Of a stretch of DNA of 64,000 nucleotides, positions 1-64,000 are shown piece by piece. The translations under genes and the position numbers were made by a program. The DNA comes from an uncultured Bacteroidota bacterium. Its GTDB lineage: Bacteria; Bacteroidota; Bacteroidia; B-17B0; Aurantibacillaceae. Below the pieces are notes generated by a model that ran no database searches, was not told the DNA's origin, and worked only from the letters and a program-made list of their open reading frames with translations. Numbering within the stretch: position 1 is the first letter of the stretch; the number at the start of each line of letters is the position of its first letter. The stretch is taken from the NCBI GenBank assembly GCA_937873155.1, contig CALMVZ010000036.1, positions 62,001 to 126,000 on the forward strand, written 5' to 3'.

Positions 1-34
1 TATCTACATCGAAACTCGGTGTCTGGTTTTCCAT
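1..34 (-). CDS. 5' end of an unidentified gene (partial)
   Basis: Only the first eleven codons are inside the window, reading MENQTPSFDVD on the minus strand. The ATG is at 34-32. It is preceded by a clear Shine-Dalgarno-like AAGGAGA about eight bases upstream and by a possible -7 box at 70-77, so a real divergent gene is likely. The fragment is too short to assign a family. Confidence 0.45.
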   Translation of the reverse strand, partial: MENQTPSFDVD

Positions 35-69
35 CTTTCTGTCTCCTTATCACGAAATTATCGTTATAG

Positions 70-77
70 TAAAGATA
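70..77 (-). promoter_or_regulatory. Putative -7 box for the partial leftmost gene
   Basis: TATCTTTA on the minus strand matches seven of eight positions of the Bacteroidota -7 consensus TAnnTTTG. It would give a leader of about 30 bases containing the AAGGAGA ribosome site. No convincing -33 element was seen. Confidence 0.35.
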
Positions 78-150
78 CTTCAATAATGTTAAACTTCCCT
101 AAAGCCCCTTTTCCCACTTTTTGGGTCTGTTATTTAACGTTTCGATTCAC

Positions 151-158
151 TAAATTTG
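151..158 (+). promoter_or_regulatory. Putative -7 box for the DUF4175 gene
   Basis: TAAATTTG fits the Bacteroidota TAnnTTTG box exactly. Transcription starting about seven bases downstream would give a leader of roughly 115 bases holding both GACCCC/GGGGTC palindromes and the 18-codon ORF. Confidence 0.4.
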
Positions 159-205
159 TGTAAAGCGTGTCCATATTGCATCTATATTGTAGGAGTACGT
201 AAGCT

Positions 206-220
206 GACCCCAAAGGGGTC
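206..220. repeat. Short palindrome GACCCC-AAA-GGGGTC, copy 1
   Basis: Six-base arms with a three-base loop. The same GACCCC/GGGGTC core recurs at 257-273 with a different loop, so the pair looks like two copies of one dispersed palindromic repeat in the leader of the DUF4175 gene. Confidence 0.6.
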
Positions 221-222
221 AA

Positions 223-279
223 ATGTTTATAGAACAAGAACGCGCCCACAACACCGCGACCCCGGAGGGGTCGAACTGA
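223..279 (+). other. 18-codon leader ORF abutting the DUF4175 start
   Basis: ATG at 223 reads MFIEQERAHNTATPEGSN and stops with TGA at 277-279. The next base begins the ATG of the downstream gene (TGAATG). The second palindrome is read as TPEGS inside it. It could be a translated leader peptide coupled to the main gene, or chance. I see no independent ribosome site except the GGGGTC arm upstream. Confidence 0.2.
257..273. repeat. Short palindrome CGACCCC-GGA-GGGGTCG, copy 2
   Basis: Seven-base perfect arms with a three-base loop, ending six bases before the ATG at 280. Its GGAGGGG arm lies where a Shine-Dalgarno sequence would be, so the repeat may supply or mask the ribosome binding site of the DUF4175 gene. 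Confidence 0.6.
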
Positions 280-3200
280 ATGAAGAACGAAAACAACATA
301 TTAATAAATAAGCTTGACGAATTCATCCGCAAGTATTACAAGAACCAATTGATAAAAGGGGCTTTGTATTCGAGTGGTTTATTGGTGAGTGCTTTTTTGG
401 CGGTTGTACTATTGGAGTATTTGGGCGAGTTCAGTACTACTGTCCGGAGTATTTTATTTTACTCCTTTTTAGCGACCAGTATTTTTGTGATCGTAAAATT
501 TATTGCAATCCCTTTAATGAAATTGAACCGTTACGGAAAGATCATCTCTTACGAAGAAGCGGCTGCCATAATCGGAACACATTTCGGGAATGTACAGGAT
601 AAACTATTGAATGTACTGCAACTGCAAAGCGAAAAAAGTTTAAGCGGGTCGGATGAATTACTTTTTGCAAGTATCAATCAAAAAATAAATGAACTGAAAC
701 CGGTGCCATTCGCCGCTGCGATCAATATTTCGGAGAATAAAAGATATTTGAAATATGTTTTGCCTCCGTTATTCTTAACTGTTGGTATCGCATTGATCTG
801 GCCGAATATTATTTCAAAAAGCACTTCGCGTTTAGTGCATCACCAAACTTATTTCGAAAGTGAAGCGCCTTTTACTTTCAATATTCAGAACAACGAATTA
901 AAAACAATGCAGCAACAGGATTTTGTTTTGCAGGTAAAATTAGAAGGAACAGAAATTCCGAACGAACTTTTTATTAAAGTGGATGGCAGTGAATTCAAAT
1001 TAGAGAAAGAAAATAATATCACTTTCAATTACACTTTTAAGAATGTTCAACACTCCAGTGATTTTGTCTTAAGCGGCGCAGGTTATAATTCGAAAGGCTA
1101 TAAACTGGAAGTAATGCCAAAACCTTCGTTGATGCAATTCAGCGTTAAACTAAAATATCCTGCTTATTTAAATAAAAAGGATGAAACTATAACTAACAGC
1201 GGTGATCTTCAAATTCCTCAAGGCACAAAAGTGACCTGGCAATTCAACACTAAAAATACCAATAATTTATTTTTAGGTTTCAGCGATACAACCTTCAACT
1301 TAAATGAATCTGCAAAAGATCAATTCACCTTCTCCAAATTATTAGTGCAAAGCACAGCATACTATATAATAACAAAGAATCAGTTCGTTTCTACTTATGG
1401 GGATTCGGTTAACTACGGAATTAATGTTTTAGCGGATCAGGTTCCTTATATTGATGTCAGCGAAAAAGCAGATTCCACCAATTTCAAAAACATTTATTTC
1501 AGCGGAAGCGTGAAAGATGATTACGGTTTCACTAAACTTCTTTTCCATTATACACATTATACAACCGATTCTTTAGGAAACAACAAACAGGAAACGGGGG
1601 AGAAATTATTAGGCATCAATAAATCTCAAATTGCCCAATCGTATTATTATTACTTTGATGCGAATAGTTTTGAAATGCAGCCCGGCGACAAGATCGAATA
1701 TTATTTTGAAGTGTGGGATAATGACGGCGTAAATGGCGCCAAACCTTCCAAGACAAAAGTTATGGCCTTCAAAGCCCCAACGATCGATGAAGTAAATGAA
1801 GCGGCCGGAAAAAATAATGAGCAGATAGAAAAAGATCTGGATGAAAGTATCAAGAAAGCAAAAGAACTTCAGAAGGATTTAGATGCCTTGTCGAAAAAAA
1901 TGAACGACAAGAAGCAATTGGGCTGGGAAGAGAAAAAGAAAATTGAAGATATCCTGAACAAACAAAAGAGCCTTGAGAAAAAGATCGACCAGGTAAAACA
2001 GGAGAACCAGCAGAACAACCAAATGCAGAATGAATTCTCTCCTCAGGATGAATCCATCATGGAAAAACAAAAGCAATTAGAACAGCTGATGGAGAATGTG
2101 ATGACGCCTGAGATGAAAAAGATGTTTGATGAACTTCAGAAACTAATGGACCAGATGGATAAGAACCAGATCCAGCAGAAGATCGAAGAGATGAAACTGA
2201 CGAATAAAGACATTGAAAAAGAATTAGACCGTGCACTTGAATCTTTCAAACAATTTGAAGTAGAACAAAAACTGCAGCAGGCTATCGACAAATTAGAAGA
2301 GTTAAAGAATAAAGAAGAGCAACTGAATAAAGAGACAGAAGGGAAGAAAGGGACTGAAGAGAAAAAAGAGACGGAGAACAAGAAACAAGACGATAAGAAG
2401 CAAGACGGCAAGACAGATGAGAAGAAGGATGATGGAAAGAAGCAGGACGATAAGAACCAGGATGATAAGAAAGAGACTGAAGGAAAGAAGCAAGACGATA
2501 AGATCCAAGACGGCAAGACATCTGATGATAAGAACAAAGACAATAAAACTCCAGACAGCAAAGAGTTAAAACAAAAGCAGGATGAGATCGCTAAAGAATT
2601 TGAGAAGTTGAAAGAAGACCTGAAAGAGCTGAATAAAAAGAATTCAGAACTTGAGCAGCCAAATCAATTGCCTGACACAAAAGAGCAAGAGAAAAAAGCT
2701 TCTGAAAACATGGAGAACAGCTCTGAATCTTTGAGCAAGAATAATAAAAAGAGCGCTTCTAAATCTCAGAAAGATGCTGAGAAGGAAATGGATGAGATGA
2801 AACAAAAGATGGAAGAGGCGATGGAAGAAATGCAGGAACAAGAGGAAGAAGATAACGCTAATTCGATCCGCCAGATCCTTGAAAATTTATTGAACCTTTC
2901 TTTCTCGCAGGAAGAGCTGATCAAAACATTACCGAAAACAAGAATTGATAATCCGCAATACACCAAGATCCCGCAACAACAGAAAAAATTACAGGACGAT
3001 TCAAAAATTATTGAAGACAGTTTATTGGCATTAAGTAAACGTGCGCCACAGATCAGCGCATTCGTTAACCGCGAAATAAGTGCGATCAACAACAACATGC
3101 AAAAAACTGTTCAGGCTTTAGCTGACAGAAATCCAAGTGATGCAAGTATGCGCATGCAAAGTTCGATGACATCTATTAATAACCTTGCTTTGCTTTTGAA

Positions 3201-3924
3201 TGAGGAATTAGAGAAAAATCAGAAAGAACAACAGAAAAAGCAACAGCAGAAAAGCGGAGGCGGTAAATGCAAAAAACCAAAAAAAGGCGGTGAAGGAAAA
3301 GTGCCTAAAAGTTCGAACCAGCCAAGCATGAGCCAAATGCAAAAGCAATTGAACGAGCAATTAAAACAATTAAAAGAACAATTGGCTAAAGGTGAAAAAC
3401 CGGGCCAGAAACCCGGAGAAAAGCCGGGCCAGAAACCAGGTCAAAAGCCGGGCGGACAAATGGGAATGGGTCAAAATCAGGGCCAAATGCCGGGTATGGT
3501 GCCCGGAACCTCTGAACAATTGGCTAAAATGGCGGCTCAACAAGAGGCTTTAAGACGCCAGTTACAGCAAATGATGGACCAGATGAAAAACAAGGGTCAA
3601 ACCCCCGGTGGCGACCTTGCTGATATGATGGAACAAACCGAGAAAGACATTGTAAATAAGGCTATTACGCAGGAAACAATGAAGCGCCAGGAAGACATTT
3701 TAACTAAATTGTTGGAGTCGGAAAAGGCGGAAAGGGAACGGGAGCAGGATGAAAAAAGGAAGAGTACTGAAGCGAAAAATGAGAATTTAAGTAACCCTAG
3801 CCAGTTTTTAGAGTATAAAAGAATGAAAGAAAAGGAACTGGAACTGCTAAACACGGTCCCTCCCTCCTTAACCCCATTTTACAAAGAAAAGGTAAATAAC
3901 TACTTTAATAGCGTGAGCAAATGA
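280..3924 (+). CDS. DUF4175 family membrane/coiled-coil protein
   Basis: A 1214-residue protein resembling the DUF4175 family of Bacteroidota, whose function is unknown. Hydrophobic segments lie at about residues 22-47, 55-80 and 156-176. A beta-rich, probably periplasmic region runs to about 500. From about 510 to the end it is a long Glu/Lys/Gln-rich coiled coil. Two low-complexity stretches interrupt the coil: Lys/Asp/Gln repeats at about 700-765 and GEKPGQKPG-type repeats at about 1040-1080. The stop overlaps the start of the RsbW-like gene by four bases (ATGA), so the two are probably co-translated. A structural or scaffolding envelope role is only inference. Confidence 0.8.
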   Translation: MKNENNILINKLDEFIRKYYKNQLIKGALYSSGLLVSAFLAVVLLEYLGEFSTTVRSILFYSFLATSIFVIVKFIAIPLMKLNRYGKIISYEEAAAIIGTHFGNVQDKLLNVLQLQSEKSLSGSDELLFASINQKINELKPVPFAAAINISENKRYLKYVLPPLFLTVGIALIWPNIISKSTSRLVHHQTYFESEAPFTFNIQNNELKTMQQQDFVLQVKLEGTEIPNELFIKVDGSEFKLEKENNITFNYTFKNVQHSSDFVLSGAGYNSKGYKLEVMPKPSLMQFSVKLKYPAYLNKKDETITNSGDLQIPQGTKVTWQFNTKNTNNLFLGFSDTTFNLNESAKDQFTFSKLLVQSTAYYIITKNQFVSTYGDSVNYGINVLADQVPYIDVSEKADSTNFKNIYFSGSVKDDYGFTKLLFHYTHYTTDSLGNNKQETGEKLLGINKSQIAQSYYYYFDANSFEMQPGDKIEYYFEVWDNDGVNGAKPSKTKVMAFKAPTIDEVNEAAGKNNEQIEKDLDESIKKAKELQKDLDALSKKMNDKKQLGWEEKKKIEDILNKQKSLEKKIDQVKQENQQNNQMQNEFSPQDESIMEKQKQLEQLMENVMTPEMKKMFDELQKLMDQMDKNQIQQKIEEMKLTNKDIEKELDRALESFKQFEVEQKLQQAIDKLEELKNKEEQLNKETEGKKGTEEKKETENKKQDDKKQDGKTDEKKDDGKKQDDKNQDDKKETEGKKQDDKIQDGKTSDDKNKDNKTPDSKELKQKQDEIAKEFEKLKEDLKELNKKNSELEQPNQLPDTKEQEKKASENMENSSESLSKNNKKSASKSQKDAEKEMDEMKQKMEEAMEEMQEQEEEDNANSIRQILENLLNLSFSQEELIKTLPKTRIDNPQYTKIPQQQKKLQDDSKIIEDSLLALSKRAPQISAFVNREISAINNNMQKTVQALADRNPSDASMRMQSSMTSINNLALLLNEELEKNQKEQQKKQQQKSGGGKCKKPKKGGEGKVPKSSNQPSMSQMQKQLNEQLKQLKEQLAKGEKPGQKPGEKPGQKPGQKPGGQMGMGQNQGQMPGMVPGTSEQLAKMAAQQEALRRQLQQMMDQMKNKGQTPGGDLADMMEQTEKDIVNKAITQETMKRQEDILTKLLESEKAEREREQDEKRKSTEAKNENLSNPSQFLEYKRMKEKELELLNTVPPSLTPFYKEKVNNYFNSVSK

Positions 3925-4331
3925 TACCGGCGAGAGGTCAGAAATTAAAAATAGAATCATCATCCGAAAATTTAAGATTAGTTGAACGCCTTATTGAAGA
4001 TGTTTGCGAAATTTATAACGTTAGTGAAGATAATTTCGGCAACATTCTTATTGCAGTTACCGAAGCAGTAAATAACGCCATTTCTCATGGCAATAAGAAT
4101 AATCCCGCAAAATCAGTTCAGATCGGTTTCGAGAATTTAGAGAAAAAGATCAAATTCTCTGTGACCGATGAAGGAAATGGTTTTGATTTTAATGGATTAC
4201 CTGATCCAACCGACCCAAAGAACATCGATAAAGTAAATGGCCGCGGCGTGTTTTTAATGAAACATTTAGCCGACCAGGTTGAATTCAACGATAATGGTAA
4301 GGAAGTACACCTTACTTTTGTATTGAATTAG
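3921..4331 (+). CDS. RsbW-like anti-sigma/serine kinase ATPase
   Basis: A 136-residue single-domain GHKL ATPase (HATPase_c_2 type). The N box is AVTEAVNNAISHGNK around residues 45-59, the G1 box is DEGNGFD, and a G2-like segment is GRGVFLMKHLADQ. In Firmicutes, proteins of this size and layout are RsbW/SpoIIAB kinases that phosphorylate an STAS anti-sigma antagonist and hold a sigma factor. No STAS protein or sigma gene is adjacent here. The start overlaps the DUF4175 gene by four bases, suggesting they work together. A SpoIIE-type phosphatase 23 kb away may be a partner, but that is inference. Confidence 0.85.
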   Translation: MIPARGQKLKIESSSENLRLVERLIEDVCEIYNVSEDNFGNILIAVTEAVNNAISHGNKNNPAKSVQIGFENLEKKIKFSVTDEGNGFDFNGLPDPTDPKNIDKVNGRGVFLMKHLADQVEFNDNGKEVHLTFVLN

Positions 4332-4401
4332 CACCTTTCTATACAGAGTTTTCCTTAACATTCTTTTAGGCTCCTGTCACCTATCTCACTCTTATTTTAA
4401 T

Positions 4402-4409
4402 TAACTTTA
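4402..4409 (+). promoter_or_regulatory. Putative -7 box for the TPR gene
   Basis: TAACTTTA matches TAnnTTTG at seven of eight positions and lies 13 bases before the GTG start at 4423, implying a very short leader. Confidence 0.25.
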
Positions 4410-4422
4410 CTTACGATAGATA

Positions 4423-6255
4423 GTGGGATCCTCATTCAAAAATATTTTATGTTTACTGCTGATCCTTTTCGGCCTGAATTCTTTTTCCCAAAAGAACCAG
4501 GATGAAAAACTCGCAGAACATTATCTTGAACAAAAAGATTACGAGAAGGCCAATGTTTACTTAGAAAAGCTTTACGATAAATCACCTGATCAATGGTTCG
4601 TTAATTATTACTCCGGCTTAGTTGGAGCGAAAGATTATAACCGTGCCGAGAAGATCTGCAAAAAGCAATTAAAGCGAAATCCGCAAAATACCAACTTATA
4701 TATTTTGGTCGCGAAACTTTACAAAGCACAAGGTGATCCGAAAAAAGAAACTGAAAATTACCAGAAAGCCGTCAAGGAAGTAGTGCCTATCAATGGTCCG
4801 ATCCAAACTTTAGCGCATGCTTTTATGGAAGAAGGTTTGTATGAATATGCTCTCGAAGTTTATAAAAAAGGGAGAAAGCAAACTCCCGAATATCCTTACT
4901 TCTATGAGATAGCAGAAGTTTACAAACGAAAAGGTGATCTGAAAGCAATGATCAATGAATATCTCGATGCGATTAATTTCCGGGACAGTGAATTGTATAC
5001 AGCACAAAATTTTCTACAGAGTTCCCTGGGTTACGATGACGAAGAAGGCGGATTTAAAAACCCTATCCTGAAACAGGAATTACAAAAACGTATCCAGCAA
5101 CATCCTGACAAAATTGTGTTCTCGGAGTTCCTGATCTTCATCCAAAAACAACAAAAAGATTTTGACGGCGCATTCGTACAATCCAAATCCCTGGATAAAC
5201 GATTGAAAGAAGACGGCAGGCGCTTATACGAACTCGCGAAACTTTGTGTCAGCAACGAAAGATTTGAGACCGCGCAAAAATGTTTTCAATATGTAATTGA
5301 TAAAGGCGATCAATATGGTTATTATGATATTTCTGTTATTGATCTCATTAATTGCGATTACCAATACCTCACTCAAAAGCCGGATGCAAGTACTGAAGAA
5401 CTTCTTGCGCTTGAATCAAAATTTATTAAAGCCGCTGATAAATACAAAGGCAGTCACTTAGGCAATTTATTGATTGCAAATCTTGCCAACCTGCAAACTT
5501 ATTATTTAAATAAGACAAATGCGGCAATAGCTTTGATAGAAGAATTGATCAGCAGACCGGGAATAGAAGCTCAACTGAAAGCTGAATTCAAAATCCAGCT
5601 TGGAGATATTTATATTATCAAGAGCCAGATCTGGGACGCTTCATTGCTTTATTCACAAGTAGAGAAAGATTTTAAATTCGAACCGATCGGGCAAGAAGCA
5701 AAATTCCGCAACGCAAAACTCAGTTATTACGCAGCTGATTTTAAATGGGCAAAAACACAGGCTGATGTTTTAAAAGGGTCTACAACAAAATTGATCGCGA
5801 ATGATGCACTGGATCTTTCCCTGATCATTACGGATGCTATAGGAGTTGATACGAATGCAGCACCGCTCGCGCGTTTTTCAGCAGCTGATCTTTTGATCCT
5901 TCAGCATAAATACACAGAAGCTATTGCCGAAATGGATAGCATTAACAAAGTTTTTCCAACTCACACTTTAGGTGATGACATTAACTTCAAAAAAGCCGAG
6001 ATCTTCACCAGACTTGGGAAATATCCGGAAGCGGAAAAAATGTACAAGGATATCCTGGACTTTTATCCTACAGAATTGTATGGCGATGATGCGCTGTTTA
6101 AATTAGGAGAATTGTACGAAAAGAAAATCAAAGATATTGAAAAAGCAAAACAAACTTACCAGGACGTACTGACCAAATATCCCGGAAGTATTTATGTAGT
6201 GGAAGCCCGCAAACGTTTCAGGAAATTGCGTGGTGACAATTTAGACAATGGATAG
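4423..6255 (+). CDS. Exported tetratricopeptide repeat protein
   Basis: A 610-residue protein starting with GTG. An N-terminal signal peptide (hydrophobic core ILCLLLILFGLNSFSQ) is followed by TPR-like helical repeats along the whole length. The clearest are in the last 120 residues, for example the segments DINFKKAEIFTRLGKYPEAE and YGDDALFKLGELYEKK, which resemble outer-membrane TPR proteins of the YfgC/BamD sort. It probably acts as a periplasmic or outer-membrane scaffold. No catalytic motif is visible. Its end overlaps the next gene by eight bases. Confidence 0.75.
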   Translation: MGSSFKNILCLLLILFGLNSFSQKNQDEKLAEHYLEQKDYEKANVYLEKLYDKSPDQWFVNYYSGLVGAKDYNRAEKICKKQLKRNPQNTNLYILVAKLYKAQGDPKKETENYQKAVKEVVPINGPIQTLAHAFMEEGLYEYALEVYKKGRKQTPEYPYFYEIAEVYKRKGDLKAMINEYLDAINFRDSELYTAQNFLQSSLGYDDEEGGFKNPILKQELQKRIQQHPDKIVFSEFLIFIQKQQKDFDGAFVQSKSLDKRLKEDGRRLYELAKLCVSNERFETAQKCFQYVIDKGDQYGYYDISVIDLINCDYQYLTQKPDASTEELLALESKFIKAADKYKGSHLGNLLIANLANLQTYYLNKTNAAIALIEELISRPGIEAQLKAEFKIQLGDIYIIKSQIWDASLLYSQVEKDFKFEPIGQEAKFRNAKLSYYAADFKWAKTQADVLKGSTTKLIANDALDLSLIITDAIGVDTNAAPLARFSAADLLILQHKYTEAIAEMDSINKVFPTHTLGDDINFKKAEIFTRLGKYPEAEKMYKDILDFYPTELYGDDALFKLGELYEKKIKDIEKAKQTYQDVLTKYPGSIYVVEARKRFRKLRGDNLDNG

Positions 6256-7123
6256 AAAAGATTTTTTAAGGTTCTTATCATTAGTTATGGCAACCCCGAT
6301 CGTTACAAAAGCTGAAACAGTTTTAAATGAATTGGCCAAAGCTGATAACACGGACAGGATGCCCGTTATTTTTATCGGCCATGGCAACCCAATGCATGCA
6401 TTACATGATAATGCATTTACTAAAGCGCTGAACAATATCCCGAAAACAATTTCAAAACCAAAAGCTATTCTTGTTGTATCTGCGCATTGGTTAACACGTG
6501 GCACTTATGTTTCTACAAATCCTAAACCAAAAACGATTTATGATTTCGGCGGGTTTCCTGAGGAGATGTACAAGATCATTTACGAACCGGCAGGCGCTCC
6601 TGAACTGGCAAAAGAACTAAAAGAAAAAGTTTCTTCTCCCAAAATAGATGTTGATGAATCGATGGGCTTAGATCATGGGGCCTGGACAGTTTTAAAACAC
6701 ATGTACCCCGCTGCCGACATTCCGACTTTTCAATTGAGTATTGACTATTATAAACCCGCTTCTTATCATTTTGAATTAGCAAAACAGCTATCTTATTTAA
6801 GAAATAAGGGCGTTTTGATAATTGGCAGCGGAAATATAGTTCATAATTTAAGAATGGTGGATTTCGCCAATGCACACGGCGGTTATGATTGGGCGTCAGA
6901 GTTTGATTCGAAAGTAAAAGAATTGCTGGATAAAGGAGATTTCAAATCCCTGGTTGAATATGAAAAATTAGGAAAGGCTGCTTTACTTTCAATTCCAACT
7001 AATGATCACTATTTACCAATGATCTATCCTTTAGGATTAAAAACCGGAAAAGAAAATATTTCTTATCTATACGAAGGTCTTGAGGCCGGAAGTATAAGCA
7101 TGCGCAGTTTTATTATAAAATAG
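6248..7123 (+). CDS. DODA-type extradiol aromatic ring-opening dioxygenase family protein (YgiD-like)
   Basis: A 291-residue class III extradiol dioxygenase homologue, like E. coli YgiD. Likely metal-binding or catalytic histidines are visible in VIFIGHGNPMHAL, in VSAHWLTRGTY, in GLDHGAWTVLKHMYP, in SGNIVHNLRM and in NDHYLPM. The family opens catechol rings with a non-haem metal; the E. coli protein acts on DOPA. The first 35 residues (MDRKDFLRFLSLVMATPIV) look like a weak leader or membrane-proximal extension. The gene overlaps the TPR gene by eight bases and is followed five bases later by the DUF4286 gene. The physiological substrate cannot be told from sequence. Confidence 0.85.
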   Translation: MDRKDFLRFLSLVMATPIVTKAETVLNELAKADNTDRMPVIFIGHGNPMHALHDNAFTKALNNIPKTISKPKAILVVSAHWLTRGTYVSTNPKPKTIYDFGGFPEEMYKIIYEPAGAPELAKELKEKVSSPKIDVDESMGLDHGAWTVLKHMYPAADIPTFQLSIDYYKPASYHFELAKQLSYLRNKGVLIIGSGNIVHNLRMVDFANAHGGYDWASEFDSKVKELLDKGDFKSLVEYEKLGKAALLSIPTNDHYLPMIYPLGLKTGKENISYLYEGLEAGSISMRSFIIK

Positions 7124-7128
7124 ATCTT

Positions 7129-7431
7129 ATGTTCATATATAACGTTACAGTAAACATTGATGAGTCGGTTCATGATGAATGGCTCGGTTGGATGAAATCA
7201 CAACATGTTCCTGATGTAATGAACTCAGGATGCTTTGTGAAAAGTCAGATTGTTCGTGTTCTGCACGTTAACGATACAGGCCACACCTACTCTTTCCAAT
7301 ATACCTTTAAAGACATGAAGGATATTGAAAAATACCAGAAAGAATTTGCGCCTGCTTTACAAGCTGATGTTAAGAAAAAATACGGCGATAAATTCACAGC
7401 CTTCCGGACACTATTAGAAATTATAGAATAA
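7129..7431 (+). CDS. DUF4286 family protein
   Basis: A 100-residue protein beginning MFIYNVTVNIDESVHDEWLGWM, matching the DUF4286 family of small Bacteroidota proteins with a likely ferredoxin-like dimeric alpha-beta barrel fold. The function is unknown. It sits five bases after the dioxygenase gene and one base before the next reading frame, so it is in the same transcript. Confidence 0.8.
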   Translation: MFIYNVTVNIDESVHDEWLGWMKSQHVPDVMNSGCFVKSQIVRVLHVNDTGHTYSFQYTFKDMKDIEKYQKEFAPALQADVKKKYGDKFTAFRTLLEIIE

Positions 7432-7432
7432 A

Positions 7433-8041
7433 ATGAGATCTCTTTTTTCAACACAGAGTTTAAGAGAAACAGAGATGCACAGAGTACTCTGTGAAACTCA
7501 TAACCTCTGTACCTCTGTGTTGAAGTTCAGGAATGCCAAAATTAAGTTTGCGGTTCTTTCTTTATTTATTTTCCTGTTTTCAAATTCTTTTTCTCAAAAG
7601 GTTTTGGATATGAATTATTATTCCTTTTTCGGAAAAGAAAAAACATTTCAATTCTTCCCTAACAGGGAATTCAGCTATAAATTAAAAGGTCAGATGTTCT
7701 GCAAAACAAAAACCATTGCTAACATGACGGATAGCCTGATCATCTTTACTGATGAAAGTATTATCAGAATTGATAAGATCAAAGGCATAAAAATAAAAGG
7801 CGGAAATTTCAGTAATTATCTTTTTGGTGCCGCTACCCTTTTTCCATTTCTGGATATTGTCAATAACGTTGCTTTCGACCGAAGGCCTATTGTAAACGAA
7901 AGAGCTTTAAAGGTTGGGGGAATAATTTTAGCTGCGGGCCTTGTAGTAAATTATATCCAGGATAAACATATTCATATCCGTAAAAGCACTACCTTTCGGG
8001 TGTTTGATCCCGATTACGAACATTTGAACGCTAAAAAATAA
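7433..8041 (+). CDS. Small exported protein with repeat-derived N-terminus
   Basis: An unrecognised 202-residue frame. The first 29 codons are read through a 78-base palindromic repeat (7447-7524) and do not look like protein. The real signal peptide begins just after it (KIKFAVLSLFIFLFSNSFSQ). An in-frame TTG at 7520, at the edge of the repeat, could be the start, giving a 173-residue product. Otherwise the ATG at 7433, or one at 7475, adds a repeat-encoded extension. After cleavage the mature part has a possible transmembrane segment (KVGGIILAAGLVVNYI). It lies just before rsmA, with four bases between them. Confidence 0.6.
   Translation: MRSLFSTQSLRETEMHRVLCETHNLCTSVLKFRNAKIKFAVLSLFIFLFSNSFSQKVLDMNYYSFFGKEKTFQFFPNREFSYKLKGQMFCKTKTIANMTDSLIIFTDESIIRIDKIKGIKIKGGNFSNYLFGAATLFPFLDIVNNVAFDRRPIVNERALKVGGIILAAGLVVNYIQDKHIHIRKSTTFRVFDPDYEHLNAKK
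7447..7524. repeat. 78-bp CTCTGTG palindromic repeat element
   Basis: The ends are perfect 12-base inverted repeats, TTCAACACAGAG (7447-7458) and CTCTGTGTTGAA (7513-7524). The centre holds a perfect 16-base palindrome, CACAGAGTACTCTGTG (7478-7493). Further CTCTGT copies lie between. It resembles the dispersed CTCTGTG repeats I recall from Bacteroidota intergenic regions. Here it is read as the first 30 codons of the gene at 7433. Confidence 0.75.
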
Positions 8042-8045
8042 AATT

Positions 8046-8834
8046 GTGTCGCATCCGATAAGAGCCAAAAAGAACTTAGGTCAGCATTTTTTGAACGATG
8101 AGAACATCGCTAAAAAGATCGTTGATTCGCTATTGGAAGTTGACCGTACTACAACCGCCGTTGAAATTGGTCCTGGTACCGGCGTTCTTACAAAATATCT
8201 CGCTGCTGAATTAAAACAGAATTTTTTTGCTTTGGACATTGATACGGATTCTGTTCCTTATTTAAAACAGCATTATCCTGATATCGCCGATCACGTTTTG
8301 CTTGAAGACTTTTTAGAGTTTGATATCAAGAAGATCATTCCCGGTAAATTTAATGTGATAGGAAATTTTCCTTATAATATTTCCTCCCAGATCTTATTTA
8401 AAGTTTTAGATAACCGCAATGATGTTGATATTGTAGTGGGAATGTTCCAGAAAGAAGTAGCTTTACGTTTGGCGGAAAAGCCCGGAACAAAAACTTATGG
8501 TATCATCAGCGTGCTCCTTCAAACCTATTATGACATTGAATATTTGTTTACAGTAAATGAAAATGTATTCACTCCTCCGCCAAAAGTAAAATCTGCGGTT
8601 ATCAGATTAAAAAGAAATAACCGCAAATCTTTGTCCTGCAATGAAGAATTATTTACAAAAGTGGTGAAATCAACTTTTAATCAGCGGAGGAAACAGATCC
8701 GTAATTCGATCAGGGCTGTTGCTACTATTGATGATTCTCTTTTAACCCCTCTGTTTCAAAAACGACCGGAGCAGTTAAGTGTTGAGCAATTTATTGAGCT
8801 TACGAATTTCGTTGAATCGCATATGCGATCCTAA
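8046..8834 (+). CDS. rsmA: 16S rRNA (adenine1518-N6/adenine1519-N6)-dimethyltransferase
   Basis: A 262-residue RsmA/KsgA enzyme that dimethylates two adjacent adenines near the 3' end of 16S rRNA during 30S maturation. The N-terminal motif KKNLGQHFLND, the SAM-binding loop VEIGPGTGVLTK, the catalytic NFPYNIS motif at about residue 103 and the C-terminal QRRKQIRNSI are all present. Length is usual. The start is GTG. The 3' end overlaps the convergent glycosyltransferase gene by four bases. Confidence 0.95.
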   Translation: MSHPIRAKKNLGQHFLNDENIAKKIVDSLLEVDRTTTAVEIGPGTGVLTKYLAAELKQNFFALDIDTDSVPYLKQHYPDIADHVLLEDFLEFDIKKIIPGKFNVIGNFPYNISSQILFKVLDNRNDVDIVVGMFQKEVALRLAEKPGTKTYGIISVLLQTYYDIEYLFTVNENVFTPPPKVKSAVIRLKRNNRKSLSCNEELFTKVVKSTFNQRRKQIRNSIRAVATIDDSLLTPLFQKRPEQLSVEQFIELTNFVESHMRS

Positions 8835-10009
8835 CCTTTTGTGTTAGTCATTGTAGCTATCACTTCTTTATAGAATTCATTCATTTGTTTTCCGACAGCT
8901 TCATAAGACGCATGTTTTACTACAAAATCATGCATAGCTGCCGAATTGAAATTACACTCTTTGAAAAATAATTTCTTAAGCTCGCGTAACATTTGTTCCT
9001 CATTTCCCCTATCAACCAGGACACCGTATTCGTCTTTTATCATGAAAGGTAATTGTCCGACCTTACTTGCAAACACAGGTAAACCGCAACTCATCGCTTC
9101 CAAAGCAACAACAGGCATACCTTCGTAATTACTGAATAAAATAAGAGCGGTAGAATTCTGCATTTGTTCAGCTATTTTTTCAGGTGAGAGATTTCCTGTA
9201 AATGAGATGTTATTCAATTTTAACTGCTCAGCTATTTTTTTTGCAGTAACAAGTTCATGCCCTTCCCCGCCGGCGATCACAATATCAAACTCAAACCTGT
9301 TGTCCTGTAAAGTTTTTAGGACCCTGAACGTTCCCGAAATATTCTTTTCTTTTTCCACTAACGAAGAAACATGCAGTATTTTTACACGTGCAGGTTCATT
9401 TCTTTTCAGCACGAATGTTTTTGTATTCACTGCATTATACAGTAATTCATAATTTCCATCCAGTCCGTGTTTTTTCATAGCGTCTTTTTGCGCTTCTGAA
9501 ACATGCCAGATCTTAGCAACCTTGTTAAAACATTTCTTTGTAAAATATTTCAGCAGAAAGCCTTTGTAGTTCCCGTCATTTTCCAGGTAACCGCTCCAAT
9601 GTTCAACAATAGTATGCTTTCCTAAAAAAGCCGATTTATACATTGGTAATACAACTGCCGCAGGAAAAATAATATTTAACTGAACAGCTATAACATCAAT
9701 ATGCCGCTGCGCAATATAACTGATAAGCAACCGGTGAGCTTTTTTGTATTTGGAAAAAGATTGCCATGCTTTTAAGAGCGATGATGATTTTGGATAACGT
9801 ACAATATATTCAACCAGGTTCTGGTTGACGTTACGGTGTTCTACTTTGTAATACGGGCCTTTATCGCAACTATACGCGTAAGCTACGATCACATTTTGAA
9901 ATTGCGATAATGCAAGCGCGTGATTCTTTACAAAAATACCGTGAGAGGGATTTGACGCGACCGGATACCATGACGTTAAGAACAGTATGGCACGGTTACC
10001 TGGATTCAT
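8831..10009 (-). CDS. Glycosyltransferase family 4 protein
   Basis: A 392-residue GT-B glycosyltransferase. The N-terminal acceptor domain (LTSWYPVASNPSHGIFVKNH) is followed by a Glycos_transf_1 domain from about 205. The donor-site EX7E motif is EGMPVVALEAMSCG, with FTGNLSPEKIAEQM before it. It probably adds a sugar from a nucleotide donor to a surface polysaccharide or lipid; donor and acceptor cannot be told. It is the last gene of a minus-strand series, 13 bases after the SiaB-like gene. Confidence 0.88.
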   Translation of the reverse strand: MNPGNRAILFLTSWYPVASNPSHGIFVKNHALALSQFQNVIVAYAYSCDKGPYYKVEHRNVNQNLVEYIVRYPKSSSLLKAWQSFSKYKKAHRLLISYIAQRHIDVIAVQLNIIFPAAVVLPMYKSAFLGKHTIVEHWSGYLENDGNYKGFLLKYFTKKCFNKVAKIWHVSEAQKDAMKKHGLDGNYELLYNAVNTKTFVLKRNEPARVKILHVSSLVEKEKNISGTFRVLKTLQDNRFEFDIVIAGGEGHELVTAKKIAEQLKLNNISFTGNLSPEKIAEQMQNSTALILFSNYEGMPVVALEAMSCGLPVFASKVGQLPFMIKDEYGVLVDRGNEEQMLRELKKLFFKECNFNSAAMHDFVVKHASYEAVGKQMNEFYKEVIATMTNTKG

Positions 10010-10022
10010 TAAATAAAAAAGA

Positions 10023-10598
10023 TTATTCTAAGTTAACGGTAGACTTTAACATGAATAGCGAAAGTTTATCACTGATCTTATCGAAAGCGTAACCTAATTT
10101 GTTTCCGCTCTTCATTGCAATAGTAATAAATCCTAAACCTGCGCCGCCCTTGTCGCTGATCTCGTTCTTCTCAAGATGTTCCATATAATATCCTTTAAGA
10201 TCTGCAGGATCATTAAAAGAATTTAAACGCTCTATATCCGATTTTAACCGCTCAATAGCACCATTCGAAACGAGATTCGCTGTAACGATCTCAACTTTGC
10301 TTGGGTTCTTAGAAAGTACAAAATAATTATGCTGGTGACCTGATTCATCTTTACCGCCATGTATCAACATGTTTTGTAAAGCTTCAACAGAAATGAAAAA
10401 TATTTTTTTCAAAGGGCCCTTCGGAATGGCAAGCGCTGTTACTTTTCCTTCTACTTCTGTTTCTAAACGGGAAATTGTATCTACATTCAATACCCCATCA
10501 TAGGCTAATAACACTTCGTTACCATCCTTTAAAGAATCGATCACTTTTAAAAAATGACTTTTAAAAAATGTTTCTTCTGTATGTGTACCTTCGCTCAA
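10023..10598 (-). CDS. SiaB family protein kinase
   Basis: A 191-residue protein of the SiaB/DUF6272 type, GHKL-fold kinases known from the Pseudomonas SiaABCD partner-switching pathway. An N-box-like helix with VEALQNMLIHGGK lies at about residues 70-85, and a glycine-rich ATP-lid segment GGAGLGFITIA at about 150-160. In the known pathway SiaB phosphorylates the STAS protein SiaC and the SpoIIE-type phosphatase SiaA reverses this. Here no siaC or siaD is adjacent; the gene follows deoxynucleoside kinase by three bases. A SpoIIE phosphatase gene lies 16 kb downstream on the map. Confidence 0.75.
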   Translation of the reverse strand: MSEGTHTEETFFKSHFLKVIDSLKDGNEVLLAYDGVLNVDTISRLETEVEGKVTALAIPKGPLKKIFFISVEALQNMLIHGGKDESGHQHNYFVLSKNPSKVEIVTANLVSNGAIERLKSDIERLNSFNDPADLKGYYMEHLEKNEISDKGGAGLGFITIAMKSGNKLGYAFDKISDKLSLFMLKSTVNLE

Positions 10599-10601
10599 TT
10601 T

Positions 10602-11219
10602 CTATTTAAATAATCCGTTAAGCTGGCCGTCAATTAATCTGATCACTTTGCCGAGATCTTCTTTGTTCTCGTTGAAATTGATATCATCCACATCAACGAT
10701 CAATAATTTTCCTGACTCGTAGGTTGTAGCCCACGCTTCGTAACGCTCGTTCAAACGTTTTAAATAATCCAGGCGAATTGAATTTTCATAATCACGACCG
10801 CGCTTTTGTATCTGCTTTACCAATGTAGGAACTGATGCGCGCAAATAAATAATAAGATCCGGAGCTTTAATTAAACTCTCCATCAATTTAAACAACGCGA
10901 AATAATTTTCGTAATCTCGTGTTGTCATTAAACCCATTGCATGAAGATTAGGCGCAAAAATATATGCGTCTTCATAAATAGTTCTATCCTGTACAACAGT
11001 GTGTTTTCCTTTGCGGATATCTAAAACCTGGCTGAAACGGTTATTTAAAAAGTACACTTGCAGGTTAAATGACCAGCGCTGCATATCTTCATAAAAGTCG
11101 TTTAAGTAAGGATTGTCGTCGGCGTCTTCGTAGTGCGCATGCCACTTGTAGTGCTTCGCAAGTAAAGATGTTAAAGTTGTTTTCCCTGACCCAATGTTCC
11201 CTGCGATCGCTATATGCAT
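10602..11219 (-). CDS. Deoxynucleoside kinase
   Basis: A 205-residue member of the dNK/thymidine kinase 2-like family, which phosphorylates deoxynucleosides with ATP for nucleotide salvage. The P-loop is AGNIGSGKTT at residues 6-15, the family DR motif is DRTIYEDAYIF, and the LID-like arginine segment is KRGRDYE. Length is typical for the family. The base specificity (dA, dG, dC or T) is not evident. It is followed closely by the SiaB-like kinase, which is probably in the same transcript. Confidence 0.88.
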   Translation of the reverse strand: MHIAIAGNIGSGKTTLTSLLAKHYKWHAHYEDADDNPYLNDFYEDMQRWSFNLQVYFLNNRFSQVLDIRKGKHTVVQDRTIYEDAYIFAPNLHAMGLMTTRDYENYFALFKLMESLIKAPDLIIYLRASVPTLVKQIQKRGRDYENSIRLDYLKRLNERYEAWATTYESGKLLIVDVDDINFNENKEDLGKVIRLIDGQLNGLFK

Positions 11220-11331
11220 ATAACTACCTTAAATTAGTAGACTAAGATATAGATTTTACATACAAAAACCAATTTTTTTCCCACGAATCCCTTTTTTAAA
11301 GGGTTGATTATAAAATAGTTACTCGCATCTG

Positions 11332-12327
11332 TTAAGGCCTGTTTAAATAGCATTTGGAGGCAAATTTTATACATTCATCGATAGAAGTGTACTTATAATC
11401 TAAAAACCGCCCTAATTTTCGGTTAGAAAAGGTGGTTTTAGTGGTAAGGGCAGATATGGTCGAAGACGTCAGTTTTTGACCGGAAGGCATTAAAAAGCTG
11501 AACCATTTTCCTAAACTTAAAAGTCCCTTTCCGGCCCTGATCTTTGGAGCTGACTTACATAATTCCAAATGTATTTTTTCAAGGACATATTTAAATGAAT
11601 AATTATTTTCCACTAAAATAAACCGCTCGCCAAACACTTTTTTATTTACCAAAGCGACCATCGCACCTGCTACATCGATCGCCCCTACAAATCCTGTAAC
11701 ACCTTCGGTATAAAATTTCACGCCTTTTGCGCTTAAAGAAACTAACTGTCCTGTACCTCTCGTCCAATTACCAGGTCCAATAATTACACCCGGGTTAACG
11801 ATCACTGCATTCAGTCCCTCTTCAATGCCGCGCCAAACTTCCTGCTCTGCTAAATATTTACTGAGTGAATAAGCGCTCTGATCAGGATCAGTTTTCCAGA
11901 AAACAGTTTCATCGACATCAGTTTTAATATCCTTATTCTGTAATGTAGCTATTGAACTTGTAAAACAAAATGCCTCTATTTTATGATCGATGCATGCGTT
12001 CACTAAATTAGCCGTGCCTTCTTTATTCGACTTTAATAACTCCTCTTTATGTTTGTCATCTAAAGAAACTAAAGCTGCGCAGTGGTAAACAACTTTTACA
12101 TCTTTGAGTAATTCGTCAAATCCTAACACATCGTTCAGATCGCCTTCACGCCAGGTTATTTTACTAAAGAGTTCTTCGTGATCAGGCGTGTAATAAGAGA
12201 ATATCTCTTTAATTTCATTGATCTTACTTAAACCGCGTTTCATTGCAATAACCGTTTCTCCTTTTTGGAGAAGCGTAAGCAAAAGATGCGAGCCTACTAA
12301 ACCAGTTGCGCCTGTTACTAAATTCAA
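11332..12327 (-). CDS. NAD-dependent epimerase/dehydratase family protein
   Basis: A 331-residue extended short-chain dehydrogenase. The nucleotide-binding motif VTGATGLVGSHL is at the N-terminus, the active-site pair YSLSK follows at about residue 155, and TSSIATLQ supplies the usual serine. Closest in style to dihydroflavonol-4-reductase-like or 3-beta-HSD-like enzymes. Substrate unknown. The start lies three bases after the PAP2-like gene. About 110 bases separate it from deoxynucleoside kinase; that spacer holds a short CCCTTT/AAAGGG inverted repeat without a T-tract. Confidence 0.85.
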   Translation of the reverse strand: MNLVTGATGLVGSHLLLTLLQKGETVIAMKRGLSKINEIKEIFSYYTPDHEELFSKITWREGDLNDVLGFDELLKDVKVVYHCAALVSLDDKHKEELLKSNKEGTANLVNACIDHKIEAFCFTSSIATLQNKDIKTDVDETVFWKTDPDQSAYSLSKYLAEQEVWRGIEEGLNAVIVNPGVIIGPGNWTRGTGQLVSLSAKGVKFYTEGVTGFVGAIDVAGAMVALVNKKVFGERFILVENNYSFKYVLEKIHLELCKSAPKIRAGKGLLSLGKWFSFLMPSGQKLTSSTISALTTKTTFSNRKLGRFLDYKYTSIDECIKFASKCYLNRP

Positions 12328-12330
12328 GAT

Positions 12331-12963
12331 CTAATTAAAATTAAAGAATAAAAAACAAAGAAAGACACCTATTTGTGTAAACAACCCAAGTAAAAAACCA
12401 AAATAAATTTGTTTAGGCTCATGCGCTTTTAAATACAAACGGCTCGTTGCAATGAGCCCTGCTAATAAAACTAAGAATGAGATCTGTGGAACTGCATTAT
12501 ATTTTAAAACATAGGAAACAACTATTAAAGAACCTATGAGTCCGCCGATCCCTACCATATGCGCGCTGATCCTGAATTTTAAATTAATGATCGCAGTCAA
12601 TAAAATGGATAATCCTCCTCCGAAAATTAAAACTTTTATGCTTGGCCAAACACTAAGATCTAAGAATAAATAAAATAAACCGAAATAAAAACAAGATGTT
12701 AATACGTAAGGAAATGTACGCTCACTCTGATTTTCTAAACGCAATGAGCTGATCCGGTTCAACCGGTACAGGATATATATATTTATAACCGGAAGAACGA
12801 AAGAGAATGAAAAGATCATGGCTGTAATGATCCACTTTAAATTTGTTGGAGTTAAGAAATAATAAATGGAACCTCTTAAGAAAAAGAAAAATAATAAACT
12901 GCCATAACTGCACATTAACAGCGGATGAAAAAGCACAGAGACAATATTAGCGAGAGCTCTCAA
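12331..12963 (-). CDS. PAP2-like integral membrane protein
   Basis: A 210-residue protein with about six hydrophobic segments. It looks like a divergent phosphatidic acid phosphatase type 2 relative. ENQSERTFPY resembles the first PAP2 motif, RISAHMVGIGG the second (SAH in place of SGH), and SRLYLKAHEPKQ the third. It may dephosphorylate a lipid phosphate, but the motifs are imperfect and catalytic activity is uncertain. It lies between gpsA (four-base gap) and the epimerase gene (three-base gap), consistent with a lipid-linked role. Confidence 0.65.
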   Translation of the reverse strand: MRALANIVSVLFHPLLMCSYGSLLFFFFLRGSIYYFLTPTNLKWIITAMIFSFSFVLPVINIYILYRLNRISSLRLENQSERTFPYVLTSCFYFGLFYLFLDLSVWPSIKVLIFGGGLSILLTAIINLKFRISAHMVGIGGLIGSLIVVSYVLKYNAVPQISFLVLLAGLIATSRLYLKAHEPKQIYFGFLLGLFTQIGVFLCFLFFNFN

Positions 12964-12967
12964 GTAA

Positions 12968-13966
12968 TTAAGATAGTTTTTCTGATAAGAGATTCATTTC
13001 ACGACGCGGATCTTTATTGCAATAGATAATATTATACACCGCATTTGTGATCGGCATATCTACATTATACTTTTTATTGATCTCGTAAACGCACTTTACT
13101 GCATAATAGCCTTCCGCGATCATATTCATTTCCAATTGCGCTTGTTTCACTCCATAACCTTTTCCTAACATTGTACCGAACATACGGTTACGGCTAAATT
13201 GAGAATACGCAGTTACAAGCAGATCACCAAGGTATGCAGAAGCCTTAATGTCGCGATCTATCGGATGAACTGCATCCACAAACCGTTTTATCTCCTGGAT
13301 AGCATTACTTACTAATACAGCTAAATAATTGTCGCCGTAACCTAAACTATGACAAATTCCTCCTGCAACTGCAATAACATTTTTTAATACAGCAGATAGT
13401 TCTGTTCCGTAAATGTCGTCACTTGCGGTGCTTTTTATGTAACGACAATTAAATGAAGAACACAATAATTCCGCGTTACTTACTTTAGAACAGGCAATGG
13501 TTAAGTAAGATAATTTTTCCATTGCTACTTCTTCGGCGTGACAAGGTCCGGTAATTACACCGATATTTTCGAATGGAACTTCGTAAACGGTATTCAAATA
13601 TTCCCCGACAATTAAATTATACTCAGGAATGATCCCTTTAATAGCGGAAAAAACTATCTTATTCCTAAAATCGCTTTTATCAATTCCTTTTAAACTTGTA
13701 TGTAAGAAAGCTGAAGGGATCGATAAAATAATAATGTCAGATTTTGAGATGCACTCTTTTACATTGGTGAAAAAACTGATCTTCTTCAGGTCAAAATCAA
13801 CAGAACTTAAATATTTCGGATTGTGTTTGTTTGATTTAATATAATCAACATCTTCCCGGTTGCGGAAATACCAATTGATAGTATCACAATTGTTGGACAA
13901 TATTTTTACAATAGCAGTCGCCCAGCTTCCGCTTCCGATCACCCCGATATTTTGTTTGTTACTCAT
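12968..13966 (-). CDS. gpsA: NAD(P)H-dependent glycerol-3-phosphate dehydrogenase
   Basis: A 332-residue GpsA that reduces dihydroxyacetone phosphate to sn-glycerol 3-phosphate for phospholipid synthesis. The Rossmann motif is IGVIGSGSWATAI at residues 7-19. The family signature GPCHAEEVA is present, and the catalytic lysine lies in ELSAVLKNVIAVAGG. Length is normal. The ATG overlaps the exonuclease stop (TAATG), so the two are translationally coupled. Confidence 0.95.
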   Translation of the reverse strand: MSNKQNIGVIGSGSWATAIVKILSNNCDTINWYFRNREDVDYIKSNKHNPKYLSSVDFDLKKISFFTNVKECISKSDIIILSIPSAFLHTSLKGIDKSDFRNKIVFSAIKGIIPEYNLIVGEYLNTVYEVPFENIGVITGPCHAEEVAMEKLSYLTIACSKVSNAELLCSSFNCRYIKSTASDDIYGTELSAVLKNVIAVAGGICHSLGYGDNYLAVLVSNAIQEIKRFVDAVHPIDRDIKASAYLGDLLVTAYSQFSRNRMFGTMLGKGYGVKQAQLEMNMIAEGYYAVKCVYEINKKYNVDMPITNAVYNIIYCNKDPRREMNLLSEKLS

Positions 13967-14661
13967 TACGCGTAAATGATGTCGTTTTCTTCAACTGTTT
14001 TTTGTCCGCTGTATTTTAAATATACTCTTGCAAGTGTAACTACATCCTTCAGGCAATAGGTTTTTATTTTATCAATGTTCTTTTCTTCATGGTATACTTT
14101 TCCAACCATACTTCCGTCGATCTCATCCTTCGGAGAAGGAATTCCTAAAACGTGTGCGAGTAAATTCAAAGAAGTAAAATTCTTAACGTCTCCGAAGCGC
14201 CACAATTCCATTGTATCCAGGTGTTTCACATCCCATGGCTTTTTACCTTGTAGTTGAAAATTACGCGGGAAAGCCACACCATTAATGATCATGCGCCGGC
14301 TTAAAAAAGGAAAGTCAAATTCTTTACCATTATGTGCGCATAAAAAATCTTCAGCTTTATTAAAATGTGTTTTCACTAATTCCGCGAATTCCGTAAGTAA
14401 TTTCTTCTCATCATCATTCACGATCGATTTTACTCTGAATTTTCCTTTATGATAATACCCCAGACCAATGCAGATCACTTTCGAGAATTCAGCATATACA
14501 CCCGCTTTCGAATACAATTCTTCCGGCTTGTGGTCCGGGTTCCAGGCCCATTTTTTATCCCACAGGTCTTTTACCGTAGGGTGCAATTCAGCATATCTAT
14601 AAATTATAGGAGCTGTTTCAATATCCACAAAAAGGATGTTCTCTAATTTTGGTTGTGCCAT
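13966..14661 (-). CDS. 3'-5' exonuclease (PolB-type DEDD exonuclease domain)
   Basis: A 231-residue stand-alone exonuclease of the RNase H-like fold, related to the proofreading domain of family B polymerases. Exo I is FVDIETAPI at about residues 12-20, Exo II is CAHNGKEFDFPFL, and Exo III is YCLKDVVTL. It is likely a single-strand DNA or RNA 3'-5' exonuclease with unknown cellular role. It is first in a tightly packed series with gpsA, the PAP2-like gene and the epimerase gene. Confidence 0.85.
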   Translation of the reverse strand: MAQPKLENILFVDIETAPIIYRYAELHPTVKDLWDKKWAWNPDHKPEELYSKAGVYAEFSKVICIGLGYYHKGKFRVKSIVNDDEKKLLTEFAELVKTHFNKAEDFLCAHNGKEFDFPFLSRRMIINGVAFPRNFQLQGKKPWDVKHLDTMELWRFGDVKNFTSLNLLAHVLGIPSPKDEIDGSMVGKVYHEEKNIDKIKTYCLKDVVTLARVYLKYSGQKTVEENDIIYA

Positions 14662-14692
14662 ATCTATTACTAATTTAAGGTTTAATTTTAAT

Positions 14693-14721
14693 AAAAAAAG
14701 GCTGTTCCCTCAGAAACAGCC
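14693..14721 (-). terminator. Rho-independent terminator after queA
   Basis: On the minus strand a nine-base stem GGCTGTTTC/GGAACAGCC (one G-T pair) with a four-base TGAG loop is followed by seven T. It lies 17 bases after the queA stop and separates queA from the exonuclease gene. Confidence 0.85.
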
Positions 14722-14738
14722 TCACCCGTATTAGAATT

Positions 14739-15788
14739 TTACAATATTAACATCGCATCACCGTACGAATAGAAACGGTACTTTTCTTTTATCGCTTCTT
14801 TGTAAGCTTTCATGATCAGGTCATAACCACCAAACGCGCTCACCATCATTAACAGAGTTGATTCAGGCATATGGAAATTCGTGATCATACAATTTGCTAC
14901 ATTAAATTCGAATGGAGGGAAAATAAATTTGTTGGTCCAACCTACGTAAGGATTTAATTGCCCTGTTGTAGAAACCGAAGATTCAACAGCACGCATAACA
15001 GTTGTTCCAACCGCACAAACTTTTTTCTTTTTAGCTTTTGTTGCGTTAACTAATTTACAAGTGTCGGCTGAAATTAAAACTTCTTCGCTTTCCATTTTGT
15101 GTTTAGTCAGATCCTCTACCTCAACGGTTCTGAAGGTTCCTAAACCAACGTGTAAAGTAAGCGGAGCAAAATTCACCCCTTTAATTTCCAATTTTTTCAA
15201 TAACTCCCTGCTAAAATGTAAGCCTGCGGTCGGCGCTGCAACAGCTCCTTCATTTTTCGCGAATACAGTTTGGTAACGCTCAATATCTGCTTCTTCAGCT
15301 TTACGCTTGATGTATTTTGGTAATGGAGTTTCTCCAAGATCGTACAATACTTTTCTGAATTCTTCGTAAGAACCATCGTATAAGAAACGTAAAGTACGTC
15401 CGCGTGAAGTGGTGTTATCAATTACTTCAGCTACTAAACTGTCGTTCTCTCCAAAATATAATTTATTCCCGATACGGATCTTACGTGCAGGATCAACTAA
15501 CACATCCCATAAACGGCTCTCAGCGCTTAATTCGCGTAATAAGAATACTTCGATCTTTGCGCCTGTCTTTTCTTTATTTCCGTACATACGCGCCGGAAAC
15601 ACTTTTGTATCATTCAGCATCATTACATCGCCATCGTCGAAATAGTTAATAATGTCTTTGAATTTTTTGTGGGTGATCTTTCCTGTAGCGCGGTCAACAA
15701 CCATTAAGCGGCTCTCGTCGCGGTTTTTCGCAGGATACTCTGCCAATAGTTCTTTCGGCAGGTTGAATTTGAACATGGATAGTTTCAT
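14739..15788 (-). CDS. queA: tRNA preQ1(34) S-adenosylmethionine ribosyltransferase-isomerase
   Basis: QueA, which transfers and isomerises the ribosyl group of SAM onto preQ1 at tRNA position 34 in queuosine synthesis. Family features include [20 protein letters not shown] at the N-terminus, [21 protein letters not shown] and [16 protein letters not shown] start it at MKLSMFKF (15788, 349 residues), because QueA proteins begin close to this motif. An in-frame ATG nine codons upstream adds an unrelated [10 protein letters not shown] terminator follows. No other queuosine genes are in the window. Confidence 0.93.
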
Positions 15789-15892
15789 ACTTCTGTACTT
15801 TATTTTTAGTCGCAAGAAGAATGAAGAGGGCTTTTTCCGCAGAAAAGCGGGAACCGATTCATTAATCTTACGGGATTAATTACTATTTATAG

Positions 15893-15911
15893 TGAACGGA
15901 CTATCCGTTCA
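15893..15911 (-). other. Hairpin with the atpG stop codon in its loop
   Basis: TGAACGGA-TAG-TCCGTTCA is a perfect eight-base stem whose three-base loop is the atpG stop codon (15903-15901). It ends the atp operon. No T-tract follows, so it is not a classic terminator; a weaker ATTAATC/GATTAAT hairpin lies just beyond at 15861-15880. Confidence 0.6.
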
Positions 15912-16782
15912 ATGCTTCCGCACCACCCACAATTTCCAAAATGTCATTGGTAATTGCAGCTTGGCGCGCTTTGTTATAAGAGATCTTTAAATGCTTCAAT
16001 AATTCTTTAGCATTATCTGTTGCTTTGTGCATTGCGGTCATGCGAGCGCCATGTTCAGAAGCCACTGAATCCAGTAATGCTTTATGAAATTGTGTTTTTA
16101 TTGCGCGCGGGATAAGATCTTTAACGATCTCTTCCTTACCCGGCTCATAAATATAATCTGTAGTAGTTGCTTTTGCATTTGCTTCCACTGCAGGAGGAAC
16201 GATCGGCAATAATTGCTCAGCCTGTACAATTTGTACTGCTGCATTCTTGAACTGGTTGTAAACAATAATCACTTTATCGAATTGTTTGTTTGCGAATGCT
16301 TCCATTATCTTTTCAGCAACAGGAGCAGTTTTTGCAAAACTTAAACCATCAAATAATTCACTAAGGTTATGAGGAAGATCTTGCCCGCTGATAAAATAAT
16401 CTGTTCTCCGGAAAGCATCCATGGCTTTTTTTCCTACAGGCAAAACAGTAACGTTATACCCTGTATATTCAATACGGATCAAACTCCAGGTCCTTTTCAC
16501 AATGTTCGCATTAAATGCGCCTGCCAATCCACGGTTACTTGAAACAGGAATGATCAAAATATTCTTACCGCCTGAGTTGCGTGAATATGCATTTTCAGAA
16601 CTATCACTGCCGCTTACATTCGCCATGATCTCTTTCAATTTCTCAGCATAAGGGCGCATTTGGGTAATAGCATCCTGTGCACGTTTCAACTTAGCAGCAC
16701 TCACCATTTTCATGGCGCTTGTGATCTGCATGGTTGAACCCACCGATGTAATTCTATTTCGTACTTCTTTTAAATTTGGCAT
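15901..16782 (-). CDS. atpG: F0F1 ATP synthase subunit gamma
   Basis: The 293-residue central stalk subunit that couples F0 rotation to catalysis in F1. The N-terminal MPNLKEVRNRITSVGSTMQI and the C-terminal ITNDILEIVGGAEALNG are the conserved coiled-coil ends. Last gene of atpB-E-F-H-A-G. A 71-base AT-rich spacer with degenerate ATTCAAAATTCAAA repeats separates it from atpA. Because atpD and atpC do not follow, the beta and epsilon genes must be elsewhere, as is common in Bacteroidota. Confidence 0.96.
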   Translation of the reverse strand: MPNLKEVRNRITSVGSTMQITSAMKMVSAAKLKRAQDAITQMRPYAEKLKEIMANVSGSDSSENAYSRNSGGKNILIIPVSSNRGLAGAFNANIVKRTWSLIRIEYTGYNVTVLPVGKKAMDAFRRTDYFISGQDLPHNLSELFDGLSFAKTAPVAEKIMEAFANKQFDKVIIVYNQFKNAAVQIVQAEQLLPIVPPAVEANAKATTTDYIYEPGKEEIVKDLIPRAIKTQFHKALLDSVASEHGARMTAMHKATDNAKELLKHLKISYNKARQAAITNDILEIVGGAEALNG

Positions 16783-16853
16783 TTCTTATTCAAAAATTTA
16801 ATGATTCAAAATTCAAAGATTAATTGTTAGATCTTTAAATTTTAAATCCTGAA

Positions 16854-18431
16854 TTATTTGTATTTAGAAGTTAGATCTTTTGCAGCAGCTTCTAAAACGC
16901 CTGTAATAGCGTCTGTATACTGACCTGCTTTCAATTCATCTAAAGTTGTTTTATGCTTACGCTCTAACACATCTAAGAATTCCTTTTCGAATTCACGAAC
17001 TTTATTTACAGGAACATCACGTAATAAGTTCTTAGTTCCTAAATAAATGATCGCGATTTGTTGCTCAACGCGTAATGGAGAGAATTGTCCTTGCTTAAGA
17101 ATCTCCACGTTACGTGAACCTTTATCTAATACTGATTTTGTTGCAGCATCTAAGTCAGAACCGAATTTCGCAAACGCTTCTAATTCGCGGTATTGCGCCT
17201 GGTCTAACTTTAAAGTACCTGCCACTTTTTTCATTGATTTGATCTGAGCATTACCACCCACGCGAGATACAGAGATACCTACGTTAATAGCCGGACGAAC
17301 ACCTGCGTTAAATAAGTTACCTTCTAAGAATATCTGTCCGTCAGTAATAGAAATTACGTTGGTTGGGATATAAGCAGAAACGTCACCCGCTTGTGTTTCG
17401 ATAATTGGTAAAGCTGTTAATGAACCACCACCTTTTACTAACGGTCTGATAGACTCAGGCAGATCGTTCATGCTTTGAGCAATTGTATCAGATGCGTTGA
17501 TCTTTGCAGCACGCTCTAATAATCTGCTGTGTAAGTAGAATACGTCACCCGGATACGCCTCACGTCCAGGAGGGCGGCGTAACAATAACGATACTTCGCG
17601 GTAAGCTACTGCTTGTTTAGATAAATCATCAAATACAATTAAAGCAGGGCGACCGGTGTCACGGAAAAATTCTCCGATTGCAGCACCTGCGAATGGAGCA
17701 TAGAATTGCATTGGAGCCGGATCAGAAGCGTTAGCCGCAACGATAACTGTGTAAGCCATTGCACCTGCTTCTTCCAGAGTACGTAACACGTTCGCAACTG
17801 TTGAACCTTTTTGCCCGATCGCTACGTATATACAGAATACAGGTTTTCCTGCATCATAAAATTCTTTTTGGTTGATGATAGTATCGATACAAACCGCAGT
17901 TTTTCCCGTTTGACGATCACCAATAACTAACTCACGCTGACCACGGCCAATAGGGATCATCGCGTCGATCGCTTTGATACCTGTTTGAAGAGGTTCAGTT
18001 ACCGGCTGACGGAAAATAACACCCGGAGCTTTACGCTCTAATGGCATTTCGTAAGTTTTTCCGGCGATCGGGCCTTTACCATCGATAGGAGTTCCTAAAG
18101 TATCAACTACACGGCCTAACATTCCTTCACCTACATTAATAGATGCGATCCGTCCTGTACGTTTACAAGTTGAACCTTCTTTGATATTATCACTTGGCCC
18201 TAATAATACGGCACCAACGTTATCTTCTTCAAGATTTAATACAATACCTTGTAATCCTGTTTCGAATTCGATCAACTCACCTGATTGAACTTTTGACAGA
18301 CCATATACGCGGGCGATTCCATCACCTATCTGTAATACGGTTCCTACTTCTTCCAAATCAGCTTCACTTTTGAAACCTGATAATTGTTGTCTTAAGATTG
18401 CAGATACTTCTGCCGGTTTTACTTCTGCCAT
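16854..18431 (-). CDS. atpA: F0F1 ATP synthase subunit alpha
   Basis: The 525-residue non-catalytic nucleotide-binding subunit of F1. The Walker A motif is GDRQTGKT at about residues 170-177. The conserved segment [20 protein letters not shown] and the alpha-specific arginine region [10 protein letters not shown] are intact. Length is typical. It follows atpH after a 109-base spacer that contains a ten-base inverted repeat (18495-18504 with 18517-18526). Confidence 0.97.
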
Positions 18432-18540
18432 TTCTTTATTTTTTTAATGCCTGTTTTTTTCTTCTTTATACTCTTGCGATGAAATGTACTTTTTATAATG
18501 AAGTGTGCTTTGCTCTACTTCATTATGTTCTGCTTAATTA

Positions 18541-19092
18541 TTAGTTTAGATCCGGGACGTAAGGATTAGTTGAGAATCCTTTTCTCAGATCATTCAATTT
18601 ACGTTTAATGCTTGTATCAACTTGCTTATCATTAACGGTTAAAATAAAACCGCCGATAAGACTTTTATCTATTTTTTCAATTAATTCAACTTCACCTGTT
18701 GCGCTCTTCTTCACAATGTCAACAATTTTGCTTTTTGTTGCAGCATCCAAAGCAACTGCTGTACTAACTACAGCAGTAGTAATGTTCTTGAACGCTTTAT
18801 ATTGCTCATCAAATGCATAAGCGATATCATCAATATATCCTTCACGGCGTTTGCGTGCAATAAGATCCAGGAATGTAGAAGTTGTTACCGATATCTTTCC
18901 GCTGAATACAGATTTGAAAATTGCCATTTTCTTATCAGTTTTAACAACAGGGCTTTCCAAAAGAATAACAAACTCACGATTCTCCTTACACACCTTTTTA
19001 ATTAAGCGCATATCATTAGCAACCTCTTCTAACTGTTTTGTTTCAACAGCGAGGTCGATCAATGATTTAGCGTATCTCGAGGCAACGATCAT
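18541..19092 (-). CDS. atpH: F0F1 ATP synthase subunit delta
   Basis: The 183-residue peripheral stalk subunit joining b to the top of F1. The N-terminal SRYAKSLIDLAVE and the C-terminal conserved segment LIEKIDKSLIGGFIL are typical of the OSCP/delta family. It is separated from atpF by two bases, so the two are co-translated. Confidence 0.94.
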   Translation of the reverse strand: MIVASRYAKSLIDLAVETKQLEEVANDMRLIKKVCKENREFVILLESPVVKTDKKMAIFKSVFSGKISVTTSTFLDLIARKRREGYIDDIAYAFDEQYKAFKNITTAVVSTAVALDAATKSKIVDIVKKSATGEVELIEKIDKSLIGGFILTVNDKQVDTSIKRKLNDLRKGFSTNPYVPDLN

Positions 19093-19094
19093 TT

Positions 19095-19613
19095 TTAGTT
19101 AAGATTTACGTCTTTCATTAAATTGCTTACCAATGCTTTTTGTTTGTCATCTGATGATAATTCAGATTTCAATATTTTCTCAGCTATCTCAATCGATAAA
19201 GTAGCTACCTGGTTTTTCAATTCAGTGATAGCTGCATTTTTCTCGTTAGTGATCTGTTCACGTGCTGATGCTAAGATGCGGTCTGATTCACTTTTCGCTT
19301 TTACTTTCGCTTCGTTGATCATGGCGTCTTTTGCTTCGCGTGCTTCTTTTAACATGGCATCGCGCTCAGTGCGGGCTTGTGTAAGAATGATCTCGTTAGC
19401 CGATTTCAATTCCTTCATTTCATTCTTTGCTTCTTCTGCACTTGCCAAAGCTTTGTTAATTCCTTCTTCACGCTCTTTAATCGCGCTTAAAATAGGTTTC
19501 CATGCATACTTACCTAGTAATACCAGTAATAGAATGAACACTAAAGAGGTCCAAACGATCAATCCGATACCCGGTTTGATAAGTGATGCTTCTAAGATGA
19601 ATAAACTGTTCAT
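19095..19613 (-). CDS. atpF: F0F1 ATP synthase subunit b
   Basis: The 172-residue peripheral stalk subunit. One N-terminal transmembrane helix (GLIVWTSLVFILLLVLLGKY, about residues 17-36) is followed by WKPILSAIKEREEGINKAL and a long charged helix. It starts 79 bases after the atpE stop; a 14-base hairpin fills part of that gap. Confidence 0.95.
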   Translation of the reverse strand: MNSLFILEASLIKPGIGLIVWTSLVFILLLVLLGKYAWKPILSAIKEREEGINKALASAEEAKNEMKELKSANEIILTQARTERDAMLKEAREAKDAMINEAKVKAKSESDRILASAREQITNEKNAAITELKNQVATLSIEIAEKILKSELSSDDKQKALVSNLMKDVNLN

Positions 19614-19654
19614 GTTATTTGTTTTAAAATCTTTTAATTAACCATTTTCAAAAT

Positions 19655-19687
19655 AATGTTTCCCTCACCAACCGTGAGGGAAACATT
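19655..19687 (-). other. 14-bp hairpin between atpE and atpF
   Basis: A perfect 14-base stem AATGTTTCCCTCAC/GTGAGGGAAACATT with a five-base loop begins six bases after the atpE stop. No T-run follows, so it looks like an mRNA 3'-end stabiliser or attenuator inside the operon rather than a full terminator. It could raise the yield of c subunit over the other subunits. Confidence 0.75.
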
Positions 19688-19692
19688 TATTA

Positions 19693-19914
<222 letters not shown>

Positions 19915-19939
19915 TTATTTATGGTTAATAAATTCTCTT

Positions 19940-21061
19940 TTAATGTGCTGCGTGCTCTTCACTTCCGTGACCTTCTTCATGATGGTGATCTGCAACTGCA
20001 GCACCAATGAATTGAGCCGTTAATAAAGTGAAAATATAAGCCTGCAACACTGCAACTAAACATTCTAATACATCAATAAATAAAGTGAAAGCTACTGAAA
20101 CCGGGGAGATCCATAATGTTTCAAAATAGAAGATCAATCCAATTAATGAAATAACTATAATGTGCCCTGCCGTCATGTTAGCGAAAAGACGGATCATTAA
20201 CGCGAAAGGTTTTGTGAAGATACCAAGGATCTCTAAAGGGATCATCATTGGATATAATGCTTTCGGAACAGGAGGCAATAAGATGTGCATCCAGTATCCT
20301 TTATTACCATTGATGTTGGTGATGATTAAAGTACAAGCTGCTAATACAAAAGTGAAGGCGATATTCCCTGTTAAGTTAGCACCGATGGGGATCATACCTA
20401 ATACGTTATTAATTAAGATAAGGAAGAATACAGTTAAAAGGTAAGGGGTGAATTTCCCGCTTTTAGCTCCAATATTATCTTTAGCAATATCATCACGAAC
20501 GAAAGTAATTAGCGGTTCGAAGAAAGATTGTTTTCCTTTTGGAGCCGAAGTTACACCTGTGGTTTTGTAAGCTTTGGCGATTGAAGTGAACAACCAGAAA
20601 AGTAAAGCAGCAGAAATAAATAACTGCATTACATTCTTAGTGATTGAAAGGTCAGTCACTTTTTCCTCAGGATCGGATGAAACAATTTCTTCATTCACTA
20701 AACTGTAATTCCCATAAGACTCATGGCCATGATGAAAAACACCAGAAGAGAAAAACTTGAAACCTGCTTTGTTCGAATAAATGATACAAGGTAAAGGAAG
20801 CGCAACTGCGTCATGCCCTTCGCCCCAAAAATGCCAGTAGTGAGAATCTAAAATGTGTTCAAATGCAACTGCGGTGATATCAACTTTCCCGTTTTTTGTC
20901 TGGCCATGTTCAGCCGGAGCATGATTTGAAGCAGCATGAATACTATCTTGTTCAGCACGCGAATGCTCAGTAGGTTCTGATGCCGAAATTTTACCGGAAA
21001 ATAAGCCTGAAATGATTAGAACAACAACTAAAAAAAGAGTCCTCTTACCCATGAAATCCAA
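19940..21061 (-). CDS. atpB: F0F1 ATP synthase subunit a
   Basis: The 373-residue proton channel subunit. An N-terminal signal-like helix (TLFLVVVLIISGLFSG) precedes about 100 His/Glu-rich exported residues, then the usual membrane domain. The essential arginine is in PFALMIRLFANMTAGH. The C-terminus is also His/Glu-rich (DHHHEEGHGSEEHAAH). The protein is longer than the 270-residue enterobacterial subunit because of the N-terminal extension, which I recall from other Bacteroidota. First gene of the atp operon; a TACATTTG box lies at 21093-21100. No atpI homologue is seen upstream. Confidence 0.95.
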   Translation of the reverse strand: MDFMGKRTLFLVVVLIISGLFSGKISASEPTEHSRAEQDSIHAASNHAPAEHGQTKNGKVDITAVAFEHILDSHYWHFWGEGHDAVALPLPCIIYSNKAGFKFFSSGVFHHGHESYGNYSLVNEEIVSSDPEEKVTDLSITKNVMQLFISAALLFWLFTSIAKAYKTTGVTSAPKGKQSFFEPLITFVRDDIAKDNIGAKSGKFTPYLLTVFFLILINNVLGMIPIGANLTGNIAFTFVLAACTLIITNINGNKGYWMHILLPPVPKALYPMMIPLEILGIFTKPFALMIRLFANMTAGHIIVISLIGLIFYFETLWISPVSVAFTLFIDVLECLVAVLQAYIFTLLTAQFIGAAVADHHHEEGHGSEEHAAH

Positions 21062-21092
21062 ACAATAAATTGCGTTTTTTATAATTTGGGTG

Positions 21093-21100
21093 CAAATGTA
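21093..21100 (-). promoter_or_regulatory. Putative -7 box of the atp operon
   Basis: TACATTTG on the minus strand matches the Bacteroidota TAnnTTTG consensus exactly and would start transcription about 25 bases before the atpB ATG. The rest of the 208-base spacer to the ABC permease gene holds only AT-rich sequence and a weak TTTTTTC/GAAAAAA inverted repeat near 21240-21257. Confidence 0.5.
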
Positions 21101-21269
21101 GGTATATTTTGATATTTGCGGAAATTTTTGGGGTAAAAATCATTTTTTTGAAGGAATCGTATAACTTGATGATTACAAGTTGTTTAAACTGTTTTCCTAA
21201 ATCGAATTGGGTTTTGGATTAGTAACAACTTTTACACAATTTTTTCGTCGGAAAAAAAGTACGATTTAA

Positions 21270-22532
21270 CTACCTCATCCGCTTATAGGTCTGGTAGTAA
21301 AAGCTTATCCCGACGCAGGCCGTGAAGAAAATAATAAGTTTTACTGCCTGAATACCAATCACTCCGAAGCCTGCTCCTCTTAAAAATACCCCGTAAAATG
21401 CTTCGAGTCCCCAATTGAGTGGGGAAATTGAACTTATGTTCCTCATTAATTCCGGCATTACGAAAGTAGGAACCCAAACTCCTCCCAAAGCTGCTAATAT
21501 TACTACGCTAACTGCCCCTAATAATGAAGCCTGGTCCTGGGAATTAGAAAGTGTTCCTATCAATAAACCATAACCGGTTGCTGCAAGCCCCGAACTTAAA
21601 GCGATCGCAAAAAGCGTTATATAATTATGACCAGTATCTAATTTTGGCAGCCCCATTGAAGGCAATATATAAATACCTACCAATAACATTAATACAAATT
21701 GGACCAGGTTAACAACTAGATAAAGGACAATTTTTCCTAACAGAACATTTAAATAAGAACCCGGCATCGTTAATAAACGGAACGCGCTTCCGTCTTCGCG
21801 TTCTTTAATAATGTTTCCTGCCAAAGGGATACAAATAAAGAACATCGCAAACATCGTCCAGGCCGGAACATTGTGCTGAACTGAATTCGGAACGATCCCG
21901 GTTTCATTTTTACCCGCGTATTCCTGGACAGTTTCAACCAATGGTTTATTTTCGATTGTCCCGGTCTTTCCTTCCGGGGAAATATCTTTTAACTCCTCTC
22001 CCAAAGCAACTATCATACTTTGCATTTCTATTGCAGAAACGATCCTGCCAATTGCCCCGCTTACACTTACTTTAAAAGATTCTTTAGTGATCGGATCATA
22101 AAATATTTTTAATTGCAATGCATCTTGATCTGAATGTTTTGACGAACTATCTTCCTGAGGAAATAATCTTGAAATTCTTGTCTTAGCTTTTTCTCTTAAT
22201 TGCACTGAGGTTTTTCCAGGAACAATAATTCCGATCAGGAACTGTCCTTCAGCAACTAAATTCTTTGTTTCTTCTTCAGAAATTTCCTTTTTTTCCACTT
22301 TGAAAAAATTAGTTTGGATCAAAGCTTTCTCCAGTTTAATTGAAACCGAATCTTTATCATGATCCACGAATAATAACGGAACAGAAGTTTCATTTACCGA
22401 TTTGAAAGTGGAGTCCTGGATTATTGTAACAATAAAAACCAAAGCCATCGGCATCAGGAACATTACTGCCAGGGCCGCTTTATCGCGGATCAGAATTTTG
22501 AATTCCTTATATATGCAGTAAAGCAATTTCAT
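21270..22532 (-). CDS. ABC-2 type transporter permease (flexirubin-associated)
   Basis: A 420-residue ABC-2 permease: one N-terminal transmembrane helix (AALAVMFLMPMALVFIVTII), a large extracytoplasmic loop to about residue 220, then five hydrophobic helices. It starts one base after the ATPase gene and forms an exporter with it. Placed behind a hotdog dehydratase and a DarA-like enzyme, it probably moves pigment or lipid intermediates to the outer membrane. I recall similar exporters in flexirubin clusters; the substrate is inferred. Confidence 0.85.
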   Translation of the reverse strand: MKLLYCIYKEFKILIRDKAALAVMFLMPMALVFIVTIIQDSTFKSVNETSVPLLFVDHDKDSVSIKLEKALIQTNFFKVEKKEISEEETKNLVAEGQFLIGIIVPGKTSVQLREKAKTRISRLFPQEDSSSKHSDQDALQLKIFYDPITKESFKVSVSGAIGRIVSAIEMQSMIVALGEELKDISPEGKTGTIENKPLVETVQEYAGKNETGIVPNSVQHNVPAWTMFAMFFICIPLAGNIIKEREDGSAFRLLTMPGSYLNVLLGKIVLYLVVNLVQFVLMLLVGIYILPSMGLPKLDTGHNYITLFAIALSSGLAATGYGLLIGTLSNSQDQASLLGAVSVVILAALGGVWVPTFVMPELMRNISSISPLNWGLEAFYGVFLRGAGFGVIGIQAVKLIIFFTACVGISFYYQTYKRMR

Positions 22533-23282
22533 TTAATCCCTGAACCGGTGTCCCGTAATTTTTAAATAAACCTCTTCAATGGTTGAACAATTATTTTCTT
22601 TTATAAGTTCTGTCGTTTTTCCCTGCGCTATTAATTTTCCTTCATCAATAATAGCAATGTGCGAGCAAAAATCTTCAGCTTCATGCAAATGATGCGAGGT
22701 ATAGAAAATAGTGGTGCTATGTTCCGCATTCAATCTCTTCAATCGTTCGATAATTGCGGTTTTCGATTGGATATCCACACCAACAGTTGGCTCATCGAGG
22801 ATCAACAATTTAGGATGATGTAAGATCCCCGCGATCAAATTCACGCGGCGTTTCATTCCGCCTGAAAAGGTTTGAATTTGCTGATCTGCATTTTCTTTTA
22901 AACCCAATATTTTCAAATTCTCCGAAATACGTTTTTTTAACTCGTTAGTTTCAATTCCGTACATCTGCCCAAGGAACATCAAATTCTCATACGCCGTTAA
23001 TTTTGAATAGAGAGCGATCTCTTGCGGAACAACTCCGATAATTTGCTTGGTCTCTTTTAAATTTGAAGAAATACTTTTTTCGTTTATAACTATTTCTCCC
23101 GAATCCGCTTTGAATAATCCACAGAGCATAGAGATAAGAGTTGTTTTACCGGCACCGTTCGGCCCCAATAATCCAAAAATACTTTGCTTTGGAATTGCAA
23201 ATGATAAATTATCTACGGCAGGACGAACAGCATTCTTATATTTTCTGCTAACGTTCTTTATTTCTACCATAGACGCACCCAT
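22533..23282 (-). CDS. ABC transporter ATP-binding protein
   Basis: A 249-residue ATPase of the ABC-2 (DrrA/NatA) type. The Walker A motif is GPNGAGKTT, the signature is FSGGMKRRV, the Walker B is LLILDEPTVGVD, and the H-loop is TSHHLHEAEDF. Partner of the permease whose start lies one base downstream. The start may be MVEIKN, four codons in (23270), which is the usual beginning of such ATPases. Three bases separate the longer start from the dehydratase stop. Confidence 0.92.
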   Translation of the reverse strand: MGASMVEIKNVSRKYKNAVRPAVDNLSFAIPKQSIFGLLGPNGAGKTTLISMLCGLFKADSGEIVINEKSISSNLKETKQIIGVVPQEIALYSKLTAYENLMFLGQMYGIETNELKKRISENLKILGLKENADQQIQTFSGGMKRRVNLIAGILHHPKLLILDEPTVGVDIQSKTAIIERLKRLNAEHSTTIFYTSHHLHEAEDFCSHIAIIDEGKLIAQGKTTELIKENNCSTIEEVYLKITGHRFRD

Positions 23283-23285
23283 GCT

Positions 23286-23708
23286 CTATTCCTGGATAAA
23301 AATTTTCATTTCACATTCGGCGATAGGCTTACCATTGCAACTCGACTTCACAATTACCAAAGTTACATTCATCACAAATGCTTTTAATTTAACTTCTGTG
23401 ATCACTTCCGAATTCACTTTTGGTAACGAATGAATTACAAGATCTTTGATATTAGCAATGAAACCAACTTTTGGCGGCTGGTTCTTTAAACTGATATTAT
23501 ACCCGGCACCTGCAGCGCAGCTCTGAGCTAAATTTTCTATTACACCTGCTTCGGTCAGGCAACCATTACTCACAAAGAAATGATCTTCTTCAACTTTGAA
23601 CCCGGTTTTTGTGGCTTCATCATTGCTCTCGTAGATCGTATGTACCAAACAGATCGGATCACGCTGTGGTATGTAATTCAAAATGTTTTCCTTCGTAACA
23701 AGTGCCAT
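23286..23708 (-). CDS. Hotdog-fold beta-hydroxyacyl-ACP dehydratase-like protein (flexirubin)
   Basis: A 140-residue FabZ/FabA-like hotdog protein. ILNYIPQRDPICLVHTIYES replaces the usual FabZ LPHRYPFLLVD segment. EDHFFVSNGCLTEAGVIENLAQSCAAG corresponds to the active-site helix with the catalytic Glu. It probably dehydrates 3-hydroxyacyl intermediates during aryl-polyene or dialkylresorcinol chain building. Gene order DarA-like, dehydratase, ABC ATPase, ABC permease supports this. Confidence 0.8.
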   Translation of the reverse strand: MALVTKENILNYIPQRDPICLVHTIYESNDEATKTGFKVEEDHFFVSNGCLTEAGVIENLAQSCAAGAGYNISLKNQPPKVGFIANIKDLVIHSLPKVNSEVITEVKLKAFVMNVTLVIVKSSCNGKPIAECEMKIFIQE

Positions 23709-23714
23709 AATTAA

Positions 23715-24635
23715 TTATTTAAGTGAATTTTGCTGATAGTAATGAACTTGTCTTTTTATCTTCGCGTAAGCTATCAGTGGGGCCAGACGGGAAACTATAG
23801 TTATTATTGGTGATAAGATCAAAATAGCCGTCGGTAATACAATTCCAAAAGTTCTTACTCTTCCTTTTCGTTCCTCGCTGCCTGCAGTTCCTTTTTTTGA
23901 AACATAATTGGCGTATAACGGGAATAAAGCCCTTCCTCTTCCCTCCATCAATAACAGATTCGGTTTTACAGTCACGAAATCTTTAGCAACAATAAGATCC
24001 TGTAATTTATCAAAATTATTTTGTTTCAGAGCTGTTTCAATTAATTTTCCTATCTGAGGTGCCGCTTCAAGATCTTTATCTGAAACACCGTAACGGGGAA
24101 ACATCCCCATAAAGTTTTGTTTCACCCCTTTCAATTCAAACGCAAGAACAGTAACTAAACTTGTGAGGTTAGATGAACGATCAGCGAACACAATATTACC
24201 AACCAATTTTGAATTCAGATCCAATAAACACCGCTTCATTTTTTCCTGGGCACCTAACCACATATTACGGCAATTAATAATGGTGATCACAGGTTTTCCA
24301 TTGAGCAATTTCTTCGCTACATCACTTAATAAAAACGAATTTACCGGCCTGCAAATGCTAAGGAACCACGGCTGATACCCGATAATCACAAGATCGTAAT
24401 CTGTATTTATATCAATTGTTAAAGGCTCAAAGTCAAATGGAATACCATGAACATTCTCCGGAAAAACATCAAAGAACTCAGAATATTTCCAGGGATAAGG
24501 CAATTGCTTCTTGGGCCTTATTAATTCGAAGTCAACTTTATACTCAGGGTTTCCCAAAAACGGCTTTAACACAGCATCCAAAGCCAGCCGGGCCTGCCCT
24601 GTTTGTGTATAATATATAACCAGTATTTTTTTCAA
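23715..24635 (-). CDS. Dialkylresorcinol condensing enzyme-like protein (DarA-like)
   Basis: It resembles the dialkylresorcinol condensing enzyme/DarA proteins of flexirubin clusters, which act with the ketosynthase DarB to form the resorcinol ring. The N-terminus KKILVIYYTQTGQARLAL looks flavodoxin-like with a phosphate loop, and a hydrophobic segment lies near the C-terminus (VLPTAILILSPIITIVSRL). I start it at TTG 24635, because KKILVIYYT is the natural N-terminus and a -7 box lies ten bases upstream. A longer frame from ATG 24686 adds MPRASLCDKYKLNLCFT and would run through that box. No darB ketosynthase III is in the window. Confidence 0.78.
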   Translation of the reverse strand: MKKILVIYYTQTGQARLALDAVLKPFLGNPEYKVDFELIRPKKQLPYPWKYSEFFDVFPENVHGIPFDFEPLTIDINTDYDLVIIGYQPWFLSICRPVNSFLLSDVAKKLLNGKPVITIINCRNMWLGAQEKMKRCLLDLNSKLVGNIVFADRSSNLTSLVTVLAFELKGVKQNFMGMFPRYGVSDKDLEAAPQIGKLIETALKQNNFDKLQDLIVAKDFVTVKPNLLLMEGRGRALFPLYANYVSKKGTAGSEERKGRVRTFGIVLPTAILILSPIITIVSRLAPLIAYAKIKRQVHYYQQNSLK

Positions 24636-24644
24636 GGTAAAGCA

Positions 24645-24652
24645 CAAATTTA
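24645..24652 (-). promoter_or_regulatory. Putative -7 box for the DarA-like operon
   Basis: TAAATTTG on the minus strand, an exact TAnnTTTG match, ends ten bases before the TTG at 24635. Transcription would start within a few bases of that codon, so the mRNA may be almost leaderless. Confidence 0.35.
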
Positions 24653-24655
24653 GTT

Positions 24656-24663
24656 TATATTTG
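24656..24663 (+). promoter_or_regulatory. Putative -7 box for the RidA-family gene
   Basis: TATATTTG, an exact TAnnTTTG match, 36 bases before the ATG at 24699. It lies back to back with the minus-strand box at 24645-24652, three bases apart. Confidence 0.45.
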
Positions 24664-24698
24664 TCACATAGTGATGCCCTTGGCACTTATCTAAAACT

Positions 24699-25124
24699 AT
24701 GAGTACAGAAAATGGTAAAATAGAATCAGGTAAAGCTCCTGAGCCAGTTGGTTTATATCCCCACGCCCGCCGTGTTGGTAATTTTCTATTCTTAAGCGGA
24801 GTTGGTCCGCGTGAGCGCGGCACAAAAAAGATACCGGGAGTTGAATTAGATGAGAATGGGAATATTGTAAGTTATGATATCGAAGCGCAATGTCACAGCG
24901 TGTTCAGGAATATAAAATACATCCTGGAAGATTCAGGAAGCAGCTGGGATAAGATCATTGATGTTACCGTTTTTTTAACCAACATGAAAGATGATTTTCC
25001 GAAATACAATAAGATCTGGGCCGAATATTTTAAAGAGAATCCTCCATGCAGAACTACTATCGAAATAAATAAATTACCAACACCAATTGCCATCGAGTTA
25101 AAAGTCATGGCAACCATCGATTAA
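24699..25124 (+). CDS. RidA family protein, 2-aminomuconate deaminase-like
   Basis: A 141-residue YjgF/RidA-fold protein. The sequence FLSGVGPRERGTKKIPG and the C-terminal CRTTIEINKLPTPIAIELK follow the 2-aminomuconate deaminase branch found in kynurenine/3-hydroxyanthranilate degradation genes, rather than generic RidA. It probably hydrolyses enamine/imine intermediates. No other kynurenine pathway gene is in the window. It diverges from the DarA-like operon with overlapping promoter boxes. Confidence 0.82.
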   Translation: MSTENGKIESGKAPEPVGLYPHARRVGNFLFLSGVGPRERGTKKIPGVELDENGNIVSYDIEAQCHSVFRNIKYILEDSGSSWDKIIDVTVFLTNMKDDFPKYNKIWAEYFKENPPCRTTIEINKLPTPIAIELKVMATID

Positions 25125-25134
25125 AAATAATACC

Positions 25135-25554
25135 ATGAAAAAATTAATTCTATCTTTTTTGCTTTTAACAGCAGGCATTTGCTTCGGACAAGGCGCTCCA
25201 AAACCTGATCTTGCAAGTTTACCAATTACTGAAGAGGTAACTCTTAACCTGAAAGGATTAACGCTTGAAGGAAAGATGACACAAGATCAGTTGATCGCTG
25301 TAAAAACACTGGACCTTAAAGGCGACAATGCCGCTAAGTATAAAATCGTTTACTACAAATTCAAAACTACATACCAGCATACTATTTCGCAAGACGAATA
25401 TTATGATAATACGATCAATGAGACCATGACCCGCTTTTTTACGGATCTTGATAAAAACTGCAAGTTGATGTATGAGGATGTTGTTGTTCAGAATACAGAA
25501 ACGGGAAAGCAATACAAGATCGCACCGCTTAATGTTGTGGTAAAAGTTGAATAA
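25135..25554 (+). CDS. Small exported protein of unknown function
   Basis: A 139-residue protein with an obvious signal peptide (MKKLILSFLLLTAGICFGQ, likely cut near residue 19). The mature part of about 120 residues has alternating beta-like stretches and no motif I recognise. It lies ten bases after the RidA-family gene and three bases before the TPR gene, so it is probably co-transcribed with both. Confidence 0.7.
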   Translation: MKKLILSFLLLTAGICFGQGAPKPDLASLPITEEVTLNLKGLTLEGKMTQDQLIAVKTLDLKGDNAAKYKIVYYKFKTTYQHTISQDEYYDNTINETMTRFFTDLDKNCKLMYEDVVVQNTETGKQYKIAPLNVVVKVE

Positions 25555-25557
25555 CCC

Positions 25558-26994
25558 ATGAAGTTTCAGTCAAAACTTCTCGTTGTTCTTTCCTTTTTAA
25601 ATTTAATTGTGCAGGCACAGAACCGGCAGATCGATTCGCTTAAACATTTAATTACAACTCTTCCTTCCGATACACAAAAGGTCAATGTTCTTAATGCTTT
25701 GGCAGCCGCTTATTTTTTTATTGAACCTGCTCAAACTTTAGAGAACGGTACTGAAGCTCTAAAACTTGCTGTTACGTTAAACAGTGAAAAACATATTGCG
25801 AATGCTTACCATTACATCGCATTAGGCCATTACGCTTCTGCCAGATATCTTCAGGCATTAGACTATAATAAAAAAACCTTAGAGATCCGTGAGCGCCTGA
25901 ATGATAAATTAGGAATGGCGAAAACCTGTGGTAATATGGGCGTGATCTATAGCCGTCTATCTAATTATCCTAAAGCCATAGAATCACAATTGAGAGCACT
26001 GAAGATCCAGGAGGAAATAGGTGATAAAAAAAGCATGTCATCTGCCCTCGGAAATATCGGGAATATTTATAGTGAGCTCGGCGAAAAGAAAAAAGCATTA
26101 GAGTACCAATTCAGATCACTGAAGATCAAGGAAGAATTAGGAGATAAAAAAGGATTAAGTTCCTGTTATGGAAACATCGGTATCATTTATCTCGCACTGC
26201 AGGAACTTGACAAATCATTAGAATATCAACAGAAAAGTTTGGCGCTTACAATTGAGTTAGAAGACATTGACGGTGAAGCGAATTGTCTTGCAAATATTGG
26301 TGTTGTACATGGTGAAAAACAGGATTTCTCTACTGCATTAAAATATTATTTAATGGCATATGAAAAAGCAAAACAGGCTGATGATAAGACTTTAATTATC
26401 CGCGTTGTTGGTAATATAGGCAGTGCTTATTCCGGTTTAGGCAATTTTTCTTTAGCTGAAAAATACAGTAAAGATGCTTTAGCAATGGCCATTGAGGAAA
26501 ATAATCTTTCCTATATGAAAACGGATTATGAACGGTTAAGTGATATTTACAGGCGAAAAGGAGATTTTGAAAAAGCATTTGAGTACTATAAAAATTTCAT
26601 TGCTATCCGCGATACTATTTTTAGCGTGGATAATCAGAAACTGGTCCTGAAAAATCAAATGCTCTCTGATTTCGAACGCGAAATGACAGCTGATAGTGTC
26701 CGAACCGCCGGTGAACGAAAAATAATGGAAGCGCAGTTACAGCATGCGAAGACACGCAGTTATACATTGTATGGAGGTTTAGCTTTGGTACTCATCTTTG
26801 CGCTTGTTATGTTCAACCGCTTCCGCGTAACACGAAAACAAAAGATCATCATTGAAGATCAGAAGAAGATCGTAGAAGAAAAACAAAAGGAAATATTAGA
26901 TTCCATTATTTACGCAAAACGTATACAACAATCCTTAATGCCAACCGAAAGGTATATTGAAAAAAATGTAAGTAAATTGAAAGGTGGAAAATAA
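25558..26994 (+). CDS. TPR signalling protein lacking the SpoIIE phosphatase domain
   Basis: A 478-residue protein: signal-like N-terminus (LLVVLSFLNLIVQAQ), about seven TPR repeats of the MalT/Rapsyn style from residue 40 to 350 (for example NIYSELGEKKKALEYQFRSL), one transmembrane helix (YTLYGGLALVLIFALVMFNRF, about 400-420), and a coiled-coil linker. It ends with SIIYAKRIQQSLMPTERYIE, the linker that leads into the phosphatase domain in the convergent gene at 27026, but stops there. No frameshifted phosphatase sequence follows in the 31-base gap. It may act as a dominant partner or sensor. Confidence 0.8.
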   Translation: MKFQSKLLVVLSFLNLIVQAQNRQIDSLKHLITTLPSDTQKVNVLNALAAAYFFIEPAQTLENGTEALKLAVTLNSEKHIANAYHYIALGHYASARYLQALDYNKKTLEIRERLNDKLGMAKTCGNMGVIYSRLSNYPKAIESQLRALKIQEEIGDKKSMSSALGNIGNIYSELGEKKKALEYQFRSLKIKEELGDKKGLSSCYGNIGIIYLALQELDKSLEYQQKSLALTIELEDIDGEANCLANIGVVHGEKQDFSTALKYYLMAYEKAKQADDKTLIIRVVGNIGSAYSGLGNFSLAEKYSKDALAMAIEENNLSYMKTDYERLSDIYRRKGDFEKAFEYYKNFIAIRDTIFSVDNQKLVLKNQMLSDFEREMTADSVRTAGERKIMEAQLQHAKTRSYTLYGGLALVLIFALVMFNRFRVTRKQKIIIEDQKKIVEEKQKEILDSIIYAKRIQQSLMPTERYIEKNVSKLKGGK

Positions 26995-27025
26995 CTCTTT
27001 CGTTTCCGGTTGATCAATGGTCTTA

Positions 27026-29218
27026 CTATAATCTTATTCCTATCACACAAACATCATCCACCTGCTCATATCCTTCACTCCAGGTATCGAATGCATTTTC
27101 AAGATTTTGCTTTTGATACTCGGGCGATTGCTTTGAATTCTTAAATAATAATTCTTTCATAGCTTTGTTTTTCATTTTTTTACCTTCTTTCCCTCCAAAC
27201 TGATCCGCAAACCCATCCGAGATCAGAAATAAGGAATCGCCTGCTTTTAATTGGACGTGATGGTCAGTAAAAGGTTTACGGTTATCAAATTTTCCGACAG
27301 GTTGTTTATTTGCTTTTATCTCACTCCATTCTCCGTCTTTAATATACCATAACGGATTGTTAGCCCCTGCCCAATGAAGATCGAATTTTTTGTTCGCCTC
27401 AATTACTTCAGCCAGACTTTGTCCTTTAGGAATAACCAGTTTTCCTTTTGGTAATTTGTTATCCGGGTGATCATTTAGTTCTTCAATCCTTACAAGGCTA
27501 ATATCCATACCATCCTTAACTTCACTTGAACTTTTTCCAAATGTTTCTTCTACCAATTCATTTACTTTATCAAGGATCTTTGCCGGCTCAGTTAACCCGA
27601 ATTCTTTTACTGCTGCGTTCAGCGCATTCGCACAAACAACACTTACCATTGCACCGGGAACGCCATGCCCTGTACAATCAGCCACGGCTATCAATATGCT
27701 TTCTTTTCTTTTCTCCGAACTACCAACTACTTCCCGATAGTTATCGGGATCCGAACTGATATGCATCCAATAAAAATCGCCCGCTACAATATCTTTTGGT
27801 TTGTACAGAACAAACGACTTCGGTAAGTGCTTTTGTATTTGTTCAACAGGCGGTAAGATAGCTTCCTGTAATCTTTTTGCATAAGTGATCGAATCCACGA
27901 TCTCCTTATTTTTTTCCGCAATAAGATCTTTTTGACGTTGAATTTGCGCGTTCTTGTCCTGCAATAACAAGTTATCCTTTTTCTTTCTCACAAAGTTCCT
28001 GTAAAATGCTACGGCCGCAATAAGGGCGAGTACCAAAGCACCAAGCGAAACCCAAAGTAACTTTTTCCTGTTCTCCGAACTCTCTCTCTGGATTTTATTC
28101 TCCGCATTCAATAATTCGATCTCTTTTCCCTGCTTCTCAGTTTTATAAACAGTTTCTAACTCCGCAACGTTCCTCATATTCGTAACATTGGTCAAACTGT
28201 CATCTAATTTATGGTATTCTGCCTGGGTCTTATAAGCATTTTCAAAATCCTTTCTGGCGAAATAAAATTTACTCAGGTCGAAATAAATGTTTTTGCTCCT
28301 GTAGCTGTTTCCCGAATTCTGCGCTCTCACAAGTGCCTCCTTATAATAAAAAAGGGCTGAATCCGCTTTGTTCGTCTTTTCGTAAACCTTTGCCATATTC
28401 TGCAAAATGGAAGTCACGCGCTCCGGGCTTTCACTTAAGGTTTTCATCGCTTTGTACAAATAACTCTTAGCTAATAATGGTTTCCCGATCTCAACATACA
28501 ATGATGCAAGATTGTTATATGAATTCTCGATGCCCACACTGTTCCTGGTTTCGTAAGCGATCGCCAAAGATTTTAACATGAACTCTTCCGCTAAAGTATC
28601 TCGGTACATCGAAAAATAACAGGCGCCCAGGTTATCGTATAATTCGCCCAACAATTTCCTGTCTTTCCTTTTCTCAGTTATCTCTATCGCTTTTAAAGTA
28701 TTCTCCTCGCATTTATCATATTTTCCCATGTAAAAATAAACAGCGCCCAGGTTCTGGTAACTCGCGGAAACTTGCCGTTCATTCTTTAATTCCTGTCTCA
28801 TCGCCAGTGATTTTAAATGCATCTCAACACATTTATCATAATTACCCATACGTTCATAACAGATCCCTCTATTGGTATATATTGATGACAGGACCAGCTT
28901 ATTGTCATTCTTCGTAATATCTGTCTTGTGTATGTATTCTTCCGCCTTATCCAGGAAACCCATTGCCTCCTTATATCTTGCACGGTCAACATACACATTA
29001 CAGGTAATAACGAAAGCCTCCGCGATCATCATATTATCATTAATGCTTAAAGCCAGCGCCATGGCTGAATCGCAATACAATTTTGCCATTGGGAAATTAT
29101 CATGCTTAAGCTTTGTGGCTTTAATGGTAAGACTGTCGAATTTCTGCTTTTGAGCCTTGAAACACAACGGAAGTACCATAAGAAGGAGAAAAACAATATT
29201 TTTAGCTCGTAAACGCAT
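27026..29218 (-). CDS. TPR-containing SpoIIE/PP2C-type phosphatase
   Basis: A 730-residue membrane sensor phosphatase: signal sequence, TPR repeats from about 30 to 340, a transmembrane helix (LLWVSLGALVLALIAAVAFY, about 385-405), a coiled-coil linker with SITYAKRLQEAILPP, then a SpoIIE/PP2C domain. Metal-site motifs are VAGDFYWMH, AVADCTGHGVPGAM and, near the end, DDVCVIGIRL. In known systems it would dephosphorylate an STAS partner of RsbW- or SiaB-type kinases. The domain carries an extra loop of about 20 residues (SSDPDNYREVVGSSEKRK, about 483-503) encoded by a palindromic repeat. Confidence 0.9.
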   Translation of the reverse strand: MRLRAKNIVFLLLMVLPLCFKAQKQKFDSLTIKATKLKHDNFPMAKLYCDSAMALALSINDNMMIAEAFVITCNVYVDRARYKEAMGFLDKAEEYIHKTDITKNDNKLVLSSIYTNRGICYERMGNYDKCVEMHLKSLAMRQELKNERQVSASYQNLGAVYFYMGKYDKCEENTLKAIEITEKRKDRKLLGELYDNLGACYFSMYRDTLAEEFMLKSLAIAYETRNSVGIENSYNNLASLYVEIGKPLLAKSYLYKAMKTLSESPERVTSILQNMAKVYEKTNKADSALFYYKEALVRAQNSGNSYRSKNIYFDLSKFYFARKDFENAYKTQAEYHKLDDSLTNVTNMRNVAELETVYKTEKQGKEIELLNAENKIQRESSENRKKLLWVSLGALVLALIAAVAFYRNFVRKKKDNLLLQDKNAQIQRQKDLIAEKNKEIVDSITYAKRLQEAILPPVEQIQKHLPKSFVLYKPKDIVAGDFYWMHISSDPDNYREVVGSSEKRKESILIAVADCTGHGVPGAMVSVVCANALNAAVKEFGLTEPAKILDKVNELVEETFGKSSSEVKDGMDISLVRIEELNDHPDNKLPKGKLVIPKGQSLAEVIEANKKFDLHWAGANNPLWYIKDGEWSEIKANKQPVGKFDNRKPFTDHHVQLKAGDSLFLISDGFADQFGGKEGKKMKNKAMKELLFKNSKQSPEYQKQNLENAFDTWSEGYEQVDDVCVIGIRL
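27732..27749. repeat. CCCGATA/TATCGGG palindrome inside the phosphatase gene
   Basis: TCCCGATA-GT-TATCGGGA, a perfect eight-base stem, is read in frame as DPDNYRE within the SpoIIE domain. It matches a palindrome I recall as dispersed in Bacteroidota genomes. Its position in an extra loop between two conserved motifs suggests insertion into the gene. Confidence 0.65.
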
Positions 29219-29233
29219 TAAAAATCAGATGTA

Positions 29234-29241
29234 TAAAGATA
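29234..29241 (-). promoter_or_regulatory. Putative -7 box for the SpoIIE phosphatase gene
   Basis: TATCTTTA on the minus strand, seven of eight to TAnnTTTG, 16 bases before the ATG at 29218. Confidence 0.3.
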
Positions 29242-29297
29242 TTATAATTTCTTTTGCGGCAGAATGGTTTTTTTGCGTTTTTATCCTTGATTTTTAG

Positions 29298-29305
29298 TAA
29301 ATTCG
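29298..29305 (+). promoter_or_regulatory. Putative -7 box for ileS
   Basis: TAAATTCG differs from TAnnTTTG at one position and lies 21 bases before the ileS ATG. Confidence 0.25.
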
Positions 29306-29325
29306 CTCTCCTTTTTTAGGGCTTT

Positions 29326-32300
29326 ATGAGTAAATATCCCGAATACAAACAACTGAACCTTCCGCAAATAAGTGCGGATATGCTCCGCTTTTGGGAAGAA
29401 CAAAAAACGTTCGAGAAGTCTGTTACTTCACGCGAAGGTAAAACGCCATGGGTTTTTTATGAAGGTCCGCCAAGTGCAAATGGTTTGCCGGGTATCCATC
29501 ACGTGATGGCACGTGCGATCAAAGATATTTTTTGTCGCTTTAAAACTTTACAGGGTTACCAGGTAAAACGCAAGGCCGGTTGGGATACGCATGGTTTACC
29601 AATTGAATTAGCTGTTGAAAAAGGATTAGGTATTACAAAAGAAGATATCGGAAATAAAAATTCGCCGAAGTATTTATCAGTTGAAGATTATAACAAAGCC
29701 TGCCGCAAGGAGGTTATGAAATATACCGATAAGTGGGAAGAAGTAACTAAGAAAATGGGTTACTGGGTGGATATGACAGATCCCTACATCACTTACGATA
29801 ACAAATACATTGAAAGCGTTTGGTGGCTGCTGAATAATTTATACAAGAAAGAACTATTGTATAAAGGATTTACTATTCAACCTTATTCTCCTGCAGCAGG
29901 AACAGGATTATCATCACACGAATTAAATCAGCCTGGATGTTATAGGGATGTGAAGGATAGAACTGCGACTGTTCAATTCAAAATTCAAAATTCAAAATTC
30001 AAAATTAATAGCGACCTGTATATTTTAGCATGGACAACTACTCCGTGGACTTTGCCTTCGAATACTGCATTGGCTGTCGGAAAAGATATTGATTATGTTT
30101 TAGTAGAATCTTTTAATCCTTTCAGTGGTAAACTTCAAACTACCATTCTTGCAAAAGAATTATTGAATAAATATTTTTCAGAAAAAAATGCGGAATTAAA
30201 ATTTGAAGATTATAAAGCAGGAGATAAAAATATTCCATTTAAAATTGTTGGTCAGGCTAAAGGTTCTGAATTAGCAGGAATTACATACGAACAACTTTTA
30301 CCTTTTGTAAAACCTGAAGGTGATGCATTCAAAGTCGTCGTCGGTGATTTTGTTACAACAACTGATGGTACAGGTATCGTTCACATTGCTCCTAGTTTTG
30401 GCGCGGATGACTTTCAGGTTGCCAGGAAAAATAATATTTCTTCATTAACATTAGTTGACAAGCGCGGTAAATTTTTACCGCAAGTTCAGGATGGTGTTTT
30501 TCTTTACGGGGAAGAATTCGTAAAAGAAGCCTACTTATCTGACGAAGAAAAGAAAACTGAATTCGAGAAACAGAAAAAAATATTAGAAGCGGCCGGAAAA
30601 ATAAAAGAACTGAAAGCTTACCTGAGTGTTGATGAACGCATCGTTCTGAAATTACAGGAAGAAGGAAAATTATTCAAGAAAGAAACTTACGAGCACAGTT
30701 ATCCGCATTGCTGGAGAACTGATAAACCGGTCCTGTATTATCCATTAGATTCCTGGTTCATTAAATCAACTGCTGCAAAAGACAGAATGATCGAATTGAA
30801 CAAAACCATTAACTGGAAACCGGAATCAACAGGAACAGGCCGTTTTGGAAATTGGTTAGAGAATTTAAATGACTGGAATTTATCGCGCTCCCGTTTCTGG
30901 GGCATTCCAATTCCTATCTGGACCAGCGAAGACCGTTCAGAACAAATTTGTATTGGTTCAGTTGAAGATCTTCAAAAAGAAATTGCAAATGCTGTTGCGA
31001 AAGGTGCAATGAAAGAGAATCCTTTGAAAGATTTTAAATCAGGAAATAATTCAGAAGAGAATTACAATACATTCGATCTTCATAAACCTTATGCAGACAA
31101 TATCGTTTTAGAAAAGAACGGAAAGAAATTATTCCGCGAGCCGGATCTTATCGATGTGTGGTTTGATTCAGGAGCAATGCCTTATGCACAACTGCATTAT
31201 CCATTCGAGAACAGATCTCTCATAGATAACGGGCTTTCCCTCTCCCAGGGGAGAGGCAGCGCTGCCAAAGGCAGTGAGGGTGAGGGTGCTGCCGTAGCTG
31301 CTTTCCCCGCTGATTTTATTGCGGAAGGTGTTGATCAAACCCGTGGCTGGTTCTTTACATTACATGCTATAGCAACAATGAATTTTGATTCGGTTGCTTA
31401 CAAGAATGTTGTTAGTAATGGATTAGTGTTAGATAAGAACGGAAATAAGATGAGTAAGCGCTTAGGCAATGCTGTTGATCCGTTCATTACCATTGATAAA
31501 TACGGTGCCGATGCAACACGTTGGTATATGATCGCCAATGCAGCTCCTTGGGATAATTTAAAATTTGATGTGGATGGTATCAGCGAAGTGCAACGTCAAT
31601 TATTCGGAACACTTTATAATACATACGGTTTTTACGCGCTATATGCTAACGTTGATAATTTTTTAATTGACGAAAAAGATATTGTTCCTGTAAAAGACAG
31701 GCAGGAATTAGACCGCTGGATCTTATCAAAATTGCACAGTTTAATAAAAGATGTAACAGAACTTTATGAAACATTTGAACCACATCGTGCAGCCCGTTTA
31801 ATTGAAGAGTTCGTCGATGAACATCTGAGTAATTGGTACGTACGTTTAAGCCGCCGCCGTTTCTGGAAAGGTGAAATGAGCACTGATAAAAAAGCTGCTT
31901 ACGAAACGTTGCACGAATGTTTATTGGTTGTAGCACAGTTGATGAGTCCTATCGCTCCGTTCTTCGGGGATTGGATGTATCAGAATTTAACTTCTCCTAT
32001 CCGCGAAAAAGCAATTGCAAATAAAACGCCATTGCAATACGAATCTGTTCACTTAACACAATTAGTAAAGGCTGAAACAAACATCATTGATGTGAATTTA
32101 GAGCAGCGTATGGCGTTGGCTCAGAAAATATCTTCTATGATCTTATCGATCCGTAAAAAAGAGAATTTACGTGTTCGTCAGCCATTACAAAAAATTCAAA
32201 TTCCGGTTTTAGATAAAGAAACACAAGCAAAAATTGAAGCCGTGAAAGATCTGATCCTTGCTGAAGTGAACGTGAAAGAGATTGAATTCGTTGATGAGAG

Positions 32301-32847
32301 TAAAACACAGATCGTGAAAAATCTGAAACTTAATTTTAAAACATTAGGTAAAAAGTGTGGCGCGAATATGAAAGCTGTTCAGGCTTACGGAGGAGAGAAC
32401 GGAACTAAAATAATTCATGATATTGAGAGTACAGGCAAGCATATTTTAAATGTGAATGGCGCTGAAGTTATTTTGGAAACAGAAGATGTGGAGATCATTC
32501 CTGTCGATATTCCCGGATGGAAAGTCGCGAATAGCGGCCCGATAACAGTTGCCCTGGATGTGACGATCTCTGACGTGCTAAAACAAGAAGGGCTAGCCCG
32601 TGAGATAGTTAACCGCATTCAAAACCTCCGTAAGGACAAGGGTTTAGACGTAACCGACAGGATTTTAGTCAAAATACAGGAAAATGCTGTACTGAATACA
32701 GCTATAAATAATAATTTAAATTATATTTGTTCTGAGACTCTTACAGGGGATCTGCAATTAGTTCAAAACCTGAACAATGCTACCGCAACCGCTGTTGAAG
32801 TTGATGAAACGATATCCACATTGATATCAATTGAAAAGTTAAACTGA
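29326..32847 (+). CDS. ileS: Isoleucine-tRNA ligase with two repeat-derived insertions
   Basis: A 1173-residue class Ia synthetase that charges tRNA-Ile and edits valine. The HIGH-type motif is GLPGIHH at about residues 53-59, the editing-domain segment is AWTTTPWTLPSNTAL, and the KMSKS-type motif is NKMSKRLGN at about 706-714. It is of the long eukaryote-like type common in Bacteroidota. Two segments look foreign: about residues 217-228 (QFKIQNSKFKIN) from a TTCAAAA tandem repeat, and about 632-659 from a palindromic GC-rich repeat placed just before the conserved FPADFIAEGVDQTRGW. The frame stays open, so the enzyme is probably functional. dksA-like starts five bases later. Confidence 0.96.
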   Translation: MSKYPEYKQLNLPQISADMLRFWEEQKTFEKSVTSREGKTPWVFYEGPPSANGLPGIHHVMARAIKDIFCRFKTLQGYQVKRKAGWDTHGLPIELAVEKGLGITKEDIGNKNSPKYLSVEDYNKACRKEVMKYTDKWEEVTKKMGYWVDMTDPYITYDNKYIESVWWLLNNLYKKELLYKGFTIQPYSPAAGTGLSSHELNQPGCYRDVKDRTATVQFKIQNSKFKINSDLYILAWTTTPWTLPSNTALAVGKDIDYVLVESFNPFSGKLQTTILAKELLNKYFSEKNAELKFEDYKAGDKNIPFKIVGQAKGSELAGITYEQLLPFVKPEGDAFKVVVGDFVTTTDGTGIVHIAPSFGADDFQVARKNNISSLTLVDKRGKFLPQVQDGVFLYGEEFVKEAYLSDEEKKTEFEKQKKILEAAGKIKELKAYLSVDERIVLKLQEEGKLFKKETYEHSYPHCWRTDKPVLYYPLDSWFIKSTAAKDRMIELNKTINWKPESTGTGRFGNWLENLNDWNLSRSRFWGIPIPIWTSEDRSEQICIGSVEDLQKEIANAVAKGAMKENPLKDFKSGNNSEENYNTFDLHKPYADNIVLEKNGKKLFREPDLIDVWFDSGAMPYAQLHYPFENRSLIDNGLSLSQGRGSAAKGSEGEGAAVAAFPADFIAEGVDQTRGWFFTLHAIATMNFDSVAYKNVVSNGLVLDKNGNKMSKRLGNAVDPFITIDKYGADATRWYMIANAAPWDNLKFDVDGISEVQRQLFGTLYNTYGFYALYANVDNFLIDEKDIVPVKDRQELDRWILSKLHSLIKDVTELYETFEPHRAARLIEEFVDEHLSNWYVRLSRRRFWKGEMSTDKKAAYETLHECLLVVAQLMSPIAPFFGDWMYQNLTSPIREKAIANKTPLQYESVHLTQLVKAETNIIDVNLEQRMALAQKISSMILSIRKKENLRVRQPLQKIQIPVLDKETQAKIEAVKDLILAEVNVKEIEFVDESKTQIVKNLKLNFKTLGKKCGANMKAVQAYGGENGTKIIHDIESTGKHILNVNGAEVILETEDVEIIPVDIPGWKVANSGPITVALDVTISDVLKQEGLAREIVNRIQNLRKDKGLDVTDRILVKIQENAVLNTAINNNLNYICSETLTGDLQLVQNLNNATATAVEVDETISTLISIEKLN
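29974..30006 (+). repeat. TTCAAAA tandem repeat inside ileS
   Basis: About four and a half copies of the seven-base unit ATTCAAA in a row, read in frame as FKIQNSKFKI. Similar but degenerate ATTCAAAATTCAAA strings occur in the atpA-atpG spacer near 16790-16830. In other IleS proteins this point of the editing domain is shorter, as far as I recall. Confidence 0.65.
31239..31274. repeat. Palindromic repeat cluster inside ileS
   Basis: Three nested palindromes: CCTCTCCC-AG-GGGAGAGG (31239-31256), GCAGCGCTGC (31256-31265) and CTGCC-AAA-GGCAG (31262-31274), followed by GTGAGGGTGAGGGTG. The structure and GC content differ sharply from the flanking ileS. The inserted block runs about 31219-31302 and is a multiple of three. 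Confidence 0.75.
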
Positions 32848-32852
32848 GAACG

Positions 32853-33869
32853 ATGGCAAAGAAAGCACCTAAAAAAGCGAAAGCTTCGAAACCTGCTAAA
32901 AAAGCAAGTAAACCGGCGGTAAAAAAAGCTGTTAAGCCTGCTAAGAAAGCAGCTGTAAAAAAACCTGCTAAAAAAGCAAAACCTGTAGCAAAAAAAGCAG
33001 CTAAGCCTGCTAAAAAAGTTGCGAAACCTATAGCGAAAAAAGCTGCGAAACCGGCTAAAAATGTAGCTGTCAAAAAAACCGTTAAAGATCTGATGGTTAA
33101 AAAAGGCAAGCCGATGGATGCTGTGAAAAAATCAGGAAAGCCTGTTGACGCAAAAGCAAAAAAAGGAAAGAAAAAAGGCGGAGACGATGATGAAGATGAT
33201 GTTGATGTGAAAGATGATTATGAGAAAACAGATGAAGATGATGTTCTGGATGGTGATCTTGAAGAGCCTGCAGTTCTCGATGATGGTGAGATCCCTCCTC
33301 CGTCGGATGACGATGATGATGATGAAGTTCCTATTAAAAAAGGACGTGGCCGCCGCAAAAAATCGGATGGCACATCAAAAGGCGGAAGTATGGAAGCGTA
33401 TATCCGTAACCGTCCGTTACAGATCGATCTTTCAAAACCATTGATCAAACGTAATATGGAAGCTGAGCCAAAACCTTTTGTGAACACAAAAGATAACCGC
33501 TCACGTTATACGGATAAAGAATTAGCCGAGTTCAAAGAATTGATCCTTGAAAAATTAAAAGAAGCGCAAGCCGATTACGATCTTTTAAAACAAACTTTAT
33601 CGAACGAAGATAACCACGGTACCGATGACACTTCTCCGACTTTTAAATTACTGGAAGACGGAAGCGATGTATTATCGAAAGAAGAAACTGCACAATTAGC
33701 AGCCCGCCAGGAAAAATACATCATCAATTTAAAAAATGCATTGGTGCGTATCGAGAATAAAACTTACGGGATCTGCCGTGTCAGCGGTAAATTAATTCCT
33801 AAAGAACGTTTACGCTCCGTACCTCATGCCACTTTAGGCATTGACGCTAAATTAAACCAAAACAGATAA
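32853..33869 (+). CDS. DksA/TraR-like protein with histone H1-like tail
   Basis: A 338-residue protein in three parts. Residues 1 to about 110 are Lys/Ala/Pro repeats (KPAKKA type) like histone H1 or AlgP tails. About 110-165 are strongly acidic (DDDEDD, PPPSDDDDDDE). A short basic patch KKGRGRRKK resembles an AT-hook core. From about 185 comes the DksA/TraR-like domain with coiled-coil (ELAEFKELILEKLKEAQADY) and the terminal segment TYGICRVSGKLIPKERLRSV. Only one cysteine of the usual C4 zinc site is kept, a degeneracy I recall from Bacteroidota homologues. It may bind RNA polymerase and DNA together. It follows ileS by five bases. Confidence 0.82.
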   Translation: MAKKAPKKAKASKPAKKASKPAVKKAVKPAKKAAVKKPAKKAKPVAKKAAKPAKKVAKPIAKKAAKPAKNVAVKKTVKDLMVKKGKPMDAVKKSGKPVDAKAKKGKKKGGDDDEDDVDVKDDYEKTDEDDVLDGDLEEPAVLDDGEIPPPSDDDDDDEVPIKKGRGRRKKSDGTSKGGSMEAYIRNRPLQIDLSKPLIKRNMEAEPKPFVNTKDNRSRYTDKELAEFKELILEKLKEAQADYDLLKQTLSNEDNHGTDDTSPTFKLLEDGSDVLSKEETAQLAARQEKYIINLKNALVRIENKTYGICRVSGKLIPKERLRSVPHATLGIDAKLNQNR

Positions 33870-33890
33870 TCTTATTGTACGACCTATAAT

Positions 33891-33926
33891 AGTGCCGATT
33901 CTTAAAAAACGAATTGGCACTTTTTT
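33891..33926 (+). terminator. Rho-independent terminator after the DksA-like gene
   Basis: AGTGCCGATTC/GAATTGGCACT forms an 11-base stem with one G-T pair, a nine-base loop and six T. A GTG inside the stem (33892) opens the frame of lspA, but it is an unlikely start. Confidence 0.85.
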
Positions 33927-33933
33927 ATTTAAC

Positions 33934-34602
33934 ATGCTCAAAAAATACAAAATACCTTTAATCGCAATTCTCTCGGTTCTGTTCATCGATCAGTTCATTA
34001 AGATCTATATCAAATTAAATTATCCTTTAGGAGAAGTAACTCGTGTGAGCGGCGAATGGTTCATTTTACATTTTACTGAAAATCCGGGGATGGCTTTTGG
34101 TTTGGAATTCGGTGGTGATTACGGAAAACTGATCTTAAGTTCATTCCGTATCTTAGCTTCTCTTGCCGGGATCTGGTATGTGATCCACATTGTAAAAAAA
34201 GGGGAGCATCCGGGATTTATTTTATCGGTGTCATTAATTTTAGCTGGAGCAATAGGAAATATTTTAGACAGCGCTTTCTATGGAATGATATTCAGCGAGA
34301 GTGATGAATTCAATGTTTCCAAATTCATGCCTGCAGAAGGCGGTTACTCGGGATTCCTGCACGGGCGCGTTGTAGATATGTTTTACTTTCCTATCTGGAA
34401 CGGAACATTTCCTTCGTGGTTACCAATCTGGGGCGGAGAAGATTTTCAATTCTTCCGTCCTATTTTCAACTTCGCTGATTTTTCTATTTCCTGTGGCGTT
34501 GGGATTATTTTAGCATTTCAGAAAAGATTTATACAGGAAAAAACTCCTCCTGCTACAGATCCTTCATCCGGAAATGTAACGAACGATACAACGCAACCTT
34601 AA
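33934..34602 (+). CDS. lspA: Prolipoprotein signal peptidase (lipoprotein signal peptidase II)
   Basis: The inner-membrane aspartyl protease that removes signal peptides from lipidated prolipoproteins. Four hydrophobic helices are visible. Conserved segments are ENPGMAFG, GAIGNILDSAFYG and GRVVDMFYFPIW; the two catalytic aspartates are in NILD and VVDM. I start at ATG 33934 (MLKKYKIPL, 222 residues). A GTG 14 codons upstream lies inside the preceding terminator stem. A loop of about 20 residues before GRVVD is longer than in E. coli, as often in Bacteroidota. hemH starts one base after the stop. Confidence 0.93.
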   Translation: MLKKYKIPLIAILSVLFIDQFIKIYIKLNYPLGEVTRVSGEWFILHFTENPGMAFGLEFGGDYGKLILSSFRILASLAGIWYVIHIVKKGEHPGFILSVSLILAGAIGNILDSAFYGMIFSESDEFNVSKFMPAEGGYSGFLHGRVVDMFYFPIWNGTFPSWLPIWGGEDFQFFRPIFNFADFSISCGVGIILAFQKRFIQEKTPPATDPSSGNVTNDTTQP

Positions 34603-34603
34603 A

Positions 34604-35617
34604 ATGAAAAAAGGTGTTCTGCTCATAAATTTAGGCACTCCCAAAAGTCCGGCTAAAAAAGATGTAAGAAGGTATTTAACGCAATTCCTTAATGATCCCA
34701 GGGTAATTGATATAAATCCAATAAGCAGGTTTTTTTTGGTGAACGGTATTATTGTTCCGTTTCGCGCCGGCAAATCAGCAAAGTTGTATGAACAGATCTG
34801 GACCAAAGAAGGATCCCCTTTATTAATTCATAGTCTTAACTTGCAAAAGAAAGTACAGAAGGAGTTAGGTGATGAATACGTTGTTGAATTGGGCATGCGT
34901 TACCAGGAACCATCTATCCCTGCAGCAATTGAACGATTAAAGAAAGCAAACGTAAGTACATTAACAGTTCTTCCATTATATCCTCAATATGCAACTTCAA
35001 GTACAACATCATCAATTGAGGAAACACAGCGTGCATTAAAAAAATGGCCGGCTGCCCCTCCTGTTAAATTCATTCAGAATTTTTTTGATGATAAAGGATT
35101 TATAAATGCCTGCGTTGAAAAAGCAAAACAATACAATCTCAGCGAGTACGATTATTTTGTTTTCAGCTACCACGGTTTACCGGAAAGACAGATCACAAAA
35201 GCATCAGCTGAGTTCAGTGACGGCAGTTGTAAGATCGGATCATGCTGTGATGTTATTACAGGTAAGAACAGGTTATGCTACCGTGCGAATTGTTTTGCTA
35301 CTACACGTGAATTAGTTAAGCAATTAAATATCCCTGAAGGAAAACATCAATCTACATTCCAATCAAGGTTAGATGATAAATGGTTGAAACCATACAGTGA
35401 TAAAGTAATTGAGGAGCTCGCAAAGAAAGGTCATAAAAAAATATTGGTCTTCTCCCCTGCTTTTGTGGCGGATTGTTTAGAGACCATTTACGAGATCGGA
35501 ACTGAATACGATGAGATTTTCAAACACAATGGCGGATCGAAGGTACAATTAGTTGAAAGTTTAAATGATTCTGATACCTGGGTGAAAGCGCTGAAAGAAA
35601 TTATTCTTAAAGCCTAG
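34604..35617 (+). CDS. hemH: Ferrochelatase
   Basis: A 337-residue HemH that inserts iron into protoporphyrin IX, the last step of protohaem synthesis. Recognisable parts are GVLLINLGTPKSP at the N-terminus, LPLYPQYATSSTTSS, the catalytic histidine in VFSYHGLPERQI, and FSPAFVADCLETIYEI near the end. Length is normal. It lies one base after lspA and ends two bases before a convergent T9SS gene. Confidence 0.96.
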   Translation: MKKGVLLINLGTPKSPAKKDVRRYLTQFLNDPRVIDINPISRFFLVNGIIVPFRAGKSAKLYEQIWTKEGSPLLIHSLNLQKKVQKELGDEYVVELGMRYQEPSIPAAIERLKKANVSTLTVLPLYPQYATSSTTSSIEETQRALKKWPAAPPVKFIQNFFDDKGFINACVEKAKQYNLSEYDYFVFSYHGLPERQITKASAEFSDGSCKIGSCCDVITGKNRLCYRANCFATTRELVKQLNIPEGKHQSTFQSRLDDKWLKPYSDKVIEELAKKGHKKILVFSPAFVADCLETIYEIGTEYDEIFKHNGGSKVQLVESLNDSDTWVKALKEIILKA

Positions 35618-35619
35618 AT

Positions 35620-37167
35620 CTATTCCCTGATAAAAGAGGTCTTTAACTGATCTCCGTTTCCCTGTAAAGTAACAAAGTAAACGCCTTTATTAAATCCGTT
35701 AAGATCAAGCGGGATGATATTTTTACCCTGAACGGACCTGAAATGATGCGACAATACTAATTTAGCAGTGTAATCATAGATATTGATATGATAATCACTT
35801 TCGTAAGCAGTATGAAATAAGATCTCAGCATTCTCATTTGTCGGGTTAGGATAAATATTGAAATGTCCTGCCGGATCATTAATGGCAACAGCTTCAATAT
35901 TTGAGTATTTAAATTCCCCTGTCAGATCAACTTGTCTTAATCTGTAATAATTTATTTCTCCCGGGAAAGGGTTTTTATCTGTGTATTTGTAATCCTGCAG
36001 CTTTGTAGAATTTCTTGCCGCTTTTACTTTAGTAATTTCTTCAAAAACAATTCCGTCAACAGAACGCTCAACGGCAAAATAATCGCTGTTCTTTTCAGAG
36101 GCTGTACTCCAATTAAGGTCTACCGATTTTTGCTCTCCATTGTAACTTGACTTGAACGAAACCAGTTCAACAGGAAGTATCGCACAATTAAGAGAGGCTG
36201 TTCCGCCCCAATTCAAGGTATAACCATTCGTTGGGGGCGACCAGGAATCCACTACGATAAAATATGTTTGTCCCGCAACAACATTCATTACTGTACAAAA
36301 ATTATTACATCCGGTGGTTGCCATTGCAGTCGGGCCGGTTCCAGCAGCACTTAATCCCGTTGGCCCTCCAACATAACAATCATTACAGCGTACAGGAAGG
36401 CCTAATGAAGCACAAGTAACGTTTGGGCCATACACTGCAAAATCATAATCATCTGCAGGATTAGTAGGTGTAATTTGAAATTGAAAAGTTCCGCTTGTGG
36501 CAAATGTTACCTGATACCAATTCGAATAATTTTCTCCTCCGGCAGGACAAGAACCCGGTGTGCATCCGTCTGATATAATACCCGGGCCGACAGCATTAGA
36601 GTTAATAGCAAGACTTGTACAAACAGGAGTAAGAAAGTTGCAATCTGCGTTAGTAGTTCCCGTAGGCGCCCCTGCACAAGCGACACAACTGAAATTAGCT
36701 GCCCATCCAGCACGGTTAACAGTACCATCTGACCAAAAACGAAATGATAAACATCCGTTTGCAGTACCGGTAAAAGGACCAATTGCGCCGGTTCCGCAAC
36801 CTAAAAATAAAGCAGGGCTGTTTTGAGTAGAACCATTTCTTACTTCAAAATATTCAAAAGGACAACCTGCGCCACCTTCAATACAAAACTGGGTAAACGT
36901 GGCGCGAAGACATTGTCCGGCTGCATTCGGACAAAACACGCGATACACTCCATTGATGTTATTCGAATAATTACCTGCGATATTACTGGTTGTACAATTT
37001 CCGCCAACACCTCCATTATCATAATAAGTTCCGCCGCAGGTATTCACTAAACATGCACCGACGTTCTCATTATTTATTCCCACAATAGGATGAGTATAGG
37101 TTTGTGCTTTGCAAAACGTTGCTAAGAAAAAAAAGAGGGTGAATATGTACGAAATATTTTTTTTCAT
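35620..37167 (-). CDS. T9SS-secreted protein with CUB-like domain
   Basis: A 515-residue secreted protein: signal peptide (YIFTLFFFLATFCKAQ), a cysteine-rich CUB-like domain at about 45-160, a second Cys-rich jelly-roll-like region to about 330, and a type A T9SS sorting domain at the end (FNIYPNPTNENAEILF to KGVYFVTLQGNGD). Exported across the outer membrane by the type IX machinery and probably surface attached or released. Ligand unknown. The small exported protein gene is two bases upstream. Confidence 0.85.
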   Translation of the reverse strand: MKKNISYIFTLFFFLATFCKAQTYTHPIVGINNENVGACLVNTCGGTYYDNGGVGGNCTTSNIAGNYSNNINGVYRVFCPNAAGQCLRATFTQFCIEGGAGCPFEYFEVRNGSTQNSPALFLGCGTGAIGPFTGTANGCLSFRFWSDGTVNRAGWAANFSCVACAGAPTGTTNADCNFLTPVCTSLAINSNAVGPGIISDGCTPGSCPAGGENYSNWYQVTFATSGTFQFQITPTNPADDYDFAVYGPNVTCASLGLPVRCNDCYVGGPTGLSAAGTGPTAMATTGCNNFCTVMNVVAGQTYFIVVDSWSPPTNGYTLNWGGTASLNCAILPVELVSFKSSYNGEQKSVDLNWSTASEKNSDYFAVERSVDGIVFEEITKVKAARNSTKLQDYKYTDKNPFPGEINYYRLRQVDLTGEFKYSNIEAVAINDPAGHFNIYPNPTNENAEILFHTAYESDYHINIYDYTAKLVLSHHFRSVQGKNIIPLDLNGFNKGVYFVTLQGNGDQLKTSFIRE

Positions 37168-37169
37168 TT

Positions 37170-37559
37170 TTAAGGGCTTTTCGATTCTCCTCTTATATGA
37201 TCATTTGGCATTACAATGAGTGCAGTATTAAAATCTATAAAGGCTTTAGATTCTGAATGTGAATATAAAATGAGTGTAAGGCCTGTAACATCATCCAAGA
37301 CTTCAACGCGGTTTGTTACATGCATAAATTTCCAATACCTGGACATATCGATTTTTGAAAGCGCACTGTTATCAGGATTCGGGACATCTTTTATTTCAAA
37401 CGTTTTTTTATATTCGTTTACTTTCGTTCCGTCAGGTAAATAAATACCTGGAGCTTTAGTGTGGTCATTGTCGTGCTCAACAGATAAATTTTGCCCGTAA
37501 AAAAACAAAGTACAAAAAGTGAAAATAGCTATGTAAAAAAACCGCCTCATCCGAAGCAT
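37170..37559 (-). CDS. Small exported protein of unknown function
   Basis: A 129-residue protein with an N-terminal signal peptide (FYIAIFTFCTLFFYGQ). The mature part of about 105 residues has no motif I recognise. It is immediately upstream of, and in the same direction as, the T9SS protein at 35620 (two-base gap), suggesting one transcript. The 140-base space to the next gene upstream shows only a six-base GCTAAA/TTTAGC hairpin. Confidence 0.65.
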   Translation of the reverse strand: MLRMRRFFYIAIFTFCTLFFYGQNLSVEHDNDHTKAPGIYLPDGTKVNEYKKTFEIKDVPNPDNSALSKIDMSRYWKFMHVTNRVEVLDDVTGLTLILYSHSESKAFIDFNTALIVMPNDHIRGESKSP

Positions 37560-37699
37560 TAAAATTAAGAAATCAACAAGTCAGTTGCTGTTAAAATAAT
37601 TGAACCGGTGATTTATGTAAGGCTAAACGCTTTTAGCGCTGAGTGAAGACAGTTCCCGTTTTGAGAAACCCGGCTTTTATTAAAGATGGGGGTAACAGA

Positions 37700-39295
37700 T
37701 TATTCCTTTATCAATTTTTTCGAGATCACTTCATCATCTGAAGTAATTACATTTACAAAGTAAATTCCTTTGTTAAGGTCTGAAAGATCAACTGTAAATT
37801 TAGTTGCATTCAATTCAGGTGATATGCTTTTTACTTTTTGTCCTAAAGTATTATACACTTCTATTGCAGAATAAACTTTAGTTTCATCCAAAACAATATC
37901 AACTGCGCCTGAAGCAGGGTTAGGGATCAAGTTAATATCACTGTGCTTTGTTTGAGCAGCTAACACAATTACTCTTTCATAATCATCTTTACCCGTATTA
38001 TCAACAGCAACTAATTTGTAATAATACATTTGGTTGTTGGTAACATTTCTGTCGGTGAAAGTGTATTTATATCCTGAACCAACAGCCCAGATCCCGTTTG
38101 CGATAGTTTTAAAATTAATTCCGTCTTCGCTTCTTTCCAATCTGAAGCTCTTAATATCTTTTTCAGATACCGATTGCCATGCAAGATCAACGCTATTATC
38201 TGCCTTATTAGGTGTGGCATTAAAATACAAAAGATCAAGCGGGAGGACTGTGCATGGTTGCGGGGTTGCCGGAATATTTTGGTAAGGCCATATAGTAGTG
38301 AAGCTGGAACAATTCGCTAATTCCATAATGTATTCGAACCTATAACAAGTACCGCAAGCTAAACCGTTAACCGTAAGATTACTTAATGTACCGCATGCGA
38401 TCAGATTACAACTGCAATCATACAATCTCCAGTTAAACCACGACACATTCCCTGCACCACAATTACTTGTTATGATAGCTTGTAAAGAAACATTTGAAAC
38501 GGTTGCACTATTAGTATATTGAAAAGTTGCCTGCCAAACACTGTTTGAATTATAGCCTGCTCCTGATAATGAATATGAAGTGCAAGTGGATGTAACCGTG
38601 TTTACAGAAGGCGGTGATGGAAAATAACACCCCGGTGATGCGGTTGCGCAAGCATTTAATGGTGGGCGGTTTGTTATAGTTCCTCCGGGGTTAGCCGTTG
38701 TAACCTGAATACTAACAATACTTTGATTTGGTGTACAAAGCGCCGCCGTACTTTGCGTAAGCTGTATATGATACGTTGCACCAATAGTTAAATTAGTGAG
38801 CATATGAAGTTGTGTTGGAGGGCCGCCTGAACCCGACTGACAACTTATAGGATACTGTGATCCCGGCCCGCCACAAGTATTTGTAGGGACACCTGTTAAA
38901 TTCCCATATATAACAAGACCAAAATAACATGAACCTGATGTAAGCGTTGCCTGAACATAATGAGTTGTAGCCGTTGCTACGAATGAATACCATATCGACA
39001 TATTCGGCGTACTCACACAACCCCATCTTTCCCCTGCCTCAAGAGTACCACAAACAGAACCGCTAACAGGGCCTCCATTTACAATTAAGGCCTGTGCGTT
39101 TGCAAAATTATCATTAGCGGCATTGGCACCGCAAGGCGCCATTATTTTTGCATTTTCATTTCCGGGAGGTACAGGAACTGCGGTCGACAATTCCAATTCG
39201 GCAGGAGTTAAAGAACGTATTTCCTGCACAGTTTGTGCTAAGACGGAGGAAACCCCTATCGCAATAACTAATACTGTGAAAAATACTTTTTTCAT
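37700..39295 (-). CDS. T9SS-secreted Cys-rich protein
   Basis: A 531-residue exported protein. The signal peptide is VFFTVLVIAIGVSSVLAQ. The central 300 residues are rich in Cys, Gly, Thr and Asn. A fibronectin-like stretch (VDLAWQSVSEKDIKSFRLER, about 370-440) precedes a type A T9SS sorting domain (INLIPNPASGAVDIVL to KGIYFVNVITSDDE). The fibronectin-like plus sorting module also occurs in the protein at 35620. Role unknown, perhaps adhesion. Confidence 0.82.
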   Translation of the reverse strand: MKKVFFTVLVIAIGVSSVLAQTVQEIRSLTPAELELSTAVPVPPGNENAKIMAPCGANAANDNFANAQALIVNGGPVSGSVCGTLEAGERWGCVSTPNMSIWYSFVATATTHYVQATLTSGSCYFGLVIYGNLTGVPTNTCGGPGSQYPISCQSGSGGPPTQLHMLTNLTIGATYHIQLTQSTAALCTPNQSIVSIQVTTANPGGTITNRPPLNACATASPGCYFPSPPSVNTVTSTCTSYSLSGAGYNSNSVWQATFQYTNSATVSNVSLQAIITSNCGAGNVSWFNWRLYDCSCNLIACGTLSNLTVNGLACGTCYRFEYIMELANCSSFTTIWPYQNIPATPQPCTVLPLDLLYFNATPNKADNSVDLAWQSVSEKDIKSFRLERSEDGINFKTIANGIWAVGSGYKYTFTDRNVTNNQMYYYKLVAVDNTGKDDYERVIVLAAQTKHSDINLIPNPASGAVDIVLDETKVYSAIEVYNTLGQKVKSISPELNATKFTVDLSDLNKGIYFVNVITSDDEVISKKLIKE

Positions 39296-39341
39296 TTCGA
39301 ATTAAAACAGGCTTGATATACTTTTAGTAGATTTAGCAATA

Positions 39342-39349
39342 TAAAGATA
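39342..39349 (-). promoter_or_regulatory. Putative -7 box for the T9SS gene at 37700
   Basis: TATCTTTA on the minus strand, seven of eight to TAnnTTTG, about 47 bases before the ATG at 39295. The remaining 130 bases to pabB show nothing else clear. Confidence 0.3.
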
Positions 39350-39482
39350 TCACTAAAAGGTTAATCCTCAAGTTTTTCTACTCATTATCAAACAGTTACG
39401 ATAATTCGTATAACCTTGATTTCCATTGATTTAAATAATCTAAATAGCCTTTCCCTCAAAAAATCAGCATTTTTGCGTTTGT

Positions 39483-40601
39483 ATGAATATTCAAGAGGAA
39501 TTTCCTAGACATAAATTCGCTGCGATCCTGACCCATAATGATCTGCCGAATGGTTTTGAGAATGGAGTTTATTTTGCGGAAAAAAACGAAAAAAATCATT
39601 CTTCTGACAGTTTCTTTTTTTGCAATTACGATCTTAAAAATAAAATTGAGAACCTTTCCTCTAAAAAAAAATCTCCGCTTGGTTTTGAAGATCTTATTTT
39701 TTTTAAACCTCATAAAAAAAAATCCTTTCCTGATCTGAACGTTCTTAGATCTTCTTCGGGAAAAAAACATAAGATCACCTTAAATGAAAAAACTTCTCGT
39801 GAAGAATATATTTCTACCGTTAAAAAACTGAAACAACACATTCAGCAAGGCGATATTTACGAAATAAATTACTGTATCACGTTTGAAGCAAAAAATATAG
39901 CTATAGATCCATTAAGCACTTTTCAAAAACTGAATTCCATAAGCCGTGCTCCCTATTCTGCATTAGTTAAGCTTGACGATAAATATATTATTTCCGCGAG
40001 CCCTGAATTATTTTTAAGCAAACGCGGTAACAAACTAATTTCAAAACCGATCAAAGGAACCGGTAAGCGCGGTGTCACATCTAAAGACGACGAAAAATTA
40101 AAAACAGAATTATTTCAAAGTATTAAAGAGCGCACCGAGAATGTCATGATCGTTGATGTGGTAAGGAATGACCTGTCACGACTGGCAAAAAAAGGAAGTG
40201 TTTCGGTAGAAAAACTATACGACATTGAAAGTTACCTACAAGTGCATCAAATGGTAAGCACCATCTCCTGTGAATTAAAAGAAAATACTTCTTTCAACGA
40301 CATCATCAAAGCAACTTTCCCAATGGCAAGCATGACCGGTGCACCAAAAATAAGGGCAATGGAACTAATTGATGATCTTGAAACCAATAGCAGGGGACCT
40401 TATAGCGGCTGCATCGGTTATATTAAAGAGAACGGCGACTTTGATCTGAGCGTTTTGATCAGAAGCATTTTTTATAATGAAAGCGAAAAGTATTTATCAT
40501 TTTCAGTTGGCAGTGCGATCACTTCTCTTTGTGATCCGGAACAGGAATATGAAGAATGCCTGCTTAAAGCTGCGGCGATGAAAAAAGTTCTGGAAGAGTA
40601 A
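39483..40601 (+). CDS. pabB: Aminodeoxychorismate synthase component I-like protein
   Basis: A 372-residue chorismate-binding enzyme of the anthranilate synthase component I / PabB family. Conserved parts are QGDIYEINYCITFEA, the substrate-site KPIKGTGKRG, VDVVRNDLSRLAKKGSV and MTGAPKIRAMELID. In folate synthesis it aminates chorismate to 4-amino-4-deoxychorismate with ammonia from a PabA subunit. It is shorter than E. coli PabB (N-terminal region reduced). No glutaminase gene is adjacent. Anthranilate synthase is the alternative, but the short form and lone position favour PabB. Confidence 0.85.
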   Translation: MNIQEEFPRHKFAAILTHNDLPNGFENGVYFAEKNEKNHSSDSFFFCNYDLKNKIENLSSKKKSPLGFEDLIFFKPHKKKSFPDLNVLRSSSGKKHKITLNEKTSREEYISTVKKLKQHIQQGDIYEINYCITFEAKNIAIDPLSTFQKLNSISRAPYSALVKLDDKYIISASPELFLSKRGNKLISKPIKGTGKRGVTSKDDEKLKTELFQSIKERTENVMIVDVVRNDLSRLAKKGSVSVEKLYDIESYLQVHQMVSTISCELKENTSFNDIIKATFPMASMTGAPKIRAMELIDDLETNSRGPYSGCIGYIKENGDFDLSVLIRSIFYNESEKYLSFSVGSAITSLCDPEQEYEECLLKAAAMKKVLEE

Positions 40602-40602
40602 G

Positions 40603-43026
40603 TTATTGCAACACTAATTTTTGTGTAACGATAGCTTTTTTATTCCGGTATATGCCAACGAAATAATTTCCTTTTGCAAAAGAAGAACAATCGATCTGCG
40701 CTTCCGTTCCGCTCAAAGCGCCTGAATAAACTACTTTCCCTTCGATATTCTTGATCTCGATATACTCGCCACCTGCAATAGAATAATTTTCGAGTTTAAC
40801 TGTGATGTTATTAGAGGCGGGATTCGGGAAAACTTTCATTCCAATTGCTTTGTCGTGCGTTTTGATACCTGTTGCCCCGCCGCCATTTTTATTGGCAAAA
40901 GCATATTCACCTAAACGTAAAGTATCGATAATAAATTTACCGGCTGTAACTCCGGTTTTATACTTTGTGTATTTATCAACCAACTTCCAATCGTCAGCAG
41001 CATTTCTCCTGTACAAAACAACAATACTATCATTCTGTACACTTGTTAAACAAGTATCTAAAGCACCCCACGTTCCGCTCGTGATCAAATTACCATCGTA
41101 ATTCAAGTGCAATTTAGAAACAAACCCGGGACTCAATACACCATCGAATCTCCAATAATGCTGATTCGAGATCTTATAATTCTTAATATTATTCTTTATA
41201 GGATCAGGCGCAGCATAATTATGTTCAACACGAATGAAAGATGAGTCGGCTCCTTTATTTGTGATCGCGATTATACATTTCCCTAAAGCCTTATTGAAAT
41301 TTCCATTGAACTTATAGATCCCGTTATCAGCAGCGATAGCATCGCCGATTTTTGTATCGTAATTACTTACAGCGAATAAAGGTGCAAAAGGTAAACTCAT
41401 CGTAAAAGTTTGATTAGCTCCACTCATTGTAATATTCCGAACTGTTGGCTGCCAATTGCTATCGAAAAAAGAAATTTCTAAAGGAACATTCGTGAAATAA
41501 GCCGGCGCTCCTGTGATTTTTTGTTTCATGTAAACAGTTGCAACATAATTTCCGGGACCGATCATTATATATTTTGTAGAATCAATTGAAAAATGCGGCC
41601 ATCCGCCATTGAACACCCAGTCATTGAAAAAATCCCCAAGGAATTTTCCTGATGATGTTTCCAATAGTGTTCTGAATTCTGCACTGTTCATGTTCTTATA
41701 TGCTTTTTGCGTCATCACATATTTTATCCCATTGAAAAAATCGGTGTCACCCATATAACTCCTCAATGTATGTGCAACAACGGCGCCTTTTCTATATACA
41801 TGATCGCCATAAGTATATTGATGCGGGACTCCGGAAACACCCCAGAATTTTGTTTCACGGATATGTGCATAATGCAGCATGTCTTCGTGCGTTACCCTTA
41901 AAGCAGAGATGTAACTTGGCATACCATACTTCCATTCCCTGAACAAATACTCACTATAACTTGCAAAACCTTCATTCAGCCACATATCTTCTTGCGTTTC
42001 GCAGGTCATGAGATCCCCCCACCAGTGGTGAGAAAATTCGTGCGCCATCAAACTTGCTTCATAAGCAATACTTGTTGCAGCTTGCGGATAAGCAATATTT
42101 GTTGCGTGTTCCATGGCTCCGCTTGCAAATGGCACTAAACAATACCCTACCCTGTTCCATACATATGGACCAAAATAATTCTCAAAACCTGTGATACAAT
42201 TTTTCAAATTCACAAAACCATTCTTTAAAGCAACCGTATCCGGCGGGCGGGCCGCTAAAATAATCGGAACTGTACCCGTTGAAATAGTATGCGTCCAGCT
42301 TACCTGGGTATAGTCGGCTACTGCAACAGAAGCAAGATAACTTGGAATTTCTTTTTGTAACACCCAATTCCTTGTTCTTGTGTTTCCAACTTTAACATCG
42401 CTCATTAATTGTCCGTTACAATAAGCGCGTTTTGTTGTATCGGTTGTGATATTGAATTCGTATTGACTTTTCTCAACAAAATTATCGAAACACGGGAACC
42501 AAACCCTGCCGTAATTGTGAGGTTTAGCGCCGAACCCGACTCCTAAATTAAAAGCGTAATTCCCGTTAAAATAGAATCCACCCCAACCACTTGGATCGCC
42601 TTGAGGTTTTCCGTGATAGAATACAACAATATCAACGGTATCAGTAGTATTATAACTTAAAGGCAGATTTACTTTTATAACAGTATCATTATAAGTGAAT
42701 GTTAATTTAGTTGTGTTGAGTTTAATAGAATCAACGAACATCTTTAAAAGATCTAACCTGATCTTATTCTGCCCGTTCAATTTTGGTTTGAATTTTACGA
42801 TAGTATTACAACGTATGGTATCCTTAACAAAATCTGTGATATTGGCATTGATCGTATACTTTAAAATATCGATAGTATCACTTCTGAGGTTTTCAGCGCT
42901 ATAGTAAATGGCAGCCATATTTTGGGCCGATTTATACTGCTGGCAAGTACCCACCTGGGCTTTTATACTAACCTGTCCGATAAAAAGTAGGATTACAACT
43001 AATACCGCATTTTTTACTGTTTTCAT
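40603..43026 (-). CDS. M1 family aminopeptidase with T9SS sorting domain
   Basis: An 807-residue secreted zinc aminopeptidase. After the signal peptide comes an N-terminal beta domain. The gluzincin site is HEFSHHWWGDLMTCETQEDM followed by WLNEG, which fits HExxH with the third ligand Glu after 18 residues; the substrate motif is GAMEH in place of GAMEN. A type A T9SS domain ends it (MKVFPNPASNNITVKL to KGNYFVGIYRNKK). It likely removes N-terminal residues from peptides outside the cell. It ends two bases from convergent pabB. Confidence 0.92.
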   Translation of the reverse strand: MKTVKNAVLVVILLFIGQVSIKAQVGTCQQYKSAQNMAAIYYSAENLRSDTIDILKYTINANITDFVKDTIRCNTIVKFKPKLNGQNKIRLDLLKMFVDSIKLNTTKLTFTYNDTVIKVNLPLSYNTTDTVDIVVFYHGKPQGDPSGWGGFYFNGNYAFNLGVGFGAKPHNYGRVWFPCFDNFVEKSQYEFNITTDTTKRAYCNGQLMSDVKVGNTRTRNWVLQKEIPSYLASVAVADYTQVSWTHTISTGTVPIILAARPPDTVALKNGFVNLKNCITGFENYFGPYVWNRVGYCLVPFASGAMEHATNIAYPQAATSIAYEASLMAHEFSHHWWGDLMTCETQEDMWLNEGFASYSEYLFREWKYGMPSYISALRVTHEDMLHYAHIRETKFWGVSGVPHQYTYGDHVYRKGAVVAHTLRSYMGDTDFFNGIKYVMTQKAYKNMNSAEFRTLLETSSGKFLGDFFNDWVFNGGWPHFSIDSTKYIMIGPGNYVATVYMKQKITGAPAYFTNVPLEISFFDSNWQPTVRNITMSGANQTFTMSLPFAPLFAVSNYDTKIGDAIAADNGIYKFNGNFNKALGKCIIAITNKGADSSFIRVEHNYAAPDPIKNNIKNYKISNQHYWRFDGVLSPGFVSKLHLNYDGNLITSGTWGALDTCLTSVQNDSIVVLYRRNAADDWKLVDKYTKYKTGVTAGKFIIDTLRLGEYAFANKNGGGATGIKTHDKAIGMKVFPNPASNNITVKLENYSIAGGEYIEIKNIEGKVVYSGALSGTEAQIDCSSFAKGNYFVGIYRNKKAIVTQKLVLQ

Positions 43027-43049
43027 GTTAAATATCTTAAGCCGAACAT

Positions 43050-43057
43050 TAAAGGTA
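43050..43057 (-). promoter_or_regulatory. Putative -7 box for the M1 aminopeptidase gene
   Basis: TACCTTTA on the minus strand, seven of eight to TAnnTTTG, 24 bases before the ATG at 43026. Confidence 0.3.
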
Positions 43058-43129
43058 ATGAAAAAAAGTGTTGTTTTGTAGTGATTTAGGAATACAATAA
43101 TATGGTTTGGAATTTAAACTCCTAATAAC

Positions 43130-44671
43130 ATGAATTCAGTCAGCTTAGAGGAAGCATACGATCTTATTAAATCGCTCACCAAGTCGGAAAAGCGGTTCTT
43201 TAAGTTAACAGCCTCATCTGAAGAGAATACAGCGGCCATCTCGAAGCTTTTCGATGAACTTGAAAAGGCTCCCAGGTTCGATGAGGCCAAACTTTCGAAA
43301 TTATCCAGGCAAAAACACAAGACCTTAAGTACACATGACATTCTTCAACTGACCTATAATGTAATATTAAAAAGTCAACGCACCTTTTATGCCGAAAGTA
43401 TTTCAGGTTATAAGATCAAAGACGAGATTTCGAACCTCCGCAATTTATTTGACAAGGCACAATACAAACAGTGCCGCAAAATGCTCAATAAATTAAAAGA
43501 GGAAGCTTATACTGAAGAAAGTTTCAATTTTATCCTGGAGATCATTTCCATAGAAAAACAATTACTCGACATTGAAAATAAATTCGGAAATATCTCAAAA
43601 TCACTCGATGATCTTATTAAAGAAGAACAGGACCTGATCAATAAATCAAAGAATATCGGTGAGTATGCCCAATCATTTTCGAAACTGAATTATCTGGTTC
43701 GCCAGAATATGGTGGCTAAAACAAGTAAAGAACTTGACAGTTATGACAAGTTGTTGAATTCCTCTCTGTTTAAGAATTGCGACAAATGCTATTCTAAAAA
43801 AGCAGAAGTACTTTATCATCATACCCGCGCATTATGTTTCTCGAAAAAAAGAAATAACGCCATGCGCCAAAGTGAATTTAAAAGCATGGTGGAGTTAATG
43901 GATAAATATCCGTTCTTAATTAATGAATATCCAAAACGCTATTTGTCGGGGATCAACAACATACTTTCTGTTGAGATCGAACAAGCACATTATGCAACTG
44001 CGGAAAAATTAATTGCTGATTTCATTAAACTGAAAAGCCATCCCGCATTTAACACTACAGATCTTCAGTTAAAGATCTTTACCAGTACCACTAATGCTCA
44101 ATTATTGATATATACTGATGGCGGACGAACTGATAAAGCGATACCTGTAGTCAAACACATCAACGAGCAAATTGAATTATATAAAGATAAGATCAACAAA
44201 GAAGAACTTCTTATTTTCTATTACAACTTCACAAGCCTATATATTTATTCCCAAAACTACACCGAGGCCAGTAAATACCTGAATCTTCTATTAAGCGAGA
44301 ACGACACGAATCTTCGTCATGACCTCCAGTGTTTTTCAAGACTTCAGAATATCATTTTGCATTACGAACTTCAAAAGATACCTGAACTTAAATATCTTTT
44401 AAAGATCACTTCTGATTTTTATAAGAATCAGAAATACCAATTCAAGATCGAAAAAGTGATCTTAGAAATGTTTGAAGAATTAGCTGACAGTAAAGAACCG
44501 GATCCGATCTGGGCCAGGTCTTATAAACAAATAAAAGAATTGATGCAGGACACTTATGAAAAGATCGCTAACTACTATTTCGACTTTTTGGCTTACACTG
44601 AAAGTAAAGTAAGCGGAAAAAAAGTCGGGGATATTATTTTTGATAAAGTATCACAAAACTGGAAAAAGTAA
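43130..44671 (+). CDS. Uncharacterised helical-repeat protein, tandem paralogue 1
   Basis: A 513-residue cytoplasmic-looking, almost all-helical protein with no signal peptide. The N-terminus YDLIKSLTKSEKRFFKLTAS and the central KQCRKMLNKLKEEAYTEESF correspond closely to the next gene, which has exactly the same length. The family is one I have seen only as hypothetical in Bacteroidota. The repeat-like helices at 100-400 suggest a TPR-like scaffold. No catalytic motif is visible. Confidence 0.72.
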   Translation: MNSVSLEEAYDLIKSLTKSEKRFFKLTASSEENTAAISKLFDELEKAPRFDEAKLSKLSRQKHKTLSTHDILQLTYNVILKSQRTFYAESISGYKIKDEISNLRNLFDKAQYKQCRKMLNKLKEEAYTEESFNFILEIISIEKQLLDIENKFGNISKSLDDLIKEEQDLINKSKNIGEYAQSFSKLNYLVRQNMVAKTSKELDSYDKLLNSSLFKNCDKCYSKKAEVLYHHTRALCFSKKRNNAMRQSEFKSMVELMDKYPFLINEYPKRYLSGINNILSVEIEQAHYATAEKLIADFIKLKSHPAFNTTDLQLKIFTSTTNAQLLIYTDGGRTDKAIPVVKHINEQIELYKDKINKEELLIFYYNFTSLYIYSQNYTEASKYLNLLLSENDTNLRHDLQCFSRLQNIILHYELQKIPELKYLLKITSDFYKNQKYQFKIEKVILEMFEELADSKEPDPIWARSYKQIKELMQDTYEKIANYYFDFLAYTESKVSGKKVGDIIFDKVSQNWKK

Positions 44672-44675
44672 GAAT

Positions 44676-44765
44676 ATGAAATACACTTATTACAATGATC
44701 AGATCCTATTAAAAACAATAAGTGCATTCCACGTGACAATTGAAAAACAAATTATTTACCCATGA
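44676..44765 (+). other. 29-codon ORF between the tandem paralogues
   Basis: ATG at 44676 reads MKYTYYNDQILLKTISAFHV and continues for nine more residues. It ends with a TGA that overlaps the ATG of the next gene (ATGA). It fills the gap exactly. An eight-base inverted repeat CACTTATT/AATAAGTG lies within (44684-44691 and 44717-44724). It could be a coupling peptide or chance. Confidence 0.22.
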
Positions 44766-46303
44766 AACCGTCGAATCTCTTATTTGATATAATAAAATCC
44801 CTGAGCCAGGAAGAGATCAAGTATTTCAAGAAGGTTTCATCTTTACAGCAGGGTGAGAAGAATTACATTAAGCTTTTTAATTTCATTGCTACTTTAAATG
44901 AATACGATGAAGAAGCTGTAAAAACTGAATTCAAGGATGAAACTTTCATTAGGCATTTGCCTTCTGAAAAAAATCAATTACTTCATCACATTTTAAAAAG
45001 TCTCCGCCATTTCAGGATAGAGAATAGTAAAACTGCTGAGATCAATGAGCAGATCAAGAATATTCAGTTACTCTTCAATAAATCCTTATATAAACAATCA
45101 CGTAAGATCCTCAATCAAATAAAAGAAGAAGCTTATAAATACGAATTGTTCTATTACATCCTCGAGATCATCGACCTTGAAAAAGTAGTGATCGATATGG
45201 AAGCACACTTTGGGCAGGTAACAAACGTTACTATAGAAAAATTGATCGAAGAGGAAAATGAGATCTATCAAAAGATAGAACAGCTGACGCATTTTGAAAA
45301 ACTTTTAAGTCAGCTTAATAAACTTTCTACAAAACTTCTATTTGTACGGACAAAATCGGATGTCGAAGAAATAGAAAAGATCTCCCGTGATAAAATTTTG
45401 AACGAAGCTGTTAATATCAATTCTAAAAAATCATTCCTCACGTCATTACATGTAAAAGGATTGGTTGCTCGCTTATTAAATAAGACGGATGAGATGTTCG
45501 ATGCATTCCAGAGTTTAGTATTCTCAATGGAAAACAATCCTTCGCTCATTTCTGAGTTACCAAAAAGTTATGTAGTAGCTCATGGATATATCATACGGCA
45601 CTATGCGATCAAGCGGAGATATAACGACGGTTTTAAAACCATTGATAAATTAAAAGCGCTATGGCTGAACCGCGAATTCAGAAGTACAGATCTCCAGATC
45701 GCCATCTTTTCGAATTCATACATCAACGAAATGTTATTGTATGCTTATATCGGGCAACACGATAAAGCTAAAAATGTGATACCCGCAGTAATTAAAGGTT
45801 TGGAAAAATACGAAGCGAAGATCAACGAAGAAGAACTCTTACGCATTTACCAGGTGATCACCATGGTTTATTTTGGAGTTGGTGAATACAGCAAAGCTTT
45901 ACATTGGGTGAACCGTATCATTAATTCAAATTACAGTGAATTAAGACAAGATATTATCCGTATCTCAAAACTTATTAATCTGATCATTCATTTCGAATTG
46001 GGAAACGACGACCTGCTGCCTTATATCTATAAGTCAACAAGTCGTTTTGTAGATGGTTTGGATAATAAATATCAGTTCGAAGTTCTGTTCTTAGAACATT
46101 TTAAAAAGATCGCCTTGTCGAAACGTGATGGCAAACAATTGAATTCATTTTTAAAATTCAAAGAAGAAATGCAGAATGTTTTTAAAGATCCTTACGAAAG
46201 AAATGCGCTGGAATATTTTAATTTTTACGCGTGGATAGATTCGAAGATCCATGCGATCTCATTCTCAGACGCGATCAAGATCAGAAAGCAAAGTTTAGCT
46301 TAA
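44762..46303 (+). CDS. Uncharacterised helical-repeat protein, tandem paralogue 2
   Basis: A 513-residue relative of the preceding protein. Matching segments include FDIIKSLSQEEIKYFKKVSS at the start, KQSRKILNQIKEEAYKYELF near residue 115 and the middle part with EKVVIDMEAHFG. It has no signal peptide, membrane helix or catalytic motif. The equal length and same orientation point to an old tandem duplication, now well diverged. Its stop overlaps the convergent hldD gene by four bases. Confidence 0.72.
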   Translation: MKPSNLLFDIIKSLSQEEIKYFKKVSSLQQGEKNYIKLFNFIATLNEYDEEAVKTEFKDETFIRHLPSEKNQLLHHILKSLRHFRIENSKTAEINEQIKNIQLLFNKSLYKQSRKILNQIKEEAYKYELFYYILEIIDLEKVVIDMEAHFGQVTNVTIEKLIEEENEIYQKIEQLTHFEKLLSQLNKLSTKLLFVRTKSDVEEIEKISRDKILNEAVNINSKKSFLTSLHVKGLVARLLNKTDEMFDAFQSLVFSMENNPSLISELPKSYVVAHGYIIRHYAIKRRYNDGFKTIDKLKALWLNREFRSTDLQIAIFSNSYINEMLLYAYIGQHDKAKNVIPAVIKGLEKYEAKINEEELLRIYQVITMVYFGVGEYSKALHWVNRIINSNYSELRQDIIRISKLINLIIHFELGNDDLLPYIYKSTSRFVDGLDNKYQFEVLFLEHFKKIALSKRDGKQLNSFLKFKEEMQNVFKDPYERNALEYFNFYAWIDSKIHAISFSDAIKIRKQSLA

Positions 46304-47265
46304 AAGTACTTGTGTACTGCTAAATAATTCTTCACGTAATCATTTACGCCATCTTCCAAAGAGGTAAATGACTTTTTATATCCGGCAGCAGCTAATTTTT
46401 TCATGTTAGCTTCAGTGAAGTATTGGTATTTATCGCGGATATCAATTGGTGTATCGATGAATTCTATCTTCGGTTCTTTGTTCAGAGCTTTAAAGGTTGC
46501 ATTAGCAAGGTCCAGGAACGTACGAGCGGTTCCGCTCCCTAAATTGTAAATTCCATTCTTAATTTTGTTCCTGTAAGAAAAAACCAAAACATCAACAAGA
46601 TCTTTTACATAAATAAAATCGCGTAATTGTCCGCCATCTTTATATTTTGGATTATGACTGCGGAACAATTTTACAAAACCTTTTTCTTTGATCTGGTTGA
46701 AGGAATGAAAAATAACGGAAGCCATTCTTCCCTTATGGAATTCGTTCGGCCCGTAAACATTAAAGAATTTAAACCCGTGCCAAACAGGAGGCGTTTGCTT
46801 TTGCTGCAAGGCCCATATATCGAAACTGTTCTTACTGTCGCCGTAAGGATTCAAAGGCTTTAATTGCGGGATCTTAGATTCATCATCATCATAACCAAAT
46901 TCACCTAAACCATATGTCGCTGCAGAAGAAGCGTAACTTAGACCGATCTTATTCTGTGAACAGATATTCCAGATGTCCTTTGTATAATTTACGTTTAATT
47001 CATCAAAGATGCTTTTATTGAATTCAGTTGTGTCTGTACGCGCGCCAATGTGAAAAATGTATGACACACTTGAAGCATTAGATCCGAACCAATTTATAAA
47101 TTCTGAACGTTCAATAAGTTTGGAATATTTTTTGCCGGAATAATTTGCAGATTTCTCTTTCTTAGAAAAATCGTCAACAAGTATAAGGTCAGTAATGCCA
47201 TCAGCGTTCAGCCTGGATACTAAACAACTCCCGATAAATCCCGCTGCCCCTGTAACTACGATCAT
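46300..47265 (-). CDS. hldD: ADP-glyceromanno-heptose 6-epimerase
   Basis: A 321-residue HldD/RfaD that converts ADP-D-glycero- to ADP-L-glycero-manno-heptose for the lipopolysaccharide core. The NAD(P) motif VTGAAGFIGSCL, the SSAATYG segment, the active-site YGDSKNSFD and the family part FFNVYGPNEFHKGRMASV are seen. Length is typical. No other heptose gene is adjacent. Confidence 0.9.
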   Translation of the reverse strand: MIVVTGAAGFIGSCLVSRLNADGITDLILVDDFSKKEKSANYSGKKYSKLIERSEFINWFGSNASSVSYIFHIGARTDTTEFNKSIFDELNVNYTKDIWNICSQNKIGLSYASSAATYGLGEFGYDDDESKIPQLKPLNPYGDSKNSFDIWALQQKQTPPVWHGFKFFNVYGPNEFHKGRMASVIFHSFNQIKEKGFVKLFRSHNPKYKDGGQLRDFIYVKDLVDVLVFSYRNKIKNGIYNLGSGTARTFLDLANATFKALNKEPKIEFIDTPIDIRDKYQYFTEANMKKLAAAGYKKSFTSLEDGVNDYVKNYLAVHKYF

Positions 47266-47279
47266 AATTTAATTTGAAC

Positions 47280-47287
47280 CAAAATTA
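47280..47287 (-). promoter_or_regulatory. Putative -7 box for hldD
   Basis: TAATTTTG on the minus strand matches TAnnTTTG exactly, 15 bases before the hldD ATG. Confidence 0.4.
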
Positions 47288-47363
47288 CTAAAACTTTAAT
47301 GATACTTAACAGATTTTTGATACTTTTTGACCTATATCAAAGACGCATATTGCTTTATTATAC

Positions 47364-47371
47364 TATATTTG
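47364..47371 (+). promoter_or_regulatory. Putative -7 box for the acyl ligase gene
   Basis: TATATTTG matches TAnnTTTG exactly, 17 bases before the ATG at 47388. Confidence 0.45.
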
Positions 47372-47387
47372 ATTAAGTTTAAATGCC

Positions 47388-49166
47388 ATGGAAGTAACAA
47401 GAGTATTTGATATTTTAGATCTGTACAAAACAAAGTATAGGAAGGATGACATACTGTGCGGTAAGGAAAACAAACAATGGAAAAAATACAGTAGTGATGA
47501 CCTGATCAATTACAGCAATCAAACCGCTTATGGGTTGATAAATCTTGGTTTGAACCGAAATGATAAAGTTGCTATTATCGCTAACAATCGTCCGGAATGG
47601 GTATTTGCGGATTATGGTTGTCAGTTAGCGGGAATTGTTACAGTTCCAATTTTTCCTACCGCAAGTAATCATGATCTTCAATTTATTTTGAATCACGCTG
47701 AAGTAAAAGCTGTTTTTATTTCAGATAAAAAGATCTATTCTAAATTCGTTGAGCTTGAAAAAGAACTTCTGACCGTAAAACATATTATTGCTTTCGATAA
47801 GATCGATGGGATATTATATTACCCTGATTTTATAGCATCTGCTAAACAAAATCCACAAGTAGAAAAGGTAGAGGCAGTTAAAAGGGAAGTTAAACCTGAA
47901 GAATTATTGACCATATTATACACTTCAGGAACAACCGGTACACCAAAAGGCGTAATGATCTCTCATCAGAATTTAGCTAAGAACGTCACCGATTGCCAGA
48001 ACTTCGCACCATTTGATACCTGGTGGAAAGCGTTGAGTTTTTTGCCACTCAACCACGTTTACGAGCGGATGTTGATCACGCTTTATCTGTATAAAGGTAT
48101 CTCTGTTTATTTTGCCGAAGGTTATGAGACCATTGGAGATAACTTAAAGGAAGTTCAACCGCAGATATTTGTTTCGGTTCCGCGTTTGATCGAACGTGTT
48201 TACGAAAAAATTTCCGCCGCGGGAGAAAAACTGACCGGCTTTAAAAAATTCATGTTCAATTGGAGTATTCAACTCGCTGAACAATATGAAGTGAACGGAG
48301 CAAATGGCCAATGGTATGAATTCAAAAGGAAAATAGTTGACAAATTAGTTTATTCGAAATGGCGTGCAGCCGTTGGCGGAAAATTAGTTTGTTTAGCATC
48401 AGGAGGCGCTGCGTTGAATCCAAAACTGGAACGTATTTTCTTATGCGCCGGAATTAAAGTGCTGCAAGGTTATGGTTTAACTGAAACTTGTGTTGTGGTA
48501 AGCGTTAATCGTTTTGGTGAAGACAATATTAGAATCGGGACTGTTGGTCCGTTATTAGATGGCGTACAAGTTAAGATCGCTGAAGAAGATGGGGAAATTT
48601 TGGTCAAGGGAAAAAGTGTAATGATGGGTTATTATAAAAATCCTGAAGCCACTGCAGAAGTATTTGATAAGGAAGGCTGGTTCCACACCGGTGATGTCGG
48701 AACGTTCGTTGAAAATAAATTCTTAAAGATCACTGATAGAAAAAAAGAGATCTTTAAAACAAGCGCCGGAAAATACATTGCGCCTTTAGCTATCGAAAAT
48801 AAATTAAAAGAGTGCAAATATATTGAACAATGCATGGTAGTAGGCGAAAGTCAGAAATTTGCGTCAGCATTAATTGTTCCCAACTTTGTGAACTTTAAAG
48901 AGCATTGCAAAACAAATAATATTGAGTGGAAAGATAATTACCACATGAGCCAGCATCCTGATCTTAAAAAAATGATCAATGAACATGTGAAGCAAATGAA
49001 CAAAACTTTAGCGCCTTACGAACAACTGAAACGCTGCGAGATCTTAACTAAAGAATGGGGAATTGATTCAGGTGAATTAACTCCAAAACTGAGTTTAAAG
49101 CGTAAGATCATCAAAGAAAAGAATTACGACGCTATCAAAAAAATATTTGAAGTTGAGGAGAATTAA
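47388..49166 (+). CDS. Long-chain fatty acid-CoA ligase / AMP-dependent synthetase
   Basis: A 592-residue adenylate-forming enzyme. The P-loop motif is LLTILYTSGTTGTPKGVMIS, with the ATP/AMP motif LQGYGLTET and the hinge motif FLKITDRKKEIFKTSAGKYI. The FAA1-like length fits ligases for long-chain fatty acids (to acyl-CoA or acyl-ACP). It could supply acyl groups for membrane lipids or for the pigment locus 1 kb downstream, but there is no direct evidence for the latter. Confidence 0.9.
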   Translation: MEVTRVFDILDLYKTKYRKDDILCGKENKQWKKYSSDDLINYSNQTAYGLINLGLNRNDKVAIIANNRPEWVFADYGCQLAGIVTVPIFPTASNHDLQFILNHAEVKAVFISDKKIYSKFVELEKELLTVKHIIAFDKIDGILYYPDFIASAKQNPQVEKVEAVKREVKPEELLTILYTSGTTGTPKGVMISHQNLAKNVTDCQNFAPFDTWWKALSFLPLNHVYERMLITLYLYKGISVYFAEGYETIGDNLKEVQPQIFVSVPRLIERVYEKISAAGEKLTGFKKFMFNWSIQLAEQYEVNGANGQWYEFKRKIVDKLVYSKWRAAVGGKLVCLASGGAALNPKLERIFLCAGIKVLQGYGLTETCVVVSVNRFGEDNIRIGTVGPLLDGVQVKIAEEDGEILVKGKSVMMGYYKNPEATAEVFDKEGWFHTGDVGTFVENKFLKITDRKKEIFKTSAGKYIAPLAIENKLKECKYIEQCMVVGESQKFASALIVPNFVNFKEHCKTNNIEWKDNYHMSQHPDLKKMINEHVKQMNKTLAPYEQLKRCEILTKEWGIDSGELTPKLSLKRKIIKEKNYDAIKKIFEVEEN

Positions 49167-49176
49167 TTATTTTTTG

Positions 49177-49184
49177 TAACTTTA
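49177..49184 (+). promoter_or_regulatory. Possible -7 box for the small ORF/nucleotidyltransferase pair
   Basis: TAACTTTA, seven of eight to TAnnTTTG, ends four bases before the ATG at 49189, so the transcript would be leaderless or nearly so. Confidence 0.2.
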
Positions 49185-49188
49185 AATC

Positions 49189-49341
49189 ATGTCGCCTCAC
49201 AAGAAAATATTCTTGACCGAAGAAGAAAAAACAGCTCTTGCTATGAAAAGAAGCTACACAGAAAGGTTTCGACTGCTTATGAAACTTATTCGTGTAAATA
49301 ATATGCTTAAAAACGCGAAAATTATTGATCACAATACGTAA
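49189..49341 (+). CDS. 50-residue basic protein upstream of a nucleotidyltransferase
   Basis: An ATG-to-TAA frame encoding MSPHKKIFLTEEEKTALAMK and 30 further residues (RSYTERFRLL, MKLIRVNNML, KNAKIIDHNT). The product is basic and predicted helical. It lies 22 bases after the acyl ligase gene and five bases before the nucleotidyltransferase gene, with which it is almost certainly co-translated. I recall similar short ORFs next to such nucleotidyltransferases in Bacteroidota. Antitoxin or subunit are both possible. No ribosome site is obvious. Confidence 0.6.
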   Translation: MSPHKKIFLTEEEKTALAMKRSYTERFRLLMKLIRVNNMLKNAKIIDHNT

Positions 49342-49346
49342 TCATT

Positions 49347-49817
49347 ATGGATTTACTGGATGATGAAATTTTGAGATTTTGGAAAGCGCTCCATAAATAC
49401 AATACACTATACATTCTAATTGGTGGATTCGCCACTAACCTTCATGGTTTTAGTAGGGTAACTGCCGATATGGATCTATGGATTAAAGACACTTTACAAA
49501 ACAGACAAAATTTACGGGCCGCTTTAAAAGAAATTGATCTGGGTGATTTTGAAGAAATTGAAACCACTCAATTTATTCCGGGGTTTACTTCTATTTTATT
49601 TAGATCAAACTTTGAGCTTGATATTATGACTTCTATTAAAGGATTTGAACAAGTTAAGTTTGATGACTGTTATGCTATTGCTCCAACCGCTATCATTGAA
49701 AATATCCCTTTGAAATTTCTGCACATTAAACACTTGATCGAGGCAAAAAAAGCAGCAGGCAGACCAAAAGATCTGATCGATGCGGAAGAGTTAGAAAAAA
49801 TTCTAAAGCAAAAGTGA
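49347..49817 (+). CDS. Nucleotidyltransferase family protein (DUF6036/AbiEii-like)
   Basis: A 156-residue minimal nucleotidyltransferase. Gly26-Gly27 in LIGGFATNLHG, the DxD pair Asp41/Asp43 in ADMDLWI and a third acidic residue Asp92 in FELDIMT form the polymerase-beta-type active site. The C-terminal LIEAKKAAGRPKDLIDAEEL is typical of AbiEii/DUF6036-like proteins. Relatives act as toxins (AbiEii) or AMPylating antitoxins (MntA). Paired with the 50-residue ORF upstream. It ends two bases from the convergent methyltransferase gene. Confidence 0.82.
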   Translation: MDLLDDEILRFWKALHKYNTLYILIGGFATNLHGFSRVTADMDLWIKDTLQNRQNLRAALKEIDLGDFEEIETTQFIPGFTSILFRSNFELDIMTSIKGFEQVKFDDCYAIAPTAIIENIPLKFLHIKHLIEAKKAAGRPKDLIDAEELEKILKQK

Positions 49818-49819
49818 TT

Positions 49820-50887
49820 TTATTTCTTCATGCAAACCTGTAAAGTGTGACTGATTCCAACCTCATCCGTTTCACTTACGATCTTAAATCCGGCTTTATC
49901 AATTAACTTATTGAAAACTGCCGAATCGTACATCTGGCTATTTCCGTTGGCGATATTAGTAAAATACAAAGAGGTCATTTGCAAACTGAAAGCTGCTGTT
50001 TTAAAACGCTGTCTGTCCCAGAATGTTTCCATGATATAAACTTTCCCATTCGCATCTAACGCTTCATGGCAACGCTCCAAAATACTAACGATCTCTTCTT
50101 CGCTGAAACAATCGAGGAATTGGCTCATCCAGATGACATCAGCACCTTTCGGTAGTTTCTGATTCTTATCTAAGATATTTATTTCGTGGTAATCCACCCT
50201 ATTCCCGAAACCGGCTGCATCAACATTCTGCTTTGCCATGTTCAGTTGCCCCGGCAGATCGAAAATTGTATTCTTTACATCCGGATCGTAGCCAACACAT
50301 TGCAAGGTGAACTTTCCGGTGTTACCACCAATGTCAAAAATCCGCTTTGGTTTATCCTTGAAAATAAGGGGCATTACCTGCGGAAAAGATCCATCACTGT
50401 AAAAATGATCGAAAGCAAACCAGCTTTTTTGAGCTTGTTTGGGTAAATGTGCTAAAGCTTCATAAACCGTTTTCCAGCTTCCGAAAACAGATAAGCCTGT
50501 AGATTTTTCTTTAAGAATACTATCTTTTAAAGTGAACATGCCTTCGTAACACACATCCTGCGTAAAATCCATATTCACGCGGGTCATGGCATCGTTCATT
50601 AAAAAAAGTCCGGTTTTTGTAATAGTATACTTACCATCATTCCGAAGTAACAATCCAATTCCTAATCCTGCTTCCACCAAAACGCGTACACCATAGTGAG
50701 GCAATTTCGTTTTTGATTCTATCTCCTCAAGCGTTAAGCCTTTGGACTTGCTCTCGGCAACCTTCTCTAAAATTCCCAGATCTCGCAGAGCTAACGAAGC
50801 TTGAAACACAACAGGAGCAAACGCTATCCATTGTGCCAGATCAATGGCTTCCAGGGCTGATCTTGTATCTTTACTAAAAAAATCCAT
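49820..50887 (-). CDS. SAM-dependent O-methyltransferase-like protein (flexirubin)
   Basis: A methyltransferase of the plant O-methyltransferase/acetylserotonin type. The N-terminal winged-helix part (LTLEEIESKTKLPHYGVRVL) is followed by a Rossmann domain with RIFDIGGNTGKF, and GADVIWMSQFLDCFSEEE. I recall homologues beginning MDFFEKDHRTALEAI in flexirubin clusters. I start at MDFFSKDTR (50887, 355 residues); a -7 box at 50910-50917 would place a more upstream ATG at 50902 right at the transcription start. It diverges from tyrosine ammonia-lyase. Confidence 0.82.
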   Translation of the reverse strand: MDFFSKDTRSALEAIDLAQWIAFAPVVFQASLALRDLGILEKVAESKSKGLTLEEIESKTKLPHYGVRVLVEAGLGIGLLLRNDGKYTITKTGLFLMNDAMTRVNMDFTQDVCYEGMFTLKDSILKEKSTGLSVFGSWKTVYEALAHLPKQAQKSWFAFDHFYSDGSFPQVMPLIFKDKPKRIFDIGGNTGKFTLQCVGYDPDVKNTIFDLPGQLNMAKQNVDAAGFGNRVDYHEINILDKNQKLPKGADVIWMSQFLDCFSEEEIVSILERCHEALDANGKVYIMETFWDRQRFKTAAFSLQMTSLYFTNIANGNSQMYDSAVFNKLIDKAGFKIVSETDEVGISHTLQVCMKK

Positions 50888-50909
50888 TCGGTTTAGGTGC
50901 AATAAGGGA

Positions 50910-50917
50910 CAAATATA
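50910..50917 (-). promoter_or_regulatory. Putative -7 box for the methyltransferase gene
   Basis: TATATTTG on the minus strand, exact TAnnTTTG, 23 bases before the ATG at 50887. The palindrome 50923-50941 lies directly upstream, over the expected -33 region. Confidence 0.45.
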
Positions 50918-50922
50918 ACGGA

Positions 50923-50941
50923 TTAAAACAAAATGTTTTAA
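50923..50941. promoter_or_regulatory. Candidate operator 1, TTAAAACA-AAA-TGTTTTAA
   Basis: Perfect eight-base arms with a three-base spacer, in the divergent promoter region of the pigment genes. It overlaps the -33 region of the methyltransferase promoter, as a repressor or activator site would. No regulator gene is adjacent. Confidence 0.4.
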
Positions 50942-50949
50942 AAATAAAG

Positions 50950-50971
50950 AAATACGTTATAATGCGTATTT
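50950..50971. promoter_or_regulatory. Candidate operator 2, AAATACG-N8-CGTATTT
   Basis: Perfect seven-base arms eight bases apart, placed where the -33 region of a tyrosine ammonia-lyase promoter would be (weak -7 box TAATATTG at 50984-50991). Its sequence differs from operator 1, so different proteins may bind. Confidence 0.4.
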
Positions 50972-51007
50972 TAAAATTGTTTGTAATATTGTACTTTACG
51001 CCCCATT

Positions 51008-52546
51008 ATGGTTAAGATCGGAGATAAAAAGATTTCGGCAGACGATTTTTATAAGGTACTGATTAACAATATACAGTTAGACATTGACGAGGATACTTTA
51101 CGTAAAGTTTACCGCAGTTATTATTTCCTTAAAGAGTTCACCCGCGAAAAATTAATTTATGGTATTAATACCGGCTTCGGCCCTATGGCTCAGTACCGTA
51201 TTAATCATGATGACCAGATAAAACTTCAGTATAATCTGATCCGCAGCCATTGTTCAGGTGCAGGAAACCCGATTCCTGAAATAGATTGCAAAGCTGTAAT
51301 GCTTGCGCGTTTAAATACTTTACTACAAGGTTTCGCAGGTATTCATCCGGATGCATTGGTTCTTATTAAAACGCTCATCAATAAAAATATTTCTCCTGTT
51401 ATTTACGAGCATGGTGGCTTAGGGGCCAGTGGCGATCTGGTTCAATTAGCACATTTAGGACTGACGTGTTTGGGTGAAGGAGACGTTTATTACAAAGGTG
51501 GAATAAAACCTACCAAAGAAGTTTTCGAAAAAGAAGGCATCAAGCCAATGGAGATACATATCCGTGAAGGATTAGCGATCATGAACGGAACCTCGGCCAT
51601 GAGCGGTATTGGTGTATTAAATGTTATTTACGCTGAGAATTTGGTGAATTGGTCAGTTATGGCCTCTTCGGTTATCATGGAGATCGTAAAAAGTTTCGAT
51701 GACCATTACTCCACTCCACTTAATGAAGTAAAACATCATTACGGACAAAACGCAGTTGCAAAAGCGATCCGGGAAACCTTACATGATAGTAAGCTTATTA
51801 AGAAACGTGAAGAACATCACTATGATAAAAAGGTAGAAGTAGATGTTTTGGTGGAGAAGATGCAGGAGTATTATTCCATCCGTTGTGTTCCGCAAATTGC
51901 AGGGCCGATTGTTGATACCATTTCTTATGCTAAAGAAGTTCTGATCAATGAAATTAATTCGGCTAACGATAATCCAATCGTAGATTGGGAGCGTAAGAAT
52001 GTTTACCATGGCGGAAACTTCCATGGCGATTATGTTGCTTTGGAAATGGATAAATTAAAGATTGCCATTACTAAATTATCAATGCTGGCTGAACGACAGT
52101 TGAATTTTTTACTGAACGATAAACTCAATAATATTTTACCGCCATTCGTAAATCACGGAACTTTAGGATTGAATTTAGGAATGCAGGGTGTTCAATTCAC
52201 GGCAACATCAACCACTGCAGAGAATCAAATGTTATCGAACCCGATGTATGTTCACAGCATCCCAAGCAATAACGACAACCAGGATATTGTGAGCATGGGA
52301 AGTAATGCAGCATTGATCTGTAAGAAAGTAATTTTAAATAGTTACGAAGTTTTAGCGATAGAGTGGATGACTATCCTGCAAGCGATCGATTATTTAAAGA
52401 TCGAAGATAAATTATCTTCCAGGTCGAAAGCTGTTTACAAAGATCTGCGGAAAGTATTCCCTTGTTTTGTTGAAGATCATATCAAATACAAAGAAGTGAA
52501 AGCAGTAAGGGATCATATTTTTTATAATCATATAGAAGTTTTATAA
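51008..52546 (+). CDS. HAL/PAL/TAL family ammonia-lyase, probable tyrosine ammonia-lyase of flexirubin synthesis
   Basis: A 512-residue MIO-dependent aromatic ammonia-lyase. The self-cyclising Ala-Ser-Gly is in GGLGASGDLVQLAHLGL. Other conserved parts are YGINTGFGPMAQYRI, NGTSAMSGIGVLNV, NSANDNPIVDW and NQDIVSMGSNAAL. It resembles closely, as I recall it, the Flavobacterium johnsoniae tyrosine ammonia-lyase, sharing GFGPMAQYRI and QYNLIRSH. That enzyme makes 4-coumarate, the aryl starter of flexirubin. Histidine ammonia-lyase is the alternative, but no hut genes are near and the next genes are fatty-acid-type enzymes. Confidence 0.9.
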   Translation: MVKIGDKKISADDFYKVLINNIQLDIDEDTLRKVYRSYYFLKEFTREKLIYGINTGFGPMAQYRINHDDQIKLQYNLIRSHCSGAGNPIPEIDCKAVMLARLNTLLQGFAGIHPDALVLIKTLINKNISPVIYEHGGLGASGDLVQLAHLGLTCLGEGDVYYKGGIKPTKEVFEKEGIKPMEIHIREGLAIMNGTSAMSGIGVLNVIYAENLVNWSVMASSVIMEIVKSFDDHYSTPLNEVKHHYGQNAVAKAIRETLHDSKLIKKREEHHYDKKVEVDVLVEKMQEYYSIRCVPQIAGPIVDTISYAKEVLINEINSANDNPIVDWERKNVYHGGNFHGDYVALEMDKLKIAITKLSMLAERQLNFLLNDKLNNILPPFVNHGTLGLNLGMQGVQFTATSTTAENQMLSNPMYVHSIPSNNDNQDIVSMGSNAALICKKVILNSYEVLAIEWMTILQAIDYLKIEDKLSSRSKAVYKDLRKVFPCFVEDHIKYKEVKAVRDHIFYNHIEVL

Positions 52547-52547
52547 C

Positions 52548-53276
52548 ATGAGCTACGCATTAGTTACCGGAGGGTCAAGAGGAATCGGAAGAGCATGCTG
52601 CATCAAGCTTGCCGAAATGGGATTGAATATCATTATTAATTACACCTCTAACGATGAAGAAGCAAAGAAAACCGCTGAAGCTGTTAGAGCAAAAGGCGTT
52701 GATGCGGTATTGATGAAATTCGATGTGAGCAATATGGAAGCTGTTGATAAAGCAGTAGGCGGTTGGATCACTGAACAAAAAGATAAACCTATCACAGTAT
52801 TGGTAAATAATGCCGGCATCAATAAAGATAATTTAATGGTGCTCATGGAACCAAGCGATTGGCACCGCGTAATGGATATTGCTGTTGACGGATTTTATTA
52901 TGTATCCCGACTTGTTGTAAAAGACATGTTGCACAAGCGCAAAGGCCGTGTTGTGAATGTTGTTTCTCTTTCAGGATTGAAAGGTTTACCGGGACAAACA
53001 AATTACTCAGCATCAAAAGGCGCTGTAATTGCTGCGACAAAAGCTTTAGCACAAGAAGTTGGAAAACGCGGTATCACCGTTAATGCAGTAGCACCCGGGT
53101 TTATAAAAACAGATATGACAGCAATGTTACCTGAGGCACAATTGAAAGCAATGGTGCCGATGAACCGTTTTGGTGAAGCAGAAGAAGTTGCCAATGTTGT
53201 AGGTTTCTTAGCTTCTGATGCCGCTTCGTATGTAACAGCGCAAGTAATATCTGTAAACGGAGGTTTATATAGTTAA
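52548..53276 (+). CDS. 3-oxoacyl-ACP reductase (FabG-like, flexirubin)
   Basis: A 242-residue short-chain dehydrogenase. The NADPH motif TGGSRGIGRA is at the N-terminus, NNAG follows at about residue 88, and the catalytic Ser/Tyr/Lys are in VVSLSGLKG and NYSASKGAV. It probably reduces 3-oxoacyl-ACP during elongation of the coumarate-primed polyene chain. It starts one base after the ammonia-lyase stop. A housekeeping fabG role is possible, but the setting favours the pigment pathway. Confidence 0.87.
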   Translation: MSYALVTGGSRGIGRACCIKLAEMGLNIIINYTSNDEEAKKTAEAVRAKGVDAVLMKFDVSNMEAVDKAVGGWITEQKDKPITVLVNNAGINKDNLMVLMEPSDWHRVMDIAVDGFYYVSRLVVKDMLHKRKGRVVNVVSLSGLKGLPGQTNYSASKGAVIAATKALAQEVGKRGITVNAVAPGFIKTDMTAMLPEAQLKAMVPMNRFGEAEEVANVVGFLASDAASYVTAQVISVNGGLYS

Positions 53277-53292
53277 GGTTTGTTGAATTTTA

Positions 53293-53382
53293 GATTTTTA
53301 GAATTATTTTTGTTCCTTTAGTATTGAAAAATAACAGCATTTAAAAAATTAAAAGTTTTGGACTTGATTAAATCTAAAAATC
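53293..53382. repeat. AT-rich inverted repeat between FabG-like and ketosynthase genes
   Basis: GATTTTTAGA (53293-53302) and TCTAAAAATC (53373-53382) are perfect ten-base arms around 70 bases of AT-rich DNA in the 132-base gene-free spacer. It may be a remnant repeat element; no function is evident. Confidence 0.35.
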
Positions 53383-53408
53383 ATCAACTCTAGAATTCAA
53401 AAATTAAA

Positions 53409-54629
53409 ATGAACAGAGTAGTTATAACAGGAATGGGAATTTGGTCTTGCCTCGGGAAAAACCTCGAAGAAGTAAGAGATTCTTTATTCAATGGTAAATC
53501 GGGGATCGGATTCGTTCCGGCAAGAAAAGAAATGGGTTACCGTTCTGCATTAAGCGGAATTGTTGAACGCCCGCAATTAAAAGGTATTGTCGACCGCCGT
53601 ATGCGTATCGGCATGCACGAACCTGCTGAATACGCTTTTATGGCTACTGATCCTGCACTTAAAATGGCAGGCATAGATATGGATTTTTTAGAGAAGAATG
53701 AAGTTGGTATTATTTATGGTAACGACAGCGTAGCAAAGGCAACAATGGATGCTATCGATACCATCCGTGCGAAAAGAGATACCATGTTATTAGGTTCGGG
53801 TGCAATTTTTCAAACGATGAATTGTACAGTCACAATGAATCTATCAACCATGTATAAATTAAAAGGGATCAATTACACTTTGGCAGGAGCTTGCGCGAGC
53901 GGTTCTCACTCCATTGGTATGGCTTATCTTTTAATTAAATGGGGATTGCAAAAACATATTATTTGCGGAGGCGCACAAGAAACGAATGATTATACATTCG
54001 GTGCATTCGACGGATTAAGCGCATTTTCGATCCGCGAAAGTGAGCCGACAAAAGCTTCCCGTCCTTTCGATAAAGACCGCGATGGATTAATTCCCAGCGG
54101 GGGAGGTGCCACCGTTATATTAGAAAGTTTAGAATCCGCACAAAAACGCGGCGCGAAAATATTAGCTGAAGTGGTTGGTTATGGTTTCTCATCAAATGGC
54201 GATCATATCTCTAACTCAAATGTTGATGGCCAGGTACGATCTCTTTCAATGGCCATGAAAGATTCAGGTTTGGCGGCAAAAGACATAGATTATATTAATG
54301 CTCACGCTACCTCAACCCCGGGTGGCGATAAAGTAGAAGCACAGGCTTTAAATACCCTTTTCGGGGAAGCCAAAACTCCCGTAAGTTCCACAAAATCAAT
54401 GACTGGGCACGAATGTTGGATGGCAGGAGCCAGCGAAATAGTATACTCCTTACTGATGATGCAGAACGATTTTATAGCCCCAAATATCAATTTTGAGAAC
54501 CCGGATGAAGATTCTGCTAAGCTAAATATCATAGCAAAAACCAGGCAACAACCCATAAATACCTTCCTTTCAAATAGTTTTGGCTTCGGAGGCACAAATT
54601 CTACCCTAATTATCAAGAAATTTGTATAG
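53409..54629 (+). CDS. Beta-ketoacyl-ACP synthase (FabF/FabB type, flexirubin)
   Basis: A 406-residue ketosynthase. The active-site cysteine is in GACASGSHSIG at about residue 165. The first histidine is in NAHATSTPGGD, and the lysine and second histidine in KSMTGHECW. The complete Cys-His-His set implies an active condensing enzyme extending the aryl-primed chain with malonyl-ACP. The ACP gene follows 27 bases later. The 132-base upstream gap holds an inverted repeat. Confidence 0.92.
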   Translation: MNRVVITGMGIWSCLGKNLEEVRDSLFNGKSGIGFVPARKEMGYRSALSGIVERPQLKGIVDRRMRIGMHEPAEYAFMATDPALKMAGIDMDFLEKNEVGIIYGNDSVAKATMDAIDTIRAKRDTMLLGSGAIFQTMNCTVTMNLSTMYKLKGINYTLAGACASGSHSIGMAYLLIKWGLQKHIICGGAQETNDYTFGAFDGLSAFSIRESEPTKASRPFDKDRDGLIPSGGGATVILESLESAQKRGAKILAEVVGYGFSSNGDHISNSNVDGQVRSLSMAMKDSGLAAKDIDYINAHATSTPGGDKVEAQALNTLFGEAKTPVSSTKSMTGHECWMAGASEIVYSLLMMQNDFIAPNINFENPDEDSAKLNIIAKTRQQPINTFLSNSFGFGGTNSTLIIKKFV

Positions 54630-54634
54630 ATTTG
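54627..54634 (+). promoter_or_regulatory. Putative -7 box for the ACP gene
   Basis: TAGATTTG, an exact TAnnTTTG match overlapping the ketosynthase stop codon, 22 bases before the ACP ATG. It suggests the ACP can be made from its own transcript. Confidence 0.35.
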
Positions 54635-54656
54635 CACCTTATTTGAATTTTTTGAC

Positions 54657-54920
54657 ATGACTAAGGAAGTAATTATTGAAAAATGTATGGCATTTTTCAC
54701 GGAAGAATTTGAGGTAGATGGTTCTAAGATCTCAGGCGACGCCAACCTTCGCGAAACTTTGGATCTTGATAGTTTAGACTATGTTGATCTTGTAGTTGTA
54801 ATTGAAAGCAATTTCGGATTTAAAGTAAAAGGTGAAGATTTCATCAATATTCACACTTTCGACGATTTTTATAATTACGTTTATACAAAGATCCAGGAAA
54901 AAGATAAGACTGTAGCTTAA
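54657..54920 (+). CDS. Acyl carrier protein
   Basis: An 87-residue ACP. The phosphopantetheine site is the serine in LDLDSLDYVDLVV at about residue 39, followed by the usual helix IESNFGFKVKGEDF. It carries the growing chain for the neighbouring ketosynthase and reductase. It is more divergent than a housekeeping AcpP, which favours a role in pigment synthesis. Confidence 0.9.
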   Translation: MTKEVIIEKCMAFFTEEFEVDGSKISGDANLRETLDLDSLDYVDLVVVIESNFGFKVKGEDFINIHTFDDFYNYVYTKIQEKDKTVA

Positions 54921-54963
54921 TCGCTGCTCATTTCATACACGTGGAATTTAAAATCAGGCGCAC

Positions 54964-55866
54964 GTGAAAAATCAATCTTCCCAATGGGACGGACAATCAA
55001 AAGCGAAGATCTTAGGCTATAAGATCTTTGTTTTTTTTCTGAATACCTTCGGCCTCTCACCTACTTATTTTTTTCTCCGCATTGTTTCTACCTGGTATTT
55101 CTTCTTCAGTAAACCAAACAAACATATCCGCGATTATCTGAAGACCGCTCACGGTTATTCGAAATGGAAAGCGTTCTGGGCTGTTTACAAGAACAATTAC
55201 ATTTTCGGACAAACCATTTTAGATAAAGTAGCTACTATGGCGGGCGTGAAAACAAAATTCAACATCATTCACGAAAACGGGCATGTACTTGATAAAATTG
55301 CCGAATTAGGAAAAGGTGGAATTTTAATTAGTGCCCATACGGGTAACTGGGAGATCGCAGGGCAAGGCTTAAATCGGCTTGGCGTAGGATTCAATATCCT
55401 GATGTACGAGAATGAAAAGGCTAATATTAAAGAGTATATGAATGACGTGATGAAAAAAAAGAAGATCAACATCATCGCTATCAATGAAGAAACAAAGAGC
55501 CACATCATCGAATTACATAAAGCATTTTCAAATAATGAATTATTGGTCATGCATGGAGACCGTTACCGCGAAGGAACTAAAACTTTAACAGCTAACTTCT
55601 TCGGAAAAGCTGCTAAATTCCCTGCCGGTCCGTTTATTATGGCTGCAAAATTCGGGGTGCCCTTATGTATTGTTTTCGCCAATAAAACAGATTCGATCAC
55701 TTATAATTTCTATTCTACAGAACCTATACAGGTGTCGCGCGCCCGAACTGAAAAAGAAGTGGAAGAAGCCTGTAAATTCATGCTCGACCGTTATGTTAAA
55801 GAGCTGGAAACCCGAGTGAAACAATTCCCTCACCAGTGGTTCAATTACTATAATTTCTGGGCTTAA
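54964..55866 (+). CDS. LpxL/HtrB-like acyltransferase (flexirubin-associated)
   Basis: A 300-residue lysophospholipid/lipid A biosynthesis acyltransferase. A hydrophobic N-terminal anchor (FFLNTFGLSPTYFFLRIV) precedes the HX4E-type catalytic motif in SAHTGNWEIAG. FPAGPFIMAAKFGVPLCIVF is a conserved downstream part. In flexirubin clusters such enzymes are thought to join the aryl-polyene acid to the dialkylresorcinol as an ester. A true lipid A acyltransferase is the alternative. Confidence 0.82.
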   Translation: MKNQSSQWDGQSKAKILGYKIFVFFLNTFGLSPTYFFLRIVSTWYFFFSKPNKHIRDYLKTAHGYSKWKAFWAVYKNNYIFGQTILDKVATMAGVKTKFNIIHENGHVLDKIAELGKGGILISAHTGNWEIAGQGLNRLGVGFNILMYENEKANIKEYMNDVMKKKKINIIAINEETKSHIIELHKAFSNNELLVMHGDRYREGTKTLTANFFGKAAKFPAGPFIMAAKFGVPLCIVFANKTDSITYNFYSTEPIQVSRARTEKEVEEACKFMLDRYVKELETRVKQFPHQWFNYYNFWA

Positions 55867-55967
55867 GATTTCTGCCTTTTTACTTGGAAGTATACCCGAA
55901 TTTTTACATATTTGGGACTCTATACTGTAAAATTTATAACCCATATAATAACTTAAACTATTATAAA

Positions 55968-57758
55968 TTGAAGCCAACAGACATTAAAGACCCCGAGTAT
56001 TTTCACAAAGTAGTTGACTGCCAATATGCATGTCCTGCCCACACACCGGTTCCTGAATATATCAGGTTGATCGCTGCCGGAAAATACACCGAAGCTTACA
56101 TGATAAATTGGGATTCGAATGTTTTCCCCGGAGTTCTTGGCCGTACTTGTGACCGCCCTTGCGAACCGGCTTGCCGTCGCGGACGTGTAGACGAAGAGCC
56201 TGTTGCAATTTGTCGTTTGAAGCGCGTTGCTGCAGATAATAAAGATGATGTAAAAAAATTCATGCCCCAGGGGCCTTTTACTCCGAATGGAAAAAAAGTG
56301 GCGCTTGTTGGTGCAGGCCCTGCTTCATTAACTGTTGCGCGTGATCTTGCTCCATTAGGTTACGAATTACATTTATATGATGAACAGAAAAAAGGCGGCG
56401 GATTCATGCGCAGCCAGATCCCATCGTTCCGTTTACCGGAAACTGTTTTAGATGAAGAAGTAAATTATATTTTGGATCTTGGAATTCACACTCACTTCAA
56501 TCAATACGTAAGCAGTTTAAAAGAATTATTAAGCAAAGATTACGATGCAGTGTTCGTTGGATCTGGGGCGCCTAAAGGCCGTGACTTAGATATTCCGGGA
56601 CGAAAAGAAGCATCAGCAAATTTCCACATCGGAATTAATTGGTTAGCCAATGTTGCGTTCGAGCACACTAACAAGATCGGAAAGAATGTAATTGTACTTG
56701 GTGGCGGTAACACTGCAATGGATTGTTGCCGTACGGCTCGTCGTTTAGGCGGACAAAATGTAAAAGTTATCGTTCGTTCTCCTTTCGCTGAAATGAAAGC
56801 TTCGCCTTGGGAAAAAGAAGACGCGATGCATGAAGATATTCCTATCATAGATAATCATGTTCCTAAATCTTTCGTGATTGAAGAAGGAAAATTAAAAGGT
56901 ATGATGTTCGAAAAAGTGCATGCAGTTTATGATGATGCAGGAAAAAGAAAATTAGTTCCAACCGGAGAAGCAGAAGTATTTTATCCTGCTGATGATGTTC
57001 TTTGTGCGATCGGACAGGAAAACAGTTTTCCATGGATCGAACGCGACTTAGGAATTGAATTTGATAAATGGGAATTACCAACTGTTGACCTGGTTACTCA
57101 TGCTTCAACAAACCCAAAAGTATTTTTTGGTGGTGATGCTGCATGGGGACCAAAGAATGTAATTACTGCAGTAGCTCACGGACACCAGGCTGCTGTGTCA
57201 ATAAATAATTTCTGTCAGGGTATTGATCTGAACAAGCGATTGGATCCGATGGTAAACTTAGTTAGCGCTAAGATGGGCATCCATGAGTGGAGTTATGATA
57301 GCGAAGTTGTTTCTGATGACCGTTATGTAGTTCCTCAAGCAGATAAAAAATTAACGCTTTCAAACAGAAAGAAAGAAGTTGAATTAGGTTTCAACCGTTT
57401 AACAGGTTTCAAAGAAGCAGAGCGTTGTTTGAATTGTGATGTTCAAACTGTTTTCACTGAAAGCAAATGTATAGAGTGTGATGCCTGTATGGATGTTTGC
57501 CCTACTGCTTGTATCACTTTCACTGAGAATGCTGAAGAAGAAAGCGACTTGCGCAACATGCTAAAAATGCCTGCTAAAAATAAAACTCAGGATATTTATG
57601 TTTCTGATACACTTCCGACAAAACGCGTAATGGTAAAAGACGAGAATGTTTGTTTGCATTGCGGTTTATGTGCAGAGCGTTGTCCTACTTCAGCCTGGGA
57701 TATGCAAAAATTCTTCTATAACGTAACTAAAACACATACAGGATGCCACAAAAATTAA
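55968..57758 (+). CDS. GltD-like NAD(P)H/FAD oxidoreductase with C-terminal 2[4Fe-4S] ferredoxin domain
   Basis: It resembles glutamate synthase small subunit and NfnB. N-terminal Fe-S cysteines are in DCQYACPAHTP and CDRPCEPACRRG. The FAD motif is VGAGPASL, the NADPH motif is LGGGNTAMD, and the second FAD motif is GGDAAWGPKN. The C-terminus adds two ferredoxin motifs, CIECDACMDVCP and CLHCGLCAERCP. I start it at TTG 55968 (KPTDIKDPEYF, 596 residues). The frame is open back to an ATG at 55884, but that part is poor in coding signal and holds a possible promoter box near 55906. No gltB is near. The 16-base overlap with the 2-oxoacid oxidoreductase suggests it passes electrons between NADP(H) and that enzyme. 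Confidence 0.85.
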   Translation: MKPTDIKDPEYFHKVVDCQYACPAHTPVPEYIRLIAAGKYTEAYMINWDSNVFPGVLGRTCDRPCEPACRRGRVDEEPVAICRLKRVAADNKDDVKKFMPQGPFTPNGKKVALVGAGPASLTVARDLAPLGYELHLYDEQKKGGGFMRSQIPSFRLPETVLDEEVNYILDLGIHTHFNQYVSSLKELLSKDYDAVFVGSGAPKGRDLDIPGRKEASANFHIGINWLANVAFEHTNKIGKNVIVLGGGNTAMDCCRTARRLGGQNVKVIVRSPFAEMKASPWEKEDAMHEDIPIIDNHVPKSFVIEEGKLKGMMFEKVHAVYDDAGKRKLVPTGEAEVFYPADDVLCAIGQENSFPWIERDLGIEFDKWELPTVDLVTHASTNPKVFFGGDAAWGPKNVITAVAHGHQAAVSINNFCQGIDLNKRLDPMVNLVSAKMGIHEWSYDSEVVSDDRYVVPQADKKLTLSNRKKEVELGFNRLTGFKEAERCLNCDVQTVFTESKCIECDACMDVCPTACITFTENAEEESDLRNMLKMPAKNKTQDIYVSDTLPTKRVMVKDENVCLHCGLCAERCPTSAWDMQKFFYNVTKTHTGCHKN

Positions 57759-59722
57759 AGAAAAAGCCGGTGAAGAAGGCGGCAAAGAAACCTGCGAAAA
57801 AAGTTGCAAAAAAAGCAGCGAGAAAAGTGACTAAAAAGATCGCGAAGAAAGCCCCTGTAAAAGTGGTAAAAAAAGCGCCCCTTAAAGTGGTTAAGAAAGC
57901 CGTTGAAAGCAAAGTGAACAATTTTGTGATCCGTTTCGCTAACGTTAACGGAACAGGTTCTGCGAGCGCGAACTTTCTATTTACGAAATCTATTTTCAGG
58001 ATGGGAATTCCTGTTACACCAAAAAACATTTTCCCTTCTAATATTCAGGGGTTACCAACCTGGTATGAAGTTCGTGTAAGCGAAAAAGGTTATTTAGGGC
58101 GCCGTGAAGGAATTGACATGATGGTGGCTGTTAATCCGCAAAGTATGTTGAAGGATGTTATGTCTGTAAGACCTGGCGGCTATTTTTTATACGACAGCTC
58201 TAAACCTTTACATTCACAATTTCTTCGCGACGATATCAATTATATTGGCATTCCTTTAATGGAAATGTGCAATGCGGCTTATACCGATGCGCGTCAACGT
58301 CAGTTATTCAAGAACATTGTTTACGTTGGCGCCTTGATCGCTTTATTCGACATTGAGTTCTCAGTTGTTGAAGGTTTATTAGCGGAACAATTCAAAGGAA
58401 AAGAAAAATTAATTCCATCGAACGTAAAAGCTTTAACGTTAGGAATGGATTATGTAAAAGCAAATTTCAAATATCCATTAGACATTCGCGTTGAACGTCG
58501 TGATTTAGTTAAAGACTGGATCATGATGGAAGGTAATGCAGCATGCGGCTTAGGTGCTGTTTATGCAGGTGCAACTTTCGCAGCTTGGTATCCGATCACT
58601 CCATCAACCTCAGTAGTTGAAGGTTTTGCAGATTTCGCTTCTGAATACCGCGTTGACAAAGCAACTGGTAAAAAGAATGTAGCGATCGTGCAAGCAGAAG
58701 ATGAATTAGCAGCAATAGGAATGGTGATCGGTGCAAACTGGAATGGTGCTCGTTCTTTCACCGCAACTTCCGGACCTGGTTTGTCTTTAATGAATGAATT
58801 TTTAGGTTTAGCATACTTCGCCGAAATTCCTGCAGTGTTAGTAGATGTACAACGCACAGGTCCATCAACCGGTATGCCAACCCGTACACAACAATCCGAT
58901 GTTTTAGAAGCTGCTTATGCTTCTCATGGTGATACTAAACAAGTTCTTTTATTCCCATCAACTCCGAAAGAGTGTTTTGAATTAACTGCTGATTCATTTG
59001 ACTTAGCAGAAAGTTTACAAACACCTGTTATCGTTATGACAGATCTTGATCTTGGAATGAATGATCACATGACGCCTCCGTTGGTTTGGGATGATAAACG
59101 TCAATACAAGCGCGGAAAAGTTTTAGATGCTGCTGCGTTAGAGAAGATCGAAAAGTTCGGGCGCTATTTAGATGTAGATAAAGACGGTATCACTTACAGA
59201 ACAATTCCGGGAACACATCCATCGAAAGGATCTTTCTTTACTCGCGGAACTTCTCGTGATGAATTTGCGGTTTACACAGAGGACAGCGATGCATATCAAC
59301 GCAACATGGACCGTTTAACACGTAAGTGGAATACTGCGAAGAAAATGGTTCCTGCTCCTCAGTTATACCAGAAATCAAACAGATCTTCAGATGGCATCTT
59401 GTTCTTCGGAACATCTCAATACGCAGCTGAAGAAGCAATGGATATCTTGAACAGGCAAGGAAAACCGGTTGATGCGATCCGTATCAAATCGTTCCCTTTC
59501 AATAAAACTGTTGAAGATTTTATTGCATCACACAAACGTGTTTTCGTGATCGAACAAAACCGTGATGCACAAATGAAAACTTTATTAATGGTTGAGTTAC
59601 AGGTTAACCCTGCCAAATTAATTTCAGTTTTAAATTATAACGGATTACCTATTACAGCTGATAATATCCTGAACCAAATGGCGCAGAATACATCAGGTTC
59701 ACCAAAATTAAAAAAGGCTTAA
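57743..59722 (+). CDS. 2-oxoacid:acceptor oxidoreductase, fused gamma-alpha subunit with lysine-rich tail
   Basis: A 659-residue KorA-type subunit. Residues 1-55 are a Lys/Ala/Val tail (KKPAKKVAKKAARKVTKK) resembling histone H1. From about 60 to 225 is the gamma domain (FVIRFANVNGTGSASANFLF), then the alpha pyrimidine-binding domain (GNAACGLGAVYAGATFAAWY to TSGPGLSLMNEFLG) and the transketolase C-like domain. With the beta subunit it oxidises a 2-oxoacid, perhaps 2-oxoglutarate, to acyl-CoA. The start overlaps the flavoprotein gene by 16 bases. The tail is unusual; an alternative GTG start near codon 57 would remove it. Confidence 0.88.
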   Translation: MPQKLKKKPVKKAAKKPAKKVAKKAARKVTKKIAKKAPVKVVKKAPLKVVKKAVESKVNNFVIRFANVNGTGSASANFLFTKSIFRMGIPVTPKNIFPSNIQGLPTWYEVRVSEKGYLGRREGIDMMVAVNPQSMLKDVMSVRPGGYFLYDSSKPLHSQFLRDDINYIGIPLMEMCNAAYTDARQRQLFKNIVYVGALIALFDIEFSVVEGLLAEQFKGKEKLIPSNVKALTLGMDYVKANFKYPLDIRVERRDLVKDWIMMEGNAACGLGAVYAGATFAAWYPITPSTSVVEGFADFASEYRVDKATGKKNVAIVQAEDELAAIGMVIGANWNGARSFTATSGPGLSLMNEFLGLAYFAEIPAVLVDVQRTGPSTGMPTRTQQSDVLEAAYASHGDTKQVLLFPSTPKECFELTADSFDLAESLQTPVIVMTDLDLGMNDHMTPPLVWDDKRQYKRGKVLDAAALEKIEKFGRYLDVDKDGITYRTIPGTHPSKGSFFTRGTSRDEFAVYTEDSDAYQRNMDRLTRKWNTAKKMVPAPQLYQKSNRSSDGILFFGTSQYAAEEAMDILNRQGKPVDAIRIKSFPFNKTVEDFIASHKRVFVIEQNRDAQMKTLLMVELQVNPAKLISVLNYNGLPITADNILNQMAQNTSGSPKLKKA

Positions 59723-59725
59723 GAT

Positions 59726-60778
59726 ATGAGTTACGTACGCCCCAAATTCCGTCATCCAGAATTACCTAAGAATAAATTAGGATACACTATCGATTATTAT
59801 GAAGGCACCCTTTCAACATTGTGCGCCGGCTGCGGTCACGATTCGATCAGTGCGGCTATCATCCAAGGATGTTATGAGATGAACATCGAACCGCACCGTT
59901 TAGCAAAACTATCGGGTATCGGTTGTTCTTCGAAAACACCTGCCTACTTTTTAAGTAACTCACACGGATTTAATTCAGTGCACGGCCGTATGCCCTCTGT
60001 TGCCACAGGAGCTAATATGGCGAACCGCGACTTAATTTATTTCGGTGTTTCAGGAGATGGTGATACTGCTTCCATTGGTATGGGACAATTTGTTCACGCT
60101 ATCCGTCGTAACTTAAACATGGTTTACATTGTGATGAACAATGGTTGCTATGGTTTAACGAAAGGACAAGATTCAGCAACAGCTGATGCGGGTTCAAAAA
60201 ATAAAACCGGCCAAGTTAATTTATTTGAATCCATTGACCTGGCAAGTTTAGCAATTGAATTAGGGGCAACTTATGTAGCACAAAGTTTTTCAGGAGATAA
60301 AGCGCAGTTAGTTCCATTGATCAAAGCGGCAATGAAACATCCCGGCTTTGCTTTCATTAACGTAATTTCCCCTTGTGTAACTTTCAATAACAACGTTGGT
60401 TCAACAAAATCTTACGATCACGTTCGTCAGCACGTTGAAGCAACTGCAACAATGGATTTCGTTCCCGAAATGCAGGAGATCACTACAAGTTACGGGGAAG
60501 GTTCAACTAAGCAGGTAAAAATGCACGATGGTTCATACATCTCATTGCATAAATTATCAGAAGATTGGGATCCGTTAGACAGGCAATCGGCAATGAACGC
60601 CGTATTGAATGCAAAAGCGAAGAACGAAATTTTGACAGGTTTACTTTATGTAGATCCTCAAACTGAAGACTTGCATCACTTATTACAAACTTCTGATAAA
60701 CCACTGAATACATTGACAAAAGAAGAATTGTGTCCGGGTTCAGAAGCATTAAAAGATATTAACGCAGGATTAAGATAA
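59726..60778 (+). CDS. 2-oxoacid:acceptor oxidoreductase, beta subunit (TPP-binding)
   Basis: A 350-residue KorB-type subunit. LCAGCGHDSIS and GIGCSSKTP carry likely Fe-S cysteines, with a further Cys in ISPCVTFNN. The thiamine diphosphate motif runs from GDGDTASIGMGQFVHA to NNGCYGLTKGQ. Together with the alpha subunit it makes the catalytic heterodimer. Three bases separate the two genes. 2-Oxoglutarate or pyruvate could be the substrate. Confidence 0.92.
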   Translation: MSYVRPKFRHPELPKNKLGYTIDYYEGTLSTLCAGCGHDSISAAIIQGCYEMNIEPHRLAKLSGIGCSSKTPAYFLSNSHGFNSVHGRMPSVATGANMANRDLIYFGVSGDGDTASIGMGQFVHAIRRNLNMVYIVMNNGCYGLTKGQDSATADAGSKNKTGQVNLFESIDLASLAIELGATYVAQSFSGDKAQLVPLIKAAMKHPGFAFINVISPCVTFNNNVGSTKSYDHVRQHVEATATMDFVPEMQEITTSYGEGSTKQVKMHDGSYISLHKLSEDWDPLDRQSAMNAVLNAKAKNEILTGLLYVDPQTEDLHHLLQTSDKPLNTLTKEELCPGSEALKDINAGLR

Positions 60779-60808
60779 TTAATTGTTTCACTTAAAACAG
60801 ATCACATC

Positions 60809-62353
60809 ATGAAAGTTGGAATTCCATCGGAAATAGCACCGGGCGAACTAAGAGTTGCGGCAACTCCGAAAACCGTAAAACGCTTGCAAAAACAAGGGTT
60901 TGAAGTTCAGATCCAAAAAGGCGCCGGAACAAAAGCGAATTTTTCAGATAAAGAATTTGAAGAAGCAGGAGCGAAAATTGTAAATTCCGCTAAAGATATT
61001 TACTCAACTTCTGACATTGTTCTTAAAGTAAAAGAACCAACTATGGAAGAAGTTGGAATGATGAGAGAAGGTTTAGTGTTGTTAAGCTATTTATGGCCCG
61101 CACAAAATCCCGATCTTCTTAAAAAACTAGCCGAACAAAAAGTGAATGCTGTTGCGATGGATGCGATCCCTCGTATTTCCCGTGCACAAAAAATGGACGT
61201 ACTTTCATCAATGGCAAACATTGCCGGTTACCGCGCGGTAATTGAAGGTTCATTCCATTTCGGAAGATTTTTGAACGGACAGATCACTGCTGCAGGGAAA
61301 GTTGAACCTGCAAAAGTATTAGTGATCGGTGCCGGTGTTGCAGGTTTAGCTGCGATCGGTGCTGCAAATTCATTAGGGGCAATCGTTCGCGCATTTGATA
61401 CCCGTAAAGAAGTTGCTGAGCAAATTGAATCCATGGGCGCGCAATTCTTAACCGTAGAAATTAATGAGGACGGCGCAACTGCTTCAGGTTACTCGAAAGA
61501 AATGAGTAAAGAGTTCATCGAGGCCGAGATGAAATTATTCTTAGAACAAGCAAAGGAAGTTGATATCGTAATTACAACTGCGCAAATCCCGGGTAAACCT
61601 GCTCCGAAATTGTGGTTAGATTATCACGTTGCAGCGATGAAACCGGGTTCAGTGATTATTGACTTAGCTGCTTCAACAGGCGGTAACTGTCCGTTGACAA
61701 AGAACGGAGAAGTTTACACAACTGAGAACGGCGTAACGCTTGTTGGAAAATTAAATCAGTTACCAAATCAGGCTTCACAACTTTACGGAAATAACTTATG
61801 TCACTTATTAGATGACATGGGTAAAGCTGAAAAGTTCAGGATCGATATGGAAGATGCTGTTGTATCGCGTGCAATGGTAACTTATAACGGCAAGATCAAC
61901 TGGCCACCTGCACCGCTTCAAGTTAGCCCTACGGCAGGAGGCCCTAAAAAAGTTATTCCGCCTACTGCAGAAGAAACAAAAGCCTCTGATGAAGCAATTG
62001 CAAAGAAAAAAGCAGTATCAACAGTTATCAGCATGACAGTTATTGGCGCATTGTTATTATTAGTTGGTGCATTCGCACCTTCTGAATTCATTCAGCACTT
62101 CACTGTATTCGTGTTAGCTATTTTTGTAGGATGGCAAGTAATTACCAATGTATCTCACTCTTTACATACTCCGTTAATGGCTGTCACAAACGCGATCAGT
62201 GGGATCATTGTTACAGGAGGTTTATTACAAACCAAAAGTGACATGAGTAATATCATGACCATCCTCGCTTCCATAGCGATTTTGGTAGCCAGTATTAATA
62301 TTGTGGGCGGGTTTGTAGTTACACACCGCATGTTGAAAATGTTTAAAAAATAA
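60809..62353 (+). CDS. pntA: NAD(P) transhydrogenase alpha subunit
   Basis: A 514-residue PntA of the fused enterobacterial type. The NAD(H)-binding domain I has the alanine dehydrogenase-like N-terminus [19 protein letters not shown] and the Rossmann motif [20 protein letters not shown]. Four hydrophobic helices follow from about residue 405 (domain II part). With PntB it uses the proton gradient to drive hydride transfer from NADH to NADP+. It follows the beta-subunit gene by 30 bases, linking it to the 2-oxoacid operon. Confidence 0.95.
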
Positions 62354-62372
62354 CCCTTCGACAAGCTCAGGG
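62354..62372. repeat. CCCTTCGACAAGCTCAGGG repeat between pntA and pntB
   Basis: The motif starts at the base after the pntA stop codon. It matches a short repeat I recall as widely dispersed in Bacteroidota and other genomes (usually CCTTCGACAAGCTCAGG). It fills much of the 51-base spacer. Confidence 0.6.
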
Positions 62373-62404
62373 TCCAAAGGTCTTAAAAGTAAAAAATTTA
62401 AATT

Positions 62405-63808
62405 ATGATGTTTATAGCAAAAGAAATACAAACAGCCGCATACTTATTCGCAAGTATCCTGTTCATTTTAAGTCTGAGTGGATTATCTTCTCAGGAATCT
62501 GCAAAACGTGGTGTGTTCTACGGAATTGTTGGTATGATCGTAGCGATCATCGCAACAGTTTTGGGACAAGGTGTAGAAGGCCATGTATATATTATGGCTG
62601 CAATTGCCATTGCATCAGTTATTGGAATTTTAGTGGCAAGAAAAGTGGAGATGACAGCCATGCCGCAATTAGTTGCCATACTTCACAGTTTTGTGGGTTT
62701 AGCAGCAGTATTAGTTGGTATTGGTTCTTATCTTGATCCTGCTACACAACTTTTAACAGGCGCCGAGCATACAATTCACTTAGTTGAAGTATTTGTCGGG
62801 ATCTTTATCGGCGCAATTACTTTTACAGGTTCGATAATTGCCTGGGGAAAATTAGATGGAAAAGTTCCTTCTAAACCATGGAGTTTTGCAGGACTTCAGA
62901 TGATGAATTTAATATTACTTCTGGCATGTGTTGTTTGTGGCGTTTTATTCTGTAAGGCAGAAGGCACAGACGGAATGCTTTATCTGAACATCATGATGGC
63001 AATTGCTTCTTTTATCGGAGTTGTATTAGTAATGGCAATTGGTGGTGGGGATATGCCTGTGGTTGTATCAATGCTAAACTCTTATTCAGGTTGGGCAGCA
63101 GCAGCAGCAGGTTTTATGTTAGGAAACGACTTATTGATCGTTACCGGTGCGTTGGTAGGAAGCTCGGGTGCTATTCTTTCAATGCACATGTGTGAAGCGA
63201 TGAACCGTTCTTTCTTCTCTGTAATATTTGCAAGCGCAAGTTTAGGAACCAGGACAGGTGAGAAAAAAGCAATGGAAGGTGAAGTAACAGCATTGAATCA
63301 TGAAGAGGTTGCTAATTTATTGAAAGAAGCAAAATCAGTTGTTATTGTTCCGGGTTATGGAATGGCAGTTGCAAAAGCGCAATATCCAATTTATGATATG
63401 GTTCAAACTTTACGTAAATCAGGAAAAAATGTTCGCTTTGCAATTCATCCGGTTGCAGGCCGTTTACCGGGACATATGAATGTATTGTTAGCAGAAGCAA
63501 ATGTACCTTATGATATCGTATTAGAGATGGATGAGATCAACGAAGATATGCCTGATACCGATGTAGTAATGGTGATCGGCGCAAATGACGTTGTAAACCC
63601 AAGCGCACAGGATGATCCGGGATGTTCAATTTATGGTATGCCTGTTATTGAAGCATGGAAAGCTGAAAAAGTTATTATCATGAAGCGTTCTATGTCTGCA
63701 GGTTATTCAGGCGAGGACAATCCTTTATTCTACAAACCAAATTCAGAAATGCTTTATGGTGATGCAAAAGCCAGCGTAGAGAAAATGCTGACTTTTTTAA
63801 AGAACTAA
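62405..63808 (+). CDS. pntB: NAD(P) transhydrogenase beta subunit
   Basis: A 467-residue PntB: about eight transmembrane helices in the first 280 residues, then the NADP(H)-binding domain III with [55 protein letters not shown] and the C-terminal [16 protein letters not shown]. Length matches E. coli PntB (462). Last gene of the redox operon, ended by a clear terminator at 63831-63859. The product would supply NADPH, or consume it, next to the 2-oxoacid oxidoreductase. Confidence 0.96.
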
Positions 63809-63830
63809 TTTAAAATAAAACAATTGTGTA

Positions 63831-63859
63831 CCCTTCCGCCCCAGGCGGAGGGGTTTTTT
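63831..63859 (+). terminator. Rho-independent terminator after pntB
   Basis: CCCTTCCGCC-CCA-GGCGGAGGGG, a ten-base stem with one G-T pair and three-base loop, followed by six T. It ends the flavoprotein-KorAB-PntAB operon. Confidence 0.9.
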
Positions 63860-63864
63860 CTTTA

Positions 63865-64000
63865 ATGAGTGATTCTTTAAAAAAATATATTTTGATCGGC
63901 ATTGGCTCCATTGCTTTAGCGATCTATGTTTTTATTGAAGCACAGGGACGGGGTGATCTTTTTATTTTCTTATCGGCCTCTACCGATCTTTTTGAAAAGG
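63865..64000 (+). CDS. 5' part of a membrane protein gene (partial)
   Basis: ATG at 63865 opens a frame that runs to the window end, beginning MSDSLKKYILIGIGSIALAI with a hydrophobic first helix, followed by GDLFIFLSASTDLFEK. The style recalls GT87-like mannosyltransferases or DUF2029 membrane proteins of Bacteroidota, but 45 residues are not enough to be sure. It starts six bases after the terminator. Confidence 0.5.
   Translation, partial: MSDSLKKYILIGIGSIALAIYVFIEAQGRGDLFIFLSASTDLFEK

Follow-up and report, generated by a model that had tools for sequence, protein, structure and literature searches.

Inteins with homing endonucleases and Vsr-like homing endonucleases place an endonuclease domain in frame within a conserved gene, at a recurrent site. 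The Rickettsia palindromic elements (RPEs) are, in the sections of the published account used here, palindromic sequences of about 150 bp that are inserted in frame in unrelated coding genes, leave the frame open, encode a conserved peptide, fall into ten families, and are patchily distributed across species; no mobilising enzyme is named in those sections (PMC10969869). In-frame palindromes are also described, in an excerpt of the corresponding report, from hypothetical proteins of Coxiella (PMC5896051). The intragenic REPs of the GTAG and CGTC types are presented, in the part of their account considered here, as short tagged palindromes that are mostly intergenic and sometimes located in repair genes (uvrA, recB) and tRNA synthetases (PMC3733652). 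The CGTC REPs are said, in the abstract of a report on them, to be without a dedicated transposase, and how in-frame palindromes move is not settled in these portions of the RPE and CGTC REP accounts. Short in-frame palindromes are already known from Rickettsia, from Coxiella, and as intragenic REPs, and the short insert described below is a variant of them. What makes it of interest is that this short coding palindrome is tied by its site, its ends, and its genome to a form with a conserved endonuclease-family domain, which provides a candidate mobilising enzyme to test.

The window, i.e., the whole 64-kb stretch of DNA that was analysed, is part of a 39-contig genome of 4.85 Mb (below, the own genome). 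Its ileS gene, the single IleS match in this genome, has an uninterrupted reading frame over its whole length, and the nearest named records to the encoded protein are from Bacteroidetes. The features of the gene are listed in Table 1. Alignment with relatives showed that the window IleS reads N-[24 residues]-FPADF where empty sites read N-KKY-(F/Y)PADF, a net gain of 21 aa. A sequence-only reading of the same DNA had reported a peptide, three palindromes (31239-31274), and GTGAGGG repeats at this place in ileS, and all were present on re-reading; it had let the interval start at 31219, which is too early, since LIDN belongs to the normal loop and the insert begins only at 31231. Another IleS loop, at 29975-30007 of the window (about residues 217-227), is built of the direct repeat TTCAAAATTCAAAATTC, and the matching loop of one relative (L032) holds SPFEGGAQRAVD, which is palindrome-like. 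Adjoining ileS, the stretch 32853-33869 encodes a protein with a long lysine-alanine-rich tail, followed by a domain that we take to be of the DksA/TraR kind.

Table 1. Positions of the ileS gene, its insert and the parts of the insert in the window, and of a related copy in UvrA
Feature	Position	Strand	Basis or remark
ileS, isoleucyl-tRNA synthetase, 1173 aa, host of the insert	29326..32847	+	ORF; Pfam tRNA-synt_1, Anticodon_1, DUF5915
Native loop LIDN, outside the insert	31219..31230	+	found in empty relatives too
In-frame insert, residues 636-659 (24) replacing KKY; net +63 nt	31231..31302	+	comparison with relatives
Hairpin 1 = family hairpin, CCTCTCCC-AG-GGGAGAGG	31239..31256	+	perfect hairpin; pattern search; own-genome copies
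Second palindrome GGCAGCGCTGCC, overlaps hairpins 1 and 2	31255..31266	+	read directly from the sequence
Hairpin 2, CTGCC-AAA-GGCAG	31262..31274	+	read from the sequence
End tag GTGAGGGTGAGGG	31274..31286	+	family end GGTGAGG, doubled in the window insert
Solo right end in frame in UvrA, own genome, NSPLPGRGVGGEA (L351)	G000:C2:157169-157201	-	right-end model

The block differs from its flanks in base composition, as had been claimed: the GC content is 0.65 at 31234-31299 compared with 0.38 in the remaining ileS, and other 66-nt stretches of the gene reach at most 0.58. The pattern CCTCTCCNNNNGGAGAGG-N6-36-GTGAGG occurred a single time in the 64 kb (31239-31285), against 0.00 expected from 100 shuffles. 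On the other hand, the folding energy of the DNA was not unusual for its composition, as 84 of 300 shuffles were equally low, and GTGAGGGTGAGGG with up to three mismatches was found six times in the window, about the chance frequency (4.0). It is the specific palindrome with its tag, and not the strength of folding, that constitutes the evidence for the window insert. No Rfam family matched positions 29000-33000 at the gathering thresholds.

In the structural model of IleS (mean pLDDT 78.5, pTM 0.64, 36 sequences), residues 636-660 form a coil with neither helix nor strand and with pLDDT below 50. The insert stays in frame within an essential gene, as would be expected of a working part of IleS that is selected for synthetase function. 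The chance of this is negligible in view of the low confidence of the predicted coil, the patchy presence of the insert, and its species-specific sequence.

Patchiness became evident when the site was compared among relatives. IleS matches came from 96 genomes out of a set of 100 made up of the own genome and its relatives. Among the best-scoring 30 loci of this 96-genome match set, the window included, 26 were empty and four filled, which agrees with the proposal of an in-frame insertion absent from the IleS of relatives. The filled loci were those of the window, of G007 and G001 from the same genus, and of G017 from another genus of the same family. Their inserts differ in sequence, all being palindromic, in frame, and at the same site, and the peptides encoded by IleS inserts differ between species. 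A wider set of 140 loci, deliberately enriched for inserts, combined the 30 best-scoring loci with 80 named genome contigs and 30 selected genomes, i.e., 25 with low E-values, three with a long span (G017, G220, and G274), G043, and G001, which was known to be filled; 135 of the 140 loci were usable. When loops with at least 43 residues between fixed IleS motifs were counted as filled, 19 of the 135 rows (17 distinct) were filled and 116 empty.

The longest perfect stem was at least 6 in 12 of the 17 filled loops compared with 12 of the 115 distinct empty ones, the filled loops being also longer. Single-base shuffles matched the stem in 0.5-5% of cases for L004, L006, L010, L033, L123, L141, L180, L191, and L193; the remaining filled loops had higher rates, up to 94.5% in the long L187. 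No family hairpin was recognised by eye in L130, L135, L179, L188, and L190, which make up five of the 17 filled loops that are distinct, and in L123 the family hairpin is not the longest stem.

On an IleS tree from which the insert was left out, a minimum of 15 changes is required to account for the filled/empty state, and starred branches force 11 of these. Shuffling the labels gave a mean of 18.1 changes, with 5 to 7 of 500 shuffles as low as the observed 15; the filled state clusters slightly on the tree. At finer scale, the filled G007 and the empty G006 share about 96% DNA identity around the site (89-100% per 150-base segment), and their comparison showed a local replacement with no clean cut. 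No target duplication was seen. The near-site identity at the G007 insert (93-94%) was not clearly below that of the rest of the gene, and we therefore make no claim of a co-conversion tract. These results bear on the idea that IleS received one ancestral insertion, which was inherited and repeatedly lost while drift, or conversion by other copies, altered its sequence in each genome. The slight clustering would suit such a history, and, as several species' filled loops have LIDN-G on the left and A(A)F on the right in common, some inserts may be inherited rather than independent, although the common G and A flanks can stem from the element ends. A single insertion is nevertheless unlikely given the at least 11 forced changes, a count in which gain is not distinguishable from loss, the filled and empty sisters of about 96% DNA identity, the different types of hairpin sequence among close relatives, and the presence of a DUF559 domain at the IleS site in three species.

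In these three species (G368, G423, and G229), the domain lies between palindromic ends at the same IleS site as in the window, and the frame is open throughout (E-values for DUF559 of 2.4e-33, 1.2e-33, and 5.7e-35, respectively). The ends of the G368 copy are perfectly inverted, GGCCCCCTAAATCCCCCGAAGGGGGACTTT being followed at the other side by its reverse complement. DUF559 is presumably a Vsr-like domain of the PD-(D/E)XK type endonuclease fold class, and among solved structures its sequence is closest to that of 3hrl, an endonuclease-like protein (E 8.6e-21). Of the three DUF559 matches in the own genome, two are free-standing and the third lies in frame in LeuS. Scanning four of the DUF559-bearing host proteins, the junctions of which were read by eye, detected no intein or Hint family at E 0.001. 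A PADLOC search gave no match up to E 1. As to carriage by phages or plasmids, none of three phage records reached 40% identity and none of 40 plasmid records 60%, the ten organism names listed for the plasmids not being Bacteroidota. A Pfam scan found no DUF559 domain in the window IleS, and the window copy can therefore be no more than a derivative of the full element; it has one hairpin-tag orientation only, and an inverted second end is absent. The mobile palindrome postulated by the sequence-only reading thus holds as far as it went but was incomplete, as the long form at the IleS site elsewhere and in the LeuS of the own genome had been overlooked. With the long form at these two places, the palindromes look like the ends of an endonuclease-bearing element.

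That the genome would contain further copies of the palindrome was borne out by a search with the hairpin pattern (up to two mismatches), which gave 27 forward and 29 reverse matches in the own genome compared with 0 and 1 for a reversed-pattern control; one palindromic site may score on both strands in these counts. In the copies, hairpin 1 is followed by a second hairpin of variable sequence and mostly by GTGAGGT, the window tag being GTGAGGG, and the position of this variable hairpin is taken, in the window insert, by hairpin 2. Some copies are inverted pairs (L045). Thirty loci were fetched of the 56 pattern matches, and the ileS copy, matched on both strands, was the only one in a long frame; the other fetched loci had open stretches of at most 229 codons. 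BLASTN of the block against the own genome, by which the copies had been expected to show, returned no near-identical copies: besides the block there were a partial relative (79% over 48 nt, E 7.8e-4) and a match of 14 nt (E 5.2). BLASTN was too strict to serve as a copy count, and the hairpin pattern together with the reading of copies was used instead.

Thirty-nine right ends taken from full elements served to build a covariance model. On the window insert it matched the hairpin alone and weakly (9.7 and 9.3 bits, E 2.2 and 2.7), because hairpin 2 separates the hairpin from the tag. A link between the window insert and the full element is suggested instead by the anatomy, by the shared site, and by the free DUF559 locus L209, which has the same form of hairpin 2. 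In the own genome, at least 10 copies were found by the model at E <0.05 when 150 of 503 candidates were scored, among them an in-frame copy in UvrA (Table 1) and the two ends of the LeuS element. Of 30 UvrA loci, 29 were readable; palindrome-type peptides were present at this place in the own genome, G003, and G017, and the 26 others were without them. A second model, built from 17 own-genome copies, was dropped, as hairpin 2 was not in register in the alignment. At L209 (G000:C24, ~184169-186132), hairpin arrays, partly in tandem with a period of ~58 bases, surround the free-standing DUF559 gene, which lies on the minus strand.

The in-frame DUF559 copies form a coherent group. Most have a common leader before the domain (aromatic, x, T-A-D/N-P-like), and in a tree of 106 DUF559 domains, 83 of the 84 in-frame copies were placed behind one branch (99/96) together with three short-ORF copies of similar leader or ends (L331, L332, and L338); L329 is the sole in-frame copy outside it. 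The labels require four changes on this tree compared with 20.3 in shuffles, none of 500 being as low, for a tree of few columns and many open forks in which two same-genome rows and the recurrent LeuS rows are not independent. Right ends were located by a strict end finder in 59 of the 84 in-frame copies and left ends in 44; the corresponding counts among the 22 short-ORF copies, the only control, were 5 and 3. Among 46 right ends, the stem GAGAGG was followed by the tag GAGG in 24 of 24 cases and other stems by GGGG in 16 of 22, with L227, L294, L295, L299, L303, and L313 as the six exceptions (Fisher p 7.5e-8 for rows that are not independent). The active-site motif (R-R-Q-H, x-D-F, E-x-D-G) is retained in full by 75 of the 84 in-frame copies, and its E-x-D-G part by 80. 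For ten in-frame pairs, dN/dS was 0.04-0.13, the values being rough for the five in which dS exceeded 1; dS was saturated in an eleventh in-frame pair, and dN/dS was 0.165 in a free pair. The DUF559 nuclease domain is under purifying selection.

With the LeuS copy as the query, matches were obtained in 155 of 395 genomes of the class. Among the 150 class matches listed, sorted by likeness to this in-frame query and with frame classes counted by hand, 91 lie in open frames of at least 300 aa and 59 in shorter ones. A sample of the phylum gave matches in 56 of 148 genomes, with at least 10 matches in open frames >800 aa outside the class. The hosts, as judged from flanks read by eye, comprise LeuS (two sites), IleS, AcsA, MetH (two sites), methylmalonyl-CoA mutase, RecG (two sites), TsaD, TsaB, RecJ, MutS, SpoIIE-type phosphatases, and a few singles; LeuS and IleS are Pfam-confirmed, the rest were named from sequence reading, and some loci are unnamed.

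Site A of LeuS was matched in 92 of 100 genomes, at least 15 of which have a full-size insert as judged by gap length or reading. Fifty site-A loci (30 best-scoring and 20 long-looking) comprised 11 full, 14 short, and 24 empty ones and one that was unread, and no stop was present in frame in the 11 full inserts. As an exception elsewhere, the right end of the DUF559 element in the LeuS of G116 (L233) places a TGA in frame, at which LeuS would end; this may be a real disruption or an assembly error. The LeuS of G017 (L271) has both ends and lacks DUF559. Two of the short inserts belong to a different palindrome family; simple repeats or plain sequence make up several more. The former, L272 (G058) and L274 (G048), carry RHPELVSGSQEMLKQVQHD and CACCCTGAACTYGTTTCAGGGTCT in frame, while L263, L265, L269, and the more diverged L268 hold short direct repeats, GGACTCAAGACTAACGACTCAAGACTAACGAC. 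As these and other LeuS loops carry other palindromes or plain repeats, the landing loops accept unrelated repeats too. Direct repeats in LeuS loops, and in the second loop of the window's own ileS (29975-30007), could indicate that the block under study is a local low-complexity slippage expansion in a tolerant loop and not mobile DNA. Such an origin is very improbable, as it is contradicted by the same hairpin and tag at intergenic places and at the ends of the DUF559 element and gives no account of a nuclease-family domain at the IleS site.

The main rival to a DUF559-driven element is that the hairpin-tag repeats are moved in trans by a tyrosine transposase of the IS200/IS605 type (RAYT/TIRYT), the DUF559 genes being passengers flanked by repeats. 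A hairpin with a short tag is the grammar of REPs, and GGGGWSAS, reported in the cited portion of the literature for repeats flanking some TIRYT genes, fits the tag GGGGTGAG (PMC3733652). The own genome has four Y1_Tnp matches; at one of them (L177, G000:C12:212647-212991) there are three adjoining palindromes with the tag GGGGTGAC, and at another (L175) inverted palindromes of its own and a lone GGGGTGAG. However, when the palindrome type CTCTCC..GGAGAG was scored in the fetched flanks, it was found beside three of three DUF559 loci of the own genome and at none of the four Y1_Tnp loci. In addition, the in-frame DUF559 copies are often bounded by matching ends at either side, and they evolve under purifying selection, to which a passenger need not be subject. 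We consider transposition in trans possible but improbable, though less so than the other alternatives. The three palindrome copies beside the Y1 gene of L177 end in GGGGTGACAT, and the two may form a REP-transposase pair.

The analysis established the anatomy, the in-frame position, the repeated use of certain sites, the grouping of in-frame DUF559 domains on a common branch, and the selection on the nuclease domain. Our preferred reading, to which we give a probability of about two in three, takes the window insert for a short mobile palindrome of the non-autonomous kind that lies in a tolerant IleS loop and is a solo-end relative of the endonuclease-bearing DUF559 element. The insert is made up of hairpin 1, a variable hairpin 2, and the tag GGTGAGG and, as the frame is conserved, is probably translated and retained in the IleS protein. 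The long element has the same kind of hairpin and tag at both ends, inverted, and between them a DUF559 endonuclease domain that continues the reading frame of the host gene with no stop codon. In many Bacteroidota, the same few loops of housekeeping proteins appear to be shared by full, two-ended, and one-ended forms, and copies would survive there only when the host frame stays open. The short forms may derive from the long one through loss of the nuclease. The nuclease, in turn, could cut DNA and drive copying into empty sites, with the hairpin and tag as the putative feature recognised. Cutting of empty sites by the endonuclease would explain the recurrent sites, the conserved catalysis, and the patchy distribution.

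A broader proposal, which we put forward tentatively and would not yet wager on, is that there is a class of mobile elements inside essential proteins of Bacteroidota, in which a palindrome-ended DUF559 endonuclease resides as an unspliced in-frame loop (in LeuS, IleS, AcsA, MetH, MutS, and others) and spreads by cutting empty alleles, and that coding palindromes (the one in the window, perhaps those of Rickettsia) are its relics or parasites. The longer form in related species does suggest an origin for protein-embedded palindromes. In many Bacteroidota, the DUF559 domain is fused within translation and other housekeeping enzymes, and these fusions matter to annotation, to structure work, and to LeuS and IleS phylogenies.

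No description of a palindrome-ended in-frame DUF559 element was found in the literature searched, which covers few subscription papers, and none of the DUF559 literature found concerned in-frame elements as judged by titles or the beginnings of abstracts. Compared with RPEs, the window insert is likewise palindromic and in frame in a coding gene, with the host frame left open. In contrast, it adds 63 nt, occurs in Bacteroidota, and has species-variable peptides, the RPEs being compared by their published description in part; it also has a longer relative with an endonuclease-family domain, of which there is no mention in the sections of the RPE account used. Of the Rickettsia-like mobile palindrome that had been proposed, the palindrome family, the in-frame position, and the open gene thus stand, while membership of a Rickettsia family does not. 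From GTAG/CGTC REPs the family differs in its tag, GGTGAGG, which is neither GTAG nor CGTC, and in being tied to DUF559 and not to RAYT genes, the family palindrome being missing from the fetched flanks of all four Y1_Tnp loci of the own genome. With TIRYT repeats it shares the fit of GGGGWSAS, known for some of them in the excerpt cited, to GGGGTGAG (PMC3733652), but the gene beside the ends encodes a DUF559 endonuclease-family protein and the Y1 loci of the own genome are without the family hairpin. Inteins and Vsr-like homing endonucleases are matched by a DUF559 domain in frame inside conserved genes at recurrent sites, whereas the absence of a Hint family from the four fused proteins, the palindromic DNA ends, and the nuclease-less relics with open frames set the element apart. 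Enzyme-less two-ended forms such as the LeuS copy of G017 (L271) resemble MITEs, but the window copy is one-ended and target duplication was not seen. Relative to the palindrome-ended in-frame DUF559 element itself, the window copy lacks the DUF559 domain and the two inverted ends, and it has in common with it the CTCTCC..GGAGAG hairpin followed by the GGTGAGG tag and a landing site that the full element uses.
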